The notes below the pieces were generated by a model. It ran no database searches. It was not told the origin of the DNA and saw only the letters and a list, made by a program, of their open reading frames with translations. This document shows, piece after piece, positions 1-64,000 of a stretch of 64,000 nucleotides of DNA. The first letter of the stretch is position 1. Every line of letters begins with the position of its first letter. This stretch comes from Geoglobus acetivorans (GTDB taxonomy: Archaea; Halobacteriota; Archaeoglobi; Archaeoglobales; Archaeoglobaceae): positions 310,001-374,000 of the forward strand of contig NZ_CP087714.1 in NCBI RefSeq assembly GCF_039641995.1. The letters are read 5' to 3'. The translations under genes were made by a program, and so were the position numbers.

Positions 1-297
1 AACGAGCAGTCCGTTTACTGTGCAGAGGAATATGAAAGTCACGACAAGCGCAATAATAAGAGCACCTATGAGGTAATATGGTCTTTCAGGATTTGGGCTT
101 CTGTATTCGAGAAGAACCCCCGATATTATAAATGAGATTGCAAACACCGCAAATATCAGTGAAGTGTTCAGGACTATATTCATTCCGGCTATGATCTTGT
201 ACAGCCCAAAAAGCATGAAGTAGAGTATCAACCCCACCATGAATGACGCTGCTAGATTTACATACAGCTTTCTCAGAATTGGACTGCTTTGCATCAT
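1..297 (-). CDS. Small multi-pass membrane protein, C-terminus cut by window edge
   Basis: The reading frame starts at an ATG at 297 and stays open for 99 codons to the window edge, so the C-terminus is missing. Three hydrophobic segments lie at about residues 13-35, 38-60 and 75-95, with short polar loops (SPNPERP near 67-73). No catalytic motif is visible. I do not recognise a family. It points the same way as the downstream DUF371 gene but is separated from it by an AT-rich gap. Confidence 0.6.
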   Translation of the reverse strand, partial: MMQSSPILRKLYVNLAASFMVGLILYFMLFGLYKIIAGMNIVLNTSLIFAVFAISFIISGVLLEYRSPNPERPYYLIGALIIALVVTFIFLCTVNGLLV

Positions 298-332
298 TGA
301 TTTTTAATTGTATTATTCGAATATAAATTTTT

Positions 333-764
333 TCAGACCTCTATTCTCAGAATCACAGTGGTTTTTCTGTCTCTGAGCAGGTCTGCAAACTCTCTATCCA
401 TGTCTGCCGAAGCGATCTCAGAATTTATCGCAAGGGTTCTTGGACAGGTATAACCACTTTTTCTTATAACTACGTCAGTGGGATGGCTGAGTTCAAGCTT
501 TTCACTGCCAGATGCGTGGAAGGAAATCTCTTTCCCGTAATCTGGCAGTATGAGGCTGATTTTGAGTTTTGCCCTTTCTCTAATTCTGCGCTTTATCTCC
601 TCGTCCAGATCTTTTACAGATTTGTCTGCCCTCACACCTACGATACAGTCTCCTCTTGGCGTGATTTCAGCATCTCTGGTAATCTCCAAGGTGGTTCTGT
701 GTCTTGCTGTTATGTTCTCATGGCCTTTTGCGTAAATCTCGTCAGTAACCACTCCACTCTTCAT
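333..764 (-). CDS. DUF371 family protein
   Basis: A conserved archaeal protein of unknown function, matching the DUF371 pattern: an N-terminal GHENITARHRTTLEIT stretch, a central GDCIVGV segment and a C-terminal segment rich in charged residues ending in a beta-like TVILRIEV. It would be about 143 residues from the ATG at 764; an upstream ATG at 779 adds five residues. Either start overlaps the end of the DUF1284 gene, so the two are probably translated together. The order S15, DUF1284, DUF371 on one strand suggests one transcript. No catalytic residues can be assigned. Confidence 0.75.
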   Translation of the reverse strand: MKSGVVTDEIYAKGHENITARHRTTLEITRDAEITPRGDCIVGVRADKSVKDLDEEIKRRIRERAKLKISLILPDYGKEISFHASGSEKLELSHPTDVVIRKSGYTCPRTLAINSEIASADMDREFADLLRDRKTTVILRIEV

Positions 765-1122
765 CGTTCTCACAGACATGTCTCCAGTCGCAGTTTTCGC
801 ATGCGAACGTTTTCCAGGCCTTCATTATCTCTGACAGTCTGTTTTTTATCTCTCTCCAGGAAGTTTCCATTCCGGGATAGACATTCAGCAGCCTGTACGC
901 CATCTGGTCAAGCTCAACAATGTGTTCTTCTGCATTCTCCTCGTAGTTGCATAATCCGTCTGCAAGGTGTGGGCATTTCCTGCAGACGTCGTCAGCACCA
1001 AAAATTACATTGATGTGGTGTTCTCCGAGAATTTCGAAGAGATTATTCACAAAATCCTGGCTGTAGCCTTCGCCTCTAAAAAAATTTAGGCAGATAAGGT
1101 GATGGCCTCTGAGGTGTGCCAT
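742..1122 (-). CDS. DUF1284 cysteine-rich protein, probable metal or Fe-S binder
   Basis: A 126-residue protein starting [17 protein letters not shown], a typical DUF1284 opening. It carries a cysteine cluster in the middle (CRKCPHLADGLC, about residues 47-58) and another near the C-terminus (CENCDWRHVC, about 108-117). These could hold an Fe-S cluster or zinc; that is inference from spacing. Its ATG shares one base with the stop codon of the S15 gene, so translation is coupled to it. The function of the family is not known to me. Confidence 0.75.
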   Translation of the reverse strand: MAHLRGHHLICLNFFRGEGYSQDFVNNLFEILGEHHINVIFGADDVCRKCPHLADGLCNYEENAEEHIVELDQMAYRLLNVYPGMETSWREIKNRLSEIMKAWKTFACENCDWRHVCENDEEWSGY

Positions 1123-1580
1123 TATCTGAACAGCTCGATTTCAAGCTTAACTGGATCGTACTTCCAGTTCTCGGGCAGGACTCCCTTTTCCTTGTAGTAC
1201 CATGAAAGCCTGTGGATCTTTGCTTCAATCAGCTGCAACCCCCTCTTGTTGTGCAGATCCTTTCTGTGAGTCTCCAGATGCTTTCTCAGGTTTATTGCCT
1301 TCCTTATGAGGGATTTCAGGTCCTCAGGTATCTTTATCTCGACACCGTTCTCCTTGAGTATCTCTGTTATTTTCTTTCCTGTAATCTGTTTTACTGAAGG
1401 CACTCCGTAGGTGTCTCTCAGGACTGTTCCAATTACACTTGGTTCGTATCCTTCGTTATAGAGCTTGATAACGAGTTTCTCGACCTCCTCCGCCTTCAGG
1501 TCCACCCATTCAGGAGGAGCGTCTCTGTAAACTCTATTTGATCCTGATTTTCCTTTCCTTCTTGCATGCATCCTTGCCAT
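1122..1580 (-). CDS. rps15: 30S ribosomal protein S15 (eukaryotic S13/uS15 type)
   Basis: Small-subunit ribosomal protein uS15. At 152 residues from [16 protein letters not shown] it has the archaeal/eukaryotic length, with an N-terminal extension that bacterial S15 (about 89 aa) lacks. The helical core contains [18 protein letters not shown] and the C-terminal [17 protein letters not shown]. An ATG nine bases upstream (1589) is possible, but homologues begin at MARMHA. It heads the S15-DUF1284-DUF371 series. Confidence 0.95.
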
Positions 1581-1616
1581 CTTTATCAACCCCTTCCACT
1601 CAGCAGTACCTATCGA

Positions 1617-2156
1617 TTAAAAACTTTTTGCCAGCCAGCTGAAAAATTTTTCTGCCGCTCTTCTCCGGTGGCTCACCGCATTCTTTTCATTGCCCATCTC
1701 AGCAAATGTCCTGCCACTGACTTCAAAGATGGGATCGTATCCAAAACCGGCATCTCCTCTTGCTTCACGTGCAATCTCGCCCTCGACCTCTCCCGTGAAA
1801 ATCTGTGTTTCCACTCCGTCAGTGTATGCTATAACGCATACGAACCTGGCTTTTCTGTTTTCTATGCCCTCCATGAGTCTCAGTATCCCTTCATTGCCTA
1901 TTGTTTTGAAAACGTATGATGAATACACGCCTGGAAATCCATTAAGTGCCTCAATGAAAAGACCGCTATCCTCAATGAAAAACGGTGGCTTTGCATCTAT
2001 CATCTCAATGCTCTTTCTGGCAACAAACTCCAGGCTGCTGCCCTGAGGTTCCAGATACTCCATGCTGGCCCACTCGACGTCTATGCCGTATTTCTCCCCT
2101 ATGTGTTTCATTTCCTCAAATTTGCCTTTATTTGAGGTGATGAATCTGACCCTCAT
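1617..2156 (-). CDS. XTP/dITP pyrophosphatase (HAM1/RdgB family)
   Basis: A house-cleaning nucleotide pyrophosphatase that removes deaminated purine triphosphates (XTP, dITP, ITP). The 179-residue length is normal. Visible family motifs are the N-terminal [10 protein letters not shown] (residues 8-17), [15 protein letters not shown] (about 62-76), the GFGYDPIFE substrate-binding segment (about 138-146) and the C-terminal AVSHRRRA. It begins MRVRFITSN. It stands between the S15 operon and the divergent leuDB genes, with a short gap on each side. Confidence 0.92.
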
Positions 2157-2210
2157 GGTTTACGCTTCGAGCATAACCTCAATTAAATCTTTTTGAACTT
2201 GAAAGTGAAA

Positions 2211-2220
2211 GGTTTATAAC
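2211..2220 (+). promoter_or_regulatory. TATA box for leuD
   Basis: The sequence GGTTTATAAC lies about 26 bases (centre to A of ATG) before the ATG at 2243. This places transcription start at or next to that ATG, implying a leaderless message. It argues against the in-frame ATG at 2228, which would lie upstream of the transcript. Confidence 0.6.
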
Positions 2221-2242
2221 TGGAAGGATGCCACACCTTCAC

Positions 2243-2731
2243 ATGGGCAGAGCATGGAGATTTGGAGATGACGTTGATACTGATGTAATAATTCAGGGAA
2301 AATATCTGGTCATAAATGAGCCTGAAAAACTTGCAGAGCATGTTTTTGAGAACGTCAGACCTGATTTTGCAAAGAATGTTCAGAATGGGGATTTCGTTGT
2401 GGCGGGGGAGAATTTCGGTTGCGGGAGCAGCAGAGAACACGCGCCCCTCGCACTTAAGGCAACGAAGATCGAGGCAGTGATTGCCAAAAGCTATGCCAGA
2501 ATTTTCTTCAGAAATGCGGTGAATATCGGTCTGAAGGTTATTGAATGCAGTGATGCTGACAGGATTGATGATGGAGATGAGCTTGAAATTGACTACGAGA
2601 GAAATGTTATCGTAAACAAAACAAAGAATGAGGAATACCAATTCAATCCACTACCGGAATTTCTTAAAAACATTCTTGACAGTGGAGGTCTCGTTAACTT
2701 TGCCAGAAAGCTTTACGGTGAGCTGAAATGA
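2243..2731 (+). CDS. leuD: 3-isopropylmalate dehydratase small subunit
   Basis: Small (swivel) subunit of the LeuCD isomerase, which converts 2-isopropylmalate to 3-isopropylmalate. The protein is 162 residues from MGRAWRFGDDVDTD. The DVDTDVII segment (9-17) and the GENFGCGSSREHAP active-site loop (55-68) are intact. The start at 2243 is preferred over 2228 because of the TATA position. It overlaps leuB by 4 nt (ATGA). The large subunit LeuC is not in the window. A closely related homoaconitase small subunit is an alternative, though pairing with leuB favours leucine synthesis. Confidence 0.88.
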   Translation: MGRAWRFGDDVDTDVIIQGKYLVINEPEKLAEHVFENVRPDFAKNVQNGDFVVAGENFGCGSSREHAPLALKATKIEAVIAKSYARIFFRNAVNIGLKVIECSDADRIDDGDELEIDYERNVIVNKTKNEEYQFNPLPEFLKNILDSGGLVNFARKLYGELK

Positions 2732-3714
2732 AGAAAGTAGCGGTCATCCCAGGAGATGGCATTGGAAAAGAAGTAATGGAAGCAGCAATGCTGATACTGG
2801 AAAATTTCAATCTTTCATTCAAATACGTTTGGCTTGAGGCCGGGGATGAGGCAGAGAAGAAATACGGTAGGGCTTTGCCGGACGAAACGCTCGAGGAGGT
2901 CAGGAAGTGTGATGCGGTGCTGTTTGGAGCTGCGGGAGAGACTGCAGCGGATGTCATAGTCAGGCTCAGGCAGGAGCTGAAAACATTCGCCAACATAAGG
3001 CCTGCGAGAACGTTTAAGGGCGTCCCGGCTTTACACGAGAACGTTAACATGGTCATCGTGAGAGAGAACACCGAGTGCCTCTACAGGGGCCTTGAGTTTG
3101 AGGTTGCTGACGGGATAACTGAGGCTGTGAGAGTAATAACGAGAGAGGCGAGCGAGAGGATAGTGAGGTATGCTTTCGAGCTTGCGAGACGGGAGGGGAG
3201 GAAAAGAGTGACGGCCCTGCACAAGGCAAACGTGATGAGGAAGACGTGCGGACTGTTCAGACAGGTGTTCTACCAGGTTGCCGGAGAGTATGAGGATATA
3301 AAGGCGAACGACTACTACATAGATGCCGCCTGCATGTACATGGCCATGAGGCCCCAGATGTTTGATGTGGTTGTGACAACAAACATGTTTGGAGACATAA
3401 TTTCCGATCTTGCGGCAGGAGTGGTTGGAGGGCTGGGGCTGGCTCCTTCAGCCAACATAGGTGAGAAGCATGCAATCTTCGAGCCCGTGCACGGTGCGGC
3501 TTTCGACATAGCCGGGAAAGGCATAGCCAACCCAACAGCCATGATCCTCACGGCGTGCATGATGCTCCGGCATTTTGGTTATCCTGAATATGCGGACAGG
3601 ATAGAGGGTGCGGTTGAGAAAGCCATATCCGAGGGCAAGACAACACCGGACCTTGGTGGAGAGCTGAAAACAATGGAAATGGCTAATGTCGTTCTTTCTT
3701 ACGTCGAGCCATAA
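2728..3714 (+). CDS. leuB: 3-isopropylmalate dehydrogenase
   Basis: NAD-dependent oxidative decarboxylation of 3-isopropylmalate in leucine synthesis. The 328-residue protein carries the beta-decarboxylating dehydrogenase signature: N-terminal IPGDGIGKEV, VRENTECLYRG (substrate-binding arginines), and the metal/cofactor region NMFGDIISDLAAGVVGGLG followed by EPVHGAAFDIAGKGIANP. It overlaps leuD by 4 nt. Isocitrate or homoisocitrate dehydrogenase activity cannot be excluded from motifs alone. Its 3' end overlaps by 16 nt the end of a small gene on the other strand. Confidence 0.9.
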   Translation: MKKVAVIPGDGIGKEVMEAAMLILENFNLSFKYVWLEAGDEAEKKYGRALPDETLEEVRKCDAVLFGAAGETAADVIVRLRQELKTFANIRPARTFKGVPALHENVNMVIVRENTECLYRGLEFEVADGITEAVRVITREASERIVRYAFELARREGRKRVTALHKANVMRKTCGLFRQVFYQVAGEYEDIKANDYYIDAACMYMAMRPQMFDVVVTTNMFGDIISDLAAGVVGGLGLAPSANIGEKHAIFEPVHGAAFDIAGKGIANPTAMILTACMMLRHFGYPEYADRIEGAVEKAISEGKTTPDLGGELKTMEMANVVLSYVEP

Positions 3715-3929
3715 ACCTCCTTTTTGGCTTTGTCCATCGTTTCCACTATTTTTCTCTCAAGTTCGTAAGCTTTGTTGAGTATTTCCCTCAGCTCAAGCTC
3801 ATCAATTTCATCAAAGTCCGGATGTGATGCTATGAACTCTGAGAGGTTGACTATTGTGGTTCTGACATCCCCGAAACAGTCGTTGAGCACCCCCATTATG
3901 AGCATCATCCTCGTCTTTCTGTCGAACAT
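3699..3929 (-). CDS. Small helical protein of unknown function
   Basis: A 76-residue, charged, mostly helical-looking protein without a signal peptide or cysteine cluster (one Cys at residue 18). I do not recognise a family. Support for it being real: an AT-rich TATA-like run at about 3945-3960 sits about 25 bases before the ATG at 3929, consistent with a leaderless start, and it fills the gap between convergent leuB and the cytochrome gene. Its stop lies inside the last codons of leuB on the other strand. Confidence 0.6.
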   Translation of the reverse strand: MFDRKTRMMLIMGVLNDCFGDVRTTIVNLSEFIASHPDFDEIDELELREILNKAYELERKIVETMDKAKKEVYGST

Positions 3930-4000
3930 GCTCGTAGTTGGCCGTTTAAAATTTAAAAGTTCGGGTTTTGTGCTGCCGGCAGAAAAAATAAAAAAGAGAA

Positions 4001-5344
4001 TCAGCGTTTCCTCGCAGCTCCTGCAGCAAGAGCCACTGCCGAAAGAACCGCCATGACTGCGGAAACTGTTTCAAATCCCGGTGTGGATTCGCTCTGCTTT
4101 TCAGCCTTCTCTGGGGTTGGAGTCGAGGTGGGCTGTGCAGCTCTCTCCTCTGCGAGCTTTTCGACCTTGAGTTTCTCTGCTTCATACTTTATCTTTATCA
4201 GGGATTCTTTCAGCGGTGCCCAGCCGTACCAGAAGCTGTAGTCCGGGTTCATGTGGAACGCTCCCTGAAACGTCCTCATCCTGTACTCCATGAACATCCG
4301 GTACAGCTCTTCCTCTATGGGCGTCTTAACTTCATAGAACTGAAGCAGATCGGGAGCGTACTTCCACCCCTCCGGCTTCTCCAGAATTCCAAGGTCGTAA
4401 AGCTCTTTAACAGTCCTTATGGCCTCCGCAAACACCCTGTCTGCTTCCCTTATCATCCTGTCTCCGGCTTCAAGCTGTTCTCTGGCGAAGTTTTCGGAAT
4501 GGCACTGGCTGCAGATCCTGATCATCTTTTCCCTTTCAGCCTGCCATTCTTCCTTGTTCAGCCTGGCAACCTTGCCCGCCTTGACAATGTCAAACCTCTC
4601 CGTCGGATTTCCGTTCTCATCCAGCACTCCGAGGGCCTGCAGGATCGTCACTCTATCTTTCCACCACTCTTCATCGTCTTCAGGGACTCTCAGGGCGAGG
4701 AAACCCCAGGCAGTCATCACGCTGTGGTTTCCGTTGGCCATGTGGCAGGTCTGGCACTTTGGTGCCCTGCCCGTATCCCCTTCGATCCTGTATATGACTC
4801 CGTGCTTGCTGGTTGACCACATCTCGTACTGCGGATGGTCAAAGCCCATATGGCACGGCAGACAGGCCTCGGGTTTTCTTGCCTCTTCCTTGCTGAACCT
4901 GTGGCGGGTGTGGCAGGAATCGCATGCTGCCGCACCGTACCTGTACTGTTCCTCTCCCTGAATCACACCTATCTTGTGACACCCGCTGCAGCCCTTGAAG
5001 CCCTCAAGGTTTCTCTGGGGGTTTGGAACGTGCTGTAGTGCTGGCATGGCCTTCATGGCAATCCATGCGTAGTAGTGTTTCCCGCTTGCATACTGCTCGT
5101 ACTGCTTTGGATGGCAGGCCCTGCATGTGTCAGGAGTTGGCATCCTGGCATTCTGCCAGTCGTCAGAGCTTTTATGGTCGCTTCCATGACAGGCCTCACA
5201 TCCAAAGTGCTTGCTCATGTTCCCGGAAAGCCACTGATCGACTATGCCTGGAGTTATCTGCCTGTGGCAGTCGATACACTCATCCGCGCTTGCAATGGCA
5301 ATCGTTGTGGCAAAAATCAGGAGTGCTGGTAGCAACCCCCTCAT
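4001..5344 (-). CDS. Octahaem c-type cytochrome, hydroxylamine oxidoreductase family, with PGF-CTERM tail
   Basis: A 447-residue exported cytochrome. The N-terminal signal peptide runs to about residue 20. Eight CXXCH haem motifs are visible: CIDCH (23-27), CEACH, CRACH, CSGCH, CDSCH, CLPCH, CQTCH and CSQCH. After the last haem comes a helical region with FHMNPDYSFWYG, typical of the octahaem HAO-like family. A Thr/Pro-rich linker then leads to STPGFETVSAV, a hydrophobic stretch and a final RKR, the PGF-CTERM signal processed by an archaeosortase. It probably works on the outer face of the membrane in electron transfer to an N- or S-compound or metal. Direction of catalysis cannot be read from sequence. 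Confidence 0.9.
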   Translation of the reverse strand: MRGLLPALLIFATTIAIASADECIDCHRQITPGIVDQWLSGNMSKHFGCEACHGSDHKSSDDWQNARMPTPDTCRACHPKQYEQYASGKHYYAWIAMKAMPALQHVPNPQRNLEGFKGCSGCHKIGVIQGEEQYRYGAAACDSCHTRHRFSKEEARKPEACLPCHMGFDHPQYEMWSTSKHGVIYRIEGDTGRAPKCQTCHMANGNHSVMTAWGFLALRVPEDDEEWWKDRVTILQALGVLDENGNPTERFDIVKAGKVARLNKEEWQAEREKMIRICSQCHSENFAREQLEAGDRMIREADRVFAEAIRTVKELYDLGILEKPEGWKYAPDLLQFYEVKTPIEEELYRMFMEYRMRTFQGAFHMNPDYSFWYGWAPLKESLIKIKYEAEKLKVEKLAEERAAQPTSTPTPEKAEKQSESTPGFETVSAVMAVLSAVALAAGAARKR

Positions 5345-5420
5345 TGCAATTCACCCGAAACTCTCTCTTCGATTTTTAATTATTAATTCTTAACCCTAAG
5401 ATTTTCGGGTGGGCTGCAAT
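5343..5420. repeat. Inverted repeat with 18-nt arms between the divergent cytochromes
   Basis: The left arm (5343-5360) and right arm (5403-5420) are reverse complements at 15 of 18 positions; both contain ATTGCA and CACCCGAAA blocks. The 42-nt spacer is AT-rich and includes the likely TATA region of the octahaem gene. The left arm covers the start codon and SD-like GGGTGA of that gene. It could be a pair of operator half-sites or, in a transcript, a hairpin. Confidence 0.6.
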
Positions 5421-5558
5421 GGAGGTAATTCTCATCATCGCCCACATATCATCCTGCCTCAGAACATGGAGCCGGAAATATTTCGTCTGAACAATTTTTC
5501 GTGATGAAATACGTAACCTTTATTTATTCTTTCAGATTAATTTTTAACGGTGATAAAC

Positions 5559-6932
5559 ATGAGGGGCAGATATCTGGTAATCCTGCTGGTTGTGCTGGCA
5601 GTTGTTTTTGCAGGGTGCAGCCAGCAGGAAGAAAAGACCGCGCCCACTCCAACCCCAACACCCGAAAAAACTCCAACGCCCGTACCAACTCCCGATATTG
5701 AAAAAATCAAGCAGAAAGCCGTGGAGGATGCAGTCCACGAACTGATGGTCTCCGCGCTGAACCTGCACTACGACAATCCGAACACTCCCGAGGTAGAGGG
5801 CGTCAACGTGAACCCCGAATTTGGTTGTTCGGGATGTCACTTCTCGAAAGAGGCAGTTCCAAGGATGGAGGAGTGGGGACGCTCTGCCCATGGAGGGCAT
5901 GTGCTTGAGGTGAAAGAGGAGGACGTCACCAAGGCCGTAACCGAAGAGGACGCTCCCGCATGGGTCCACTACGATTTCAAGCAGCCCAACAGGCAGCCCT
6001 GTCAGAAGTGCCACACCTCAACGGGCTTCAGGAACTTTGTGAGCGATCCGGAGAATTACAACCCTGAGAACAACACATTCCTGCTGACGGGTCAGCAGAA
6101 GGAATTCCTGTACTGCTGGGCCTGCCACAAGGTTGAGGACGGAAGCTTTGAGCTGAGAAACCCGGGCAGGTTCGCGAGGGTTGCAGAGTATTCAGAGCCC
6201 GCGGACAGGATTTCAGCGGTGCCGGACCTCGGCGAATCCAATCTGTGCATGGTGTGCCATTCGGGAAGGAGCAGTGGGGCAGCAATAAAATCTGCTGAAG
6301 AGATCAAGGGCAAGCACTTTGGAGCCTTCAACTCCCATTATCTGGCTGCGGGAGGCATAATCTTCAGAACTCTGCCTTACGAGTTTGAGGGAAGGGACTA
6401 CGTTTCATCCAACCCGCACGCAAGTATAGAAGGCCTCTGCACCGCATGCCACATGAGCAATGCAGACCACACATTTGAGGCCGTTGAGGTCAAAAACGGG
6501 GCTGTGGTGGATATTAAGGCGTATGACACGCTCTGCAAGAAATGCCACGGAGATGACAAGAATGCCCTGATATCGACGATAAACGAGAGGAAGTCCCAGT
6601 ACGAATCTGCGTTGAAGACGATTGAAAAGCTTCTGGCGGAGAAGGGCATCTACTACGACGGTGAGAGGTATCCGTACTTCTACGGCACACCCAATGCTGA
6701 GGAGCACACATTTGCCAACGCATTCAAGGACTGGCCGAGCAAGGACATTCTTGGAGCTGCGTACAACCTCAACCTGCTCGCTCGTGAACCCGGAGCATTC
6801 GTACACAACCCGGAGTATGTGAAGCAGATCATCTACGATACGATAGACTTCCTCGACGATGGCGTGCTGAACAAATCGGCAGAGAAAAGCGTTCCAGAGG
6901 ATGTGAAGGCCTTTATCCAGGGGGCAAGATAA
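5559..6932 (+). CDS. Hexahaem c-type cytochrome lipoprotein
   Basis: A 457-residue exported protein. It starts MRGRYLVILL with a hydrophobic signal segment and a lipobox-like VFAGC (Cys about 19), then a Thr/Pro-rich spacer (about 28-47) that would lift the haem domain off the membrane. Six CXXCH motifs follow: CSGCH, CQKCH, CWACH, CMVCH, CTACH and CKKCH. The last 110 residues have none. The ATG at 5559 follows GGTGAT, better than the ATG at 5550. Transcribed away from the octahaem gene, so the two are probably regulated together and may form an electron-transfer chain. Exact partner unknown. Confidence 0.88.
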   Translation: MRGRYLVILLVVLAVVFAGCSQQEEKTAPTPTPTPEKTPTPVPTPDIEKIKQKAVEDAVHELMVSALNLHYDNPNTPEVEGVNVNPEFGCSGCHFSKEAVPRMEEWGRSAHGGHVLEVKEEDVTKAVTEEDAPAWVHYDFKQPNRQPCQKCHTSTGFRNFVSDPENYNPENNTFLLTGQQKEFLYCWACHKVEDGSFELRNPGRFARVAEYSEPADRISAVPDLGESNLCMVCHSGRSSGAAIKSAEEIKGKHFGAFNSHYLAAGGIIFRTLPYEFEGRDYVSSNPHASIEGLCTACHMSNADHTFEAVEVKNGAVVDIKAYDTLCKKCHGDDKNALISTINERKSQYESALKTIEKLLAEKGIYYDGERYPYFYGTPNAEEHTFANAFKDWPSKDILGAAYNLNLLAREPGAFVHNPEYVKQIIYDTIDFLDDGVLNKSAEKSVPEDVKAFIQGAR

Positions 6933-6940
6933 CTTCTCCG

Positions 6941-6952
6941 TTTTTCTTTTTT
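6941..6952 (+). terminator. T-rich terminator after the hexahaem cytochrome
   Basis: TTTTTCTTTTTT lies 8 bases after the TAA of the cytochrome gene, with no hairpin. This is the usual form of archaeal transcription termination. Confidence 0.55.
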
Positions 6953-6990
6953 AATGCAAACTTTTTTAATTTTCATGCCCATGTTATCTC

Positions 6991-7992
6991 ATGAAATTCG
7001 TCGGGCTGGACATTGGAACAAATTACACCAAGGCAACTGCGGATGGTGAGAACGTCATAATTTTCCCGAGTCTCGTTGTTTACGGAGAGGAAAAGGAGTG
7101 GAGTCTGAAGGGTACAGATGAGCGCGAGGTTTACGTTGGTGATGAGGCTGCATACATGGCGCAGAACATGGAGAACGTTGAGGTGCTGAGACCCCTGCAT
7201 GAGGGCAGGCTGATGCATGGCTCCTATATCGAACTCGCAAAACATGCTCTCAACCTCCTCGGGGTTGATGGGGGGTGTTTTGTAACAACCGGCTTGCCGG
7301 TCAAAAGTTCTAAGAAGGAACGGGCTGAGCTTGTTGATGAGCTCAAAAACGCAATAGGTGCTGATGTTCTGCTTCTCCCTCAGCCTGTAGGCTCAATGGC
7401 ATACATGAATCTAAAAACGGGTGTTTGCATCGACATTGGCTTTGGCACTACTGATGTGGTGGTTCTTGCGGATATGGAGTACCTGAAAGGGGACACGATG
7501 CTTGTGGGCGTGGATAAGGTCTATGACACCATGGAAATGACGATAAGAAACAGGTTTGGAATCTCAATAACTCCAGAGGAGATGACCCGGCTCCTTTCAC
7601 AGGATGGGTATGAGGTGGGCAGAGTCAGGGGAGGCAAGAAGATCGTCGTCAGGAAAGAGGACATTCAGGAGGAGTACAGCAGAGTTATTGAGGAGTGGGT
7701 GGAGAGGATAGTGAACAGGGTGAACATGCTCCTCGAAGGCCTCTCAGTTTCACTCGTTGAGAACATCGTTCTGAGTGGAGGCGGAGCGAAACTGCCCGGT
7801 GTGTATGAGAAGTTCGCCGAGCATTTCAGAGATATTGGCGAGATAAAGGTGCCCGATGACCCTGTAACTGCCAATGCGAGGGGCTTCCACAGGCTTGCGA
7901 GAACGTTCAGAAACGAGAGTGCAGCAGAGGGTGAAAGGGAGAAAAGCGACGAGGCTGATGTGAAAGAAAAGAAGAGCCGGAAGAAGAAATGA
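6991..7992 (+). CDS. Actin-like ATPase (ParM / Ta0583-like)
   Basis: A 333-residue member of the actin/Hsp70 ATPase fold. The phosphate-1 loop is LDIGTNYTKA (6-15), phosphate-2 is CIDIGFGTTDVVVL (about 146-159) and the adenosine loop is NIVLSGGGAKLPGV (about 257-270). The length and the central layout fit archaeal actin-like proteins related to Thermoplasma Ta0583 and plasmid ParM, rather than crenactin or MreB. The last 25 residues are a very charged, lysine-rich tail (KEKKSRKKK). Its stop overlaps the next gene by 4 nt. Likely a filament-forming protein; role inferred only. Confidence 0.82.
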   Translation: MKFVGLDIGTNYTKATADGENVIIFPSLVVYGEEKEWSLKGTDEREVYVGDEAAYMAQNMENVEVLRPLHEGRLMHGSYIELAKHALNLLGVDGGCFVTTGLPVKSSKKERAELVDELKNAIGADVLLLPQPVGSMAYMNLKTGVCIDIGFGTTDVVVLADMEYLKGDTMLVGVDKVYDTMEMTIRNRFGISITPEEMTRLLSQDGYEVGRVRGGKKIVVRKEDIQEEYSRVIEEWVERIVNRVNMLLEGLSVSLVENIVLSGGGAKLPGVYEKFAEHFRDIGEIKVPDDPVTANARGFHRLARTFRNESAAEGEREKSDEADVKEKKSRKKK

Positions 7993-8489
7993 AGATATCT
8001 TTTGACATCCCACCAGACATAGAAAGAGCATTGTTGAGGAAATGCGAGGAGCTTGGAGTATCGCCTTCGGAGTTTGTGATCCAGCTTCTTGAATGGTATT
8101 TCTTCAAGAGAAAGAGAGACATTCCGAAAGAGGCGGTTGAGTTCCTGAACTTTGCGAGGAAAAAGGGTGTGGAGAGGGCGAAGAAGTGCAGGTACAGCGA
8201 CGGGAAATACTGTGTTCTCGAGACCTATTCGAGACTGGACATAGATTCCGAACCTCAGCCCCTCCACCCTTATGAATGCCTCTTCTGCAACTATTTTTCG
8301 GACAGGGATAAGGAGGAAAAGCGTGAGAGGAAAGTTTTTGAGGATGCTGAGGAAGTTTACAGCGTAGCAAAGCTTGCAGCAAAAATACTGGCAAAGGAAC
8401 TTGAGCAGAAAATTTACAGACCCAAGATGAAGGTGGAAAAAGAAGAAATCGGTAGAGATGACATTCGAAAGCTTATCGAAAACTGGTAG
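7989..8489 (+). CDS. Ribbon-helix-helix-like protein with cysteine cluster
   Basis: A 166-residue protein. The N-terminus (MKISFDIPPDIERALLRKCEELGVSP) has the strand-helix-helix pattern of a CopG/MetJ-type ribbon-helix-helix domain, with SPSEFVIQLLEWYF as the second helix. The middle has cysteines at about 74, 81, 98 and 101 (C..CVL and CLFC), possibly a metal site. The rest is charged and helical. Start and stop overlap the actin-like gene (ATGA) and the next gene, so the three are co-translated. ParR, the partner of ParM, is also a ribbon-helix-helix protein, which suggests the pairing is functional; this is inference. Confidence 0.72.
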   Translation: MKISFDIPPDIERALLRKCEELGVSPSEFVIQLLEWYFFKRKRDIPKEAVEFLNFARKKGVERAKKCRYSDGKYCVLETYSRLDIDSEPQPLHPYECLFCNYFSDRDKEEKRERKVFEDAEEVYSVAKLAAKILAKELEQKIYRPKMKVEKEEIGRDDIRKLIENW

Positions 8490-9345
8490 GATTGCCATCA
8501 ATATAAACGGAGACTTTGAGGACAGAGTTCTGATCGAAAAGGCTGTGAGGGCAGAAAGGGTTGTGGATACTGTATGGGTAGGTGATTCCGACTTTTTCAG
8601 GAGTCCGTTTCAAGTTGCTGAACTCATCGCTGAGAATACGGACCTGAACGTGGGCTTTGGGATTCTGAGGTCGACAAAATGCCAGAACATTATTTCAGAG
8701 CTTGAAAGATTCAGAAAGTACGGAGACAGGATCATCGTTGGCATAGCCGCTGGAGATGGTGGCAGTATCGGGATGGTGGAGAGGTGCATAAGGAAAATCA
8801 AAGAGAGATATGGATTCCCTGTTGTTGCAGGAGGCACGGGAAAAATTGCGATCAGAACCCTTTCAAAAACGGCTGATGGCTTTCTGCTCAACCACATTTC
8901 TCCCGAGCACGTTACATGGGCTCTGAGACATTCCAGTGCTAAATTCAACGCAGCCTACGGTCCGGCGCTGATATTCCCATCGGAGTTTGAACAGGACCTC
9001 ATTCTCGCTGCTGCTCTCGTTATGGGCAGCAGCAAGAGTTTTTTGAGTGAGATGGGGTACCGTGATGTTTTTGAGCACGTTGCCAGAATAGACCTTCTGA
9101 AGCTCATCCTTAAAAGGCAGAAAGGGGCTGACCTGGGAGGCGAATCTGACTTCATAGAGCTTCTTCAGCACAGGGATTTTCTAATGGAGAAATTCACCCT
9201 GAGCGGGACTCAAAGGACCTTTGTGAAAAAACTCTCAGAGCTGATGACCATTGTGGATCAGGTCATTCTATCTGATCCGTTTTTCAGGGATGAAAACTTC
9301 GATGAAAAACTCGCAAAAGTCCTCAAAATACTTGAGATGGATTGA
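8458..9345 (+). CDS. Luciferase-like / Mer-like TIM-barrel protein
   Basis: A 295-residue protein resembling the bacterial luciferase and F420-dependent oxidoreductase fold. Signs are VDTVWVGDSDFFRSPF near residue 35, TDLNVGFGILRS, then RIIVGIAAGDGG and FPVVAGGTG repeats of barrel strands. It is shorter and more divergent than methylene-tetrahydromethanopterin reductase (Mer), so catalytic identity and F420 use are uncertain. It overlaps the ribbon-helix-helix gene by 32 nt and is convergent with the thermosome gene. Its link to the actin-like pair is unexplained. Confidence 0.65.
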   Translation: MTFESLSKTGRIAININGDFEDRVLIEKAVRAERVVDTVWVGDSDFFRSPFQVAELIAENTDLNVGFGILRSTKCQNIISELERFRKYGDRIIVGIAAGDGGSIGMVERCIRKIKERYGFPVVAGGTGKIAIRTLSKTADGFLLNHISPEHVTWALRHSSAKFNAAYGPALIFPSEFEQDLILAAALVMGSSKSFLSEMGYRDVFEHVARIDLLKLILKRQKGADLGGESDFIELLQHRDFLMEKFTLSGTQRTFVKKLSELMTIVDQVILSDPFFRDENFDEKLAKVLKILEMD

Positions 9346-9356
9346 AGAAAAAAATG
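9346..9356 (-). terminator. T-run terminator for the thermosome gene
   Basis: On the minus strand a run of T follows the thermosome stop codon within a few bases, in the 14-bp gap before the convergent luciferase-like gene. Confidence 0.5.
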
Positions 9357-9359
9357 GGG

Positions 9360-11003
9360 TTATTCATCATCTGAAGAGTCGCCGCTGTCGAAATCGTCTC
9401 CGCCCTTGTCACTGTCCTTATCAAGTCCCTTTGCTGCAATGACATCGTCTATTCTCAGGATCATTATTGCAACCTCGGTCGCTGAGCTTATTGCCTGCTT
9501 CTTCACCCTGAGCGGCTCAAGGACTCCCTTCTCCTTCATGTCGATAACCTTGCCCTCAAAGACGTCGACGCCTGCGAAGGCATTACCGTCTTCATGGGCT
9601 TTCCTCATCTCTACAACAATGTCTATTGGGTCAAGCCCTGCGTTTTCTGCCAGTGCCCTTGGTATGGCCTCCAGAGCTGATGCGAACGCTTCTGCGGCAA
9701 GCTGTTCTCTACCGCCCAGACTCGGTGCCCACTCCTTGAGTTTCAGGGCAAGCTCAATCTCTGGAGCACCACCACCAGCCACGACCTTTCCATTCTCTAT
9801 AGCGGCTTTTGTTACCTTCAGGGAGTCTGTCAGGCTTCTCTCGACCTCGTCAACGATGTGCTCTGTACCGCCCCTCACGAGCAGTGTCACGGCCTTTGGA
9901 TTCTTGCAGCCTCTGATGAACACCATTTCCTCGTCGCCAATCTTTTTCTCCTCCACCAGTTCAGCCTCACCGAGATCTTCTGATCTGAGGTCTCTGAGGT
10001 CAGTGATTATTTTTGCGCCGGTTGCTTTGGCAATCTTTTCAATATCGCTCTGCTTAACTCTCCTCACTGCCAGAATTCCTGCTTTGGCGAGGTAGTACTG
10101 GGCCAGGTCGTCAATACCCTTCTGGCAGAATACAACATTTGCTCCGGTGTTTGCGATTGCATCTACCATGTCTTTGATCATCTTCTCCTCCTGCTCGATG
10201 AATCTCTGGAGCATTTCTGGATCGGTTATTCTGATCTCTGCGTCGGTTTCAGTTTCCTTGACTTCAAGGGCTGCTTTCAGCACGAGTATCTTTGCATCCT
10301 TAATCCTCTTTGGCATTCCAGGGTGGACGACTTCCTTGTCGATGACTATGCCATCTATGAGCTCAGTATCTTCGACACCGCCGCCCTGTCTCTTCTCTAT
10401 CTTGATGTTGTCCACGTCAACCTCCCACTTTCCGTTCACCTGCTCTGCTACCTTCTTGACAGCCTGAACGACAAGACCGCTCAGATGGTTAATTGCATAT
10501 TCTGCGTGCTTGCCTGTTATTGCGGTTGCTGCTATCTTTCTGAGCGTCTCCTCGTCACTTGGGTCAACTGAGATGGCTATGTCTTCGAGAACCTCCATGG
10601 CCTTTTCTGCAGCAAGTCTGTAACCCTTGGCGATAATCGTCGGGTGAATCTCGTTGTCAAGCAGCTCTTCAGCCTTCTTGAGCAGCTCTCCTGCAAGAAC
10701 AACTGCGGTTGTTGTGCCATCCCCCACCTCGTTCTCCTGGGTCTTTGCAATCTCGACTACCATCTTCGCTGCCGGATGCTCAATGTCCATTTCCTTGAGA
10801 ATTGTAACACCGTCGTTCGTTATCACAACATCTCCAAGGCTGTCGACAAGCATTTTGTCCATTCCTCTTGGACCAAGGGTTGTCTTAACAGCCTCGGCAA
10901 TAACCCTCGCGGCCATTATGTTGAGCCTCTGCGCATCTCTCCCAACTGTCCTCTGTGTACCTTCCTTCAAAATCAGTACAGGCTGACCCTGGAGCACAGC
11001 CAT
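9360..11003 (-). CDS. Thermosome subunit (group II chaperonin)
   Basis: ATP-driven protein-folding chaperonin that forms a double ring in the cytoplasm. It is 547 residues from [19 protein letters not shown]. Visible hallmarks are [20 protein letters not shown], the [15 protein letters not shown] nucleotide-binding motif and [14 protein letters not shown]; the C-terminus is the usual Asp/Ser-rich tail. The ATG at 11003 is chosen because GGAGGTGAAAGG directly precedes it and the TATA box is about 50 bases upstream; the ATG at 11030 lies at the predicted transcription start. Only one subunit gene is present here; others may lie elsewhere. Confidence 0.96.
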
Positions 11004-11045
11004 ACCTTTCACCTCCCGGGTCTCTGGCATTAGTGGAATGGAACT

Positions 11046-11060
11046 TCTATATAAATATTT
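11046..11060 (-). promoter_or_regulatory. TATA box for the thermosome gene
   Basis: On the minus strand AATATTTATATAGAA is a strong TATA element. With the usual 25-base spacing the transcript starts near 11027, giving a short leader that carries the SD sequence before the ATG at 11003. Confidence 0.65.
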
Positions 11061-11284
11061 TGGTAAAGAAAAGGGCTGCGAGACTCTGTAGCTTTAAAAG
11101 AGAAGTGCTGTGCACCTCAATTCGCAATTAGTTAGACATCAGAAGATATTTATCCAACCTGGTCAAGTCTTATTTTGCGAATTTGCTTCAGATGGAGTCA
11201 TGCTGTGCTTCTATGGGTCACCACACCTCATCCGAACCATGTCTGGCCGGCTTGAGGAGGATTTCGGATAAATCGGCGACAATC
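11061..11284. other. Gene-free region between thermosome and HTH regulator
   Basis: No convincing protein is seen in these 224 bases. It holds a perfect 9-bp inverted repeat, AATTCGCAA (11119-11127) against TTGCGAATT (11175-11183), a TATA-like GATATTTATCC (about 11146-11154, plus strand), and a second inverted repeat ATCCGAA (11230-11236) against TTCGGAT (11263-11269). It may contain regulatory sites for the thermosome promoter or a small RNA. Confidence 0.35.
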
Positions 11285-12226
11285 TTACTTTGCACGATTA
11301 TCTTTCTTTTCCTCAAGCAAATTGTAAAAGTCCTTTGGATTTGAAACGCAGCTAAGCTCCTCCTTCATTACTATAACCACGTTGTCACTCTGTACTTTCA
11401 CCTTTTTTTCGACTATGTATGCAGCCATGGTTGAAATGATTCTGCTGATTCTTCCCATCAGGTCCACTCTTTTGTCTATTTCCCTCACCTGCTTTATACC
11501 TGTGAGTACGGGTTCGTTCTCAGGTTTTGAAATCACGTCAAAGGGTGCGTGTTTTACAGGGATCACGTCAACTCCGATCTCCTTTAGGTCTTGTATTATC
11601 TTTTCTTCTCTTTCCCCGTATCCGGGGTGGGCAACTTCTCCTTCGTCATCTTTCACAAAATTGAAGATATCTATCTCTTTAACAACACATTCTCCGAGAA
11701 TTTCTTCAAGTTTGATGGCGTTCTCGACGTTTGTGTCTATACCCTCTTCGTACAGCATAACTGTTCTCCTTGAGATCCCGAGGTGCATTGCAAGCTCGCC
11801 TGCAGACAGGCCTTTCTCTTCTCTCACCTTTTTTATCTTCTCACTGTCCAGCTTTACGTAATATCCTCCCGGAGCAGAATAGATGAGGGGCAGCTCGTTG
11901 TCCACAACGATATCATAAAATGTTGCGGTATTTATTACCGGAATCCCGTATCTCGTGTACACAACACCTCTCTCAAGGAAGTCTGCCTTGTATCTCTCTC
12001 CTATGACTATGGGGCTTGCCTTGAGTGCTTTTGCAATAATCTTCATTTCTTTGGCCATCTCCTGTTTGAAGGAATCTATATTGTATAACACTTTCAAAAA
12101 TAGAACTGTATCCTCTCTCCTCGCAACAATATCAAAACATCTCGGTTTGGTTTCAGCTAAATCGGTAACGACATATCCTGCTCGATCCAGAATTTTTATA
12201 ACGTTGGTTATCAGCAATCCCTGCAT
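11285..12226 (-). CDS. Archaeal HTH-type transcriptional regulator (Cro/C1 type)
   Basis: A 313-residue protein of the conserved euryarchaeal regulator family. The N-terminal third resembles a nuclease-fold-like domain (PRCFDIVARREDTVLFLKV). A Cro/C1 helix-turn-helix follows at about residues 127-185, including EEKGLSAGELAMHLGISRRT. The C-terminal third has VDVIPVKHAPFDVISK and a helical segment. It is about 65% longer than a plain HTH regulator, as the family expects. The target is unknown; its position upstream of the thermosome gene on the same strand may be incidental. Confidence 0.85.
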   Translation of the reverse strand: MQGLLITNVIKILDRAGYVVTDLAETKPRCFDIVARREDTVLFLKVLYNIDSFKQEMAKEMKIIAKALKASPIVIGERYKADFLERGVVYTRYGIPVINTATFYDIVVDNELPLIYSAPGGYYVKLDSEKIKKVREEKGLSAGELAMHLGISRRTVMLYEEGIDTNVENAIKLEEILGECVVKEIDIFNFVKDDEGEVAHPGYGEREEKIIQDLKEIGVDVIPVKHAPFDVISKPENEPVLTGIKQVREIDKRVDLMGRISRIISTMAAYIVEKKVKVQSDNVVIVMKEELSCVSNPKDFYNLLEEKKDNRAK

Positions 12227-12267
12227 TTCAGCATATATTTTTGCGTGAGGCTATATAATTTTACCCC

Positions 12268-12978
12268 TCATAGCGTGTATCCGACAACAAACCTTTCGAA
12301 TTTCTCATGTTCGAGCAATTCCTTTGCCCCTCCGAAAAACGCAACCTTTCCACCTATCAGCATGAGTGCGTTGTCTGCTATTTCCAGCGCTTTCAGCACA
12401 TTCTGCTCAACAAGTATTATTGTCAACTTCAGGTCATCCCTCAGACTCACAACTCTTTCGAAAACCTGTGATGCGAATTTCGGTGAGAGCATTGCAGTGG
12501 GTTCGTCGAGCATGAGCAGCTTTGCTCTTCGTATCAGGGCTGAAGCTATACCCAGAAACTGTCTCTCTCCACCGCTCAGCATTCCCGCTTTCCTGTCCAT
12601 TTTACCCTTCAGCTCTGGAAAAACATTCAGTGCAAGCTCAAGTCTGTCTCTGAATTCACTCTCGTCGAGAATGTAACCTGCAATTACCAGGTTTTCCCTG
12701 ACCGTCAGGTCTGTGAACACGTTGTCAGTCTGGGGGAGATAGGCTATGCCGAGTTTTGTCTTCTCGTGTGGTGGCAGATGTGTTATCTCCTGTCCCTCGA
12801 ACAACACTCTTCCTTCGTATATTGTTGTAAATCCGAAAATTGTTTTGAGAAGTGTGGATTTTCCGCTCCCGTTGGGACCAACTATTGCAGTTATCTTGTT
12901 CTTTTCCGCTATAAAATCTATGTCAAAAAGAATGTGGAGTTCTTTGTAACCTGATGAAACTCCTTTCGTTTCAAGCAC
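12268..12978 (-). CDS. livF: Branched-chain amino acid ABC transporter ATPase (LivF type)
   Basis: Second ATPase of a high-affinity hydrophobic amino-acid type importer. The 236-residue protein has Walker A GPNGSGKST (about 34-42), the Q-loop LPQTDNVF, signature LSGGERQFLGIA and Walker B LLMLDEPT. LivF proteins have this short form. It overlaps livG by 8 nt and forms the end of the livK-livG-livF transcript. Substrate specificity (amino acid, urea or short amide) cannot be told from the ATPase. Confidence 0.9.
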   Translation of the reverse strand: MLETKGVSSGYKELHILFDIDFIAEKNKITAIVGPNGSGKSTLLKTIFGFTTIYEGRVLFEGQEITHLPPHEKTKLGIAYLPQTDNVFTDLTVRENLVIAGYILDESEFRDRLELALNVFPELKGKMDRKAGMLSGGERQFLGIASALIRRAKLLMLDEPTAMLSPKFASQVFERVVSLRDDLKLTIILVEQNVLKALEIADNALMLIGGKVAFFGGAKELLEHEKFERFVVGYTL

Positions 12979-13711
12979 CCAGATACACCTCCACGACCTC
13001 CGGTTTTTCTATCACTTCTCTGCCGCCCTCTGCAATTAACCTGCCATTGCCCATAACATACACCTTGTCTGCGTAGTCGAGGATTATGTCCAGCCTGTGT
13101 TCCACAATGAGGAACGTTTTTCCTGCATCACACAGTTCTTTTATTTTTTTCAGTATCTCATGAGCGAGTGCTGGTGCAACTCCTGCCAGAGGTTCATCCA
13201 TTACAATCAGCTTTGCATCGGTCATAAGGGCCTTACCTATCTCGAGAAGTCTTAGCTGTCCACCGCTTAACGTCTCGGCTCTCTCGAAGGTGAGATGGTC
13301 TATGTTAAGGAATTCAAGTATGTCATATGCTTTTTCTACGGCATCGCTCTCAAAATCCACCCAGTTTTTTAAAATTGCTCCTCTTAGACTTTCTCCGGGA
13401 TTTTCCAGGGGCATGAGCATGTTTTCTATAACTGTGAGCTTCTTGAACGGTCTCGGTATCTGGAAGGTCCTGACCATGCCTTCTTTGAATATTCTGTGAG
13501 GTGGGAAATTTGTGATGTCCTTCCCAGCAAACTCCACTCTTCCTCCGTCGGCCCTGTAGAACCCTGTAACTGTGTTTATAAATGTCGTTTTTCCGCTACC
13601 GTTAGGACCTATAATGAGCGTGAGCGATTCTCTCGGCACAGAAATGCTTACGCTATCGAGGGCTCTGAGACCCTCAAAAAATTTAGAAAGGTTGTATGTC
13701 TGGAGAATCAT
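12971..13711 (-). CDS. livG: Branched-chain amino acid ABC transporter ATPase (LivG type)
   Basis: First ATPase of the Liv importer, 246 residues. Walker A GPNGSGKTT (about 34-42), signature LSGGQLRLLEIG and Walker B LIVMDEPL are intact, and the Q-loop region FQIPRPFKKLTVIENMLMP is typical of LivG. The start overlaps the stop of the binding-protein gene by 4 nt. It works with livF and the permeases encoded on the other strand at 15111-17065. Confidence 0.9.
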   Translation of the reverse strand: MILQTYNLSKFFEGLRALDSVSISVPRESLTLIIGPNGSGKTTFINTVTGFYRADGGRVEFAGKDITNFPPHRIFKEGMVRTFQIPRPFKKLTVIENMLMPLENPGESLRGAILKNWVDFESDAVEKAYDILEFLNIDHLTFERAETLSGGQLRLLEIGKALMTDAKLIVMDEPLAGVAPALAHEILKKIKELCDAGKTFLIVEHRLDIILDYADKVYVMGNGRLIAEGGREVIEKPEVVEVYLGA

Positions 13712-15060
13712 AGTCTTCTTCTCAGCCCGATAGCCAGAGCGATGCCCAGCATTCCCGCCACAATCTCAAATCCTGGTGTGGATTCAGATTTCTTGGCAGG
13801 TGCCTCTGGCCAGACAGGTTTGTGCTGCCAGTCAACACTCTGTGTTGCGAACTTCCAGATTCCTGCAGTCTCCCACTTGCCCTCCTTGTTCACGTAGTAT
13901 ATTGCATAGTCTCCGCTCGCTCTGTCGTTCCACTCGTTCAGCACAATCTTTCCGCTGACCGGCTCAACCCCGTAATCTCCGTTGCTGTACTTTTCTGTAA
14001 CCACTGGCATCTTTTCAGCCATTGCGTCCGGGTCGTACTGCCCCTTCTCCTTGACAACCTCTGCATACGCCAGTGCGAGAACCCATGCTGCATCGTATGC
14101 GTTCATTGCGTACTGGTATGGGGAGTCTCCGTATCCTGCTTCCTTATATTTCACTGCGAGATCGTCATAAGCCGGACCCCTCGACTCGAAAAGGGTTGAG
14201 AACGTCCCCACCTTGGTAACCTTGTCCTTCACGTTAACGGTCTTATCGCTGAGCGCGTTTCCATCACACCCGAACCACACAACTCCGAGAAGTGGAGACT
14301 CGTCAGGAACCTGAGCAAGCATGGTGTAGACTTCCTCGTATGAGAATGTCACAACGGCAACCTTATCATATCCGTATTTGTCTGCGAGAGCCTTAACACC
14401 CTCTTCAAGGCTCGTTATGTATGGTGAGAAGTCTGCCGGGACCTGGTCAGGATATTCAACAACTTTCGCAACTTCTATGCCGAGCTCTTCGAGCTGTGGC
14501 TTTATCTCCTCATAAAGTCCTTTACCCCATGCATTGCCTATGTAGGTTATCACGACGCCCTTCACACCAGCATCTCTCAGTTCGCTGGCTATTGCCTTGC
14601 TCTGCAGATCATCGGTTCCGACAAACCTGAATATGAATTTCTTATCCTCAGGCTTTGCAAAACCGATTATCGTTGGCAGGGCGGTTGAAGAAGGCGAGAC
14701 GATTATTATCTTGTTTGACGTCACGTAATCCTTTATGTTCGCAACCTCACCACTTCTCATTGGTCCGATTACGAGCTTTATACCTTTGCTGTTCAGGGAC
14801 TGGATTTTCTGCAGGGCAACGTTTGGATCGACTTTCGTGTCCTCAACGTAGAACTCCACGGTGTAATCCATCCCCTTTTCCTTGAAATAGTTGTTTATGT
14901 CCTCCTTCGCAATCTGGAGAGTATTTTTTATGTCGTTTCCATACGTCGTCAGTGGCCCGGAGAGATCGACCATGACGCCGATCTTTATCTCCTCGGCAGC
15001 CGCTAAAGGCAGCATTAGCCCCAGTACAATTAGGGCTATGACACAATTTCTCAAGGTCAT
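13708..15060 (-). CDS. livK: ABC transporter substrate-binding protein, LivK type, PGF-CTERM anchored
   Basis: Extracytoplasmic solute-binding protein of 450 residues. The signal peptide covers about residues 1-22, and mature EEIKIGVMVDLSGPLTTYG is the standard start of Liv binding proteins. The fold continues to about residue 410. The C-terminus has ESTPGFEIVAG, a hydrophobic stretch and RRRL, a PGF-CTERM signal, so it is tethered by archaeosortase processing, unlike the lipobox of many bacterial homologues. Start at 15060 is leaderless: the TATA at 15081-15090 is centred 25 bases upstream. Confidence 0.92.
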   Translation of the reverse strand: MTLRNCVIALIVLGLMLPLAAAEEIKIGVMVDLSGPLTTYGNDIKNTLQIAKEDINNYFKEKGMDYTVEFYVEDTKVDPNVALQKIQSLNSKGIKLVIGPMRSGEVANIKDYVTSNKIIIVSPSSTALPTIIGFAKPEDKKFIFRFVGTDDLQSKAIASELRDAGVKGVVITYIGNAWGKGLYEEIKPQLEELGIEVAKVVEYPDQVPADFSPYITSLEEGVKALADKYGYDKVAVVTFSYEEVYTMLAQVPDESPLLGVVWFGCDGNALSDKTVNVKDKVTKVGTFSTLFESRGPAYDDLAVKYKEAGYGDSPYQYAMNAYDAAWVLALAYAEVVKEKGQYDPDAMAEKMPVVTEKYSNGDYGVEPVSGKIVLNEWNDRASGDYAIYYVNKEGKWETAGIWKFATQSVDWQHKPVWPEAPAKKSESTPGFEIVAGMLGIALAIGLRRRL

Positions 15061-15080
15061 GATGGATAATGACCATTAAT

Positions 15081-15090
15081 TTTTTAAAAA
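15081..15090. promoter_or_regulatory. Symmetric, bidirectional TATA box for livK and livH
   Basis: TTTTTAAAAA is a perfect palindrome exactly midway between the livK ATG (15060, minus) and the livH ATG (15111, plus). Its centre is 25.5 bases from each, the spacing at which archaeal transcription starts. Both genes would be leaderless and share one TBP site. Confidence 0.65.
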
Positions 15091-15110
15091 GTTTACTGCA
15101 AGAGCTTGCT

Positions 15111-16031
15111 ATGAGTTTGCTTGTCAACAATGCAATAATCTATGCTAATCTTCTCACACTTCTGGCAATAAGCCTGACCATCACGTACATAACGACTTCC
15201 GTGCCAAACTTTGCACAGGGGAGCTTCGCAGTATTTTCGTCCTATTTTGCGTACCTCATGTACACTGTCTTCAGTTTCCCAACCCCTTATCTTTCGATTC
15301 CCTTTTCCATTGCGTTCGGTGCCGTAATCGGAGTGTCGACGTATCTGCTCGTACTCAAGCCCCTTATAAAGAAAGAAGCTTCAATTTTGATTTTGATGAT
15401 CGCTACCCTTTCGTGGGATCTTATTCTATTCGGGCTGATCGGAATATTTTCCGAGTCCATGTCCAAGTTAATTAAGGCCGATGCATCGAAGTTCAATTTT
15501 ATCAGCTTGGATTTCAAGCTTGCCGGAATAAAGGGGATACTCCTTTCATCGACCCTTGCAGTGGTACTCTCTCTGGCTCTTCTCTTCTTCCTTCTCTACA
15601 AGACCAAATTTGGTGTTGCCATGAGGGCGTCAATGGAGAACCCATCACTGGCTGAGATAATGGGTGTCAATGTTGAAACGACAAGATTGTTCTCCTGGTT
15701 GCTTTCAGGTGCTTTTTCAGGCCTTGCGGGTGCTTTACTGCCTTTCCTGCAGGAAACCTTCCAGGCAACCGGTCAGATGATTATCGTCTCAATATTTGCC
15801 GCAAGTATCGTTGGTGGACTTTCCACGATATATGGAGCAATTCTCGGTGGGTATCTTGTGGGTCTGTCCGAAAGTCTTGTAACATTCTGGCTGAGCAAGG
15901 TGTTCGGAATGTCCGTTCTTGTTTACACCAAAGCCGTGTCCCTTACAATTCTGATTCTCACTTTGCTCTTCATACCCAAGGGGCTAACGTCTGTTAACTG
16001 GAGGAGGTACCTATGGCGCTGGAAACCTTAA
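15111..16031 (+). CDS. livH: Branched-chain amino acid ABC transporter permease (LivH type)
   Basis: Inner-membrane permease of about 306 residues with eight or so hydrophobic segments. Family features are LTITYITTSVPNFAQGSFAV near the N-terminus, VAMRASMENPSLAEIMGVN (the ATPase-contacting loop) and AASIVGGLSTIYGAILGGY. The ATG at 15111 is chosen over one at 15069 because of the TATA position and because homologues begin near this point. It overlaps livM by 19 nt. Confidence 0.9.
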   Translation: MSLLVNNAIIYANLLTLLAISLTITYITTSVPNFAQGSFAVFSSYFAYLMYTVFSFPTPYLSIPFSIAFGAVIGVSTYLLVLKPLIKKEASILILMIATLSWDLILFGLIGIFSESMSKLIKADASKFNFISLDFKLAGIKGILLSSTLAVVLSLALLFFLLYKTKFGVAMRASMENPSLAEIMGVNVETTRLFSWLLSGAFSGLAGALLPFLQETFQATGQMIIVSIFAASIVGGLSTIYGAILGGYLVGLSESLVTFWLSKVFGMSVLVYTKAVSLTILILTLLFIPKGLTSVNWRRYLWRWKP

Positions 16032-17065
16032 TAAGCTCGATACTTCTGTGGTTTGGAATATATTCGATTATAGCCTTAAGTCTGAACATTGAATATGGTT
16101 ATGGGGGAATTCCCAACTTTGGAAAGGCTCTGGCGGTGCTCATCGGAGCGTTTACTGCTGGAGCGATTGTCAATCGAATTTTAATATCTGTGTTCTCTGT
16201 TAAGGGCAGTACTATAACTCAGGCCAGCGGTTTCATGAAAAGCGTGGTCGATGAGGTCATCGCAGCCAATCCTGTGTTTGGCATAGGGCTTTTGCTCTTC
16301 TCCCTGGCTCTGGCGGGGCTGGTTGGAGCGGTTATAGGTGGCCTGTTCATTCTTCCCAGCGCAAAGCTTGAAAGCGATTATCTGGCAATAACTCTCCTTG
16401 CGATAGCAGAGATAATGTTCATGATCGCATACAACAATACTGCCCTTGTCGGGGGATACTATGGTGCCCCTGTACCAGATGTTCTTGCGTTTGTCTCGGG
16501 AAGTGTGAGGGAATGGGTTTTCGTGGGGTTAATTCTCTTCTTTGCGCTGCTTACGTACCTCTTTCTAGAAAGGGCGCTCAACTCCCCTTATGGGAGATTG
16601 CTCAGAGCAATGAGAGAAGATGCAGTCGCTCTGCAGTTTTCTGGAAAGGACATAATGTGGGTGAGAATCAAAACCCTTGCATTCAGCTCTGCAGTGGCTT
16701 CAATGGCTGGTGTGCTGTATTCATACTATGCCGGAAACGTTATTGGGATTGTCAATCTATTTGCAAGGGTCAACTGGACGTTTTATCCGTTTCTCATGGT
16801 CCTTCTCGGGGGAATATCCAATAACAGAGGTGTTCTTGCAGGAGTTATGAGCTTTGTGGTTATCTGGAGACTGCTTGATGGATACAAGCATGAGATTGCA
16901 TCACTACTGAATCTTCCGTTTGATGTTAACTGGCTGCAGTACATAATATTCGGTGTCCTGATGATTGTGATTCTCTACTACCGGCCTGAAGGATTGATTA
17001 AAGAAAAACCAATTGAAACGGAACCATTGAAAGATCTCAGGTCTAAACGGTCAGAGAAAGCCTGA
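16013..17065 (+). CDS. livM: Branched-chain amino acid ABC transporter permease (LivM type)
   Basis: Second permease, 350 residues, with about nine membrane segments. Visible family features are IIALSLNIEYGYGGIPNFGKA, LPSAKLESDYLAITLLAIAEI, YGRLLRAMREDAVALQFSGKD (contact loop with the ATPase) and LLGGISNNRGVLAG. A GGAGGTACCT ribosome-binding site just precedes its ATG at 16013, inside the end of livH. The charged tail overlaps the acetyltransferase gene on the other strand by 23 nt. Confidence 0.9.
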   Translation: MALETLISSILLWFGIYSIIALSLNIEYGYGGIPNFGKALAVLIGAFTAGAIVNRILISVFSVKGSTITQASGFMKSVVDEVIAANPVFGIGLLLFSLALAGLVGAVIGGLFILPSAKLESDYLAITLLAIAEIMFMIAYNNTALVGGYYGAPVPDVLAFVSGSVREWVFVGLILFFALLTYLFLERALNSPYGRLLRAMREDAVALQFSGKDIMWVRIKTLAFSSAVASMAGVLYSYYAGNVIGIVNLFARVNWTFYPFLMVLLGGISNNRGVLAGVMSFVVIWRLLDGYKHEIASLLNLPFDVNWLQYIIFGVLMIVILYYRPEGLIKEKPIETEPLKDLRSKRSEKA

Positions 17066-17483
17066 AAGCATGCTTGGAGATTCCATAGTAATGCTTTATG
17101 GTCTCTTCTATTTCAAATCCATTGCTCATATAGAAGTCGAGCGCCGAGCTGCTTACCGAGACGTCAGCATAAATTTTTCTGAACCCACGCTTGAAAGCCT
17201 CCTTTTTTGCTCCATCCACGAGAGCCTTACCGATTCCGGAGCCTCTGTACCTGTCGTCCACAATAAGGCTCCCGATGTGAAAACTGTTTTCATCCCAGTA
17301 CAGAACAGCGAATCCTGCAATTTCTCCATCTTCCTCGCATACTATCACTTTCTTGCTGTAGTCAGTCTTTGAAAGATCTGCAAAAACACTGTATCCGAAA
17401 TGCTCGTATTCGGCAATGATAATCTCTTCAACCTCTTCATCTTTCATCTCTCTAACGAGATAGCCCGTAAGCACATCTACCAT
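17043..17483 (-). CDS. GNAT family N-acetyltransferase
   Basis: Acetyl-CoA dependent acetyltransferase of about 146 residues. The acetyl-CoA loop is seen in DDRYRGSGIGKALVDGAKKEA (V/D-x-x-x-x-G-x-G-x-A pattern), preceded by the FAVLYWDENSFHIGSLIV strands and followed by SSALDFYMSNGFEIEE, typical of GNAT motif B. RimI-like in appearance, but the acceptor (protein N-terminus or small amine) is unknown. Start MVDVLTG at 17483 or MFSMVD at 17492. Confidence 0.8.
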   Translation of the reverse strand: MVDVLTGYLVREMKDEEVEEIIIAEYEHFGYSVFADLSKTDYSKKVIVCEEDGEIAGFAVLYWDENSFHIGSLIVDDRYRGSGIGKALVDGAKKEAFKRGFRKIYADVSVSSSALDFYMSNGFEIEETIKHYYGISKHAFRLSLTV

Positions 17484-17511
17484 GGAGAACATCCATTTAA
17501 ATAATTTTTGT

Positions 17512-18435
17512 TCAGTAACTGGTGTAGAAGCACTCTCCGGAAATTATCTTCTCATTCCCGTGCTCTGTTCTGACAATCAGGCCCCCATCCAGGTCGATGT
17601 CAATGGCCATACCCCTGTACTTTCGCCCTCCGGCTTCGATTACCACATGCTTTCCAATGGTGCTACTGAGCCTTTTCCATTCTCCGAGAATTGATTTCCA
17701 CTCTGAAGGATATCTTTTCATCAGTTCCGAAAGATTCGTGCACAGCCTGACAAAAATATCTGTTATGCTGACACTTTCGTCAATTTCTTTAAGTGATATT
17801 GCTTTATCCCTTAGATGACCTGGTATTTTATTCTTTACGTTAATCCCTATTCCCATGATTACTCTGGCCGAAAGCTCCTCCCCTACGAACTCGCTCAGTA
17901 TTCCTGACACCTTTTTATCGTTTATCAGCACATCATTTGGCCATTTTATTCTTGCTTCGTAATCCTCAAGTGTTTTGGCAACAGCCACTCCTGCCAGAAG
18001 GGTCAGTTTTGGTATTTCATTTACTGGAATGCTGATGTTGAGAGAAAATGAAACATACAGTCCTCCCCTCTGGCTTTCCCATTTCCTGCCGATCCTTCCT
18101 CTTCCGGCGCTCTGGGTTTCAGCAAAGACTGCCGAATTTTCAACCTCTTTTGCAAATCTGTTTGTGGAGTCGACCTCTCTGAAGTAATAGAAGTTCTGCA
18201 GCCCCGGGATTTTTTTCAGGGCAAGTGCCATATCGAATGGTGACGGGTCAGGCTTGGACACGATTCTGTACTTTGGTCGCCTCTCCAGAACGTATCCTGC
18301 TTCTTCGAGTTTCTGGACGAATTTCCACACAGATGTCCGGCTCACGCCGAATTTTTTTGCCAGCTCCTCTCCACTCGCGCCCTTTTCCAGTTGTGTGAAT
18401 ATCACAAGTCTTCTGTCGTTCAGCTCAATTTTCAT
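17512..18435 (-). CDS. birA: Bifunctional biotin-protein ligase / HTH repressor
   Basis: A 307-residue protein that attaches biotin to carboxylases and probably represses biotin genes. The N-terminal winged helix (about 1-60) contains ASGEELAKKFGVSRTSVWKFV. The catalytic domain has the biotinyl-AMP loop SAGRGRIGRKWES and IKWPNDVLINDKKVSGIL. A small C-terminal SH3-like domain ends the protein. The ATG at 18435 (MKIELNDRR) fits the domain better than the one at 18456. No biotin synthesis or carboxylase gene lies nearby. Confidence 0.92.
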   Translation of the reverse strand: MKIELNDRRLVIFTQLEKGASGEELAKKFGVSRTSVWKFVQKLEEAGYVLERRPKYRIVSKPDPSPFDMALALKKIPGLQNFYYFREVDSTNRFAKEVENSAVFAETQSAGRGRIGRKWESQRGGLYVSFSLNISIPVNEIPKLTLLAGVAVAKTLEDYEARIKWPNDVLINDKKVSGILSEFVGEELSARVIMGIGINVKNKIPGHLRDKAISLKEIDESVSITDIFVRLCTNLSELMKRYPSEWKSILGEWKRLSSTIGKHVVIEAGGRKYRGMAIDIDLDGGLIVRTEHGNEKIISGECFYTSY

Positions 18436-18483
18436 CAAGAAATGCACCACAAACATTTATTTAAGCATTGAGAAATTCTCTGT

Positions 18484-19008
18484 ATGCCTCTTGAACGCCT
18501 GATCTTTGAACTCGCCTCGCTGAAATCTGTTCCGAGGTCCGGCTGGCTGAAAGTGGGTATAGAGAATCCTGAAAGTGTGGCTGAACATTCATTCCTGTCA
18601 GCCGTAATAGCATTCTTTCTCGGTTTGATGGAATACGGTAATCTGGATGACGCATCCAAGTGCGGTATTGCAGCACTGTTTCACGATTCAACAGAAGCAA
18701 GGACTCTCGACCTTCATAAGCTTGCGAAAATGTATGTTGATGTGGATACAGAAAAAGCGTTTGATGACCAGATGGATTTTGAGGAAGCGAGAGTGCTGAG
18801 AGATATGCTTGAAAGATATGGTGATATTGTCCATGATGCCGATAAGCTTGAACTGTATGTGCAGAGCAGAATATATGGGCTGAGAAACTCTGATGCAGAG
18901 CTTTTTGGAAGGAACATTGAGCTGAAAACGAGTTCAGGGCAATCACTTTACAGGATGCTTGAGAATGCCGATCCAAGGTGGTGGATGGAATTTGAGGTTC
19001 GTGGTTGA
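18484..19008 (+). CDS. HD-domain phosphohydrolase (YfbR-like)
   Basis: A 174-residue metal-dependent phosphohydrolase. The HD residues are H35 (ESVAEHSF), H67-D68 (ALFHDSTEA) and H117-D118 with D120 (VHDADKLE), matching the 5'-deoxynucleotidase YfbR and related HD proteins. It probably dephosphorylates a nucleotide, but the substrate is not evident. It starts a co-directional run with Mut7-C, DUF531 and KptA, and the divergent gap to birA is under 50 bases. Confidence 0.85.
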   Translation: MPLERLIFELASLKSVPRSGWLKVGIENPESVAEHSFLSAVIAFFLGLMEYGNLDDASKCGIAALFHDSTEARTLDLHKLAKMYVDVDTEKAFDDQMDFEEARVLRDMLERYGDIVHDADKLELYVQSRIYGLRNSDAELFGRNIELKTSSGQSLYRMLENADPRWWMEFEVRG

Positions 19009-19459
19009 CAGGATGCTCGGAAAACTCGCCACTTGGCTCAGGATCTTTGGTTATGATACTCTTTACATCGGAGACTTTGATGTTGATGATGAGGACACGT
19101 TTCTGCTGGAAAACTTCCAGGACAGAATCCTTCTGACGAGGGACAAGGAGCTTTACGAAAGATCCGTCAGAAGGGGGAGGAAGGTCGTCTTCATTGACAG
19201 CGACAGTGTAATCGAGCAGATAAGAGAGATGCAGGAATTTGGGATAACTGCCGAGATCAGGATGGTGAGGTGCAGTGTCTGCAACACTCTCCTGAGGAAA
19301 CCGACTGAACGTGAGGCAAGGGAGGTGATGAAAATGGAGGGTATAGAGGAGAACCTTATGGAAAGGTATGAACTCTGGTACTGTGAGAACTGCAGGAAGC
19401 TATACTGGCTTGGCAGCCATTACAGGAATATGGTTAAATTTCTGGAGGGTTTGAAATGA
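18992..19459 (+). CDS. Mut7-C RNase domain protein
   Basis: About 155 residues of the Mut7-C family: a PIN-like nuclease domain (FVVDRMLGKLATWLRIFGYDT with the conserved Asp, then LLTRDKEL and VVFIDSD) followed by a zinc ribbon (C..C in RCSVCNTLL and YCENCRKLYW). Most family members begin M-[KR]-F-x-x-D, which here is a TTG at 18992, so TTG initiation is proposed; an ATG at 18959 would add eleven unlikely residues. It overlaps the HD gene by 17 nt. Probable RNA turnover role. Confidence 0.8.
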   Translation: MRFVVDRMLGKLATWLRIFGYDTLYIGDFDVDDEDTFLLENFQDRILLTRDKELYERSVRRGRKVVFIDSDSVIEQIREMQEFGITAEIRMVRCSVCNTLLRKPTEREAREVMKMEGIEENLMERYELWYCENCRKLYWLGSHYRNMVKFLEGLK

Positions 19460-19956
19460 TGGTAGCATGTCTGGTTAACACGTATGATAAACTGAAGCTA
19501 CATGAGATTCATCTCAGGACAATAGCAAGGGCTGCTCCGCTCTGTTATGCTTACGATTTTCACCTCGCTCTCTTTGATTTCAATTTCTGGAAGGAAAAGG
19601 GCGAGCTTGTCAGGGACGTTATGGACTACACAACCATCGGTGAGGGGGGGAGGTATCTCAAAATGCTTGAGGAAGAGGGAAGGCTGCATTTAATCAGCAA
19701 AGTCCCCTCCCATTTTGGAGAGATTATTGCAACTACTTCAAAACCGGAAAACAATATTCTGTCGCTTGAGGATATTCGGAAACTTAAATCTGCCTGTTTT
19801 CTCATCGGTCTTGGAAGAAAGGGTCTCCCAAAAGATTTAATAAAGAGAGCCAGATACAACCTTGACGTAACATTCAGAGGAGTGAGCCTTGAAACCTGCA
19901 GTGCAATCGGTGCAATACTCGCGTTAGTCTGGGTGGTGAGGTATGGAAGACGTTAG
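19456..19956 (+). CDS. DUF531 family protein, SPOUT-like
   Basis: A 166-residue archaeal conserved protein matching DUF531. The C-terminal part (FLIGLGRKGLPKDLI and LDVTFRGVSLETCSAIGAILA) resembles the knot region of SPOUT methyltransferases, so an RNA-methylation role is possible but unproven. It overlaps the Mut7-C gene by 4 nt and kptA by 14 nt, which puts it in an RNA-processing gene cluster. Confidence 0.75.
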   Translation: MMVACLVNTYDKLKLHEIHLRTIARAAPLCYAYDFHLALFDFNFWKEKGELVRDVMDYTTIGEGGRYLKMLEEEGRLHLISKVPSHFGEIIATTSKPENNILSLEDIRKLKSACFLIGLGRKGLPKDLIKRARYNLDVTFRGVSLETCSAIGAILALVWVVRYGRR

Positions 19957-20578
19957 AATTTGCCCGGAACACGGATTTTACAGGGGAGAGACCTGCGATG
20001 TTTGCGGTTATTCTGGGGAGGTTGTGATTCCGAAGGAAAAGGTAGAGAGACTTGGGAAGTTCATATCGGGCGTTTTGAGACACTTTCCTGACAAATTCCG
20101 GCTGGAAATGGATAAAAATGGATGGGTGGACTTTGAACGCCTGCTGAGAATAGTCTCGAGGAGGTACAGGTGGGCGAACAGGTGGGTTGTGAAGGCTCTG
20201 ATCTACAGTGATAGGAAGGGCAGATATGAGCTTAAGGAGGGGAAGATAAGGGCGAGATACGGACACAGTGTTGACGTTAAGCTTACAGATATGCCTGATG
20301 CTGAGGAGGACCTACTCTACTATGGAACAAGTGAGGAGGAGTCCGTTAGACTTCTTGATCTCGGAATCAAGCCAGTCAACCAGGCTTACGTGCATCTTTC
20401 AACGACACTTGAAAAAAGCGAGGAAGTTGCAAGATTGAGGACTGACGAACCAATAATTCTGGAAATCGATGCAAAAAAGGCGAGAGAGGACGGTATAAGG
20501 CTGATAAAGGTCAATGAACATATAGTCCTTGCAAAAGAAATTCCTCCTGAGTACATTCTAAGGGAGATAAGACTCTAA
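19943..20578 (+). CDS. kptA: RNA 2'-phosphotransferase (KptA/Tpt1)
   Basis: Transfers a 2'-phosphate from RNA to NAD+, the final step of tRNA splicing in eukaryotes. The 211-residue protein has an N-terminal zinc-ribbon-like stretch (CPEHG at 8 and CDVCG at 19-23) found in archaeal members. The catalytic core follows: LGKFISGVLRHFPDKFRLEMDKNGWVD, then RARYGHSV and YYGTS (the R-H-x-R-type NAD site) and AYVHLST. Co-directional with DUF531 and Mut7-C. Confidence 0.9.
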   Translation: MEDVRICPEHGFYRGETCDVCGYSGEVVIPKEKVERLGKFISGVLRHFPDKFRLEMDKNGWVDFERLLRIVSRRYRWANRWVVKALIYSDRKGRYELKEGKIRARYGHSVDVKLTDMPDAEEDLLYYGTSEEESVRLLDLGIKPVNQAYVHLSTTLEKSEEVARLRTDEPIILEIDAKKAREDGIRLIKVNEHIVLAKEIPPEYILREIRL

Positions 20579-20940
20579 TTTTTTGGCCTCTCAAAGTCTG
20601 GCTTCAGTTCGGTAACATTTGTGAGGAAATAACTTTCGTTTCCGTTTACTATTTTTACGGCAACAGGCTCCTTGAAGTGCACTGTCTCATTGAGCTGAAT
20701 CGTTACGGATGTGAAGCCAGCATGGACTAAGGTGTAGTTCCCCAGGATGAAGTTTTCCGTGATTTTCTTCGAAAACTCCCCCCCGAGAATAAACGCAAGA
20801 AAACCTTCAAACGGATTCAGATCGTAATCTATTTTCAGAGTGGAAGTACTGGCATTGTATTCGAGCTTCTGTATATCCCATGCTCCGGCGATTCCGGAGA
20901 ACAGCAGTACAATGACTACTACTGCAACAAGTTTTCGCAT
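20575..20940 (-). CDS. Secreted or membrane-anchored protein of unknown function
   Basis: A 121-residue protein with a clear N-terminal hydrophobic signal (about 3-19, ending GAWD) and a beta-strand-rich remainder with several N-x-S/T sequons (NASTST, NYT, NETV, NESY, NVTE) that may be glycosylated. No family recognised. The stop codon overlaps that of the convergent kptA by 4 nt. Confidence 0.6.
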   Translation of the reverse strand: MRKLVAVVVIVLLFSGIAGAWDIQKLEYNASTSTLKIDYDLNPFEGFLAFILGGEFSKKITENFILGNYTLVHAGFTSVTIQLNETVHFKEPVAVKIVNGNESYFLTNVTELKPDFERPKN

Positions 20941-21018
20941 TACTTTATGGCCTGAGAGGTGCTTTAAATTCTTTTCTGTGGAAAATATAAATAGAAATCT
21001 TAATTTAAATGGAATTTT

Positions 21019-21201
21019 TCACTCTATTGTTATTGCCTCTACCGGGCAGTTATCCGCTGCTTCCTGGCAGCACTCCTCAAGCCCCTCACATTCACCAACA
21101 ACATGGGCAAGACCGTCATCGCCCAGCTGGAAAACCTCAGGACAGATGCTCTCACATGTCCCGCAGCCCGTACATGTGCTTTCATCAATCACGACCTTCA
21201 T
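21019..21201 (-). CDS. [4Fe-4S] ferredoxin, single cluster
   Basis: A 60-residue electron carrier. The cluster ligands are CTGCGTCESICP (cysteines at about 9, 12, 15 with C19 alternative) and the distal CP near residue 53 (DNCPVEAI). Two extra adjacent cysteines (ECCQEA) could form a disulphide, as in Pyrococcus-type ferredoxins. An SD GGTGAT precedes the start. Adjacent to cbiA on the same strand, but partners are not evident. Confidence 0.85.
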   Translation of the reverse strand: MKVVIDESTCTGCGTCESICPEVFQLGDDGLAHVVGECEGLEECCQEAADNCPVEAITIE

Positions 21202-21237
21202 CATATCACCTTAAAATCAAATCAGATTATGAAGGAT

Positions 21238-22512
21238 TTAAGCGTTTCCCCTAAGAAATTCTTTGATGTATGCCGAATAGAAATGAATGTGACTGTAACC
21301 TGCAAGCGTTCGGTGAGCCAAAACTCCATCCAGGCCATCCGTTATCCCCTTTCCATCCGTTCTGAAGGCGAACCTCACATCGATGTCTGGGTGGGCGATG
21401 CTGTAGTGGAATTCGTGTCCTCTGAAAGACCCGGTGAAATAGGGGTTGTCTCTTATGACCTCACCTCTGATATATCCTAGTGCCTGGAGTTTTCTCGTGA
21501 ATTCGATGTCCATGTCAAGTACGCCCGCCATTTTTCTTTTTTTCCCGTCAATCTCGAGCGTTCTTGAGAGCATCATCATGCCTCCACATTCGGCATAGAT
21601 TGGCTTCTCGTCAAGGGCTTCCTTCCTGATAAACCTGAGAAATTCCGGAAACTCATAAAGTTCAGGATATCCACCTCCGATGTAGTATGCATCGCATTCG
21701 ATTCTCTCTCCTTTCAGAGGAGAGAAGAACTCAATTTTGCCGAACTTCCTGAGAGCTTCGAGGTTGTCTCTGTAGTAGAATGAGAACGCCTCGTCAAAAG
21801 GCACTCCGATTTTGAATCCGTCCCTTTCAGTCTCTTCAAAATTCTCGCAATCAATATCCATCTCGCTCATCTCAAGGATTCCGTCTATGTCTATGTGCTC
21901 TTCAGCAAATTCAGCAATTCTGTCCAGGTCTCTTTCCACCTCCATGCCCAGGTGCAGTCCCAGGTGTCTGCTTTCAATTTTTAGCAGATCTGTTTTCGGC
22001 ACAACTCCAAAAACCTTGTAGCCCCTCTCCTCGAAAATTCTCTTTAATTTCTCGTGGAATTTCGTTGCGCTGTTGAATATAACTCCTGCCACGTTCAGCC
22101 TTCTGTCATAATTTCTGAACCCTTCGAACATGGCCAGTGCCGATACAGACATTGCCCTGACATTCATTGTAAGTATGACCGGAATATTCAGAATTCTGGC
22201 GATGTGGGCGGTTGACGAGAATGTTGTCAGGCTGTAGCCATCGAAAAGCCCCATAACACCTTCGATCAGGGCGACATCCTTTCCTTTCACCCACCTGCAG
22301 AAAGACCTCCTGACACCGTTCTCTCCCATCATGAATGCATCCAGATTCACCCCCCACTCGCAGAAGGAGTAATGGGTTGGGTCGATGAAATCGGGACCAA
22401 CCTTGAATGGCTGGACCTTCAGTCCTCTTTTCATCAGAGCTGAGGCTATGGATATTCCTATGGATGTTTTTCCAGAACCACTGTTTGTTCCGGCAATTAC
22501 AAAGGCATGCAT
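21238..22512 (-). CDS. cbiA: Cobyrinate a,c-diamide synthase
   Basis: Glutamine- and ATP-dependent amidation of cobyrinate at the a and c carboxylates. The 424-residue protein has the P-loop IAGTNSGSGKTSIG (residues 6-19), VGPDFIDPTHYSF and EGVMGLFDG in the synthetase half, and a class I glutamine amidotransferase half with YIGGGYPELY and YAECGGMMMLSR holding the catalytic Cys. In F430-making organisms a homologue (CfbB) acts on Ni-sirohydrochlorin; the neighbouring cobalamin genes favour CbiA. Divergent from cbiM. Confidence 0.93.
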   Translation of the reverse strand: MHAFVIAGTNSGSGKTSIGISIASALMKRGLKVQPFKVGPDFIDPTHYSFCEWGVNLDAFMMGENGVRRSFCRWVKGKDVALIEGVMGLFDGYSLTTFSSTAHIARILNIPVILTMNVRAMSVSALAMFEGFRNYDRRLNVAGVIFNSATKFHEKLKRIFEERGYKVFGVVPKTDLLKIESRHLGLHLGMEVERDLDRIAEFAEEHIDIDGILEMSEMDIDCENFEETERDGFKIGVPFDEAFSFYYRDNLEALRKFGKIEFFSPLKGERIECDAYYIGGGYPELYEFPEFLRFIRKEALDEKPIYAECGGMMMLSRTLEIDGKKRKMAGVLDMDIEFTRKLQALGYIRGEVIRDNPYFTGSFRGHEFHYSIAHPDIDVRFAFRTDGKGITDGLDGVLAHRTLAGYSHIHFYSAYIKEFLRGNA

Positions 22513-22547
22513 GAATTTTCCCCCTCTTTTTCAACCACCTGTTTCGA

Positions 22548-22581
22548 AAGTTTTTTAAATATTGTCAATTTTTCTTGACAA
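22548..22581 (+). promoter_or_regulatory. cbiM promoter with operator-like dyad
   Basis: A TATA-like TTTTTTAAATATT (about 22548-22561) is followed at once by the dyad TTGTCAA-N6-TTGACAA (22562-22581), a perfect 7-bp inverted repeat. The dyad lies between TATA and the predicted transcription start, the classic place for repressor binding. GAGGTGG then precedes the cbiM ATG. A cobalt- or cobalamin-responsive regulator is the natural guess but no regulator is identified. Confidence 0.5.
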
Positions 22582-22602
22582 AAAATCAAGAGAGGTGGTT
22601 TA

Positions 22603-23253
22603 ATGCACATCATGGAGGGTTTTCTTCCGCCGGTATGGGCCGTGTTCTGGTATGCAGTGTCGCTGGTCTTCGTAGTTTACGGAGCATTGAAATCAAAGAG
22701 ACTGATTGAGGAAAATCCGAAAAACAAAGCTCTGCTGGCTGTGGCTGGAGGGTTCATTTTCGTCCTGTCTTCTCTTAAAATTCCTTCTCCGGTTACGGGT
22801 AGCTGCTCTCACCCAACTGGTACGGGAATTTCAACGATGCTTTTTGGTCCTGCAGTTACTGCGTTTCTCTCGGCAATAGTTCTTCTGTACCAGGCATTGC
22901 TCCTTGCTCATGGGGGACTCACAACGCTCGGTGCCAACACTGCGTCAATGGGTATTGTAGGGCCGTTTGCCGGGTGGCTGGTTTACAGGGCTTTGAAGGA
23001 CAGGGTGAGCCTTAAGGTGAACGCCTTCATAACTGCAGTTGTTGCAGACTGGTTCACCTATGTTGTGACCTCTCTGCAGCTTGCACTGGCGTTTCCGGGG
23101 ACCAGCATGATAAATTCGGCGCTCACGTTTATGGGTATATTCGCCCTAACTCAAATTCCGGTTGCGATTGTTGAGGGGATTTTCTCTGCTCTGCTCATAG
23201 GCTACATTGCACAGATTGACCGCGATGTGGTGAAGGAAGGGGTGGTGGCGTGA
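22603..23253 (+). CDS. cbiM: Cobalt ECF transporter S component CbiM
   Basis: Cobalt-binding membrane subunit of the CbiMNQO importer, 216 residues. It begins MHIMEGFLPP, whose N-terminal amine and His2 are the metal ligands in this family; a second ligand is in SCSHPTGTGI. About six or seven membrane segments. Next genes overlap: cbiN starts 4 nt before the cbiM stop. NikM, the nickel version, is similar, but the cobalamin setting favours cobalt. Confidence 0.93.
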   Translation: MHIMEGFLPPVWAVFWYAVSLVFVVYGALKSKRLIEENPKNKALLAVAGGFIFVLSSLKIPSPVTGSCSHPTGTGISTMLFGPAVTAFLSAIVLLYQALLLAHGGLTTLGANTASMGIVGPFAGWLVYRALKDRVSLKVNAFITAVVADWFTYVVTSLQLALAFPGTSMINSALTFMGIFALTQIPVAIVEGIFSALLIGYIAQIDRDVVKEGVVA

Positions 23254-23522
23254 AAAGAACGCTGTTCATTCTGATGCTGGCTTTCATGGTTCTACAGCTC
23301 CCACTGGCGAAAGCTGAAAATTGGTCGGGAGCGGACGAGAAGGCGGAGGAGGCAATAAAACAGCTCTCCCCCGATTATGAGCCGTGGTTCTCCCCGGTCT
23401 GGGAGCCACCGAGCGGTGAAATCGAGAGCCTGCTTTTCAGTGTTCAGGCAGGTATCGGGGCATTCGTCGTTGGTTATGTGATCGGCAGGCACGGTGCTGG
23501 TAAGGATGCACGAAACGCTTGA
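23250..23522 (+). CDS. cbiN: Cobalt transporter accessory subunit CbiN
   Basis: A 90-residue protein with two membrane segments (about 5-22 and 68-85) flanking an extracytoplasmic loop with ADEKAEEAIKQLSPDYEPWFSPVWEPPSGEIESLLF, typical of CbiN, which supports metal loading of CbiM. Starts with GTG at 23250. It overlaps cbiM by 4 nt and cbiQ by up to 29 nt. Confidence 0.9.
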   Translation: MKRTLFILMLAFMVLQLPLAKAENWSGADEKAEEAIKQLSPDYEPWFSPVWEPPSGEIESLLFSVQAGIGAFVVGYVIGRHGAGKDARNA

Positions 23523-24219
23523 GGAAATTCAGGCAGACTCAAGAAAACTCATAGAAGGGCAGGTAAACGTTTATTTTGTTATCTTTTCATTTATTCTGCT
23601 GTATGCATTCAACAAAACACCGGTTTTTCTTTTGGCATTCCTCATCTTTTCAGCCCTGTCTCTTTACTCGACCGGATTCAGCTACTTCAGGTTTTTGAGG
23701 GTGCCGTCATACTTCATAGTTCCTGCTCTCTTTGTGATTGCCGTCATCACGCCCGGTGAACATCTTGTATGGCTCTTCAGCAGGGAGGGTGTGGAGACAG
23801 CTTTCAGAACCTTTCTGAGAACGTATTCATCGCTCTCGCTCATGTTCTACCTGATCTTTACAACCAGCATTCCCGAATTACTGTCTGCCCTGAAAAAACT
23901 CAGGCTACCCGATTTCGTCGTTGAAATGATGTCTCTGATTTACAGGAGCATACAGATCTTCCTTGACGAACTTTTCAGGCTTGAAACATCTGCAGAATCA
24001 AGACTGGGTTTTGCGAACAGAAAGAGTTTCGTGAGGACTGCTGCCCTGATTGGATACTCGATGTTTGTGAAATCATTGGACCGAGCGGAAAAACTGGACA
24101 TGGCGATGGAAGCAAGGTGTTATTCGGGAAAAGTTCCGGTCGTTTCCGGGAGGAATAAAGGGACAGTTCATGCACTGGTGGTAATCTCTCTCCTGACTCT
24201 TGCGGGGGTGGTACTATGA
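23494..24219 (+). CDS. cbiQ: Cobalt ECF transporter T component CbiQ
   Basis: Transmembrane coupling subunit, up to 241 residues. Several membrane segments and the cytoplasmic helices that touch the ATPase are seen: the first near RSIQIFLDELFRLETSAESRLGF and the second near ALIGYSMFVKSLDRAEKLDMAMEARCYSG, the latter carrying the A-R-G/S-like coupling motif. A later ATG (MHETLEEIQAD, 23506) is also possible. Overlaps cbiO by 4 nt. Confidence 0.9.
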   Translation: MLVRMHETLEEIQADSRKLIEGQVNVYFVIFSFILLYAFNKTPVFLLAFLIFSALSLYSTGFSYFRFLRVPSYFIVPALFVIAVITPGEHLVWLFSREGVETAFRTFLRTYSSLSLMFYLIFTTSIPELLSALKKLRLPDFVVEMMSLIYRSIQIFLDELFRLETSAESRLGFANRKSFVRTAALIGYSMFVKSLDRAEKLDMAMEARCYSGKVPVVSGRNKGTVHALVVISLLTLAGVVL

Positions 24220-25196
24220 TAGAGGTCAGAAATCTGTGGTTCTCTTACGGGGACAGGAATGTCCTCAGGGGGATCAATATGGTTGCTGAAAAGGGAGAGG
24301 TAACGATACTTATGGGCAGGAATGGGGCTGGAAAATCAACTCTTTTAATGCACCTGAACGGACTTTTAAAACCTGACAGGGGCGGGGTTTATGTTGATGG
24401 GGTTAAGGTTAGATACGACAGAAAATCACTCATTGAGTTGAGGAAGAAAATAGGATTTGTTTTTCAGAATCCGGACGACCAGATCGTCGCTCCAACCGTA
24501 TGGCAAGATGTCGTTTTTGGACCTGAAAATGTGGGAGTTAGAGATGACGGTAAAATAGAGTCGATTCTGAAAAAGCTCGGGCTTGATGGCTACGAAAACA
24601 GACTCTGCAGCAGGCTCAGCGGAGGGGAAAAGAAGAGGGTAGCAATTGCAGGAGTCCTCGCAATGGAGCCAGATTATGTGGTGATGGACGAACCTACCGC
24701 AGGAGTGGATGGTTTCGGATTGAAAGAGATAATTGAGATTGTTATGGAGATGAAAAAGGATGGAAGGGGGTTGATAATCTCAACACACGATTACGACTTT
24801 GCAAGGGCAGTGGGGGACAGGTTTTTGATCATGGATGGGGGAAAGGTAATCTTCGATGACGTTTACATCGACCATTCCATCGCAGAAAAATGCGGGGTCA
24901 GAACATGGTACCATGGCGGAGAGGTTGTGCTTGTTCCCGATAATTCCTGCCTCCCGGATCCGGCTGAATTTGACTTCGTGGCTGTCATGGGCAAAAGGGC
25001 AAGAGAATGGCTTGAAAGAGAAGGAGTTGAGGCGGACATAACCTCCGCCGCAATGGAAAGAGCTTTCCTGAGAGCCATAGGTGGTTCGAGGATAATGCTT
25101 GTATGCTCTGAAAGCATGATGGAAGTTGTGAAAAGGGAAGCGGTCAGTTATCCTGTAAGGATTACTGTTCAGAAAACAGAGGTTGTGAGGGTATGA
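24216..25196 (+). CDS. cbiO: Cobalt ECF transporter ATPase CbiO, with C-terminal extension
   Basis: ATPase that drives cobalt import. Walker A GRNGAGKST (about 36-44), Q-loop VFQNPDDQI, signature LSGGEKKRVAIAG and Walker B YVVMDEPTAG are intact. At 326 residues it is about 50 longer than a usual CbiO: after the ABC domain (to about 230) comes a 95-residue domain with FDFVAVMGKRAREWLE and RIMLVCSESMMEVVKREA, function unknown. Overlaps cobA by 4 nt. Confidence 0.92.
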   Translation: MIEVRNLWFSYGDRNVLRGINMVAEKGEVTILMGRNGAGKSTLLMHLNGLLKPDRGGVYVDGVKVRYDRKSLIELRKKIGFVFQNPDDQIVAPTVWQDVVFGPENVGVRDDGKIESILKKLGLDGYENRLCSRLSGGEKKRVAIAGVLAMEPDYVVMDEPTAGVDGFGLKEIIEIVMEMKKDGRGLIISTHDYDFARAVGDRFLIMDGGKVIFDDVYIDHSIAEKCGVRTWYHGGEVVLVPDNSCLPDPAEFDFVAVMGKRAREWLEREGVEADITSAAMERAFLRAIGGSRIMLVCSESMMEVVKREAVSYPVRITVQKTEVVRV

Positions 25197-25891
25197 TGGG
25201 CTTTGTGTACATCGTTGGAGCAGGTCCTGGAGACCCTGAACTCATAACTCTCAGGGGACTCAAAGCTCTTGAAAAAGCGGATGTAATCCTGTATGATGCG
25301 CTCATCGATGAGAGGATCTTTGAGCTTGTTGATTGCAAAAATAAAGAGCTTGTTTATGCTGGAAAAAGAAAGGGCGATGGTAACGGGGGGAAGAGGCAGA
25401 AGGAAATAAACGAAATGATGAAAAAATATGCGCTTGAGGGAAAGACTGTTGCGAGACTGAAGGGAGGAGATCCCGGAATTTTTGGCAGACTTGCGGACGA
25501 GATTGCTTTTCTGAAGGTAAACAGAATACCGTTTGAAATTATACCTGGAGTAAGCTCGTTGAATGGTGTTCCTGCCTCTGCCGGAATTCCTCTGACTGCC
25601 AAGGGAATTTCGTCACTGACAGTTCTTTCGGGAAGAGAGGATTTCGGGATCGAAGCGATACTGGAGGGAACGTTTGTGGTCATGATGGGAAGGGATAGCA
25701 TCCAGAGCGTTGCGAGGAGGATGATTGAGATTGGCATCAGCCCCGATAAACCTGCTGTTGCAATCGAGAACGGGACTCTGAAAACTCAGAGGGTTGTTAA
25801 GGGAAAACTGAAGAACATAGGCGAAAAAATGAATGATTTCAAAGGGCCGGTACTGTTCATTGTTGGAGATGTTGCTGACCGCCTGCCCTGA
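25193..25891 (+). CDS. cobA: Uroporphyrinogen-III C-methyltransferase
   Basis: SAM-dependent double methylation of uroporphyrinogen III to precorrin-2, the entry to cobalamin, sirohaem and haem d1. The 232-residue protein has the SUMT motifs [15 protein letters not shown] (about 8-22), [14 protein letters not shown] and [20 protein letters not shown]. It follows cbiO with a 4-nt overlap and so belongs to the cbiMNQO transcript. Its 3' end overlaps cbiX on the other strand by 35 nt. Confidence 0.92.
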
Positions 25892-26255
25892 ATGCGGAGT
25901 TGAGAATTGCGTAGGTTATGAACGTATCCTCACCGATGGGTTCGCAGATGACAATTTTCTTGCCCTCTATTTCCGTGACCTTTATACCCTTCCCCTCATC
26001 GAGGTTGAAGAATGCTGGCAGGTCTTTTGTTACATGCAGCCCGTAGGAAAGAAACATTGGAACGAGGAAAATCAACTCTGATTGCATTTCTCTGACGACT
26101 GTATCGGGTGTGGGCTCCCTGTCTCCTGTGGCGTAGGCTATCTCAACCTCGTCGAATATGCCAAAGCTCTGGATTCTCTTCTTATGCTCCGCCATAACTT
26201 CAGCATAGTGGGGCAGATTGCCGCCGTGTCCGACTATAATCAGACCTCTTTTCAT
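25857..26255 (-). CDS. cbiX: Sirohydrochlorin cobaltochelatase, short form (CbiX-S)
   Basis: Inserts cobalt into sirohydrochlorin (or nickel in CfbA-type enzymes). At 132 residues it is the single-domain archaeal form that works as a homodimer. It begins [12 protein letters not shown], with His10 a metal ligand; the second conserved His is in [12 protein letters not shown] (about 75). A gene-end overlap with cobA is convergent. It overlaps cbiE by 4 nt. Confidence 0.88.
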
Positions 26256-26800
26256 TCTTTCACCCTCACAAAGACGATCGTGTAATTCTCCTCAGCGGTA
26301 AAAGAGTCCTGCACTTCATAAATCTTCTCATTTTCGCTTTCGAGATTTTCGAGTATCACCATCTTTTTTCCTGGGAAGTCAAGCTGGACTCCCTTTCTTG
26401 CTAGGATCAACATGTTTCTCTGGCCAAAAAATTCTGGATTCTGGCTGTGGGCATTGAAAACGCTCACATCGCAGATGTCAGCTTTAACTCTCGCAAGTGC
26501 AACCTGAACACTCGAGATTCCCGGGATTATTTTTGCGTTTCTGAAAAACTTGCCAAGACCGGCAACCATAGGGTCTCCTGTTGAGAGAATAGCAACGTCT
26601 CTCTCTTCACCTTCACGTTCGATTCTTCTGTAAACGTCGGCGTCAAACTTTTTCAAAACAACTGTCTTTCCCCTAATCCAGTCTTCGGCGATTGTTAGAG
26701 ACCTCTCGCTTCCATAAACTTTTTCAGCTCTTGAAATCGCTTCTTTGGCTTCGTCAGTGAGATGCTCCTTTTTGAGTCCAACTCCGACAACGAACAGCAC
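26252..26800 (-). CDS. cbiE: Cobalt-precorrin-7 C5-methyltransferase
   Basis: SAM-dependent methylation at C5 of the corrin ring. The 182-residue protein has the tetrapyrrole methylase pattern: [12 protein letters not shown] at the start, [13 protein letters not shown] (about 90-102), [15 protein letters not shown] and the C-terminal YTIVFVRV. CbiE is separate from CbiT here, as in other archaea, whereas many bacteria fuse them (CobL). Forms a transcript with cbiX, opposite to the cbiT block. Confidence 0.9.
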
Positions 26801-26836
26801 AGCCCCAATATGTTATAATCTTTAAAAAATTGTGCT

Positions 26837-27811
26837 TTAATGCCCTATGAACTTTCTCAGGGCAAGTAACTTCTTATAGTCCTCGTAGCTCAGAATACTG
26901 TCCCAGTGACCGCTCAGCTTTGCAATTATGAAGAACCCGAACAGCATGGCGACAATCATCAGCGGATATGTGAGCCTGCTCATTCTCCTTCCCGCCATTT
27001 TGAGGGAGAGGTACCCCTGAGGACATGTTTTGACACACTCCAGGCACATTATGCATTCCGGACTGCTGACGGATTCTCTCTCGCTTATTTCGATAAACGA
27101 AGGGCACGCTTCATCGCATTTTCTGCAGTATGTGCAGTCGGTTTTTTCAATTCTGGCCGGCGATAGGTATGATAGGACGCTGAGCAAAGCTCCGTAGGGA
27201 CATAAGAATCTGCACCAGAAATTTCTGACAAAAAGGGTTAGTACGATTATCAGCGCCGTAACCACTATTGTCAGGGTTCCGGGGTTAAGCCAGAAATCCA
27301 GCAGTTTAACATCTGCTATTGCCCAGTATGGTGAAAAAATAAACGCTGTAAGCTCTTCAGGTTTCATGGGGAGGATGAGGTAGAGAAAGAACAGCAAAAG
27401 CAGGTATTTTATGATTCTGGCATAACTGTATCCCCTGAGGTTTTTTCCTGAAATCTTCTTTCCTGCGAGGCCCACCATTTCCGAGAGAAATCCGATCGGA
27501 CACACCCATCCACAGAAACCTCTTTTCAGGAGCACCGCCGATAGTATTATTGAAAGGAATATTACGAGGGCTGCCGGATGGATTGGGTCAATGTAATGGT
27601 TTACGATCAGATTTTTTAATGATACGAGTGCCCCAATTGGTAAAAAAGCTTCGATTGATGCTGGTCTGCTCACATAGGGCCAGCCAGCGTCGAAATGCTT
27701 GACGAAGAGGTAAAGCCTTATCCATGAATATGTAGCGAGAGTGAAGAAAAAGACCTGAAAAAGCCTTCTGTAATGCTCAATAATGAATGAACGCCACTTT
27801 GTTTCGTTCAT
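26837..27811 (-). CDS. NapH/NosR-type membrane polyferredoxin
   Basis: A 324-residue membrane protein with about five transmembrane helices and two kinds of cysteine motif: CGWVCP (about 111-116) and CRFLCPYG (about 206-213) on membrane loops, and C-terminal [4Fe-4S] ferredoxin-type clusters CTYCRKCDEACP and CIMCLECVKTCP. Related to NapH, NosR and CcoG-like proteins that move electrons from quinol or ferredoxin to periplasmic cytochromes or reductases. The ATG at 27811 (MNETKW) is preferred; an ATG at 27868 is possible. It sits inside the cobalamin block with no obvious link; the multihaem cytochromes are possible partners. Confidence 0.8.
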   Translation of the reverse strand: MNETKWRSFIIEHYRRLFQVFFFTLATYSWIRLYLFVKHFDAGWPYVSRPASIEAFLPIGALVSLKNLIVNHYIDPIHPAALVIFLSIILSAVLLKRGFCGWVCPIGFLSEMVGLAGKKISGKNLRGYSYARIIKYLLLLFFLYLILPMKPEELTAFIFSPYWAIADVKLLDFWLNPGTLTIVVTALIIVLTLFVRNFWCRFLCPYGALLSVLSYLSPARIEKTDCTYCRKCDEACPSFIEISERESVSSPECIMCLECVKTCPQGYLSLKMAGRRMSRLTYPLMIVAMLFGFFIIAKLSGHWDSILSYEDYKKLLALRKFIGH

Positions 27812-27908
27812 GGGGAGTATATTCTCCCGCCTGGCTTTATTTGTTATCCCGAACATTTTCGAATCCAAAAGGCAACGCTTTAATACAATGTCAAATTTTT
27901 TTGCTCCA

Positions 27909-28427
27909 ATGGAAAATAAACTTAATTATGGTAAGTTCACGAAGGACGAGATTATAGGTATAGTGTTTTCAAAATTAATGCCGGGTAAGCGCTGGGTATT
28001 TGCTGACATTGGCAGCGGAACAGGAAAGGTGGCAGAATTTTTCTCAAGATATGTCCACAAGGTTTATGCTGTTGAGGTGGATGGAGAACTGGCTTCACGG
28101 CTTGAGAAAAAATTCAGGGGGACAAATGTGGAGGTAATAAACTCAGATGGTTACGATTTTCTAAGGGAACATGATGTTGATGGGGTTTTTTTCGGTGGGA
28201 CTAAGGGCATAGAGAGGATGATTGATGTTTGCAGGGCGAACAGGATTGCAGTTAACTGTGCGAGGATAGATGTGGCCCTCAGAGTTGCAGAAAAGCTCAG
28301 GGAGAATGGCATGTTTGAGGAGATAGTTTTTGCGAACATATCTAAAAGCTACGAACTTGTGGGAGGCTTGGCTTTTAAATCCTACAATCCAGTTTTCGTG
28401 GTGGTCGGACATGCTCTACGGAGTTAG
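27909..28427 (+). CDS. cbiT: Cobalt-precorrin-6B C15-methyltransferase (decarboxylating)
   Basis: SAM-dependent methyltransferase of about 172 residues with a Rossmann fold: KFTKDEIIGIVFSKLMPG, then the glycine-rich FADIGSGTGKVAEFF and the acidic AVEVDG. These match CbiT. The ATG at 27909 begins MENKLNYGKFTK, as homologues do; earlier in-frame ATGs add unlikely residues. It overlaps cbiL by 17 nt and starts the cbiTLFGHCD transcript. Confidence 0.9.
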   Translation: MENKLNYGKFTKDEIIGIVFSKLMPGKRWVFADIGSGTGKVAEFFSRYVHKVYAVEVDGELASRLEKKFRGTNVEVINSDGYDFLREHDVDGVFFGGTKGIERMIDVCRANRIAVNCARIDVALRVAEKLRENGMFEEIVFANISKSYELVGGLAFKSYNPVFVVVGHALRS

Positions 28428-29001
28428 TCTTGGGCCAGGTGATGCGGGGCTTGTAACTCTCAGGGCTAAGAGAGTGATCGAGCAGGCTGATGAAGTTATT
28501 GTGCCGGGCAGGCTTGCTGAAAACGTGGTGAAAAATTACAGAGAGGAGGTTAGAGTCGTTGAATTTCCAATGGGCAATGCTGAGAAGATTGTGGATGACC
28601 TTTCCACTGAGCTTGCACAGAGATGCATTGAAGAGGACATAGCCTTCTGTGTTCTTGGAGATGTTGCTTTTTTTTCGACGTTTCAGGATGTGTTCCATGC
28701 AGTGAAGCAGAAAAATCCTGGGGTTAATGTAGAGCTTGTTCCAGGTGTGCCGAGCTTTACAGCCGTTTTCTCGAGGCTTAAAAAATTCGTTGATTCTTCT
28801 TTCAGAGTAACCTCTGCTCTCGACGGTGAAGAGCGGTATGTTGTCGTTCTAAAAGCAGTTAAATCTGGAGAACTGGCTGAAACGCTTAGAAGTGATGGCT
28901 ACAGAGTTGTGCAGGTTGAGAGGATGTTCATGGAAGGAGAGTCTGTTGGAGAGCCGAAGGAAAAGTCATCATATTTCACTCTGCTGGTGGGATGGAGATG
29001 A
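28411..29001 (+). CDS. cbiL: Cobalt-precorrin-2 C20-methyltransferase
   Basis: SAM-dependent C20 methylation, first ring methylation after cobalt insertion. The 196-residue protein starts MLYGVSLGPGDAGLVTLRA and has EQADEVIVPGRL, FCVLGDVAFFSTFQ and ELVPGVPSFTAVFSRL, matching CbiL/CobI but shorter than the usual 220-240 residues, as is common in archaea. Overlaps cbiT (17 nt) and cbiF (4 nt). Confidence 0.88.
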   Translation: MLYGVSLGPGDAGLVTLRAKRVIEQADEVIVPGRLAENVVKNYREEVRVVEFPMGNAEKIVDDLSTELAQRCIEEDIAFCVLGDVAFFSTFQDVFHAVKQKNPGVNVELVPGVPSFTAVFSRLKKFVDSSFRVTSALDGEERYVVVLKAVKSGELAETLRSDGYRVVQVERMFMEGESVGEPKEKSSYFTLLVGWR

Positions 29002-29705
29002 AGGTGTATTTTGCGGGATTTGGTCCAGGGGACCCTGAGCTTCTTACCGTAAAAGCCTACAAACTGCTAAAAAAGGCTGATCTCGTGATCTACCCAGGTT
29101 CGCTTGTTGAGGCTGAGCTTCTGGATGAGTTCAATGGTGAAAAGGTGAACAGCTACGGGAAAAGTCTCGAAGAGATAGTTGATTTAATTGAGCGTTCAGT
29201 CCGTGAGGGGAAACTTGTGGTCAGATTGCAGAGCGGCGATCCAAGCATTTACGGAGCGATAAATGAACAGATTGCAGAGCTTGAAAAGCGTGGGATTGAG
29301 GTTGAGGTAATTCCCGGGGTTAGCAGCATCTTTGCATCAGCTTCTGCGATACGGAGTGAGCTAACCTCGCCAGACATCCCGAGCGTGGTGATAACAAGAC
29401 CGGCAGGCAGAACACTCGAAAAGGACGAGATTGAGGTGTTTGCGAGAACAAACTCCACGCTGGTAATTTTGCTGGGCATAGACAAAATCAGGGATATTGC
29501 CGAGAGAGTCGGGAAAATCAGAGGTTACGACGAGCCTGTCTGCGTTGTTTACAGGGCGAGCAGGGAGGACGAGCGGGTTATTGAAGGAACTCTCGCCGAT
29601 ATCGCTGATAGGGTGGAAAAGTCAGGAATCAGAAAAACTGCGACAATTGTCATAGGCAGGGCCATAAAAACTGCAAGGAGGTCGATACTATACGCATCTC
29701 GGTAG
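28998..29705 (+). CDS. cbiF: Cobalt-precorrin-4 C11-methyltransferase
   Basis: SAM-dependent C11 methylation. The 235-residue protein has VYFAGFGPGDPELLTVKAY, DLVIYPGSLV (diagnostic for CbiF/CobM), VRLQSGDPSIYGAINEQ and VIPGVSSIFASASAI. The ATG at 28998 overlaps cbiL by 4 nt. An AGGAGGT sequence at 29676-29682 near its 3' end appears to serve the next gene, cbiG. Confidence 0.93.
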   Translation: MKVYFAGFGPGDPELLTVKAYKLLKKADLVIYPGSLVEAELLDEFNGEKVNSYGKSLEEIVDLIERSVREGKLVVRLQSGDPSIYGAINEQIAELEKRGIEVEVIPGVSSIFASASAIRSELTSPDIPSVVITRPAGRTLEKDEIEVFARTNSTLVILLGIDKIRDIAERVGKIRGYDEPVCVVYRASREDERVIEGTLADIADRVEKSGIRKTATIVIGRAIKTARRSILYASR

Positions 29706-30385
29706 TTGGATTTGAAAAAGACCTGGAAAAGCTGAAAAAAGTTGCCGGATTTTTGGGTGGAGAAATCGTAATATATGAGAAAAACGTGTGGGAGAGGCTC
29801 GCTGACCATGATGCAATCGTTGCCATCATGCCAACCGGCATAGTCGTCAGGGGGCTGTGTGGAATTGTGAAGAGCAAATGGGTGGACCCTGCCGTTGTGG
29901 TAATTGACAAGGGGATGAATTATGCGGTACCTCTCCTGGGTGGCCACCATGGAGCAAACGAGATTGCTTTGAGGCTTGAAAAGCTCGGGATGAGGGCAGT
30001 GATAACCACGGCAATGGAGTTCGAGGATGGGCTTAGTGTGGGCATAGGATTCAGGAAAAATGTCGGGGCTGAGGAAATAATCTGCGCTATTGAAAAGGCT
30101 TTGAAGGAAATTGGGGCTGGAAGAAGCGATATCAGAGTAATTTCAACGTGGGAGGGTAAAAAAGGCAGTGAGGAACTAAGAAAGGTGTCCGATTATTTCA
30201 AGAGACCTCTCATGTTTCTGAGTGATCAGGAAATCAACAGCATGGATGTCTCATCTGAATCAAAAGCTGAGCGGATCGGGCTTAAGAGTGTTAGCGAGGC
30301 CTGCGCTCTTTATTTTTCGAGAGAAAGAAAGATTTTACTTCCAAAAAAAATTTACGGAGGCGTTACAGTTGCAATCGCAAGGTAA
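29690..30385 (+). CDS. cbiG: Cobalt-precorrin-5A hydrolase, with apparent ATA start codon
   Basis: Opens the delta-lactone of cobalt-precorrin-5A and releases acetaldehyde. Conserved segments are AIVAIMPTGIVVRGLCGIVKSKW, PAVVVIDKG, VPLLGGHHGANEIA and the C-terminal SVSEACALYF. The frame has no ATG, GTG or TTG before the TTG at 29753, which would remove the conserved first strand (RISVVGFEKDLEKL). An SD AAGGAGGT at 29675-29682 sits 7 bases before an in-frame ATA at 29690, where homologues start. I propose ATA initiation, or a base error for ATG. Length 231 residues. Overlaps cbiF by 16 nt. Confidence 0.85.
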   Translation: MRISVVGFEKDLEKLKKVAGFLGGEIVIYEKNVWERLADHDAIVAIMPTGIVVRGLCGIVKSKWVDPAVVVIDKGMNYAVPLLGGHHGANEIALRLEKLGMRAVITTAMEFEDGLSVGIGFRKNVGAEEIICAIEKALKEIGAGRSDIRVISTWEGKKGSEELRKVSDYFKRPLMFLSDQEINSMDVSSESKAERIGLKSVSEACALYFSRERKILLPKKIYGGVTVAIAR

Positions 30386-31118
30386 GCTTTATGTTGTGGG
30401 CATCGGACCCGGATGCAGAGAATTGCTCACGCTGAAAGCTGAAGAAGTCCTTAAAGGTGCCGATTATGTGATAGGGCATAAAAGATACCTTGATTTTATC
30501 AGAGATGTTGTGGTTGGTAAGATCGTGGAGAGCGGAATGGGTAAAGAGGTCGAACGAGTGAAAAAGGCCATAGGGCTTGTGGAGGACGGCTACGTGGTCT
30601 GTCTTGTTAGCGGTGGTGATCCCAGCATTTACGGACTCGCTCCTCTTGTTGCAGAGGTTATTTACAGAAATGGAATCGAAATTGACTGGGAAGTAGTTCC
30701 GGGAGTTTCTGCCTTAAATGCAGCTTCCCCTCTATTTGGCTCTGCCATAGCTGGAGATCACGCTGTAATCAGTTTGAGCGATCTGCTCACTCCATGGGAC
30801 ATTATCGAAAGGAGGCTGAGAAAGGCACTTGAGGGGGATTTTGTTATTGCGCTGTACAACCCCTCAAGCAGAAGGAGGAAATCCCGGCTGGAGAACGCTG
30901 TTGAAATAATTCGGGAGTACAGGGGCAACTGCTTTGTCGCCCTCGCCAGAAATGTTTGCAGGGATGGTGAGGAGGTCATGATTGTGCGACTCGATGAAGT
31001 TGCTGAACTTGCGGACATGCATACGCTGATCATAATCCCCTCTTCCGGAACGATCGTGGATGGTGATCAGATGATAACCCCAAGAGGGTATTCGGAAAAA
31101 TACAATCTGGAGGTGTGA
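30369..31118 (+). CDS. cbiH: Cobalt-precorrin-3 C17-methyltransferase (ring contraction)
   Basis: SAM-dependent C17 methylation with ring contraction. The 249-residue protein has LYVVGIGPGCRELLTLKAEE, ADYVIGHKRYLD, VCLVSGGDPSIYGLAPLV and VVPGVSALNAASPLFG, then FVIALYNPSSRRR, diagnostic of CbiH/CobJ. The TTG at 30369 is chosen: GGAGG lies at 30356-30360 and homologues begin just before KLYVVG; longer in-frame starts fall inside cbiG. Overlaps cbiG (17 nt) and cbiC (4 nt). Confidence 0.92.
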   Translation: MQSQGKLYVVGIGPGCRELLTLKAEEVLKGADYVIGHKRYLDFIRDVVVGKIVESGMGKEVERVKKAIGLVEDGYVVCLVSGGDPSIYGLAPLVAEVIYRNGIEIDWEVVPGVSALNAASPLFGSAIAGDHAVISLSDLLTPWDIIERRLRKALEGDFVIALYNPSSRRRKSRLENAVEIIREYRGNCFVALARNVCRDGEEVMIVRLDEVAELADMHTLIIIPSSGTIVDGDQMITPRGYSEKYNLEV

Positions 31119-31726
31119 GTGTGCAGGATATGGGCAACATCACGTTTGACGCAGACGAAATCGTGAGAAAGAGTTACGGGATTGTGGAGAAGTATGTGGA
31201 GGGAAGAACTCCTGAAGAAAAAATCATCCAGAGGTGTATAATTGCAACGGGAGACCCGAATGTGAGGGATCTGATCGTCTTCAAAGGAAACGCTGTCGAG
31301 GCAGGAATACGAGCGGTGGTTGAGAATACAACCGTTGTTTGCGATGTGAACATGGTTTCTGCTGGAATTAACAGGAGAAAATTTAGAGGGGATGTGTTTG
31401 TGGCGGTTGAGCATGGGAATGATGCCAGACTTACAAGGGCCATGAGCGGAATGTATGCTCTGAGGGAAAGGGTGGATGGAGGAATCGCCATTGTGGGAAA
31501 TGCGCCATCTGCAGCAATAGCTCTTTACAATCTTGTTCAGAAAGGTGTGAGGCCAAAATTCATCATAGCAACGCCCGTGGGGTTTGTGAATGCCAGTGAG
31601 TCGAAGGAGATGATACGGGAGCTTGATATTCCGTCAATCACAACCGTTGGCACGAGAGGTGGCTCGACACTTGCAGTTGCTGTGTTCAACGCCCTCGTAA
31701 ATCTTGCATATGAAAGACCCTCTTGA
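31115..31726 (+). CDS. cbiC: Cobalt-precorrin-8 methylmutase
   Basis: Moves a methyl group from C11 to C12 to give cobyrinate. The 203-residue protein begins with GTG and has VVCDVNMVSAGINRR, IAIVGNAPSAAIALY and IIATPVGFVNASESKEMI, the standard CbiC/CobH features, with the conserved active-site His expected near residue 43 replaced or displaced in this alignment by eye. Overlaps cbiH by 4 nt and cbiD by 17 nt. Confidence 0.9.
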   Translation: MSVQDMGNITFDADEIVRKSYGIVEKYVEGRTPEEKIIQRCIIATGDPNVRDLIVFKGNAVEAGIRAVVENTTVVCDVNMVSAGINRRKFRGDVFVAVEHGNDARLTRAMSGMYALRERVDGGIAIVGNAPSAAIALYNLVQKGVRPKFIIATPVGFVNASESKEMIRELDIPSITTVGTRGGSTLAVAVFNALVNLAYERPS

Positions 31727-32633
31727 ACTTTACAGTTACCCGGAAGAATGGGTCGAAAGGGAGGCGGAAAAGATAGGCTTTGACAGAGTGAGGAGCAGGA
31801 TAGAGTCAGGGCTTTACATCCTCACTCACAGGGGGTGGCTGAGAAGAGGCATAACAACTGCGACAACCGCCTCAGCATCAGCGGTTGGAGCAATAGCATC
31901 TATGTTCGGAGAGAGTGAGAGGGTAGAGGTATGGACTCCCGCGGGAATATGCATCGAGGTAGGGGTTAGAGCAAAAAACGGGGTTGCGGTGGCAAAAAAA
32001 TTCTCTGGCGACCACTCGTTTGATGTTACTGACGGTGTTGGGATAAGGGCCGAGGTGAGTGAAAGTCTTGAGTTTGGAGAAGGTGTTGGCAGGTTTAGGG
32101 GAAAGCCTGCTGTCAGCCTCTCGGCCAGGAATCAAATTCTCAGAAATATCGAGATGGTAAGAGAAAAATACGATTATGATGGCTCGGTCAGAATAACGAT
32201 TCCCGAAGGTAAAGCTTTGGCCACTCTCACGGATAATCCCAGAATCGGCATAAAGGGTGGACTCTCTATCCTCGGAACCACTGGCTTCGTCGAACCCTGG
32301 TGTGATGAGCTTGTTGATGCCAAGGTGGTGGTAGCGAAACAGTATGATCGTGTGGTGCTCACGACAGGCAGGAAGGGGTGGAAATGGGCGAAGGAAAATC
32401 TGAAGGGCTTTCAGCCGTTCGTCATGGGCGTTTATTTTGAAAAAGCTCTTCGGGAGCTCGATGGAGAGATAGTTATCGCCGGGCTGCCGTCTCTAATTAT
32501 CAAGTGGGCGATTCCGGAGATGAGGGGAAAAATCCTGAGGGGAATTGACCCCCGAAAATACAGAAAAACAGTCCTTGAAAAAGCAAGGGAGATAAACAGC
32601 AACGTTTCGGATGTAATTCTTCTCAGGGGTTAG
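31710..32633 (+). CDS. cbiD: Cobalt-precorrin-5B C1-methyltransferase
   Basis: SAM-dependent methylation at C1. The 307-residue protein has the N-terminal RRGITTATTASASAVGAIA (family TGTCAAAA-like segment), ITIPEGKALA, NPRIGIKGGLSILGTTGFVEPW and LTTGRKGWKWA. The start at 31710 (MKDPLELYSYPEEW) overlaps cbiC. It is the last gene of the cbiTLFGHCD transcript. No precorrin-6A reductase gene (cbiJ) follows. Confidence 0.92.
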   Translation: MKDPLELYSYPEEWVEREAEKIGFDRVRSRIESGLYILTHRGWLRRGITTATTASASAVGAIASMFGESERVEVWTPAGICIEVGVRAKNGVAVAKKFSGDHSFDVTDGVGIRAEVSESLEFGEGVGRFRGKPAVSLSARNQILRNIEMVREKYDYDGSVRITIPEGKALATLTDNPRIGIKGGLSILGTTGFVEPWCDELVDAKVVVAKQYDRVVLTTGRKGWKWAKENLKGFQPFVMGVYFEKALRELDGEIVIAGLPSLIIKWAIPEMRGKILRGIDPRKYRKTVLEKAREINSNVSDVILLRG

Positions 32634-32823
32634 ATGTCCACCTCTGCCGGTTCACGTTTTCGGGCGGTAGGCCAGGTATGCTCATGCGAGGTACGTTCTG
32701 TACCTTGTGCATAGCGGTTGTGCATGAAACAATACATCAAACGCAAAACTTAAAAACATTCTGGATAAATTGTTAACAGCCATCGGGCTTTTCTTCGAAA
32801 AATCCAGAAAGAAGGAGATGTTT
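32634..32823. other. Gene-free gap after cbiD with strong hairpins; psmB promoter
   Basis: No protein is apparent. A strong hairpin spans 32684-32712: outer ATGC/GCAT, inner AGGTAC (32689-32694) and GTACCT (32700-32705) with a 5-base loop. A weaker stem CCTCTGCC/GGCCAGG lies at 32641-32676. A TATA-like CTTAAAAAC at about 32748-32756 probably serves psmB. The hairpins could be a 3'-UTR structure of the cobalamin transcript or a small RNA. Confidence 0.4.
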
Positions 32824-33471
32824 ATGATGCCAGAAATGTTACAGGATAAGGTGTATAAAGGAACGACAACCGTAGGGATAGTGTGCCGTGACGGCGTTGT
32901 AATGGCGACAGAGAAAAGGGCAACAATGGGCCACTTCATCGCCAGTAAGAGGGCCAGAAAAATCTACCAGGTCTCTGACAGGGTTGCGATGACAACGGCA
33001 GGAAGTGTGGGTGATGCACAGTTCCTGGCGAGGCTTATCAAGGTCGAGATGAACCTGTATGAGGCACAGAAAGAAAAAAGACCTACGGTTAAGGCGATAG
33101 CCACCATGACGTCCAATCTCCTCAACTCAACAAGATATTTCCCGTATCTTGTACAGCTGCTCATTGGAGGCGTGGATGAAACTGGTGCGAGTGTATTTTC
33201 CATAGACCCTATTGGGGGAGCCATTGAGGAGACGGACATAGTTGCAACAGGTTCAGGCTCTCCAATGGCGTATGGCGTTCTGGAAGATGCCTACACAGAG
33301 GGTCTGACGGTGGATGAGGCAGTTGAGCTTGCAGTGAGGGCAATAAACTCAGCGATGAAAAGGGACTCTGCAAGCGGGGATGGAATAGATGTTGTAAAGA
33401 TAACTCCGGAAATGTATTATGAGCTTAAGAAAGAGGAAGTTGAGCAGATCCTCTCAAAATTCAGAAAATAA
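32824..33471 (+). CDS. psmB: Proteasome beta subunit
   Basis: Catalytic subunit of the archaeal 20S proteasome. The 215-residue precursor has a short propeptide ending KG, and the active-site Thr is the first T of [10 protein letters not shown] (about residue 14) after autocleavage. Other conserved parts are [10 protein letters not shown] (with the catalytic Lys), [14 protein letters not shown] and [22 protein letters not shown] sits 7 bases before the ATG at 32824; ATGs at 32818 and 32827 are alternatives. Confidence 0.95.
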
Positions 33472-33496
33472 ATCTATTTTGTCAGGTTAGGGTATC

Positions 33497-35408
33497 ATGT
33501 CAAGCAAGGAATACATCAGGCAGTTAAAGGAGAAAATCAGGGAGCTGGTCCCGGAAAGTGTGAGAATAAAAAACATTGAGTTTGAGGGCCCGCTCCTTGT
33601 AATTTACGTGGACAATCTTCAGGAGTTTGCTGAAGCTGGAGATGTTGTAAGGAGACTTGCAAAAGACCTAAGGAAGAGAATTATCGTAAGACCTGATCCA
33701 AAGAACCTCAGGCCTCCGGAAGAAGCGAAAGAAATCATCAGGCAAATAGTTCCCGATGAGGCTCAGATTACAGGATTTTTTCTTTGATGAAGAGAATGGT
33801 GAAGTCATAATTGAGGCAGAAAAACCCGGAATTGTAATTGGAAAGAATGGTGTTACGCTCAGAGAGATAATGAAGGCTGTTGGATGGAGCCCCAAAGCCG
33901 TGAGGACAGCTCCTCTTAAATCAAAGACCATAGAAAACGTCAGGGAGTTTCTGATAAACGTAAAAGATGAAAGGAAGGAGATTCTCAAAAGAATCGGAGA
34001 AAGGATTCACAGGGGGACAATTTATGAGGACAGGTGGGTCAGGGTAACATTTCTTGGCGGCTCGAGGGAGGTTGGGAGGAGCTGCTACCTTCTGCAAACT
34101 CCTGAAAGCAAGGTGCTCATAGATTGCGGGGTCAATGTTGGGAATGTTCACCAGTCTCCTTACTTCTACGTCCCCGAAATTCAGCCCCTCGACAGTATTG
34201 ATGCGGTTGTCATAACTCACGCTCATCTTGACCACTGCGGTCTGCTACCCATCCTCTTCAAATACGGTTACAGGGGACCGGTTTATCTCACACCACCAAC
34301 CAGAGACCTTATGGTTCTCCTTCAGCTTGACTTTATAGAGGTTGCAGCGAGAGAGGGAAATCCAACTCCGTATGAGTCTCAGCATGTCAGGGAGGCTTTG
34401 AAGCACACGATACCGCTGGACTACGGAGTTGTTACGGACATAACCCCTGATATAAGGCTCACGTTCTACAATGCAGGTCACATTCTCGGCTCTGCGATAG
34501 CACACTTCCATGTGGGGGAGGGCCTGTACAATATCGCCTTTACCGGCGACTTCAAGTTTGAGAAAACAAGGCTGTTCGACAGGGCATTCACGAACTTTCC
34601 GAGAATTGAAGGCCTCATAATGGAGGCGACGTATGGTGGAGCAGAGGATTTCCAGCCTTCGAGAAAGGAGGCTGAGGAAAAGCTGATAGAGGTCATAAAG
34701 AGAACGATTGAGCGTGGGGGAAAGGTGCTCATTCCGACTTTTGCGGTGGGAAGAAGCCAGGAGGTCATGATAGTCCTCGAGGAGGCAATAAGGAACGAGG
34801 TGCTTGAGCCTGTGCCAGTGTATCTCGATGGGATGATCTATGAGGCAACGGCCATACACACGGCCTATCCCGAATACCTCAACTCACACCTGAGGGACCT
34901 TATTTTCCACCAGGGCATTAATCCGTTCATAAGTGAGAGCTTTGTCAGGGTGGACTCTCCGGGCAAGAGACAGGAGGTTATAGAGAGCTCCGAACCATCT
35001 GTGATTCTTGCCACCTCCGGTATGCTCAACGGTGGGCCGGTTATGGAGTACTTCAAGGCCTTCGCTCCGGACGAAAGGAACACGATAGTCTTCGTCGGTT
35101 ATCAGGCTGAAGGGACGCTTGGCAGGAGGATTCAGAAAGGGTGGAAGGAGGTGCCGTTACCGTCTTCCGGGGGTAAGAGGGATGTTGTAACCATAAACAT
35201 GGAAGTCGAGACCGTTGACGGGTTTTCGGGTCATTCTGACAGAAAACAGCTTTTGAATTACGTGAGAGCGCTGAAACAGAAACCTGAGAAGGTTATAACG
35301 ATTCACGGTGATGAAAACAAATGCATAGAACTTGCCTCGGCAATCTACAAGACCTACAGAGTTGAAACGAGAGCTCCGCTGAATCTGGAGACGGTGCGAT
35401 TCCTATGA
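33497..35408 (+). pseudogene. aCPSF1/FttA-type beta-CASP ribonuclease, interrupted by a +1 frameshift
   Basis: Archaeal CPSF1-type (FttA) nuclease for mRNA 3'-end formation and transcription termination. The first frame (33497-33787) encodes the N-terminal KH-like domain (MSSKEYIRQLKEKIRELVPE) and stops at TGA 33785. The second frame (up to 35408) holds the second KH domain ([21 protein letters not shown]), the metallo-beta-lactamase motif HAHLDHCG and the beta-CASP part with [16 protein letters not shown] and FSGHSD. Joined by a +1 shift, the product is about 637 residues, the family length. The second frame could also start alone at ATG 33756. Recoding at CTT TGA, coupled two-part translation or a T-run sequence error are all possible; because the family is nearly universal in archaea, a dead gene is unlikely. 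Confidence 0.85.
33776..33787 (+). other. Candidate +1 frameshift site
   Basis: T6 followed by CTT TGA. Read in frame the TGA ends the first segment; a +1 slip of CTT to TTT continues as GAT GAA GAG into the long frame. CTT TGA is the same slip pair used in bacterial prfB. AGGA at 33772-33775 lies 6 bases before CTT, further than the 3 bases in prfB. Confidence 0.5.
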
Positions 35409-35908
35409 CGAGGCTGATAAGCTTTGTTGGCACCTCAAACAGCGGTAAAACTACACTTCTCACGAAAATCATTCCGAAGCTCAGGGAAAAGGGGCTGAGG
35501 GTCGCGGTTGTAAAGCACCATGCACACGGTGATTTTGAGATTGACAGGGAAGGCAAGGATTCCTGGAAGCTTTACAGCAGCGGTGCAGATGTTGTAGTCT
35601 CGTCTCCCGTAAAAATGGCCTTCATAAGAAGAGCTGAAAATGACAGCCTCGACTGGATTTTCGATAGGTATCTGAACGGGGATTACGACCTCGTTCTTAC
35701 TGAGGGGTTCAGCAGGGCAGGAAAAGACAGAATTGTTGTGGTAAACCATCCTGAGGAAATTGGCAGGTTCACTCATGGAAGGATTCTTGCCGTGGTTTGC
35801 GATGCTGATGTTGAGGGGTTTCCGGCCTTTAAGAAAGACGATGTTGACGGAATAGTCAGATTCATTCTGGAGCTTGTCGGAAATGAGGGTCGCTGTATTC
35901 AGACCTGA
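35405..35908 (+). CDS. mobB: Molybdopterin-guanine dinucleotide biosynthesis protein MobB
   Basis: GTP-binding helper in making guanylylated molybdenum/tungsten cofactor. The 167-residue protein has the P-loop [15 protein letters not shown] (6-20), [15 protein letters not shown] with conserved His residues, [13 protein letters not shown] and [13 protein letters not shown], matching MobB. It overlaps the preceding nuclease gene by 4 nt and hemD by 26 nt. No other molybdopterin gene is in the window. Confidence 0.9.
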
Positions 35909-36578
35909 GGAGTATCTGAGCCGGACAGTGGACCTTTTGAGGAGCCAGGGTTATGACGTTCTGGCAGTGCCTATGATCGGCATTGAGGAAAATGATGTGT
36001 GTGTTAGGGATGCAGATTTCACGATAATAACGAGCCAGACCGCAGCCAGAATAGCCCTGAGGAAAAACCTTCTGAGAGGGACAGTAATAGCCATCGGGCC
36101 AAAAACTAAGGAAGCCCTTGGCAGGGAGTGTTTGCTGCCCTCGAAATACGATTCAAAAACCCTTTACGAGGAATTCAGAGAAATAGTCGCAGGCAAAAAG
36201 GTAAATTTGCTGAGGAGCGATAAGGGCGATCCCGTTTTGAACAATCTTTCAGAGGTGTGCGATTTAGAGGAATATCAGCTTTACAGGATCGTACCACTGA
36301 AAGGCGCAATGCAGAAGGAGGCAGTGAGGGAAATCGCCGAGGGTAGGGTGGATGCAGTTATTTTTTCGAGTTCTATGATTGCCGAGAGCTTCATGGAAAA
36401 TGCGAGGGAGACGAATCTTTTTGAGAAGGTTATTGAGCGGCTCAGCAGTATTGTAACTGTTGCAATAGGCCCGCCAACGGCAGGAAAGCTCCAGAGTTTT
36501 GGTGTAAGGGCGTTGATTCCGGAGGAATACACTCTGGATGGGGTAATTTCACTTTTAAAGAGGTTGCAAAGCGCTTAA
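35883..36578 (+). CDS. hemD: Uroporphyrinogen-III synthase
   Basis: Cyclises hydroxymethylbilane with ring-D inversion to uroporphyrinogen III, the substrate of CobA. The 231-residue protein is divergent, as HemD is, but keeps the two-domain pattern: [78 protein letters not shown] and TVAIGPPTAGKLQSFGV. ATG 35883 ([10 protein letters not shown]) preferred; TTG at 35874 possible. Upstream haem genes are not in the window. Confidence 0.85.
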   Translation: MRVAVFRPEEYLSRTVDLLRSQGYDVLAVPMIGIEENDVCVRDADFTIITSQTAARIALRKNLLRGTVIAIGPKTKEALGRECLLPSKYDSKTLYEEFREIVAGKKVNLLRSDKGDPVLNNLSEVCDLEEYQLYRIVPLKGAMQKEAVREIAEGRVDAVIFSSSMIAESFMENARETNLFEKVIERLSSIVTVAIGPPTAGKLQSFGVRALIPEEYTLDGVISLLKRLQSA

Positions 36579-36583
36579 ATATA
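36573..36583 (+). promoter_or_regulatory. TATA box for pyrB
   Basis: GCTTAAATATATC overlaps the end of hemD and lies about 26 bases before the pyrB ATG at 36604, suggesting a leaderless pyrBI transcript separate from the mobB-hemD run. Confidence 0.5.
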
Positions 36584-36603
36584 TCTTCTTCAATCAGATT
36601 TTG

Positions 36604-37497
36604 ATGTCGAAATTCAGGAATCTCATATCCATAGATGACCTGAGCAGAAAGGATATCGAACACATTCTTTCAAGAGCTGATGAATTTCTGGATGTTGCGA
36701 GAGGCGAAAGAAAGCTCAGGATACTTGAGGGCAGAATTCTCGCCAACCTCTTTTTTGAACCTTCCACGAGGACAAGGATGAGTTTCGAGTCTGCAATGAA
36801 GAGGCTGGGGGGTGATGTGATCAATCTTGGAAGTCTTGAGGCCTCAAGCTTTGCCAAAGGAGAGAGCCTTGCAGATGCGCTTAGAGTGGTCGAGCAGTAC
36901 GCTGATTGCATAGTGCTGAGGCATTACAGAGAAGGGTCTGCGAGGTTTGCAAGCGAGATATGCAGCATTCCGGTGATAAATGCCGGAGATGGGGCAGGAC
37001 AGCATCCTACTCAAACTCTGCTGGATCTTTATACGATAAAGAAGGAGGCGAGGCTTGACAATCTGAAAATTGCCCTTGTAGGGGATTTGAAGTATTCAAG
37101 GACTGTTCACTCTCTAATAAAAGCTCTTGCCCTTTTCAATGCCAGGATATACCTTGTATCTCCCGACTCCCTTAAGCTTCCGGAGGAGATACTTGAAATG
37201 GATATTGATTTTGTGGAGAGTGATCTCAAAACGGCTATCGAGGAAGTGGATGTTGTTTACGTCACGAGAATTCAGAAAGAGCGTTTTCCTGATGAGGAGG
37301 AGTACAGAAAGGTTGCCGGAAGTTACAGGATAACTGCGGAGATGCTTGAGAGTAGTGATGCAATAATCATGCACCCTCTGCCAAGGGTTGACGAGATTGC
37401 CTATGATGTTGATGGCCTGAAAAATGCTGTTTACTTCAGACAGGCTTTTTATGGCGTGCCTGTGAGAATGGCGATTCTGGCGGAGGTGCTGCTATGA
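36604..37497 (+). CDS. pyrB: Aspartate carbamoyltransferase catalytic subunit
   Basis: Condenses carbamoyl phosphate and aspartate in pyrimidine synthesis. The 297-residue protein has the carbamoyl-phosphate motif EPSTRTRMSFESAM (about 48-61), KGESLADALR, AGDGAGQHPTQTLLDLYT and MHPLPRVDEI. The ATG at 36604 is directly preceded by a TTG, but the TATA position favours the ATG. Overlaps pyrI by 4 nt. Confidence 0.96.
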   Translation: MSKFRNLISIDDLSRKDIEHILSRADEFLDVARGERKLRILEGRILANLFFEPSTRTRMSFESAMKRLGGDVINLGSLEASSFAKGESLADALRVVEQYADCIVLRHYREGSARFASEICSIPVINAGDGAGQHPTQTLLDLYTIKKEARLDNLKIALVGDLKYSRTVHSLIKALALFNARIYLVSPDSLKLPEEILEMDIDFVESDLKTAIEEVDVVYVTRIQKERFPDEEEYRKVAGSYRITAEMLESSDAIIMHPLPRVDEIAYDVDGLKNAVYFRQAFYGVPVRMAILAEVLL

Positions 37498-37952
37498 ATC
37501 TGCTCACAATCAGCAAGATAAAGGATGGGACAGTTATAGATCACATCCCTTCAGGCAAAGCCCTCGAAGTTCTGAGGATTATCGGTGTGAGGAGCGGGAG
37601 CAAAGAGAAGGTCAGTATGGCGATGAATGTTGAAAGCAGCAAAATGGGAAGAAAGGATATCGTGAAGGTGGAGGGAAAGTACATTGGGGAGGAGGAGCTG
37701 AACAGAATCTCTCTGATAGCTCCGGAAGCTACGATAAACATAATCGAGAACTACGAGATAGTCCGGAAATTCAAGGTTTCGCTGCCTGAAAGGGTGGAGG
37801 GCATTCTCAAATGCCCCAACCGAAACTGCATATCCAACGATCCAAGAGAACCGGTTCTGGCCAGATTCAGGATAGAGAACAGTGATGGCGTTGTGGCGAG
37901 GTGTGAATACTGTGGAAAGAAAGTTTATGAGATAGAAAAGTACTTGGTGTGA
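37494..37952 (+). CDS. pyrI: Aspartate carbamoyltransferase regulatory subunit
   Basis: Allosteric, zinc-containing partner of PyrB. The 152-residue protein has an N-terminal nucleotide-binding domain (GTVIDHIPSGKALEVLRIIG) and a C-terminal zinc domain with four cysteines in CPNRNCIS and CEYCGKKVYE (about 107, 112, 137, 140). Binds ATP/CTP/UTP in known enzymes. Directly follows pyrB. Confidence 0.95.
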   Translation: MNLLTISKIKDGTVIDHIPSGKALEVLRIIGVRSGSKEKVSMAMNVESSKMGRKDIVKVEGKYIGEEELNRISLIAPEATINIIENYEIVRKFKVSLPERVEGILKCPNRNCISNDPREPVLARFRIENSDGVVARCEYCGKKVYEIEKYLV

Positions 37953-37956
37953 GCCT

Positions 37957-38454
37957 ATGTGGAGCAAAATTCGGGAAAAATTTGAGAGGTATCCATCGCA
38001 GATAGCCGTAGCAAAGGAATTTTTGAAGCTTGGCATTTCCGTTAGAGATGGTAAGGCATACTGTGGCAATATTGAGCTCGTTCCGACAAAAATAGCTGAT
38101 GCTGTTGGCGTTGACCGAAAGGTTGTGGTCTCAGCCATTCAGAACATAGAGGATGACGAAGAGCTTAGAAAGGTCTTTTCATCCCTCAGACCTGTGGCAT
38201 ACATAGCCGAAGTTGCCAGAATTCTCGGATTCGGCGTTCTTGAGGTTTATGCGGACAGTCAGAAACCGGGCATAGTCTCTGCTGTAACCCAGATACTTGC
38301 AAGGGAAGGGATATCCATAAGGTACATGCTTGCCGAAGATCCCGAACTCAGCGTTGAAAGCAAGCTCACAGTGGTGACGGAAACGAAGATACCGGGCAAG
38401 CTCGTGGACGAGTTCCTTCAGGTTCCGGGAGTGTTCAAGATAGTTATTGGCTGA
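37957..38454 (+). CDS. ACT-domain regulatory protein
   Basis: A 165-residue protein with an N-terminal helix-turn-helix-like region (TKIADAVGVDRKVVVSAIQNI, about 44-65) and a C-terminal ACT-like domain (VYADSQKPGIVSAVTQILAREGISIRYMLAED). This architecture matches archaeal regulators of amino-acid metabolism with ACT domains. It lies 4 bases after pyrI and may be in the same transcript. Ligand unknown. Confidence 0.75.
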   Translation: MWSKIREKFERYPSQIAVAKEFLKLGISVRDGKAYCGNIELVPTKIADAVGVDRKVVVSAIQNIEDDEELRKVFSSLRPVAYIAEVARILGFGVLEVYADSQKPGIVSAVTQILAREGISIRYMLAEDPELSVESKLTVVTETKIPGKLVDEFLQVPGVFKIVIG

Positions 38455-39888
38455 CTACCACCTTTCTCTCCAGAACGATGGAATGAACAGCGAAAGGACT
38501 GTGAAGAGCTCAAGCCTTCCAATCCACATGTTGAAGGCAAGCACGACCTTTGCAAGGGGATGGAGTGAGGCATAGCTTTCTGTGGCTCCAACAGCTCCAA
38601 GTCCCGGTCCAACGTTGTTTATGGTTGCAGAGACTGCAGAGATGGAGGATATTGCATCAAGTCCGGTGAGTGACACCAGAAACGTCGAAAATACGAAGAT
38701 TAGAACATATAATGAGAAGAATGCTGTGATGTTGTGCAGTATGTCCCAGTCCACCACCTCACCATTGAGCTTTATCAGCCTAACGGATCTGGGTTCTGCG
38801 CTTTTCAGAATCTGATTGAGGGAATATAGAGAGAGCAGGTATATTCGTATTACCTTAATTCCCCCGCCTGTCGAGCCGGTCGAACCTCCAATGAACATGA
38901 GCATCAGAATCAGAATCTTTGCCGAGTCGCCCCATGCGTCAAAGTCAGCTGTGGTGTATCCCGTCGTGGTCATTATACTTGCAACCTGGAAGAATGAGTA
39001 TCTTATCGATTCGAGCAAATCGTAGTTGCCCAGGTTCATCGCTGTCAGCACGATTCCCGAGAGTATGAGGATAAATATGTAAAACCTGAATTCCACATCT
39101 CTGAGGAATTTTGGCTTCCCGGTCAGCAGGAGATAAATTAGAACGAAATTTGTACCGCCAAGAACCATGAAAACGAAAATTGTGAATTCAACTGCCGGGT
39201 TGTTGAAATACGCCACGCTCTCCGTGTGCGTCGAGAATCCCCCGGTGGACAGGGTTGTGAATGTGTGGTTTACCGCATCAAAAAATGAAACACCAAGCAG
39301 TTTCAGAAATGCGATTTCGAGGACAGTCAGTATCATGTAGGTCGCATACAGTCTTAATGCAGTGTCTCTCATTTTCGGCCTTATTTTCTCTATTTTCAGT
39401 CCGGGAACTTCAGCCTGTAGTAAAGTCTCCCCTTTCTTTGAGAGGGCAGGAAATATTGCGACGAAGAGGACGACGATACCCATACCACCGAGCCACTGTG
39501 TTAAGCTTCTCCACAGGAGCAGTGATCTGGGGAGGTTTTCAACTCTGTCAAAAATGGTGGCACCGGTTGTCGTGAATCCGGACATGGTTTCAAAGAAGGC
39601 ATCTATGAAACCCACTCCGTAGTGGATGTATGGAATGGAGCCAACAAGAACTGTTATGAGCCATCCAAGTCCCACGATGGCGTATCCTTCCTTGTACTTT
39701 GCGTACTCGCTCTCAGGTTTTGATGCGACATAGAACGCAATCCCAAGCGCCATCGAAATGATCATGGGTATTATGAATGCAGAAAGATCTTCTCCGTATA
39801 TGTGGGCGGATATAAGTGGCAGGATGAATATGAAAGAATAGTAAATCGAAATCTGGCCCAGATAATTGACCACCAGTTTGGTGTTCAT
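38455..39888 (-). CDS. trkH: Potassium uptake membrane subunit TrkH
   Basis: K+-translocating subunit, about 477 residues, with the four-repeat channel layout. Pore-loop motifs include TMSGFTTTGATIF, FTTLSTGGFSTHT, ASIMTTTGYTTADF and SATINNVGPGLGAVG. A start at 39888 (MNTKLVVNYL) gives a 4-nt overlap with trkA and follows homologues; the ATG at 39927 adds 13 charged residues. Works with TrkA encoded just upstream. Confidence 0.93.
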   Translation of the reverse strand: MNTKLVVNYLGQISIYYSFIFILPLISAHIYGEDLSAFIIPMIISMALGIAFYVASKPESEYAKYKEGYAIVGLGWLITVLVGSIPYIHYGVGFIDAFFETMSGFTTTGATIFDRVENLPRSLLLWRSLTQWLGGMGIVVLFVAIFPALSKKGETLLQAEVPGLKIEKIRPKMRDTALRLYATYMILTVLEIAFLKLLGVSFFDAVNHTFTTLSTGGFSTHTESVAYFNNPAVEFTIFVFMVLGGTNFVLIYLLLTGKPKFLRDVEFRFYIFILILSGIVLTAMNLGNYDLLESIRYSFFQVASIMTTTGYTTADFDAWGDSAKILILMLMFIGGSTGSTGGGIKVIRIYLLSLYSLNQILKSAEPRSVRLIKLNGEVVDWDILHNITAFFSLYVLIFVFSTFLVSLTGLDAISSISAVSATINNVGPGLGAVGATESYASLHPLAKVVLAFNMWIGRLELFTVLSLFIPSFWRERW

Positions 39889-41186
39889 GCCATCAGCCTT
39901 TTTTTCACCTTTTCTACGTTCTCCCACGTGGTTATGATGTATACCAAGTCTCCTCTGCTAATCTCTGTATCTCCCTTGGCGATCTCGATCTCGCCCTCTC
40001 TTCTGATTGCGACAATTATTGTGCTTTCGGGGAGCTTTATCTCTGAGACTTTTTTCCCATCAATTCCGCTCTCTATTTCAAGAACCACAACGCCCTCTTT
40101 CACCTCTCCAATCGCCCTTATGTCCATCAGCCTGAGGAGCTTCATAACCTCAAGGTATGTTGCCCTTCTTGGAGATACAGCAGCGTCAACACCCACCTTC
40201 TCAAACAGAGGTATGTACTCCTTCTTATCCACCTTGACAAACGCCTTTTTTGCCCCAAGACTTTTCGCAAGGAGTGCGATGAGCAGATTTTTCTCATCGC
40301 TTTCGGTGGCAACGATTGCGATGTCTGCCTTGTCAATCTCCTCCTCCATCAGCAGGTCTATGTCAGTTGCGTTTCCGACAATGACCTTTGTCCTTTTCAA
40401 TTCCTTTTTTGCCCTTTCAGCGATACTCTCGTCGAGATCTATCATCTTGATGTTCAGATTGGATTTCTCGAGTATTTTTGCAGTGTATACTCCAATCTCA
40501 CCTGCCCCCACAATGAAGACGTTTCTCACAACTGGCTCGCCTATCACTCCTCTGAGAACCTGAATTTCCTCCTTTTTTCCAAATACTGCCAGTATGTCTC
40601 CGGGTAGGATTTCTGTATTTCCTCTCGGGAGCAGGATTTTGCCTTTTCTGTGTATTGCAGCCACAATCACATTTTTCGGGAACCCTGCATCGGCAATTGT
40701 TTTTCCTGCAAGGAGTGAATCCTCCCTCACCGCCATCTCCACAAGTATGGCATCCTCAAGCTCTGCAAATTCCACAGAGCCGGGAATCGTTACCAGCCTT
40801 GCAAGATAACTGGCGAGGACGAGGTTGGGGCATACAAGGACATCGTATCCCACGGGGTGGTTCCTTATCACCGGCATGTCTGCATATTCTGGCTTGTCTA
40901 CCCTTACGATGACGGTTTTAACTCCCAGCTTTTTTGCAGCTAAGGCTGAGAGCAGGTTTATCTCGTCGTTGCCCGTAACTGCAAGAAACAGATCTGCAGA
41001 CTCAATACTTGCTCTTTTGAGTACAGCAACGTTTGCTGCGTTTCCCATCACAACCTCCACATTCAGCTTGTCAACTTCCTGGGCTTTTGATAGGTCACTC
41101 TCGATTACCGTGACATCATAGTCTTCCGCAAGCTCTTTTGCGATGTTGTATCCCACCTCGCCGGCTCCGGCTATCACTATCCTCAT
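39885..41186 (-). CDS. trkA: Trk potassium uptake regulatory subunit TrkA
   Basis: Cytoplasmic NAD-binding regulator with two RCK units. The 433-residue protein has two Rossmann glycine motifs: IAGAGEVGYNIAKEL (about 4-18) and IVGAGEIGVYTAKIL (about 223-237). Each is followed by a TrkA-C domain. It overlaps trkH and tatC by 4 nt each, giving a tatC-trkA-trkH run. Confidence 0.93.
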   Translation of the reverse strand: MRIVIAGAGEVGYNIAKELAEDYDVTVIESDLSKAQEVDKLNVEVVMGNAANVAVLKRASIESADLFLAVTGNDEINLLSALAAKKLGVKTVIVRVDKPEYADMPVIRNHPVGYDVLVCPNLVLASYLARLVTIPGSVEFAELEDAILVEMAVREDSLLAGKTIADAGFPKNVIVAAIHRKGKILLPRGNTEILPGDILAVFGKKEEIQVLRGVIGEPVVRNVFIVGAGEIGVYTAKILEKSNLNIKMIDLDESIAERAKKELKRTKVIVGNATDIDLLMEEEIDKADIAIVATESDEKNLLIALLAKSLGAKKAFVKVDKKEYIPLFEKVGVDAAVSPRRATYLEVMKLLRLMDIRAIGEVKEGVVVLEIESGIDGKKVSEIKLPESTIIVAIRREGEIEIAKGDTEISRGDLVYIITTWENVEKVKKRLMA

Positions 41187-41902
41187 TGTGTATCCCTCTC
41201 GAATATCTTGGCTATTAATATACTTATCTCATACATCACGACAACCGCTGCAAGCACAATCATCTGGGTAACCCCCGTAAAATCGAGTGTGAGGTTTGTG
41301 GCGAGGATGAACACAACCACATATACGATCAGGCGTTTATCTCTCAGCCACCTGTGACTGATAAGCCCCAGTTTTACGGCTATGAGTGTTACAACCGGGA
41401 TCTGAAACGATAACCCTACTGAGAGGGACAGCTTTACCGCATTGTTCAGGGCTTTTCTCACTGACAGAAACGGCTCGGCACCAAAGTACTCAACAACCGT
41501 AACGCTGTAGAGCTTTGGCAGAATTATGTAGTATGAAAAGAGAACGCCTATTAAAAATGTGACGTATGAGAATGGTGCAAGCCTCCTGACGAACTCCCGC
41601 TCGTGAGGATAGAGCCCTGGCTTCATGAACAGGTATATCTGGTAGATTATCCAGGGATATGTTGCCAGAAAGGCGAGAAATGCGGAAATCAGAATTCTTG
41701 CAATCATGTATTCGGTTGGTGTGTAAACGACCATGTCCTTTTCGGGGAAAAGCTGCTGCCAGAGGAAAGTCAGTATTCTGTCGGAAAAGTAAAAGAATGC
41801 TCCCGTGACCAGGAAGAAGGGTATGACGCCCTTTGTAACCCGTTCTTTCAGCTCGGCAAGATGTTCTCTAAGTTCCATGTCCCTGTCTTCAGGTGGCTGC
41901 AC
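41183..41902 (-). CDS. tatC: Twin-arginine translocase subunit TatC
   Basis: Core receptor of the Tat folded-protein export system. The 239-residue protein has six membrane helices and the family N-terminal MELREHLAELKERV, with the FMKPGLYPHEREFVRRLAPFS loop containing the signal-binding acidic residue. Start at 41902, with ATG 41878 (MELREH) as an alternative. TatA is not seen in the window. Divergent from the AcnX gene. Confidence 0.93.
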   Translation of the reverse strand: MQPPEDRDMELREHLAELKERVTKGVIPFFLVTGAFFYFSDRILTFLWQQLFPEKDMVVYTPTEYMIARILISAFLAFLATYPWIIYQIYLFMKPGLYPHEREFVRRLAPFSYVTFLIGVLFSYYIILPKLYSVTVVEYFGAEPFLSVRKALNNAVKLSLSVGLSFQIPVVTLIAVKLGLISHRWLRDKRLIVYVVVFILATNLTLDFTGVTQMIVLAAVVVMYEISILIAKIFERDTQ

Positions 41903-41984
41903 AGCAGGGTATATGCACGGCTACTTAAAAAATCATCCATGCTTTATGGAAACTGATTTATTTTTGTCCCCGAAATTTCATTCA

Positions 41985-43112
41985 ATGCATCTCACGAAGG
42001 ATGAAGAAAAGCTGCTCGAAAGTGAGAACGAAACGGTAAGAAAGTGCATGGAAATTCTTGTGGCTCTCGGAGAGATTTACGGGGCTGAAAGGCTCGTGGA
42101 GATAAAATCTGCTCAAATTTCTGGAATATCCTACGGAAATATTGGCGATGCCGGGCTTGAATGGCTGGAAACCCTGAACGCCAAGGTTGTGGTAAAGAGT
42201 TACGTGAATCCTGCTGGCATGGACATTGAAAAATGGCAGGAGATGGGTATTGACGAGGGATTTTATGAAAAGCAGATGAGAGTACTCAGCGCTCTTAAGA
42301 GGCTGGGTGTGGAAATGACGCTTACGTGCACACCCTATTACATCGATACGCCCTCGTATGGGGATCATCTTGCATGGGCTGAAAGCTCTGCTGTGATTTA
42401 CGCCAACTCTGTGATTGGGGCGAGAACCAACAGAGAGAGCGGAATTTCTGCCCTGGCTGCAGCGATCGTCGGTAAAACTCCAATGTATGGTTTGCATTTA
42501 AAGGAAAACAGGGCTCCGGAGGTCAGGATAGTTGTCAGGGGGGTTGAGCCAGCGTATGCCGGGTACGAAGTCGGGAAGCTGGTTGGTGCCAGTATCCCCT
42601 TCGTGGAGTTTGACAGAACACTTTCCAGGGATGAACTCAAGGCGTTTGGTGCCGCACTGGCTGCAAGTGGAGGAGCGGGCATGTTTCATGTCAAAGAACA
42701 AACTCCCGAATGGGAGGATTTCAGCATTCCGGAAGAAAAAATTGAGTTCGAGCCTGATGGAGAGCTCAGGGGATGTGAACCTGACCTCATAGCCATTGGA
42801 TGTCCCCATTTATCACCTGAAGAGCTTAAAGAGATCCACTATCTTCTCAAGAGACATGGCAGGGTTAAAAGGGAGGTATGGCTCTTCACATCGAGATCGG
42901 TAATGAAGGAGCATGCAGAGCTTGTTGAAAAAATAAGGAGTTTTGGAGTCAGGGTTTTTGCAGACACATGCATGGTCGTCTCACCGGCGAGTGAGAGGTT
43001 TGAGTGTGTGATGGTCAATAGTGGGAAAGCTTTTGAGTATCTGCCCAAGCTGAGAGGAGTAAAGGCCATTTTTGGTTCTGTAGAGGAGTGCATAAGGAGG
43101 GCTGCCGAATGA
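41985..43112 (+). CDS. Phosphomevalonate dehydratase large subunit (aconitase X)
   Basis: Aconitase X (DUF521) large subunit. In archaea this pair makes trans-anhydromevalonate 5-phosphate, a step of the archaeal mevalonate pathway to isoprenoid lipids. The 375-residue protein has SAQISGISYGNIGDAG near 45, TCTPYYIDTPSYGDHLAWAESSAVIYANSV with [4Fe-4S] Cys, GARTNRESG and the C-terminal CVMVNSGKAFEY. An internal TATA-like GATTTATTTTTG precedes the ATG at 41985. Overlaps the small subunit by 4 nt. Confidence 0.9.
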   Translation: MHLTKDEEKLLESENETVRKCMEILVALGEIYGAERLVEIKSAQISGISYGNIGDAGLEWLETLNAKVVVKSYVNPAGMDIEKWQEMGIDEGFYEKQMRVLSALKRLGVEMTLTCTPYYIDTPSYGDHLAWAESSAVIYANSVIGARTNRESGISALAAAIVGKTPMYGLHLKENRAPEVRIVVRGVEPAYAGYEVGKLVGASIPFVEFDRTLSRDELKAFGAALAASGGAGMFHVKEQTPEWEDFSIPEEKIEFEPDGELRGCEPDLIAIGCPHLSPEELKEIHYLLKRHGRVKREVWLFTSRSVMKEHAELVEKIRSFGVRVFADTCMVVSPASERFECVMVNSGKAFEYLPKLRGVKAIFGSVEECIRRAAE

Positions 43113-43516
43113 AACTCAGAGTGAGGAGCATTTCAAGGGGAAGGGCTGAAGGTTATGCGATTGTTTCGAAGAAACCGGTATCCTTTCTGGGGGATGTCAA
43201 TCCAGAAACCGGAGTAATTGTTGATTCGAGCAGCGATATTTATGGGGAGAGCATAGCTGGAAAGATATTCGTCTTTCCTGAAGGCAGGGGATCTACCGTT
43301 GGCACGTACATCCTTCTGAGGATGAAAAAGAATGGATGCGCCCCTGCGGGGATTGTGATGGAAAAAAGCGAGGCTATTGTTGCTGTTGGTGCCATAATTG
43401 CGGAGATCCCGCTGGTGGACATGCCGGAAGCTGATGGTTTTGATATGATCCAGTCCGGGAATTTTGTCAGAATCAATGCCGATGAGGGGTGGATTGAGGT
43501 TGAGAGAGAAGATTGA
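43109..43516 (+). CDS. Phosphomevalonate dehydratase small subunit (AcnX swivel)
   Basis: Swivelling-domain partner (DUF126) of the aconitase X large subunit, 135 residues. Features are GRAEGYAIVSKKPVSFLGDVNPETG, IAGKIFVFPEGRGSTVGTYIL (active-site Ser/Gly region) and APAGIVMEKSEAIVAVGAI. Start ATG 43109 overlaps the large subunit stop (ATGA); an upstream ATG at 43088 is unlikely. Confidence 0.9.
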   Translation: MKLRVRSISRGRAEGYAIVSKKPVSFLGDVNPETGVIVDSSSDIYGESIAGKIFVFPEGRGSTVGTYILLRMKKNGCAPAGIVMEKSEAIVAVGAIIAEIPLVDMPEADGFDMIQSGNFVRINADEGWIEVERED

Positions 43517-44510
43517 GAGATATTTTCACGTTTACTATCACGAAAAAGGAGAAGATTTTGAGAGGTATTATGTTCTGCCTCTTGTGAATCTCAATTCGGA
43601 GGAGGTGCAGTATCTCTTTCAGGAACTCTCTGAGAACTACGACGTGAGGTTGAAGACGCATTTCGGTGAGTTCATTCTGGAACTGAAAAGGAGGAAGGAA
43701 AGTTACAGGTTGAACGTAATACTGTTCATCGCAACCTTTGCGAGCATCACGTTTACCGGGTCCACGTTTTATGGCTCATTTGATTTAATTCTCGGTCTGA
43801 AATTTGCAGTTGCCCTCATGTTCGTTCTGGGGAGCCATGAGATGGGCCACTTCATCGCGTCAAAGAGATGGGGGATGAAGGCATCACTGCCATACTTCAT
43901 CCCCTTTCCAACGATCATAGGCACTCTGGGTGCGGTAATCAGGCAGAGGGGTGTGATAAAGAGCAGGCGGGCATTGCTGGAAATAGGTGCTTCCGGTCCG
44001 CTTGCAGGAGTTGTGGCGGCACTGATTGTGACATATATAGGATTGAAACTGCCAGTTCCCGAACTAAGTGTAGAGGGTGGGGGCGGAATAATGCTCGGAG
44101 AGCCCCTGCTGTTCAGGTTCGTGGCAAACGTTGCCGGATTTACTGGAGAGTACATCCATCCCGTCGCCTTTGCGGGCTGGGTGGGGATGTTTGTTACTGC
44201 CCTGAATCTAATTCCTGTTGGCCAGCTTGATGGAGGACATGTGATGAGGGCGATGCTGGGGAACAGGGCTGATGCGATTTCGAGGATTTTTCCGTTTGTT
44301 CTCCTCGCTGCAGGGTATCTCTTCAAAGATTCGGGGGGGATCTGGTTCTTCTGGGCAATACTGGCATTCTTCTTTTCTATGCAGAGACATCCAAAGCCAT
44401 ACGATGACAGTCCGCTGCCCCTGAAGTATCTCCTTCTAGGAATAGTGACGTTTGTGGTCGGGGCCTTATGCTTCACACCGGTTCCCTTCAAATTTGTGGA
44501 AGGCTTATAA
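43500..44510 (+). CDS. Site-2 protease family zinc metalloprotease
   Basis: Intramembrane metalloprotease of about 336 residues. The zinc motif HEMGH is in [16 protein letters not shown], and the third ligand is in LNLIPVGQLDGGHVMRAM. Around six to seven membrane segments. An N-terminal cytoplasmic domain (about 1-75) precedes them. Start is uncertain: TTG 43500 has GGGGTGG 6 bases upstream; ATGs at 43482 or 43476 are alternatives. Overlaps the AcnX small subunit. Substrate unknown; such proteases usually release membrane-held regulators. Confidence 0.85.
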   Translation: MREKIERYFHVYYHEKGEDFERYYVLPLVNLNSEEVQYLFQELSENYDVRLKTHFGEFILELKRRKESYRLNVILFIATFASITFTGSTFYGSFDLILGLKFAVALMFVLGSHEMGHFIASKRWGMKASLPYFIPFPTIIGTLGAVIRQRGVIKSRRALLEIGASGPLAGVVAALIVTYIGLKLPVPELSVEGGGGIMLGEPLLFRFVANVAGFTGEYIHPVAFAGWVGMFVTALNLIPVGQLDGGHVMRAMLGNRADAISRIFPFVLLAAGYLFKDSGGIWFFWAILAFFFSMQRHPKPYDDSPLPLKYLLLGIVTFVVGALCFTPVPFKFVEGL

Positions 44511-44532
44511 AGGATGGCGAGGGAGTTAGACT

Positions 44533-45087
44533 GTGAGATTGCATGAAATGCTTGCGAACATCCTGGATTCAACGCTCGAGTATGTAAGAACCGAGAGAAT
44601 TGCGGCAATACTCATACCGATTGTAAACTCGAAACATCCTGAGATCGTAATGATCAAGAGGAAAAAGACACTGAGCAGGAGTGCGGGACACATCGCCTTT
44701 CCCGGTGGGATGAAGGACGAAGATGAAAGTCCGGTGGATACAGCTTTAAGGGAAACTGAAGAGGAGATTGGTGTTGATGCTGAAAAGGTTGAGGTTCTCG
44801 GTTTTCTGACTCCTCAGGAGGTTATTGAGCACAGGATAAAAATTCATCCTGTGGTGGGAGTGATTGATAAGGCAGAATTCATAAAAAATGATGCTGAGGT
44901 TGACAGAATTCTCGTCGACAGACTCGACCTCGTTCTCAAATCGAGACGAATTGCAGACTGGGGGCCTAATTTCGAGTGCGACGGAGAACTGGTATGGGGA
45001 GCATCGAGCAGAATACTTGATGACCTGTACATGAGGATAATTCGCAATTTTGGTGGCATAGATGCTTTTTTCGAAATGCTGGGTTGA
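44533..45087 (+). CDS. Nudix hydrolase (CoA pyrophosphatase-like)
   Basis: A 184-residue Nudix enzyme. The Nudix box is visible as GGMKDEDESP followed by ALRETEEEIG (about 53-76). A preceding LSRSAGHIAFPGG segment (UPF0035-like) and the layout resemble NudL-type CoA diphosphatases, but substrate cannot be fixed. Starts with GTG at 44533, or ATG 44545. Lies after the site-2 protease. Confidence 0.85.
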   Translation: MRLHEMLANILDSTLEYVRTERIAAILIPIVNSKHPEIVMIKRKKTLSRSAGHIAFPGGMKDEDESPVDTALRETEEEIGVDAEKVEVLGFLTPQEVIEHRIKIHPVVGVIDKAEFIKNDAEVDRILVDRLDLVLKSRRIADWGPNFECDGELVWGASSRILDDLYMRIIRNFGGIDAFFEMLG

Positions 45088-45158
45088 TCTTCTATTCTGC
45101 GAAACACAATTGCAGATTCGAAAAGTAATTTAAATTGAATTATTAAATTCCAATCTGA

Positions 45159-46100
45159 ATGAAACTTCTGACCATAGGGACCGGGGATGCAGTGTGGATT
45201 GCGGACCTCTTTGCATCGAGGGGTGCGAGGGTAAACAACATAAGTCTTTTCAAGACGTTTGCGGTCGTAAACAGCGTTGATAAGCTCAAAGCAATAAGGC
45301 ACGTTGATGATAAGCGGAGATTTTACACAGTTTTCAGAGATGGAGATGTTGACGTCAGAAGTGCGTTCAACAGCATTCTCTCATTCAACGAGCTTTACGA
45401 AGCATCCTTGGTTATATGCGATGTAGAGGATGAATTTTCCTTTTATTCGGCAGTGAGATTCGGAAACGAGCTGGAAGTTGTAACTGAAGAACCAAGGCTC
45501 TGCATCGCCATGATTCCTGAGCTTTCGGACGCTTCAAGCGTTTCAGTCTCTCTTCTGAGAGTGAGGAAACTGATGAGTTCATTCGACTATGTGTTTGTTT
45601 TTGAAAAAACTCCCGGGTTTGAGCGCAACCTGCTCAAGGCGTTCAATGTTCTCTCTCTTGTAGGTGAAATTGATGCGAGAAAACGGCTGAGCGGGGAGGT
45701 TGTCGTTGATACAAGCGACTTTCTCAATTCTCTGTCGGGGGACGGTGTAACTGTTACCGGGACTTCGGGAGAGATCTTGCCGTTCAAGATCATTAGAAGA
45801 TTGAGGGCGAGGAGTTCAAGCACGACAATTGCTGAAAGGACTGAAAGGATGGTCAGGCTTTATGAAACCTCTCTGACCACCATTGGAGCGAGATTTGAGA
45901 TAGAGAGTGCGAGAAAGGCTCTTGTGGTTTTTTCAGGAGATCCGGATGAAATCACGATGGACGGAATGTTTGAATGCATAAAGGCGATTGAGCGAATGAA
46001 CCCCGAAATGCTCGTCAGGTATGGAGATTATCCAATCCCGAATTCGAGAGAAATAAATATTGTTACTGTTTTTTCTGGAATAAAGAAGTTCAGGTTATGA
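45159..46100 (+). CDS. Divergent tubulin/FtsZ-superfamily protein
   Basis: A 313-residue protein that looks like a degenerate FtsZ. The N-terminus (LTIGTGDAVWIADLFASRGA then VNSVDKLKAI) matches the first Rossmann strands of FtsZ; the C-terminal third (LVVFSGDPDEITMDGMFECI and INIVTVFSGIKKF) matches the activation domain. The diagnostic GGGTGTG tubulin signature is absent; the equivalent region reads DVEDEFSFYSAVRFGN. So GTP binding is doubtful. An AT-rich promoter precedes the ATG. Stand-alone gene; role unknown. Confidence 0.6.
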   Translation: MKLLTIGTGDAVWIADLFASRGARVNNISLFKTFAVVNSVDKLKAIRHVDDKRRFYTVFRDGDVDVRSAFNSILSFNELYEASLVICDVEDEFSFYSAVRFGNELEVVTEEPRLCIAMIPELSDASSVSVSLLRVRKLMSSFDYVFVFEKTPGFERNLLKAFNVLSLVGEIDARKRLSGEVVVDTSDFLNSLSGDGVTVTGTSGEILPFKIIRRLRARSSSTTIAERTERMVRLYETSLTTIGARFEIESARKALVVFSGDPDEITMDGMFECIKAIERMNPEMLVRYGDYPIPNSREINIVTVFSGIKKFRL

Positions 46101-46947
46101 TTTCCGCTCCGGTTTCGGTAACGATTACTGTATGCTCGGCCTGACTTACAGGCTCTTTGCTCACCTCTGAAAGCACGGGGTACGCTCTCAAAATTCCTTC
46201 TCTCACGAGCTTTGATATTATTATTTCTCTTGGATTCGAAAGCCACCTTTTCGCAAAAGGTAGCGTTCTGTACTTTTCAACCTCGGAAAGCAGCTCTCTT
46301 GCCATTTTCATTCTCACGGGTCTGCTGGAAATGACTGAATATATCTCAACCTCGCCTCTCTCTACGACTCTTCCCTTTCCGGGTGTCATAAATGGTTCGA
46401 TGGCGAATATCATCCCCTCCTCCAGTTTCACACCCCTTTCTGTTTTATAGTTGTAGATGGACGGAGGGGCATGGGCAACGTAAGGCATGAAACCATGTCC
46501 CGTGAGGTTGTAAACAGGCTTGAAACCGAAATCTCTTGCAGTGTTCTCAATGGCCTCCCCTATTTCTGCCGTAGTTATTCCCGGCTCCACAATCTCAATG
46601 GCATTTTTAAGTGCCTCTTCAGCACACCTAACAAGCTCTTCATGGTCCCCAAGATCGATGGTTATCGCAGTATCGGCAATGTATCCGTCAATATGGGCAC
46701 CTATATCCAGCTTAACGAGATCTCCGTCTTTAAAAACTCTTTCGTCACTTTTTGAAGGTGTGCAGTGTGCCGCATCCTCATTTAGCGAGATGTTGCACGG
46801 GAATGCAGGTTCTGCGCCAAGTTCTCTTATTCTGTTTTCCACAAACTCAGTAACTTCAATCATTCTGGTTCCTGGTTGGATAAGCTTTACTGCCTCCTCC
46901 CTAACTGTTTTCAGGATTTTTCCCGCCTCAACATGTTTTTCCATCAT
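46090..46947 (-). CDS. map: Methionine aminopeptidase, type II
   Basis: Removes N-terminal methionine. The 285-residue protein has the pita-bread metal ligands: VKLDIGAHIDGYIADTA (Asp pair), NLTGHGFMPYVAHAPP (His), MIFAIEPFMTPG (Glu) and EHTVIVTETG (Glu) at the end. The insertion between these fits archaeal type II. Overlaps the upstream pepQ gene by 4 nt. Confidence 0.94.
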   Translation of the reverse strand: MMEKHVEAGKILKTVREEAVKLIQPGTRMIEVTEFVENRIRELGAEPAFPCNISLNEDAAHCTPSKSDERVFKDGDLVKLDIGAHIDGYIADTAITIDLGDHEELVRCAEEALKNAIEIVEPGITTAEIGEAIENTARDFGFKPVYNLTGHGFMPYVAHAPPSIYNYKTERGVKLEEGMIFAIEPFMTPGKGRVVERGEVEIYSVISSRPVRMKMARELLSEVEKYRTLPFAKRWLSNPREIIISKLVREGILRAYPVLSEVSKEPVSQAEHTVIVTETGAEIIT

Positions 46948-48050
46948 CTTCCCAGCCTCACATAATCTTCGAATTTTGTTAATATCTCAGATCCGCTTTT
47001 TTTAACAACGACGGTATCTTCAACCCTCACACCGCCAACTTTTTCGTAATACAGTCCCGGCTCTACTGTTATAACCATTCCTGCTTTAAGCTCTTCCCCA
47101 CCATCAAATATTCTCGGCTTTTCATGTACCTCAAGCCCCACACCATGCCCGGTGGAATGTATGAAGCCCTCCCTTGATTTCTGTCTTGTTGTTCTGTATC
47201 CGTAAGATTCAAGGATATCACAGACCCTGAAATGTATGTCCTCACCATTTATGCCTTCCTTCACCATGGATATCGCCGTGTTTTTCGCTTCTATGCATGC
47301 CTTCAGCATGTCTTCAATTTCCTGGTTCTTCTCAATTACGACTGTTCTGGTAAAGTCTGAATGGTATCCTGTTTTTTTGCTTCCGGGGAATATGTCGAAA
47401 ATAACATGACCCTCAACTCTCCCATGCCCGATATCGTGAGGGTAAGCACTGCTTGCCTTTCCAGCAATGATCGTGTCCTGGGCAAGGTAGCCCCTTTCAT
47501 ACAGGTGTGCTTCAACACTGTTTCTCAGCGTTTCGGAATCTCTTTCCTTCTCAAGCAGTTTCAGGAAGAACTGGAAGGCGCCAATAATGGCGTTGCTCAC
47601 GTCCTTTATGTGTTCTATCTCCTCCGGGGTTTTTACTTTCCTCATGTCTGCATACGGGTTTTCCACAACCTCCACGTCAAAATTCTGTGCGAGCTTTTCA
47701 TAGAGGAATGCAGGAAAATCGTCCGGAACGAGGATTTTTCTGGCATGATGTGTTTTGAGCAGCTCTATGTATGTCTCTGTGAGGGCATCTTTTGCGTTTT
47801 TACCCTCTTTTATCTTCTCATAGAATCCGAGATCGTTCAGACTTGCTATTTCTCTAACTCTACTCTCTTTTTCGGCCCTCCTTTTTTCCATCTCGCTGAC
47901 AACAAGCAGCTCCGTGCCATCATCGCCTATCATGTAAAATGCGGGATCGGGAATCCAGAATTTTGTGGCGTAGCGAAAGTTTGCGTTTTTCGAGCTGGCA
48001 TACATTATGAAAAACTGTGCATCCCTGTCCTTTAGCAGAGAGAAGATCAT
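46944..48050 (-). CDS. pepQ: Xaa-Pro dipeptidase / aminopeptidase P family
   Basis: Metallopeptidase of 368 residues. The catalytic half has metal ligands in VIFDIFPGSKKTGYHSDFTRTVV, FIHSTGHGVGLEVHEKP, MVITVEPGLYY and GGVRVEDTVVV. The N-terminal half is the creatinase-like non-catalytic domain. Start ATG at 48050 lies about 27 bases from the TATA centre at 48077, suggesting a leaderless message. Followed by map with a 4-nt overlap. Confidence 0.9.
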   Translation of the reverse strand: MIFSLLKDRDAQFFIMYASSKNANFRYATKFWIPDPAFYMIGDDGTELLVVSEMEKRRAEKESRVREIASLNDLGFYEKIKEGKNAKDALTETYIELLKTHHARKILVPDDFPAFLYEKLAQNFDVEVVENPYADMRKVKTPEEIEHIKDVSNAIIGAFQFFLKLLEKERDSETLRNSVEAHLYERGYLAQDTIIAGKASSAYPHDIGHGRVEGHVIFDIFPGSKKTGYHSDFTRTVVIEKNQEIEDMLKACIEAKNTAISMVKEGINGEDIHFRVCDILESYGYRTTRQKSREGFIHSTGHGVGLEVHEKPRIFDGGEELKAGMVITVEPGLYYEKVGGVRVEDTVVVKKSGSEILTKFEDYVRLGR

Positions 48051-48071
48051 GTCCCGTCATTATCTCAGGAG

Positions 48072-48084
48072 GTTATAAAATTTG
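48072..48084. promoter_or_regulatory. Bidirectional TATA box between pepQ and a hairpin-rich region
   Basis: GTTATAAAATTT is TATA-like on both strands. To the left, its centre is about 27 bases from the pepQ ATG (48050). To the right, the same distance falls at about 48103, the first base of the first of three tandem hairpins. Confidence 0.5.
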
Positions 48085-48102
48085 GGGCGGATTGAATGGT
48101 GA

Positions 48103-48180
48103 GGGAATTTGCATTCCCAGAACGATTGCCAGCGCAATTTTTCCCCGGGCAGAGTGAGTATCGCCCGGACTTTCTTTCCA
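48103..48180 (+). ncRNA. Candidate structured RNA with three tandem hairpins
   Basis: Three perfect stems occur one after another: GGGAAT-TTGC-ATTCCC (48103-48118), ATTGC-CAGC-GCAAT (48125-48138) and CCGGGC-N12-GCCCGG (48145-48168), followed by a pyrimidine-rich run (CTTTCTTTCC). A TATA box at 48074-48080 predicts a transcript start at about 48103. No coding frame fits. The class is unknown; I see no clear C/D boxes or ACA box. The 3' end is a guess. Confidence 0.4.
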
Positions 48181-48253
48181 CTTTCCACTGAATTCTTGCC
48201 CGGCATCAATCACCAAAAAATTGATAAATCGCTTCAGTGGCTTGGAGTGATAA

Positions 48254-48327
48254 GGGCCGGTAGCTTAGCCAGGCAGAGCACGGGACTCTTAATCCCGGTG
48301 TCGGGGGTTCAAATCCCCTCCGGCCCG
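48254..48327 (+). tRNA. tRNA-Lys (anticodon CTT)
   Basis: A full cloverleaf is visible: acceptor stem GGGCCGG / CCGGCCC, D arm with AGCTTAGCCAGGCAGAGC, anticodon stem CGGGA / TCCCG with loop CTCTTAA (anticodon CTT), and T arm with GGTTCAAAT. Discriminator G, no encoded CCA and no intron. An accessory island lies on its 3' side. Confidence 0.95.
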
Positions 48328-48329
48328 TC

Positions 48330-48658
48330 TTAAAATTGTTTGGGGAGTATGCCAAGGTGATTTGTCCATTCTAAGAATTCTATGAGTCTGGCTTCGAGGT
48401 TAGATGTAATATGGGATGTTGAAATTCGGGAAGACATAATAAGATTATGGAATTTTTAAAAAATGAGATTATCTTTCGGAGAGTTGTCCACCTAAATAAT
48501 AAATGTTTCTTTACCAGATTTCTACAGACTCCGCTCAAAAGTATGTTATATGGTGTGACGCCGGTGAGAATAACTTAGATGATTGGGTGAAAGATTATGC
48601 AGAAAAATACCTCTGACATAGATACTTTTAAAACATCAAAAAATCCATAAGTGGTAAT
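48330..48658. other. Mostly gene-free stretch at the left end of the accessory island
   Basis: AT-rich sequence between tRNA-Lys and the first island gene. The only coding candidate is the 37-codon frame at 48503-48616. A TATA-like ACTTTTAAAAC at about 48628-48638 probably serves the membrane protein at 48659. No tRNA 3'-end copy, integrase fragment or repeat array is seen. Confidence 0.5.
48503..48616 (+). CDS. Possible small ORF or gene remnant, 37 residues
   Basis: ATG to TGA frame encoding 37 residues, with protein-like composition (KYVIWCDAGENNLDDWVKDY). It lies in a region of decayed-looking DNA, so it may be the end of a lost gene rather than a working microprotein. No SD is evident; the AT-rich CCTAAATAATAA just upstream is too close to be its TATA box. 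Confidence 0.25.
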   Translation: MFLYQISTDSAQKYVIWCDAGENNLDDWVKDYAEKYL

Positions 48659-49075
48659 ATGGGATTAAACAATAGGAGAGTACCAATAATCTTGCTTATC
48701 TTTTCTTCCATGATAACAGGTGCGGGTTACTGGATGGCAATACATCCTATTAAAATTTCAATCAGCACAGTCACACTTGGGCTTCATATTTTTGCGATTG
48801 GTGTGTTACTTTTTGCTCTTTCTATAGTCGTTATTGTTAATGAGATGTTCATAAAAAAGGTGATTGAAAGAAGGGTTCCAAAAAACGATAGAAACCAGTA
48901 TATGGCAAGCTACATTGCGGGAGTGTATGGTGGTTTAACTGTTTATGCAATCAATTTTGTTTTATCGTCTAAATCTTTCAGTGGGGCATTGTGGGCAGGT
49001 ATCGGGTTTTTCTTTCTGTTTGTTGTTATGGGCTTGTTTGGATTGACTGCACTTGCTTTTACTTTAGAAAAATAG
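48659..49075 (+). CDS. Four-helix membrane protein of unknown function
   Basis: A 138-residue membrane protein with about four hydrophobic segments (approximately 8-27, 35-60, 82-102 and 108-133) and a basic cytoplasmic loop (KKVIERRVPKNDRN). No motif or family recognised. AT-rich compared with neighbours such as pepQ, in keeping with an accessory island. A TATA-like run lies about 25 bases before the ATG. Confidence 0.6.
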   Translation: MGLNNRRVPIILLIFSSMITGAGYWMAIHPIKISISTVTLGLHIFAIGVLLFALSIVVIVNEMFIKKVIERRVPKNDRNQYMASYIAGVYGGLTVYAINFVLSSKSFSGALWAGIGFFFLFVVMGLFGLTALAFTLEK

Positions 49076-49165
49076 TGGTACCACCTCATTCCGATTGAAC
49101 TAGAACATTTTTTCTAAAAAACCTCTCAAAAAGTTTGTTTTTTGTGTTGCAAAGGCGAAATTTGG

Positions 49166-50497
49166 TTAGGGCTGAACAAAGACAGTATATTCAAGAATTG
49201 TCCAGTAATCATCGCGCTCAGGGTCGAAAGGATGCTTAAGTCCACTTTTATTCTCTGCCCATATCACCACTGTATAGAAACCAGGACCTTTAATCGGTCT
49301 TATTTTAAAGGAGATATCGAACTTTTGGCCAGCTAAGGTCCATTTTAAAGGTCTCCACGTCTCGATATCCTCGTAATAGGCTCGTCCTGGGACTACACCA
49401 GCAATAGGGTCCCCTATGTCATAACTGTGCCTCTTATTGAATTCTTCTCTGGGTGGTGGATGGTAATATATCATGACTCCCTCAAACTTTACATCCTGGT
49501 TTAACTTCCCAGAAGCTGAAAACACCATATTGTCTACTTTGGGGACTTTAGTCCATTCTACATATTTTTTTGTCATGTGCAGAACCAGTACCATTCTATT
49601 CGAGTCCCAAGCAACACCAATATCGATGTAATTGTTGCTGGGATCTAAGAGAGAATCCCTATGCCCCCAGTTGGACAGCGCATCATCATAAATCATACTT
49701 TTAACGCTTTTTAAAGCGTAGTCAGCCACATCAGTTTGATCCAAAAGCCCTCCAACAATTCTATATTCGCCACAATTTTCTTCCATTGCATACAGTCCTC
49801 CTTTCTTGGTGTAATAGTAGAATGGAGGGTATCCTTCGGGATCATAATGGCCAAAATAATTTCGTTTAATCATATCCTCTGCCCTAAATTGGGCAATCCC
49901 AGTAGATATTAGTTCGACAGCCGGTAAACCTCTTTTCACTCTCTCTTTATTAAGGTATTCAAGAACTGCGTGGATGGTCTCATTTGTTATCTCCTCTCTT
50001 GATGGCGTTCTGATAACCTCTTGTAAAGTCTGATTTACACTTTTTTTGGCCTTACTTAACTCTTCTTTTACGTTCTCTACGACTTCGGTTTGTGTTGCAT
50101 TGGGCAAAATTCTATCCAAGTCGTCTACCTTAATCGGCAAGTTGTTGCTATAATATCCTCCGATTCCCAACAGGGCAATGAACATGAGTAATAGCAATAT
50201 CCTTAATTTTCCTGATTTTCTTTTGGGTTTTTTGTATCCTAGCTTTATTTTTCTGGATTTACCTCTCTTTTTGACCGGACCTCTGCTCGTTTTACGACTC
50301 ATGTCGGGTTCAAATCTAACAGGTATGTATTCGTCTTCCCTCTTCAGGTTACTTGGTGATGCTCTTCGAAACCATAAATCAATACCAGAGCAATTATGCT
50401 TTGGAGGTAACCTGCAATCCTCACAGAAAAGATTCCCACAGTACTTACATCTGAAAGGCAATGCAGTTTCTTTGCCACAGTGATGACACTTTGTCAT
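49166..50497 (-). CDS. AN1-like zinc finger / membrane / CAP-domain protein
   Basis: A 443-residue three-part protein. Residues 4-35 form an AN1-like zinc finger (CHHC, FRCKYCGNLFCEDC, HNC), with Cys in place of one usual His. A basic stretch (about 66-95, many K/R) leads to one membrane helix (about 97-115). Outside lies a coiled linker (120-165) and a CAP/SCP domain (about 170-300): LEYLNKERVKRGLPAV, HYDPEGYPP and NWGHRDSLLDPSNNYIDIGVAW. A C-terminal beta-rich domain ends it. Cytoplasmic finger and exported CAP domain are inferred. CAP proteins act as peptidases, lipid binders or toxins; role here unknown. Confidence 0.75.
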   Translation of the reverse strand: MTKCHHCGKETALPFRCKYCGNLFCEDCRLPPKHNCSGIDLWFRRASPSNLKREDEYIPVRFEPDMSRKTSRGPVKKRGKSRKIKLGYKKPKRKSGKLRILLLLMFIALLGIGGYYSNNLPIKVDDLDRILPNATQTEVVENVKEELSKAKKSVNQTLQEVIRTPSREEITNETIHAVLEYLNKERVKRGLPAVELISTGIAQFRAEDMIKRNYFGHYDPEGYPPFYYYTKKGGLYAMEENCGEYRIVGGLLDQTDVADYALKSVKSMIYDDALSNWGHRDSLLDPSNNYIDIGVAWDSNRMVLVLHMTKKYVEWTKVPKVDNMVFSASGKLNQDVKFEGVMIYYHPPPREEFNKRHSYDIGDPIAGVVPGRAYYEDIETWRPLKWTLAGQKFDISFKIRPIKGPGFYTVVIWAENKSGLKHPFDPERDDYWTILEYTVFVQP

Positions 50498-50682
50498 GTC
50501 TTAGATCGAATCTATTTTGCTAAACATAACATTTTCGATATTCAGAAATTATATTCTAACAAAAGCGCGTTGATGTGGATGACCCTCATATTTGCACATC
50601 GCTGTTTATACCATTACTATAATCTTTAAATTGAAAAGGTTTTTAAAAATTATATACAAATGAGTTCCGCGGGGGAGAAACG

Positions 50683-51300
50683 ATGTCTAATAATATGGGC
50701 GAAGTAAACGATATTTACGACCTGATTACAAAAATTATCAATCCTAAATTAAACAATGTTATTGGATTGCTGTATGGTTATGGGGGGATGAAAAAGGGGA
50801 CGTATAAGATAGACTATGCGACAGCGAAACAGTTTACACCCGAATCGCGACTTGCAAAAGAAATTGAAGAATGGCGAGAGGAGATATATAGAAAATATGA
50901 TGGCAAAGATCTAAAATCGCTGAGATATGACTTAATAGGGGATTATTGGAGATTCTTTAGACATGTATGTGGAGAACTTCAGAAACTCGATAGTAAGTTG
51001 GCTAAGATTGTTTTTGATACTATGTTTGAGTTGGGTGGAATAATCGAGATGTGGTTGGATAAGAATAAAGAGTTTTTTTCAGTTTATAATTTACTTACTG
51101 AGAAAAATAAGGAATTGAGCGACCTTCAAGAACGCATAACATCTTTAGAAGACAAAATCAAAGAAAAAGAAGTCTTAATCGGTGAAATAGAATCTGAATA
51201 CAAGGGGCATAGCCAAAGCATGTTCAAAAAGGGACTGGCACTGGGATTCATTTCAGGAATTGCAGTCATGGGCGCTCTTGTGTATCTGCTATTCCTTTGA
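50683..51300 (+). CDS. Coiled-coil protein with C-terminal membrane anchor
   Basis: A 205-residue AT-rich gene. The N-terminal 125 residues are helical and charged (YRKYDGKDLKSLRYDLIGDYWRFF). A coiled coil follows (about 130-172: LTEKNKELSDLQERITSLED). A single C-terminal membrane helix (about 184-204) would make it tail-anchored. GGGGGAGAAACG precedes the ATG at 50683. No family recognised. Lies in the tRNA-Lys island. Confidence 0.6.
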   Translation: MSNNMGEVNDIYDLITKIINPKLNNVIGLLYGYGGMKKGTYKIDYATAKQFTPESRLAKEIEEWREEIYRKYDGKDLKSLRYDLIGDYWRFFRHVCGELQKLDSKLAKIVFDTMFELGGIIEMWLDKNKEFFSVYNLLTEKNKELSDLQERITSLEDKIKEKEVLIGEIESEYKGHSQSMFKKGLALGFISGIAVMGALVYLLFL

Positions 51301-51329
51301 CATGGCTTTTCCCGTTTCATAACATCAAA

Positions 51330-51443
51330 TTGTATGAGGATGTAATCGAGAGACTGATCGAATCGCGAAGAGCAATAAGTGAAGAGTGGGAGAATTGGAG
51401 AGGCGAGTTATCTACAGTTGGAGGGGGTTATTCGTTTCATTGA
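51330..51443 (+). pseudogene. Possible gene remnant
   Basis: An open frame without a good start reads LYEDVIERLIESRRAISEEWENWRGE before a stop. The first part resembles the second helix of small antitoxin-like proteins (YEDVIERLIE), but it is short, has no SD or promoter and could be chance. The rest of 51301-51545 is AT-rich and holds nothing else I can identify. Confidence 0.2.
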
Positions 51444-51545
51444 ACAGTAGCTTAAGTGCAAAAATATCGGAGACTCCTTAAAAGCCTGTGAGTAAAGTAA
51501 AAGGGATTGGATAGGAATTACGGGTCCAATACTGCCGGATTTATC

Positions 51546-51614
51546 TTATGTGGGTCTGAACAGCCTGGGATCCTTCAGGATTTCGGCTACATCTTTTCTC
51601 TCTTTCTCGTCCAT
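51546..51614 (-). CDS. Microprotein of 22 residues with full expression signals
   Basis: ATG at 51614 to stop at 51546, encoding MDEKERKDVAEILKDPRLFR plus two more residues. An SD GAGGTGA (51620-51626) sits 5 bases upstream, and a TATA element GGTTTATATG (51658-51667, minus strand) is at the right distance for a short leader. The peptide is charged and likely helical. No family recognised. Divergent from nob1. Confidence 0.5.
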   Translation of the reverse strand: MDEKERKDVAEILKDPRLFRPT

Positions 51615-51657
51615 TTTCATCACCTCTCGGTTGTTGTGAGTCTTAGTGACACAATGA

Positions 51658-51667
51658 CATATAAACC
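51658..51667 (-). promoter_or_regulatory. TATA box for the 22-residue microprotein
   Basis: On the minus strand GGTTTATATG lies about 22-25 bases before the predicted start of a leader that contains the SD GAGGTGA. It gives the short frame at 51546-51614 a normal archaeal expression layout. Confidence 0.45.
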
Positions 51668-51756
51668 TTTCCATTTTTACTGCAACTTTAACAGTGCTAT
51701 GCCAGGACATCGCAGGCTTTGAACTAAAAAATTTATGCACTTCTGCAGGCATGGTC

Positions 51757-52212
51757 ATGATGCATGTCCTCGACACATCTGCAATAATACTCCGGAAGGC
51801 GATCTATGATGATATGGTAACAGTCCCGGAGGTTGTTAACGAAATCAGGGATGAGAACTCCAAGCTCTATTTTGAGATTAAGAATATCCGAGTTGAGGAT
51901 GCGAGGGAAGAATTCATCTCCGAGGTGAAAAAAGCGGCACAAAAAACCGGGGACATTTACAAGCTCAGCGAGACAGATATACGGGTTCTGGCGAAGGCTC
52001 TGGAATATAATGCGACAGTTGTTAGCGATGATTATGCTGTTCAGAATGTGGCGAAAAAGCTCGGTTTGAAACTGGAAAAAATTCTGCAAAAGGGCATTGA
52101 AAAAGAATTTAAATGGATTCGTGTATGTAAGGGTTGTGGCAGGAGAACTGAGAAAGAGGTATGTGAGATTTGCGGAAGCGAAACCAGGCTTAAAAAGGTG
52201 GTGAAAGGATGA
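51757..52212 (+). CDS. nob1: rRNA maturation endonuclease Nob1
   Basis: PIN-domain nuclease that trims the 3' end of 16S rRNA. The 151-residue protein has PIN acidic residues in VLDTSAII, VPEVVNEI, LSETDIRVLA and VVSDDYAVQNVA, and a C-terminal zinc ribbon CKGCGRR / CEICGSE. A TATA-like AAAAAATTTATG (51726-51737) precedes the paired ATGs at 51757 and 51760, so a leaderless start at one of these is likely. Overlaps the next gene by 4 nt. Confidence 0.92.
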   Translation: MMHVLDTSAIILRKAIYDDMVTVPEVVNEIRDENSKLYFEIKNIRVEDAREEFISEVKKAAQKTGDIYKLSETDIRVLAKALEYNATVVSDDYAVQNVAKKLGLKLEKILQKGIEKEFKWIRVCKGCGRRTEKEVCEICGSETRLKKVVKG

Positions 52213-52799
52213 GCAAAATTGAGGAACTTGTTGAAAGAGCAAAGCAGCTCAAGGAGAAGGGTCTGACCACTGGCGAGATTGCTGATGAATTGAATATATC
52301 CCGTGATACCGCAATCTGGCTTTTAACCAGTTCAAGAACGGAAAGACCTCCATCTGATATTTATGTTGAGCTGAAAAGCATTAATGGTTCATCATTCAGG
52401 CTCAGAGAGATGGCGAGGATACTTGCCGATATGGTTCTTGATGCTGGAGATGCAGACGTCATTGTTGGCGTTGCAACTTCCGGCATTCCGGTAGCGACGA
52501 TGGTCGCTGAGGAGATTGGCTGTGAGCTTTCGATATACTATCCAAAGAAACTCAAATGGGATGGCGAGGAAAGCCATGCGAGGGGAACGTTCAGCGAGAA
52601 CTTTGCAAACGTTTCTGGAAAGGCGTGTGTGATTGTTGATGACATCATCACCACAGGAAAAACAATTCACGAGGTGGCCGAGAGCATAAGGAAAAGGGGC
52701 GGAAACGTCCTCGCAGCAGCGGTGATAGTAGATAAGAGGAGTCACGATGATGTGGAGGGTATCCCAGTTCTGAGCGTTCTCAAGGTATTCAGAATATGA
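52209..52799 (+). CDS. PRTase-like transcriptional regulator (GfcR / PyrE-like)
   Basis: A 196-residue protein with an N-terminal helix-turn-helix (KEKGLTTGEIADELNISRDT, about 17-36) joined to a type I phosphoribosyltransferase domain with the PRPP motif CVIVDDIITTGKT (about 139-151). In haloarchaea this family (GfcR) regulates sugar catabolism genes; elsewhere it is often annotated as orotate phosphoribosyltransferase-like. Here it sits between nob1 and a glycosyltransferase, each with 4-nt overlap, so the regulated pathway is not evident. Confidence 0.85.
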   Translation: MSKIEELVERAKQLKEKGLTTGEIADELNISRDTAIWLLTSSRTERPPSDIYVELKSINGSSFRLREMARILADMVLDAGDADVIVGVATSGIPVATMVAEEIGCELSIYYPKKLKWDGEESHARGTFSENFANVSGKACVIVDDIITTGKTIHEVAESIRKRGGNVLAAAVIVDKRSHDDVEGIPVLSVLKVFRI

Positions 52800-53719
52800 A
52801 TGTTAGAATACTCATTCCGGCCCTGAATGAGGAGGAGACAATCGGAGATGTGATAGAGGGATTCAAAAGGCAGGGCTTTGAGAGGATCACGGTTATAGAT
52901 GGAAACAGCACTGACAGAACGAGAGACATAGCGAAGGAGAAAGGGGCAGAGGTAATTGTTCAGAGCGGGAAGGGCAAGGGACAGGCAGTGAGGGAGGCTT
53001 TTGAGATTCTTGATGATGATGTTATCGTGATGATTGATGCCGACAGCACGTACATGCCCGAAGATGTTCAAAAGCTGCTCGAACCGATTGAAAAGGGGGT
53101 AGCTGACCATGTTGTGGGAAACCGGCTTCTGAACTTCGAAGAAGGAGCTTTCAGAAGGTTAAATCTTCTCGGAAACAGGATAATCAATCTGATTTTCAGG
53201 ATTCTATATGGGGTGAACCTTCAGGACATACTTTCAGGCTATCGTGCCATGACGAAAGAGGTCTACAAAAATGTAAACCTCGAGAAGATGGGATTTGAGG
53301 TTGAGACTGAACTGACGGTCGAGACGATAGCAAACGGCTTCAGGATCATGGAGGTTCCGATTTACTACAGGAAGAGGAGGGGGAAAACCAAACTGAAACC
53401 GTTCAGCGACGGTTACAGGATAGTGTATACGATATACAATCTTCTTGGGCGGTACAGTCCGGGGAGGTACTTTTATCTTATTGGACTCGTTTTTCTCCTT
53501 CTGGGATTTGCTGGCGGAATTTACGTTGTTTACGACTGGTTCAGGAACGTTTCTCACTTCCTGCTCGTCAATCTCGTATCAATGCTTGTGGTGAGCGGGA
53601 TTCTGATAATTGCCGTTGGCTTTCTGAGCGATTCAATGATGAGGGTCAACATTCAGATCAAAAGAGAGATGAGAGAAATCCGGAGGAGGCTTGAAGAACT
53701 TGAAAGTAAAGGAGATTGA
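52796..53719 (+). CDS. Family 2 glycosyltransferase (AglJ / DPM1-like)
   Basis: Membrane glycosyltransferase of 307 residues. The GT-A domain has ILIPALNEEETIGDVI (5-20), the DXD motif in VIVMIDADSTYMP (about 78-90) and DILSGYRAMTKEV. Two membrane segments follow (about 222-245 and 257-280). This matches dolichol-phosphate sugar transferases such as AglJ, which load the first sugar for protein N-glycosylation. Sugar unknown. Overlaps mqnE by 29 nt. Confidence 0.85.
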   Translation: MNVRILIPALNEEETIGDVIEGFKRQGFERITVIDGNSTDRTRDIAKEKGAEVIVQSGKGKGQAVREAFEILDDDVIVMIDADSTYMPEDVQKLLEPIEKGVADHVVGNRLLNFEEGAFRRLNLLGNRIINLIFRILYGVNLQDILSGYRAMTKEVYKNVNLEKMGFEVETELTVETIANGFRIMEVPIYYRKRRGKTKLKPFSDGYRIVYTIYNLLGRYSPGRYFYLIGLVFLLLGFAGGIYVVYDWFRNVSHFLLVNLVSMLVVSGILIIAVGFLSDSMMRVNIQIKREMREIRRRLEELESKGD

Positions 53720-54707
53720 GGATCTGTTTTACCGGGATCTGCACGAGCTTGGAAAAATGGCGGATCAGATTAACGGAAGGATCGCCACCTTTTCGGTTAA
53801 CAAGCACATAAATTACTCCAACGTGTGCGTTTCCAGATGCCCGATATGTGCGTATTACAGGTCTGACGGGTTTTTGTTGAGGCCTGAGGAGGTTGTGGAT
53901 GAGGCTTTGAGAGCATACAGGCTTGGTGCGAGAGAGCTGCATATCGTTGGCAGCCACAATCCTGACGTCAATGTTGAGTACTTTGAAAGGATTTTCAGGG
54001 AAATAAGGGAAAAAACAGACGGAAATGTGGTTATAAAGGCTCTTACCGCAACGGAGGTGAGCTATTATGCCAGAAAGGAGAAAATGAGCATCAGAGAATA
54101 TCTCTCCAGGCTGAAGGATGCGGGACTCGACATGCTTCCGGGTGGTGGAGCAGAGATACTTGCCGACCGGATAAGGAAAAGAATAGCCCCGAATAAAGCG
54201 AACTCAAAGGAGTGGCTGAGGGTTATGGAGGTCGCCCACAATGCTGGAGTCAGAAGCAATGCGACGATGCTCTTCGGTCATATTGAGAGTTACAGGGACA
54301 GGGCAATCCATCTGTACAGGCTTAGAAGGCTGCAGGAAAAAACAGGGGGTTTTGTTTCCTTTATTCCTTTAGTATTTCATCCAGCAAACACCTCGTTTGA
54401 CGGTCTTCACAAAGTCTCTCCTCAGGAGATTTTGAAGACCATAGCGGTATCGAGAATCGCACTTTCTAACTTCAAGGGGATTAAGGCTTACTGGGTGATG
54501 ATCGGAGAAAAGCTCGCTCAGGTCGCTCTCAACTACGGTGCAAATGACGTTGATGGAACGGTCATGGGCGAGAGAATCGCACATTCTGCCGGAGCGAAAA
54601 CGCCTCTGGAGCTTGCAAAGGAGAAGCTTGTTGACCTGATCAGAGACGCAGGAAAAATTCCCGCAGAGAGGGATGCGTTTTTCAACGTTCTGGGGGTTCA
54701 CTCATGA
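53691..54707 (+). CDS. mqnE: Aminofutalosine synthase (radical SAM)
   Basis: Radical-SAM enzyme of the futalosine route to menaquinone. The 338-residue protein has the cluster motif CVSRCPICAYYR (about 46-57), GSHNPDVNVEYFERIF, LPGGGAEILADRIRKR and TMLFGHIESYRDR. This family also includes MqnC and CofG/CofH; the SHNP motif and pairing with MqnA and MqnC support MqnE. Overlaps mqnA by 4 nt. Confidence 0.87.
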   Translation: MKNLKVKEIEDLFYRDLHELGKMADQINGRIATFSVNKHINYSNVCVSRCPICAYYRSDGFLLRPEEVVDEALRAYRLGARELHIVGSHNPDVNVEYFERIFREIREKTDGNVVIKALTATEVSYYARKEKMSIREYLSRLKDAGLDMLPGGGAEILADRIRKRIAPNKANSKEWLRVMEVAHNAGVRSNATMLFGHIESYRDRAIHLYRLRRLQEKTGGFVSFIPLVFHPANTSFDGLHKVSPQEILKTIAVSRIALSNFKGIKAYWVMIGEKLAQVALNYGANDVDGTVMGERIAHSAGAKTPLELAKEKLVDLIRDAGKIPAERDAFFNVLGVHS

Positions 54708-55444
54708 GGGTTGGTAAATTTGGGCTTGTCAATAACTTTCTGCCTTACTATCATCTTGAAAAAGAGCAGAAGTATGAGTTTGTTGAGGAGCACCCAAAAA
54801 AACTCGCAGAAATGCTTCTGGAAGGTAAAATCGACTATGCTCCGGTACCGAGCTTTTTCTATTTGAAGAACAGCGAGAGGTTGAGGAAATACTCTTTCTG
54901 CGTTGGGAGTGATGGGGAGGTTTACAGCGTTGTTGTTGTCTCCAGGAAAAAGAGGCTTGATGACTCGCCAATTGCCGTTACTTCAAAATCCATGACTTCT
55001 GTCAGCATGCTTGAAATTATACGAAGGCAAAAGGGTTTGATAAACCGTCTTGTGCCTCACAGCGGGAATTTCTTCGAGATGCTGAAGGATTTCGATCACG
55101 CTCTTGTTATTGGTGATGAGGCGATAACTGCAAGGATGGTGTTCAGGGTCGTCATGGATGTGGGGGAGGAATGGAAGGATCTCACAGGGTTGCCTGCTGT
55201 ATTCGGAATTTCTGCTTCGCTGATGAGCGCTGATGCCTCACATGTGGACTCGGACATATTGAGGTCATATCAGAAGGGGCTGAAAAACATCGACGAAATT
55301 GCCGAGATAGCAAGCCTGAAATACAGGATGCCCGTTGAATTTCTGAGGACTTATTTCAAAGCGCTCGTTCACAGGATGGGCAGAAAGGAAGAAAAGAGCC
55401 TCAGGGTTTTTGGTGAGCTGAGTCATGAATGCGGATTACTTTGA
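54704..55444 (+). CDS. mqnA: Chorismate dehydratase
   Basis: Forms 3-[(1-carboxyvinyl)oxy]benzoate from chorismate, the first committed step of the futalosine pathway. The 246-residue protein has the periplasmic-binding-protein-like fold: GLVNNFLPYYHL at the N-terminus, LLEGKIDYAPVPSFFYLKN, VYSVVVVSRKKRLDD, HALVIGDEAITAR and DLTGLPAVFGISAS. It overlaps mqnE and mqnC, forming mqnE-mqnA-mqnC. Confidence 0.9.
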   Translation: MRVGKFGLVNNFLPYYHLEKEQKYEFVEEHPKKLAEMLLEGKIDYAPVPSFFYLKNSERLRKYSFCVGSDGEVYSVVVVSRKKRLDDSPIAVTSKSMTSVSMLEIIRRQKGLINRLVPHSGNFFEMLKDFDHALVIGDEAITARMVFRVVMDVGEEWKDLTGLPAVFGISASLMSADASHVDSDILRSYQKGLKNIDEIAEIASLKYRMPVEFLRTYFKALVHRMGRKEEKSLRVFGELSHECGLL

Positions 55445-56486
55445 AAAGAATATCGCTGGCGAGGATCTGAGCTTTGAGGAAGCTCTGGAGCTTTTTGAAT
55501 TGCCGCTGTATGAGCTGGGATACATAGCCGACAGAATCCGGGCGAGGAAATGCGGAAACGAGGTTGGATTCGTTGTCGACAGAAATATCAATTACACTAA
55601 CGTCTGCGTTTCGAAATGCAAGTTCTGTGCTTTTTATGCCAGAGATGGGCGCGATTCATATCTGCTGAGCCATGAGGAAATTCTGGCAAGGATTGAGGAG
55701 GCTGTGGATCACGGAGCCACTCAGATAATGCTACAGGGGGGGATTAATCCCGAACTTGGCATTGAGTGGTTCGAGGGGCTTTTCAGGAAAATTAAGAGCA
55801 AATTCGATGTGGACATCCACAGCCTGTCACCTCCTGAGATCGTTTATCTTTCCAGGATGGAGAGGATCAGCATTAAGGAGGTAATATCGAGGCTCAGAGA
55901 AGCGGGTCTGGATTCCATTCCGGGCGGTGGAGCAGAGATACTTTCTGATGAGGTCAGGCTGGAAATAAGCAGCAAGGGTACTGTGGATGACTGGCTGAGA
56001 GTCATGAAAACGGCACATGAGATCGGGATGAAAACAACAGCCACAATGATGTTCGGGCATATTGAAAACGAGAGACACATCATTGAGCATCTTTTCAGAA
56101 TCAGGGATTTGCAGAAGGAAACCGGTGGTTTTACTGCTTTCATCCCCTGGAGCTTTCAGCCTGGAAATACTGAGCTTTACGGAAGGATAAGAAAACCTGC
56201 ACCCCCTCTGAGATACCTGCAGATACTTGCGGTTTCGAGAATAGTGCTTCATAACATCCGGAACATCCAGGTTTCCTGGTTAACGCAGGGAATGGATGTC
56301 GCAACCCTCGCGCTCAGCTTCGGTGCCAACGACTTTGGTGGTGTGATGCTGGAGGAAAACGTTGTCAGAGCTACCGGAAAGCCATTCCGACCTGCGAGAG
56401 TTGATGAAATTGTCGCGAGGATAAAATCTGCCGGGAGGGTCCCGTACAGAAGGGACACGTATTACAACGTCCTGGAGTATTATTGA
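55425..56486 (+). CDS. mqnC: Cyclic dehypoxanthinyl futalosine synthase (radical SAM)
   Basis: Radical-SAM cyclase of the futalosine pathway, 353 residues. Cluster motif CVSKCKFCAFYAR (about 61-73), QIMLQGGINPELGIEW (diagnostic), SLSPPEIVYLSR, IPGGGAEILSDEVR and TATMMFGHIENE. Directly after mqnA with a 20-nt overlap. Futalosine hydrolase (mqnB) and mqnD are not in the window. Convergent with the antiporter gene. Confidence 0.92.
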   Translation: MNADYFEKNIAGEDLSFEEALELFELPLYELGYIADRIRARKCGNEVGFVVDRNINYTNVCVSKCKFCAFYARDGRDSYLLSHEEILARIEEAVDHGATQIMLQGGINPELGIEWFEGLFRKIKSKFDVDIHSLSPPEIVYLSRMERISIKEVISRLREAGLDSIPGGGAEILSDEVRLEISSKGTVDDWLRVMKTAHEIGMKTTATMMFGHIENERHIIEHLFRIRDLQKETGGFTAFIPWSFQPGNTELYGRIRKPAPPLRYLQILAVSRIVLHNIRNIQVSWLTQGMDVATLALSFGANDFGGVMLEENVVRATGKPFRPARVDEIVARIKSAGRVPYRRDTYYNVLEYY

Positions 56487-57574
56487 CTGGCTCTGCCCAG
56501 CGCGGAGATTATTCTCTCCGAATACCTTGAGGTCAGTGAACCAAGTATCGACGTTATCAGGACCGTTACTGTTATTGCGGAGGAGATCAGCACATCTCCG
56601 AATGCGAAAGCCATGAATATTGAAAATTCACCCCTTGCAATTGTATTGAGTCCAATTTCAAGTCCCGACTTCCAGGATTTCTCTGTTCTCAATCCGGTTA
56701 GGAGTCCGGAGACAACTTTTCCTGAAATAGCAACTATGGCGAGAACAATTCCAAGAGCGAGTCCACCCATATCGAACTTCGTTGAAACTCCGAAAAAGAA
56801 GAAGAACAGGATCAGAAAAACATCTTTGAATGGTATGACCATCTCCTCCACGCTTTTGACCTGTGAAAACATCAGTCCAATGAGTATGGCGGCGAATGCG
56901 TAGGGTATCTGGAAAAGCTCTTCAATTGCCAGACCGAGGAGACCGGCAGAAAAGACAAGGAGGAGAGGAGCCTCATCATCTCTTTCCATAACTCTGTCGA
57001 GGTACTTGGGCGCGGTGTTTGAGAGGATCAGCACCAGGACTGTGAATAAAGTCAGCTTGGCAAAAAAGTATAGCAGGTCAGAAAAACCTACGCTGTTCAG
57101 GACGATCAGGATTGCAATGACTATATCCTCAAAAACCATCATCCAGACAACGATTTCGGCTTCTTTGAGGATGAGCTTCCTGTTCTCGATGAGTGATTGA
57201 AGAACGATGGCGGAGCTTGAAATGTACAGTGAGGATGCTATGATGAATGCTCTGGACAGCTCAAATCCGGTGGCAAATAGCAGAATAAAGACAAGTGCAA
57301 AGTTTATGAGCAGGTCATAAAAGCCTGAAGCGAATATTGTTTTTCTCTTGGCTCCCACTTCTCTTGGGTTTATGTGCAGGCCTATGTAGAAAAGCAGGAA
57401 AACGACACCGAATTCGGCTATCTTTTTTGAGACCTCGTCAGCCTGCAGTATCCCAAACCCGGAGCTTCCCAGAGCAAGTCCCGCGATAATGTAGACTGGG
57501 ATTGCCGGAAAAGATAGCTTCCTTGCAATTATCGCAAAAATCAGGCAGACCAGCCCGGCAATTGCGATCTCCAT
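56480..57574 (-). CDS. CPA2-family cation:proton antiporter (Kef-type)
   Basis: A 364-residue membrane antiporter with about 12 hydrophobic segments. Family features are IPVYIIAGLALGSSGFG, FGVVFLLFYIGLHINP, SSSAIVLQSLIENRK and MMVFEDIVIAILI with the transport acidic residue. No fused RCK domain; instead the RCK_C protein encoded just upstream (no gap) is probably its regulator, as in KhtTU. Exports K+ or Na+ against protons. Confidence 0.88.
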   Translation of the reverse strand: MEIAIAGLVCLIFAIIARKLSFPAIPVYIIAGLALGSSGFGILQADEVSKKIAEFGVVFLLFYIGLHINPREVGAKRKTIFASGFYDLLINFALVFILLFATGFELSRAFIIASSLYISSSAIVLQSLIENRKLILKEAEIVVWMMVFEDIVIAILIVLNSVGFSDLLYFFAKLTLFTVLVLILSNTAPKYLDRVMERDDEAPLLLVFSAGLLGLAIEELFQIPYAFAAILIGLMFSQVKSVEEMVIPFKDVFLILFFFFFGVSTKFDMGGLALGIVLAIVAISGKVVSGLLTGLRTEKSWKSGLEIGLNTIARGEFSIFMAFAFGDVLISSAITVTVLITSILGSLTSRYSERIISALGRASQ

Positions 57575-58057
57575 TCAGGCACCCAGTATCTCCTTTTCAA
57601 ACCTTTCAATCTGGTCTTTGTTTCCAATAACCACTATCTGATCATCTTCCTCGAATATCAGATGTGGGGGCGGACTGATTATGGTATTGCCTTTTCTCGA
57701 TACTGCTATGACGTTTACCCCTGTTCTTTTTCTTATTGCAAGCTCTTCAATTGTTTTACCCGCCATGCTCCTGCCGACCGTGTAGGTGTGTAGTGCAAGT
57801 GTCAGATCCGGTATTCCCATGAAATCCACCTCTATGCTCTCCTTCTCTTTCTCAACTGGAGCGCCGCTGAGGATTGTGGCAAGTCTCTTTGACTCGTTTT
57901 CGCTCATTTCAATAGAACATGGTTTCTCACAGCCTTTCTCCTGTATGTACAGCTGGACTCTTCGGTTGAGTAGGAATACCACTGCTATCTTATCCCCTTT
58001 TGACGTTTCAAGTTCATATTTTGTTCCTATGCCTTCCATACCTGTGAGACGGACCAT
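57575..58057 (-). CDS. RCK_C (TrkA-C) regulatory protein, KhtT-like
   Basis: A 160-residue soluble protein. The C-terminal 75 residues form a TrkA-C/RCK_C domain (MAGKTIEELAIRKRTGVNVIAVSRKG and EEDDQIVVIGNKDQIERFEKEI). The N-terminal half has a small beta-rich domain with two cysteines (CEKPCSIEMS). This fits KhtT-type subunits that gate a Kef-like antiporter. Stop codon directly abuts the antiporter start. Start could be MVRLTG at 58057 or MEGIGT. Confidence 0.82.
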   Translation of the reverse strand: MVRLTGMEGIGTKYELETSKGDKIAVVFLLNRRVQLYIQEKGCEKPCSIEMSENESKRLATILSGAPVEKEKESIEVDFMGIPDLTLALHTYTVGRSMAGKTIEELAIRKRTGVNVIAVSRKGNTIISPPPHLIFEEDDQIVVIGNKDQIERFEKEILGA

Positions 58058-58127
58058 ATATCCACTTTACTTGGAAAGATAAAACGCTTTCGACACTCTT
58101 TTAAGCATTGGGGGCCTGATAGATACG

Positions 58128-58928
58128 ATGGACATTGAGGGGCTCATTCTGGATGTTGATGGTGTTATATCCCGGGGTAGAAAGCCCATAGAAAGGGCCA
58201 TTGAGGGTTACAGGCTTTTGAGGGATGCGGGGATAAAAACAGTCTTTGTTTCCAACAATTCTGCAAGAAGCAGAAGGATGATGGTTGAGAAGTTTTCAGG
58301 CTATGGGATGGATGTGGATGAGGCCGAGATAATTGTTGCAACGCACGCGACTGCGGTTTTCATAAGAGAACGTGATGGAAAATCGAGGGTGTATACAACC
58401 GGAGAGCATGGACTTGTGGAGGAGCTGGAAAATGAAGGACATGAGGTTGTAGAGGGTCTCGATGCAGATTATCTTGTTGCGGCATCGAACAGAAACATAA
58501 ACTTCGAGATTTTCACGAAGGCTCTGAGACTTGCTTTGAATGACGAAGTGAAGTACGTGGCGGTAAACCCTGACAGGATATTTCCGGGTGAAGACGGGCC
58601 TGTTCCCGGAACAGGCCTTGTTATTGGAGCAGTTTACTGGATGACCGGAAGGGAGCCGGATGCAGTGGTTGGAAAACCGTCCAGGGTAATCGTGGAGCAG
58701 GCGGTGCAGATGCTTGGTGTTGAGAGAGACAGGATAGCCATAGTCGGGGATCAGATTGAGATAGATGTCCTTGCAGGGAAAAATTCAGGGTTAAAGACGG
58801 TTCTGGTACTTTCAGGGGTTACAACCAGAGATAATTACGAAAAAAAGGTAAATGAGGCTGGACTAACTCCGGATTTTGTTTTTGGAGATCTCTATGACTT
58901 TGCTCAGAGGGTGATTTCCCGGAAGTAA
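58128..58928 (+). CDS. HAD superfamily hydrolase (IIA, NagD-like)
   Basis: Phosphatase of 266 residues. HAD motifs: I LILDVDGVIS (7-16), II VFVSNNSARS, III GKPSRVIVEQA with the Lys, and IV IAIVGDQIEIDVLAGKN. The cap between II and III is of the C2/IIA type. Substrate unknown, possibly a small sugar or glycerol phosphate. Its 3' end overlaps the convergent Mrp gene by 25 nt. Confidence 0.87.
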   Translation: MDIEGLILDVDGVISRGRKPIERAIEGYRLLRDAGIKTVFVSNNSARSRRMMVEKFSGYGMDVDEAEIIVATHATAVFIRERDGKSRVYTTGEHGLVEELENEGHEVVEGLDADYLVAASNRNINFEIFTKALRLALNDEVKYVAVNPDRIFPGEDGPVPGTGLVIGAVYWMTGREPDAVVGKPSRVIVEQAVQMLGVERDRIAIVGDQIEIDVLAGKNSGLKTVLVLSGVTTRDNYEKKVNEAGLTPDFVFGDLYDFAQRVISRK

Positions 58929-59677
58929 TCGGTCTCGTAGCTCTCGATTTCTCCTAAATCTGAAAGCTCTGCAAGCTCAGGGTCGATGGGTATCTCTGCA
59001 AGAACCTCCAGCCCGTATTTTTCCGCAAGCTTCCTTGCCCTGTGCTTTCCGAATATATGAGATATTACCCCACAATGGGGGCATTTGAAGTAGCTCATGT
59101 TTTCCACAAGCCCCGTGACCCTCGTGTTCATCATTTTTGCCATGTTAAGGGCCTTTTCGACAATGATGGATGTAAGCTCTGTTGGTGAGGCAACCATTAC
59201 AACCCCATCGAGGTTTGCTGTCTGCATCAGTGTGAGTGGAGCATCACCGGTTCCGGGAGGCAGGTCGAAAAGAAGGTAGTCTACTCCCTCCCAGTTTGTT
59301 TTCCCGATCAGATCCTTTATCACGCCTGCAATCATCGGCCCCCTCCAGATGACTGGTGTATCCTTTTCTGGCAGTAAAAACTGTATTGAGAGCACCTTTA
59401 TTCCGTATTTTCTTGTAATGGCCGGTTCAATGCCCTTTTCAGTAAATCCAATGCTTGCATCATCAAGTCCAAACAGCTTGGGGATGCTCGGCCCGAGAAA
59501 GTCAGCGTCGAGAATTGCAACTTTTTTGCCTTTTCTGGCGAGGTGGATTGCGAGCAAAGCTGTTACGGTTGATTTTCCTACGCCACCTTTTCCGCTCATT
59601 ACTGCTATCTTCCTGCCTATGCCTGCGAGCCTTTCCTGAATTTCCTGATCACTAACTGTCTGATGCATCTGAATCAC
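58904..59677 (-). CDS. Mrp/NBP35 (ApbC) family ATP-binding iron-sulphur carrier
   Basis: A 257-residue P-loop ATPase that assembles and transfers [4Fe-4S] clusters. Motifs: deviant Walker A VMSGKGGVGKSTV (about 31-43), IWRGPMIAGVIKDLI, LLFDLPPGTGDAPLT and the cluster-holding CxxC in YFKCPHCGVIS. No N-terminal Cys cluster. Start MHQTVSD at 59668 is an alternative. Confidence 0.92.
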   Translation of the reverse strand: MIQMHQTVSDQEIQERLAGIGRKIAVMSGKGGVGKSTVTALLAIHLARKGKKVAILDADFLGPSIPKLFGLDDASIGFTEKGIEPAITRKYGIKVLSIQFLLPEKDTPVIWRGPMIAGVIKDLIGKTNWEGVDYLLFDLPPGTGDAPLTLMQTANLDGVVMVASPTELTSIIVEKALNMAKMMNTRVTGLVENMSYFKCPHCGVISHIFGKHRARKLAEKYGLEVLAEIPIDPELAELSDLGEIESYETDYFREITL

Positions 59678-59745
59678 CTTTCTGAATAATAATTCAAATG
59701 TTTAAAAAGTGTCGGGGGTTGCAGAGTCAGGCGAATTTCCGCAGT
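59678..59745. other. Spacer between Mrp and Dim2 genes
   Basis: A short AT-rich promoter-like stretch (TTCAAATGTTTAAAAAGTG) is likely the TATA region for the Mrp gene on the minus strand. No other feature is seen. Confidence 0.35.
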
Positions 59746-60294
59746 TTACGGACTGGGATACCAGTCCATGCTCCGCATTTCGATTTCCCTTTTCTTTCTC
59801 TCCATAAATTTCTGGACGGTGAAGTGCTGGGAACCTTCAACGAGCATCATAATTGCCTCTCTTGCTGCGGCAACGTTCTCCATCGGGCCTATTATGGAGA
59901 CGTATTTATCGTACACAGAGACCCTCACATTCAGCGTTTCTTCTATCATTCTCCTGATTTTACCTTCCTTGCCGATAATCCTCCCCTTTATCCTCTCCAG
60001 CGCCTTTGGAGAGACGTACTGGCTCAAATCAATGCTCTCAAAAAGTGTGAAGTCATCATCAAGCAGTTTCATTGCAGTATCCGGATTGAACCCTCTCGCA
60101 ATTGCATTAACAACGTCTTTTGCTTTCAGAAATCCAACTGCATCCTCACCCCTTGTTATTTTTACAATCCCGTTTCTGCCGTCTATGCTGATCTTGCAGC
60201 CTGTCTCCTCTTCAAGTCTTTTCTTCACTTCTCCCTCCTTGCCGATTATAACACCGACCCTATCCGATGGAATCTTGATTTCAATCGTTTCCAT
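59746..60294 (-). CDS. KH-domain ribosome biogenesis protein (Dim2/Pno1-like)
   Basis: A 182-residue protein with two KH domains: first IPSDRVGVIIGKEGEVKKRLEE and second RIKGRIIGKEGKIRRMIEE (both with the GxxG loop). It matches archaeal Dim2/Krr1-type factors that bind the 3' end of 16S rRNA and guide Nob1. GGGTGAT sits 4 bases before the ATG at 60294; ATG 60303 overlaps rio1. Last gene of aIF1A-rio1-dim2. Confidence 0.9.
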   Translation of the reverse strand: METIEIKIPSDRVGVIIGKEGEVKKRLEEETGCKISIDGRNGIVKITRGEDAVGFLKAKDVVNAIARGFNPDTAMKLLDDDFTLFESIDLSQYVSPKALERIKGRIIGKEGKIRRMIEETLNVRVSVYDKYVSIIGPMENVAAAREAIMMLVEGSQHFTVQKFMERKKREIEMRSMDWYPSP

Positions 60295-60295
60295 T

Positions 60296-61373
<1,078 letters not shown>

Positions 61374-61374
61374 G

Positions 61375-62349
61375 TCACCACCCCATTTCTTTCAGTTTTT
61401 TTCTTGCCCCATCGAGAATCATATTCAGATATCTCGCAGCATTAATTTTCACATCAAGAGGATGTATTTCACCCTTTGAATAATCTTCGGCAAGTTCATT
61501 AAAGTTTTCGTATTCTAAATCACCACCAAATTTCTCATCTCTTTCGATAACCACTCTTTCAAACCTTGGAAATACATGATATCTCATGATGTCCATTACT
61601 GGATTGTCCTTCACCTGTCTTTCAGGACAGTATGCCTTTTTCAGCTTTCTCACGACCGTCTGCTCGTCATCTCTCACCGAAATATAGTTGCCCTTCGAGG
61701 AACTCATCTTTTCTCCATCAAGCCCCACCAGTATGGGCGTGTGCATGCAAACCGGCACATCATAGCCGAGCTTTGGCAGGTTCTCCCTTGCAAGCATGTG
61801 AATCTTTCTCTGATCCATACCTCCAACAGCAACCTTAACGCCCAAATGCGCAATATCGAGAGCCTGCATCAGTGGATAAACCATCTGGGAGACCATGGGG
61901 TCCTCCTTTCTTCTGCTGACCTCGTCCATGCTTCTCCTTGCCCTGTTTATCGTTGTAATCCTTGCCATCTTCAGGACGTCGAGCATGTAGTCCTGCTCAA
62001 GCTGGTATTCGCTTCCAAGCACGAATCTCGCCTTGCTCTCATCCAGTCCGAGTGCTATGAATGCTGCCCTGTTGTATTCTGCCACCTTTTTTATCTCATC
62101 AAAATCTCCCTTCTCGTTGAGGTAAGCGTGAACATCTGCAAGAAGAACTGTGATTTCAAAACCTATTTCCTGCAGATCCATGAGCTTGTTCACGGTCATC
62201 ATGTGTCCCAGGTGGATTTCCCCGCTCGGCTCGTAGCCGACGTATGCTGTGAGTTTGTCCCCGCTTTCCAGCAGACTCCTGAGTTCGTCGAGAGTTACAA
62301 CCTCCTCTATGTTTCTTGTTGCTATGCTGAGCCTGTCTTCAATATCCAT
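61375..62349 (-). CDS. tyrS: Tyrosyl-tRNA synthetase
   Basis: Charges tRNA-Tyr. The 324-residue protein has the archaeal form: class I HIGH motif in [16 protein letters not shown] (about 38-53), [17 protein letters not shown] and the KMSKS motif as [11 protein letters not shown]. It lacks a bacterial S4-like tail. The gap to aIF1A is a single base. Confidence 0.94.
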
Positions 62350-62437
62350 GTAGTAATGAAATAAGAGACTATTTTTAAGGTTAATCTTTTGGAAGTTGCT
62401 GAAGTGTTTATCTTACCAAATTAATAAAAAATTTCAA

Positions 62438-63478
62438 TTATTTGTCTTCGATACCTCTCTCAGTAACCCTGAATATCGCCTCCGATTCAGGCAGGTGGGG
62501 TGAGTCAATCAGTCTTGCAACTCTAAGCTCGCCTTTGCTCTTTCTCAGATATATCCTGAATGTTGCTGTGTGGGCAACAATGTGTCCGCCAACGGGTTTT
62601 GTGGGATCTCCGAAGAACTGGTCTGGCTTTGCCATAACCTGATTGGTAACAACGATTGCTGCATTGAAGACCTCGCCGAATCTCAGGAGATCGTGCAGAT
62701 GCTTGTTCAGTTTCTGCTGTCTGTCTGCAAGCGTCCCTCTTCCAACGTATTCCGCTCTAAAGTGGGCTGTTAGGGAATCAACGATGAGCAGCCTTACGTT
62801 TATTCCGTCCTTTTTGAGCTTGTTGGCCAGCTCCTTGGCATTATCTACCAGAAGCATCTGGTGGTTTGAGTTGTAGGCCTGGGCGACGTAAATGTTCTTC
62901 AGGGCCTTATCGGGATCAAGACCTTTTGCTTCAGCCATCTGGATGATCCTCTCCGGCCTGAACGTCCCTTCCGTGTCTATAACCACCACCGCTCCATTGA
63001 GTCCTCCCTGTTCTCGAGGCAGCTGAACATTTACGGCAAGCTGATGGCATATCTGTGTTTTACCACTGCCAAACTCTCCAAAAAGTTCAGTTATGGCCTG
63101 AGTTTCAACTCCTCCTCCAAGCAGGTCGTTAAGGGAATTGCTACCAGTGGTTATCTTACCAACCTTCTTTCTTCTCTCGTAAACAACATCTCCTGTCTCA
63201 AAACCACCGACATTCGCAAGCTTTCTTGCTGCAGAGATTATCTTCATTGCAGTGCTTTCTCCAATTTCGGCAGCGGCACTGAGTTCGGAGGGTGATGCAA
63301 CGGCTATCGCCTCTATAGAATAGTAGCCAGCATCTCTCAGCTTTTCAGCCGTTGCGGGGCCAACAAATGGAAGATCTTCAATGTCAAGTACTGTCTTTTC
63401 TTCATCCGCATTTTTAGAGGACTGGTTCGTCTGCTCTTTCTTCTCGCTTTCCTTATTAACTTCCTTCTTCTTTGCCAT
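62438..63478 (-). CDS. radA: DNA repair and recombination protein RadA
   Basis: Archaeal RecA/Rad51 homologue for homologous recombination, 346 residues. The N-terminus is a Lys/Glu-rich tail (1-30). A helix-hairpin-helix domain follows ([19 protein letters not shown], about 37-55). The ATPase has Walker [14 protein letters not shown] and Walker [16 protein letters not shown], then [13 protein letters not shown] and VVTNQV. The length and layout are standard. Confidence 0.96.
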
Positions 63479-63555
63479 CGAACATGGTTTGAAAAGTGAA
63501 TATATAAGTGCTTTCTCCGCTCCAAATGTAAAAGGAATATTTTATGTTATTATTT

Positions 63556-64000
63556 TTAGTCAAGTTCAAAAACTTTTAAGATATCTATCATGTGGGACTC
63601 TTTCACCACGTTTAGCACGAGCATCGTGTAGGTTTTTTCCACAAATTCGAGCTTTCCAATTTCCTTTACAAACTCGTTCAGGCTTTCTCTGTCCTTAAAC
63701 TTCGATACGGCTATCACGTCATATTCTCCAGTAACATCGTAAACGGCCGTAACATTCGGCATTTCAGCAAGGAACTTTTCCACGTCTATAACCTTCCCGC
63801 CTTTGGCCGTTATGCCTATGACGGCCGTCAAATCATAACCGAGTCTGGAATAGTTTATTACGGGAATGAATTTCTCAATTATTCCGAGCTTTCTGAGCTT
63901 GTTTATTCTGTTGTGGACTGTTGCCTCAGTTACCCCCAGTTTTTCCCCAATTTCTCTGAGGCTTTTTCTTGCGTCATCCTGAAGTTCCGAAAGAATCTTT
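63556..64000 (-). CDS. Lrp/AsnC family regulator, N-terminus cut by window edge
   Basis: The frame runs to the edge without its start codon. The visible part has the Asn C-type helix-turn-helix (DDARKSLREIGEKLGVTEAT, then VHNRINKLRKLGII) and the RAM/Lrp effector domain (GITAKGGKVIDVEKFLAEMPNV, YDVTGEYDVIAVSKFKDRE). Only a few N-terminal residues are missing. Regulates amino-acid or energy genes in this family; target unknown. Confidence 0.9.
   Translation of the reverse strand, partial: KILSELQDDARKSLREIGEKLGVTEATVHNRINKLRKLGIIEKFIPVINYSRLGYDLTAVIGITAKGGKVIDVEKFLAEMPNVTAVYDVTGEYDVIAVSKFKDRESLNEFVKEIGKLEFVEKTYTMLVLNVVKESHMIDILKVFELD

Follow-up and report, generated by a model that had tools for sequence, protein, structure and literature searches.

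The window analysed here is a 64,000-base stretch of a Geoglobus genome (bases 310001–374000 of one 1,903,522-base contig, G000:C1); positions are those of the window unless a genome or contig is named. Between a proteasome beta subunit-like ORF (32770–33471) and a mobB-type GTP-binding protein-like ORF (35405–35908), both named from sequence only, lie two ORFs in different frames, with the following features.

33497–33787, forward strand: ORF1, 96 aa, N-terminal part of aCPSF1/FttA (KH 1 and the start of KH 2)
33756–35408, forward strand: ORF2, 550 aa, remaining part of aCPSF1/FttA (rest of KH 2, MBL, beta-CASP, RMMBL)
33776–33781, forward strand: run of six T (five T in the nearest species, G001)
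33782–33787, forward strand: CTT TGA, the last sense codon (33782–33784) and stop codon (33785–33787) of ORF1
33785–33790, forward strand: double stop TGA TGA, which is GAT GAA read out of frame

The frame junction reads GGA TTT TTT CTT TGA TGA, and ORF1 ends in ...ITGFFL followed by the two stops. ORF1 matches positions 2–87 of TIGR03675, the aCPSF1 profile (E 2.2e-28), and also KH_TffA, the KH domain of FttA (E 2.7e-28). ORF2 matches positions 85–630 of the 631 of TIGR03675 (E 2.2e-274); the MBL, beta-CASP and RMMBL domains were all found in it by profile search, and the HAHLDH metal motif is readable in its translation. Read together, the two ORFs constitute one full-length aCPSF1, a +1 step giving the frame and the length of the family. 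A first-pass annotation of this DNA had described an aCPSF1/FttA gene lying in two frames, with T6 and CTT TGA at 33776–33787; the identity is borne out by the ORFs and the profile matches, the coordinates are exact, and the claim that a +1 slip restores the family frame and length agrees with the two consecutive matches to TIGR03675. All domains of known aCPSF1/FttA proteins (TIGR03675; PDB 2xr1, 2ycb, 3af5, 9bct) are present over both frames, in the same order and at full family length; the difference is the one-base split, found in the G000 assembly only.

The continuous chain of about 636 residues is absent from the G000 record, where it is split at 33785, and present in the nearest species; the split is a property of the record and not of the ancestry of the gene. 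G000 has no second full-length copy. The next best match is a KH-less beta-CASP paralogue (G000:C1:413581–414774), which aligns over the nuclease part only, with 41% identity. Almost all archaea require aCPSF1 to terminate transcription. Of the genomes found to contain it, 95.4% have a single copy (PMC8653824), and it is essential in M. maripaludis (PMC7515710).

The frame break in related genomes

The window and G001 are 92.3% identical over 3,994 aligned bases, and the only gap in this alignment is the difference between T5 in G001 and T6 in the window. A comparison of the site across relatives had been proposed in the first-pass annotation. It was made with 109 fetched loci, one of which begins downstream of the site; in all of the remaining 108, some of which are the same contig obtained via two collections, the frame is open across the site, and the break recurs in none. 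Among the matches listed for 59 other genomes, the full-length orthologues each occupy one open frame (contig ends interrupt the gene in one of these assemblies, and only a fragment or paralogue is seen in two). A search for the FttA KH domain in 296 genomes of the phylum gave about 160 matches among those listed, the window's own row not being one of them, and every frame was at least 634 aa long. At the same site 24 intact loci have runs of six to eight T; the length of the run there is hence not coupled to a broken frame. The break is private to the G000 assembly.

A split protein from ATG 33756 was among the options of the first-pass annotation; the organism would then produce a KH fragment and a nuclease initiated at this ATG, working as a pair. 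The ATG overlaps the upstream ORF, and the 550-residue nuclease keeps the catalytic domains. Against this, the break at residues 94–96 cuts the KH_2 match (85–128, intact orthologue numbering), which would leave the domain divided between two chains, and no Shine–Dalgarno sequence precedes ATG 33756. Furthermore, the solved homologues are single chains spanning the break point, and the split form is found in no other genome among the matches listed. We consider a split protein very unlikely.

Selection on the gene

Comparison of the window with G001 gave dS of ∼0.38 and dN of ∼0.004, both before and after the break, with protein identity of 98–99% to the nearest species. When five further genomes of the genus were used to polarize the substitutions, 39 could be assigned to the window lineage since its split from the nearest species (4 before and 35 after the break), and all 39 were synonymous, with none nonsynonymous. 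This indicates strict selection on the ancestral single frame until the present, or almost so. aCPSF1 was thus a single functional frame up to the very recent past, if it is not one still. The pattern fits an error, and equally a mutation of very recent date or a break that is efficiently corrected; it does not fit an old inactivation.

A genuine inactivating mutation, compensated by the KH-less beta-CASP paralogue, was also considered. The paralogue is indeed present, but relatives with a whole aCPSF1 possess it too, aCPSF1 has been found essential in M. maripaludis, and relaxed selection is not seen. Such an inactivation is extremely unlikely.

The CTT TGA hexamer and the search for recoding signals

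The junction carries CTT TGA, the slip pair known from bacterial prfB, and the first-pass annotation gave weight to recoding. The hexamer is present at the junction as claimed; nevertheless, 23 of the 108 intact loci also contain CTTTGA, out of frame. In intact relatives the Phe-Asp pair is encoded by TTT GAT or TTT GAC, preceded by a codon ending in C, so the hexamer arises because it falls within Phe-Phe-Asp codons. Insertion of one base upstream automatically converts this coding CTTTGA into CTT TGA. CTTTGA is thus a by-product of coding and not a selected slip signal. In the part of G000 that was sampled, CTT TGA is also the end of eight conserved ORFs, and in-phase TTT TTT C occurs at twelve sites in other conserved ORFs, all of them unbroken. 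The 15-mer TTTTTTCTTTGATGA occurs once in G000 and was absent from the six relatives searched.

No stimulatory RNA fold was detected downstream of the break, where the RNA forms a poorer fold than shuffled versions of it do (z = +2.1), and an Rfam search returned no match. Upstream of CTT no properly spaced Shine–Dalgarno-like element was found; the sole such stretch is an AGGA that ends 6 nt before CTT and lies inside conserved Thr-Gly codons. Comparison of the related loci revealed no conserved slip motif at the break. A scan of tRNA genes in the sampled half of G000 listed nothing unusual, and the genome may still contain a frameshift-suppressor tRNA; a plasmid search gave no match. With six T, the run also falls short of the Tn n>8 given for transcriptional realignment (PMC3711429).

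These results can be set against programmed, selected +1 recoding that would regulate aCPSF1 in the manner of bacterial prfB. Both have CTT TGA at the junction and a +1 direction, and autoregulation of a termination factor such as aCPSF1 is conceivable. In prfB a Shine–Dalgarno-type element lies 3 nt from the slip site and the motif is CTT TGA C; in G000 CTT TGA is followed by T, a well-spaced element is lacking and the break is not conserved. aCPSF1 is not a release factor, and the regulatory logic of prfB would be inapplicable because, to our knowledge, RF2 is missing from archaea. With every related locus intact, no stimulator and one ancestral frame under selection, the earlier emphasis on recoding is not sustained, and we give programmed recoding hardly any credence.

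Other frame breaks and assembly quality

Frame breaks were surveyed in 984 kb of G000 (52%) compared with 1.77 Mb of G001, after removal of intergenic, start-region and antisense artefacts. The 984 kb of G000 contained two clear in-gene breaks, each a one-base insertion: that in aCPSF1 and one in a PLD-domain protein near 852260. The latter, at G000:C1:852260 and hence outside the window, is 457 aa long in the nearest species. Apparent breaks at G000 positions 312175, 403636 and 648665 were set aside, being artefacts of intergenic sequence or of antisense ORFs.

At least three in-gene breaks remained in G001, in genes named by their sequence as cytochrome-like, oxaloacetate decarboxylase-like and PIN-like. 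The multihaem cytochrome-like ORF is whole at window position 6439 (G000:C1:316439) and frame-broken at G001:C1:1508812, where a 2-base CT repeat has been gained. The oxaloacetate decarboxylase beta-subunit-like gene (G000:C1:562306–563433) and the PIN-like gene (G000:C1:1087011–1087436) are whole in G000, and each has a one-base break in the nearest species. Two similar transposase-like ORFs of G000 (G000:C1:268728–269384 and 1054293–1054910) both match a single counterpart near G001:C1:936722, which is frame-broken.

An assembly of poor overall quality is not supported as an explanation, hundreds of A/T runs of at least six standing in intact frames. The G000 assembly is good, and one or two residual errors per megabase would be enough to explain the break. 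In a clean assembly with one other break in 984 kb, a lone error is unremarkable.

Discussion

We have shown that the window's aCPSF1 gene carries a base that is extra in comparison with all relatives and private to this assembly, and that one frame is strictly conserved on both sides of it. A private one-base indel with the ancestral frame intact on either side is what a sequencing or assembly error would leave. Errors are blind to essentiality, while a real break in aCPSF1 would be strongly selected against. That both in-gene breaks in the surveyed 984 kb are one-base insertions also counts towards an artefact. Frame breaks that occur singly and have good full-length homologues are expected to be sequencing errors (Antonov et al., PMC3711429); the present case resembles these in being confined to a single genome, with full-length homologues elsewhere and a one-base indel at a short run, and no difference from them is apparent. 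Two considerations count against an artefact: the good quality of the assembly, with its two in-gene breaks in 984 kb and its hundreds of in-frame A/T runs, and the length of the run, five or six T being short for a homopolymer error. On balance we judge, with a probability of roughly three in four, that the sixth T is an artefact and the aCPSF1 gene an ordinary one, and we infer that the base is missing from the real chromosome. The living organism would then carry an ordinary uninterrupted aCPSF1/FttA, the sixth T at 33776–33781 being an error of reading or assembly. No recoding would take place, and the product would be a single chain as usual, about 636 residues long, with two KH domains, metallo-beta-lactamase and beta-CASP, which would cleave nascent RNA and end transcription.

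Ranking second after an artefact, though unlikely, is a real and very recent insertion, in the strain or in culture, tolerated because some ribosomes slip by chance into the +1 frame. T6-C-TTT permits re-pairing in that frame: a Phe-tRNA on the second TTT could slip to TTC and then read TTT, which would give exactly the ancestral F-F-F-D. Alternatively, a Leu-tRNA could move from CTT to TTT, or RNA polymerase slippage on U6 could yield some normal mRNA. The few errors elsewhere in the assembly and the lack of any relaxed selection would also suit a recent insertion, and there is archaeal precedent in fucA1 (alpha-L-fucosidase) of S. solfataricus, which is split by one extra base with respect to full-length relatives and rescued by −1 frameshifting (PMC8211752). 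That break is likewise private to a strain group and arises from a one-base homopolymer difference; it differs in its −1 direction, its A run, its experimental proof and the non-essential nature of the enzyme. Slippage in the window would reduce an essential protein to a small fraction of its normal amount. The in-phase TTT TTT C of twelve conserved genes and the CTT TGA ends of eight are associated with no break, and T6 is under the length quoted for transcriptional realignment. That the sixth T is real and the only aCPSF1 is made by +1 ribosomal slippage, on TTT TTT C or CTT TGA, is in our view distinctly improbable.

The first-pass annotation was right in naming the gene, in placing the break and in giving a +1 shift, and a homopolymer error was among its options; its stress on recoding is not supported. 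No confirmed cellular case of +1 frameshifting in archaea appears in a 2021 review (PMC8211752). Should the sixth T be an error, the practical lesson is that CTT TGA at a frame break is weak evidence for recoding in cases where the codons of the intact gene already contain the hexamer. Should it be real, production of an essential archaeal termination factor would hinge on +1 slippage, and we know of no earlier demonstration of a cellular +1 frameshift in archaea.
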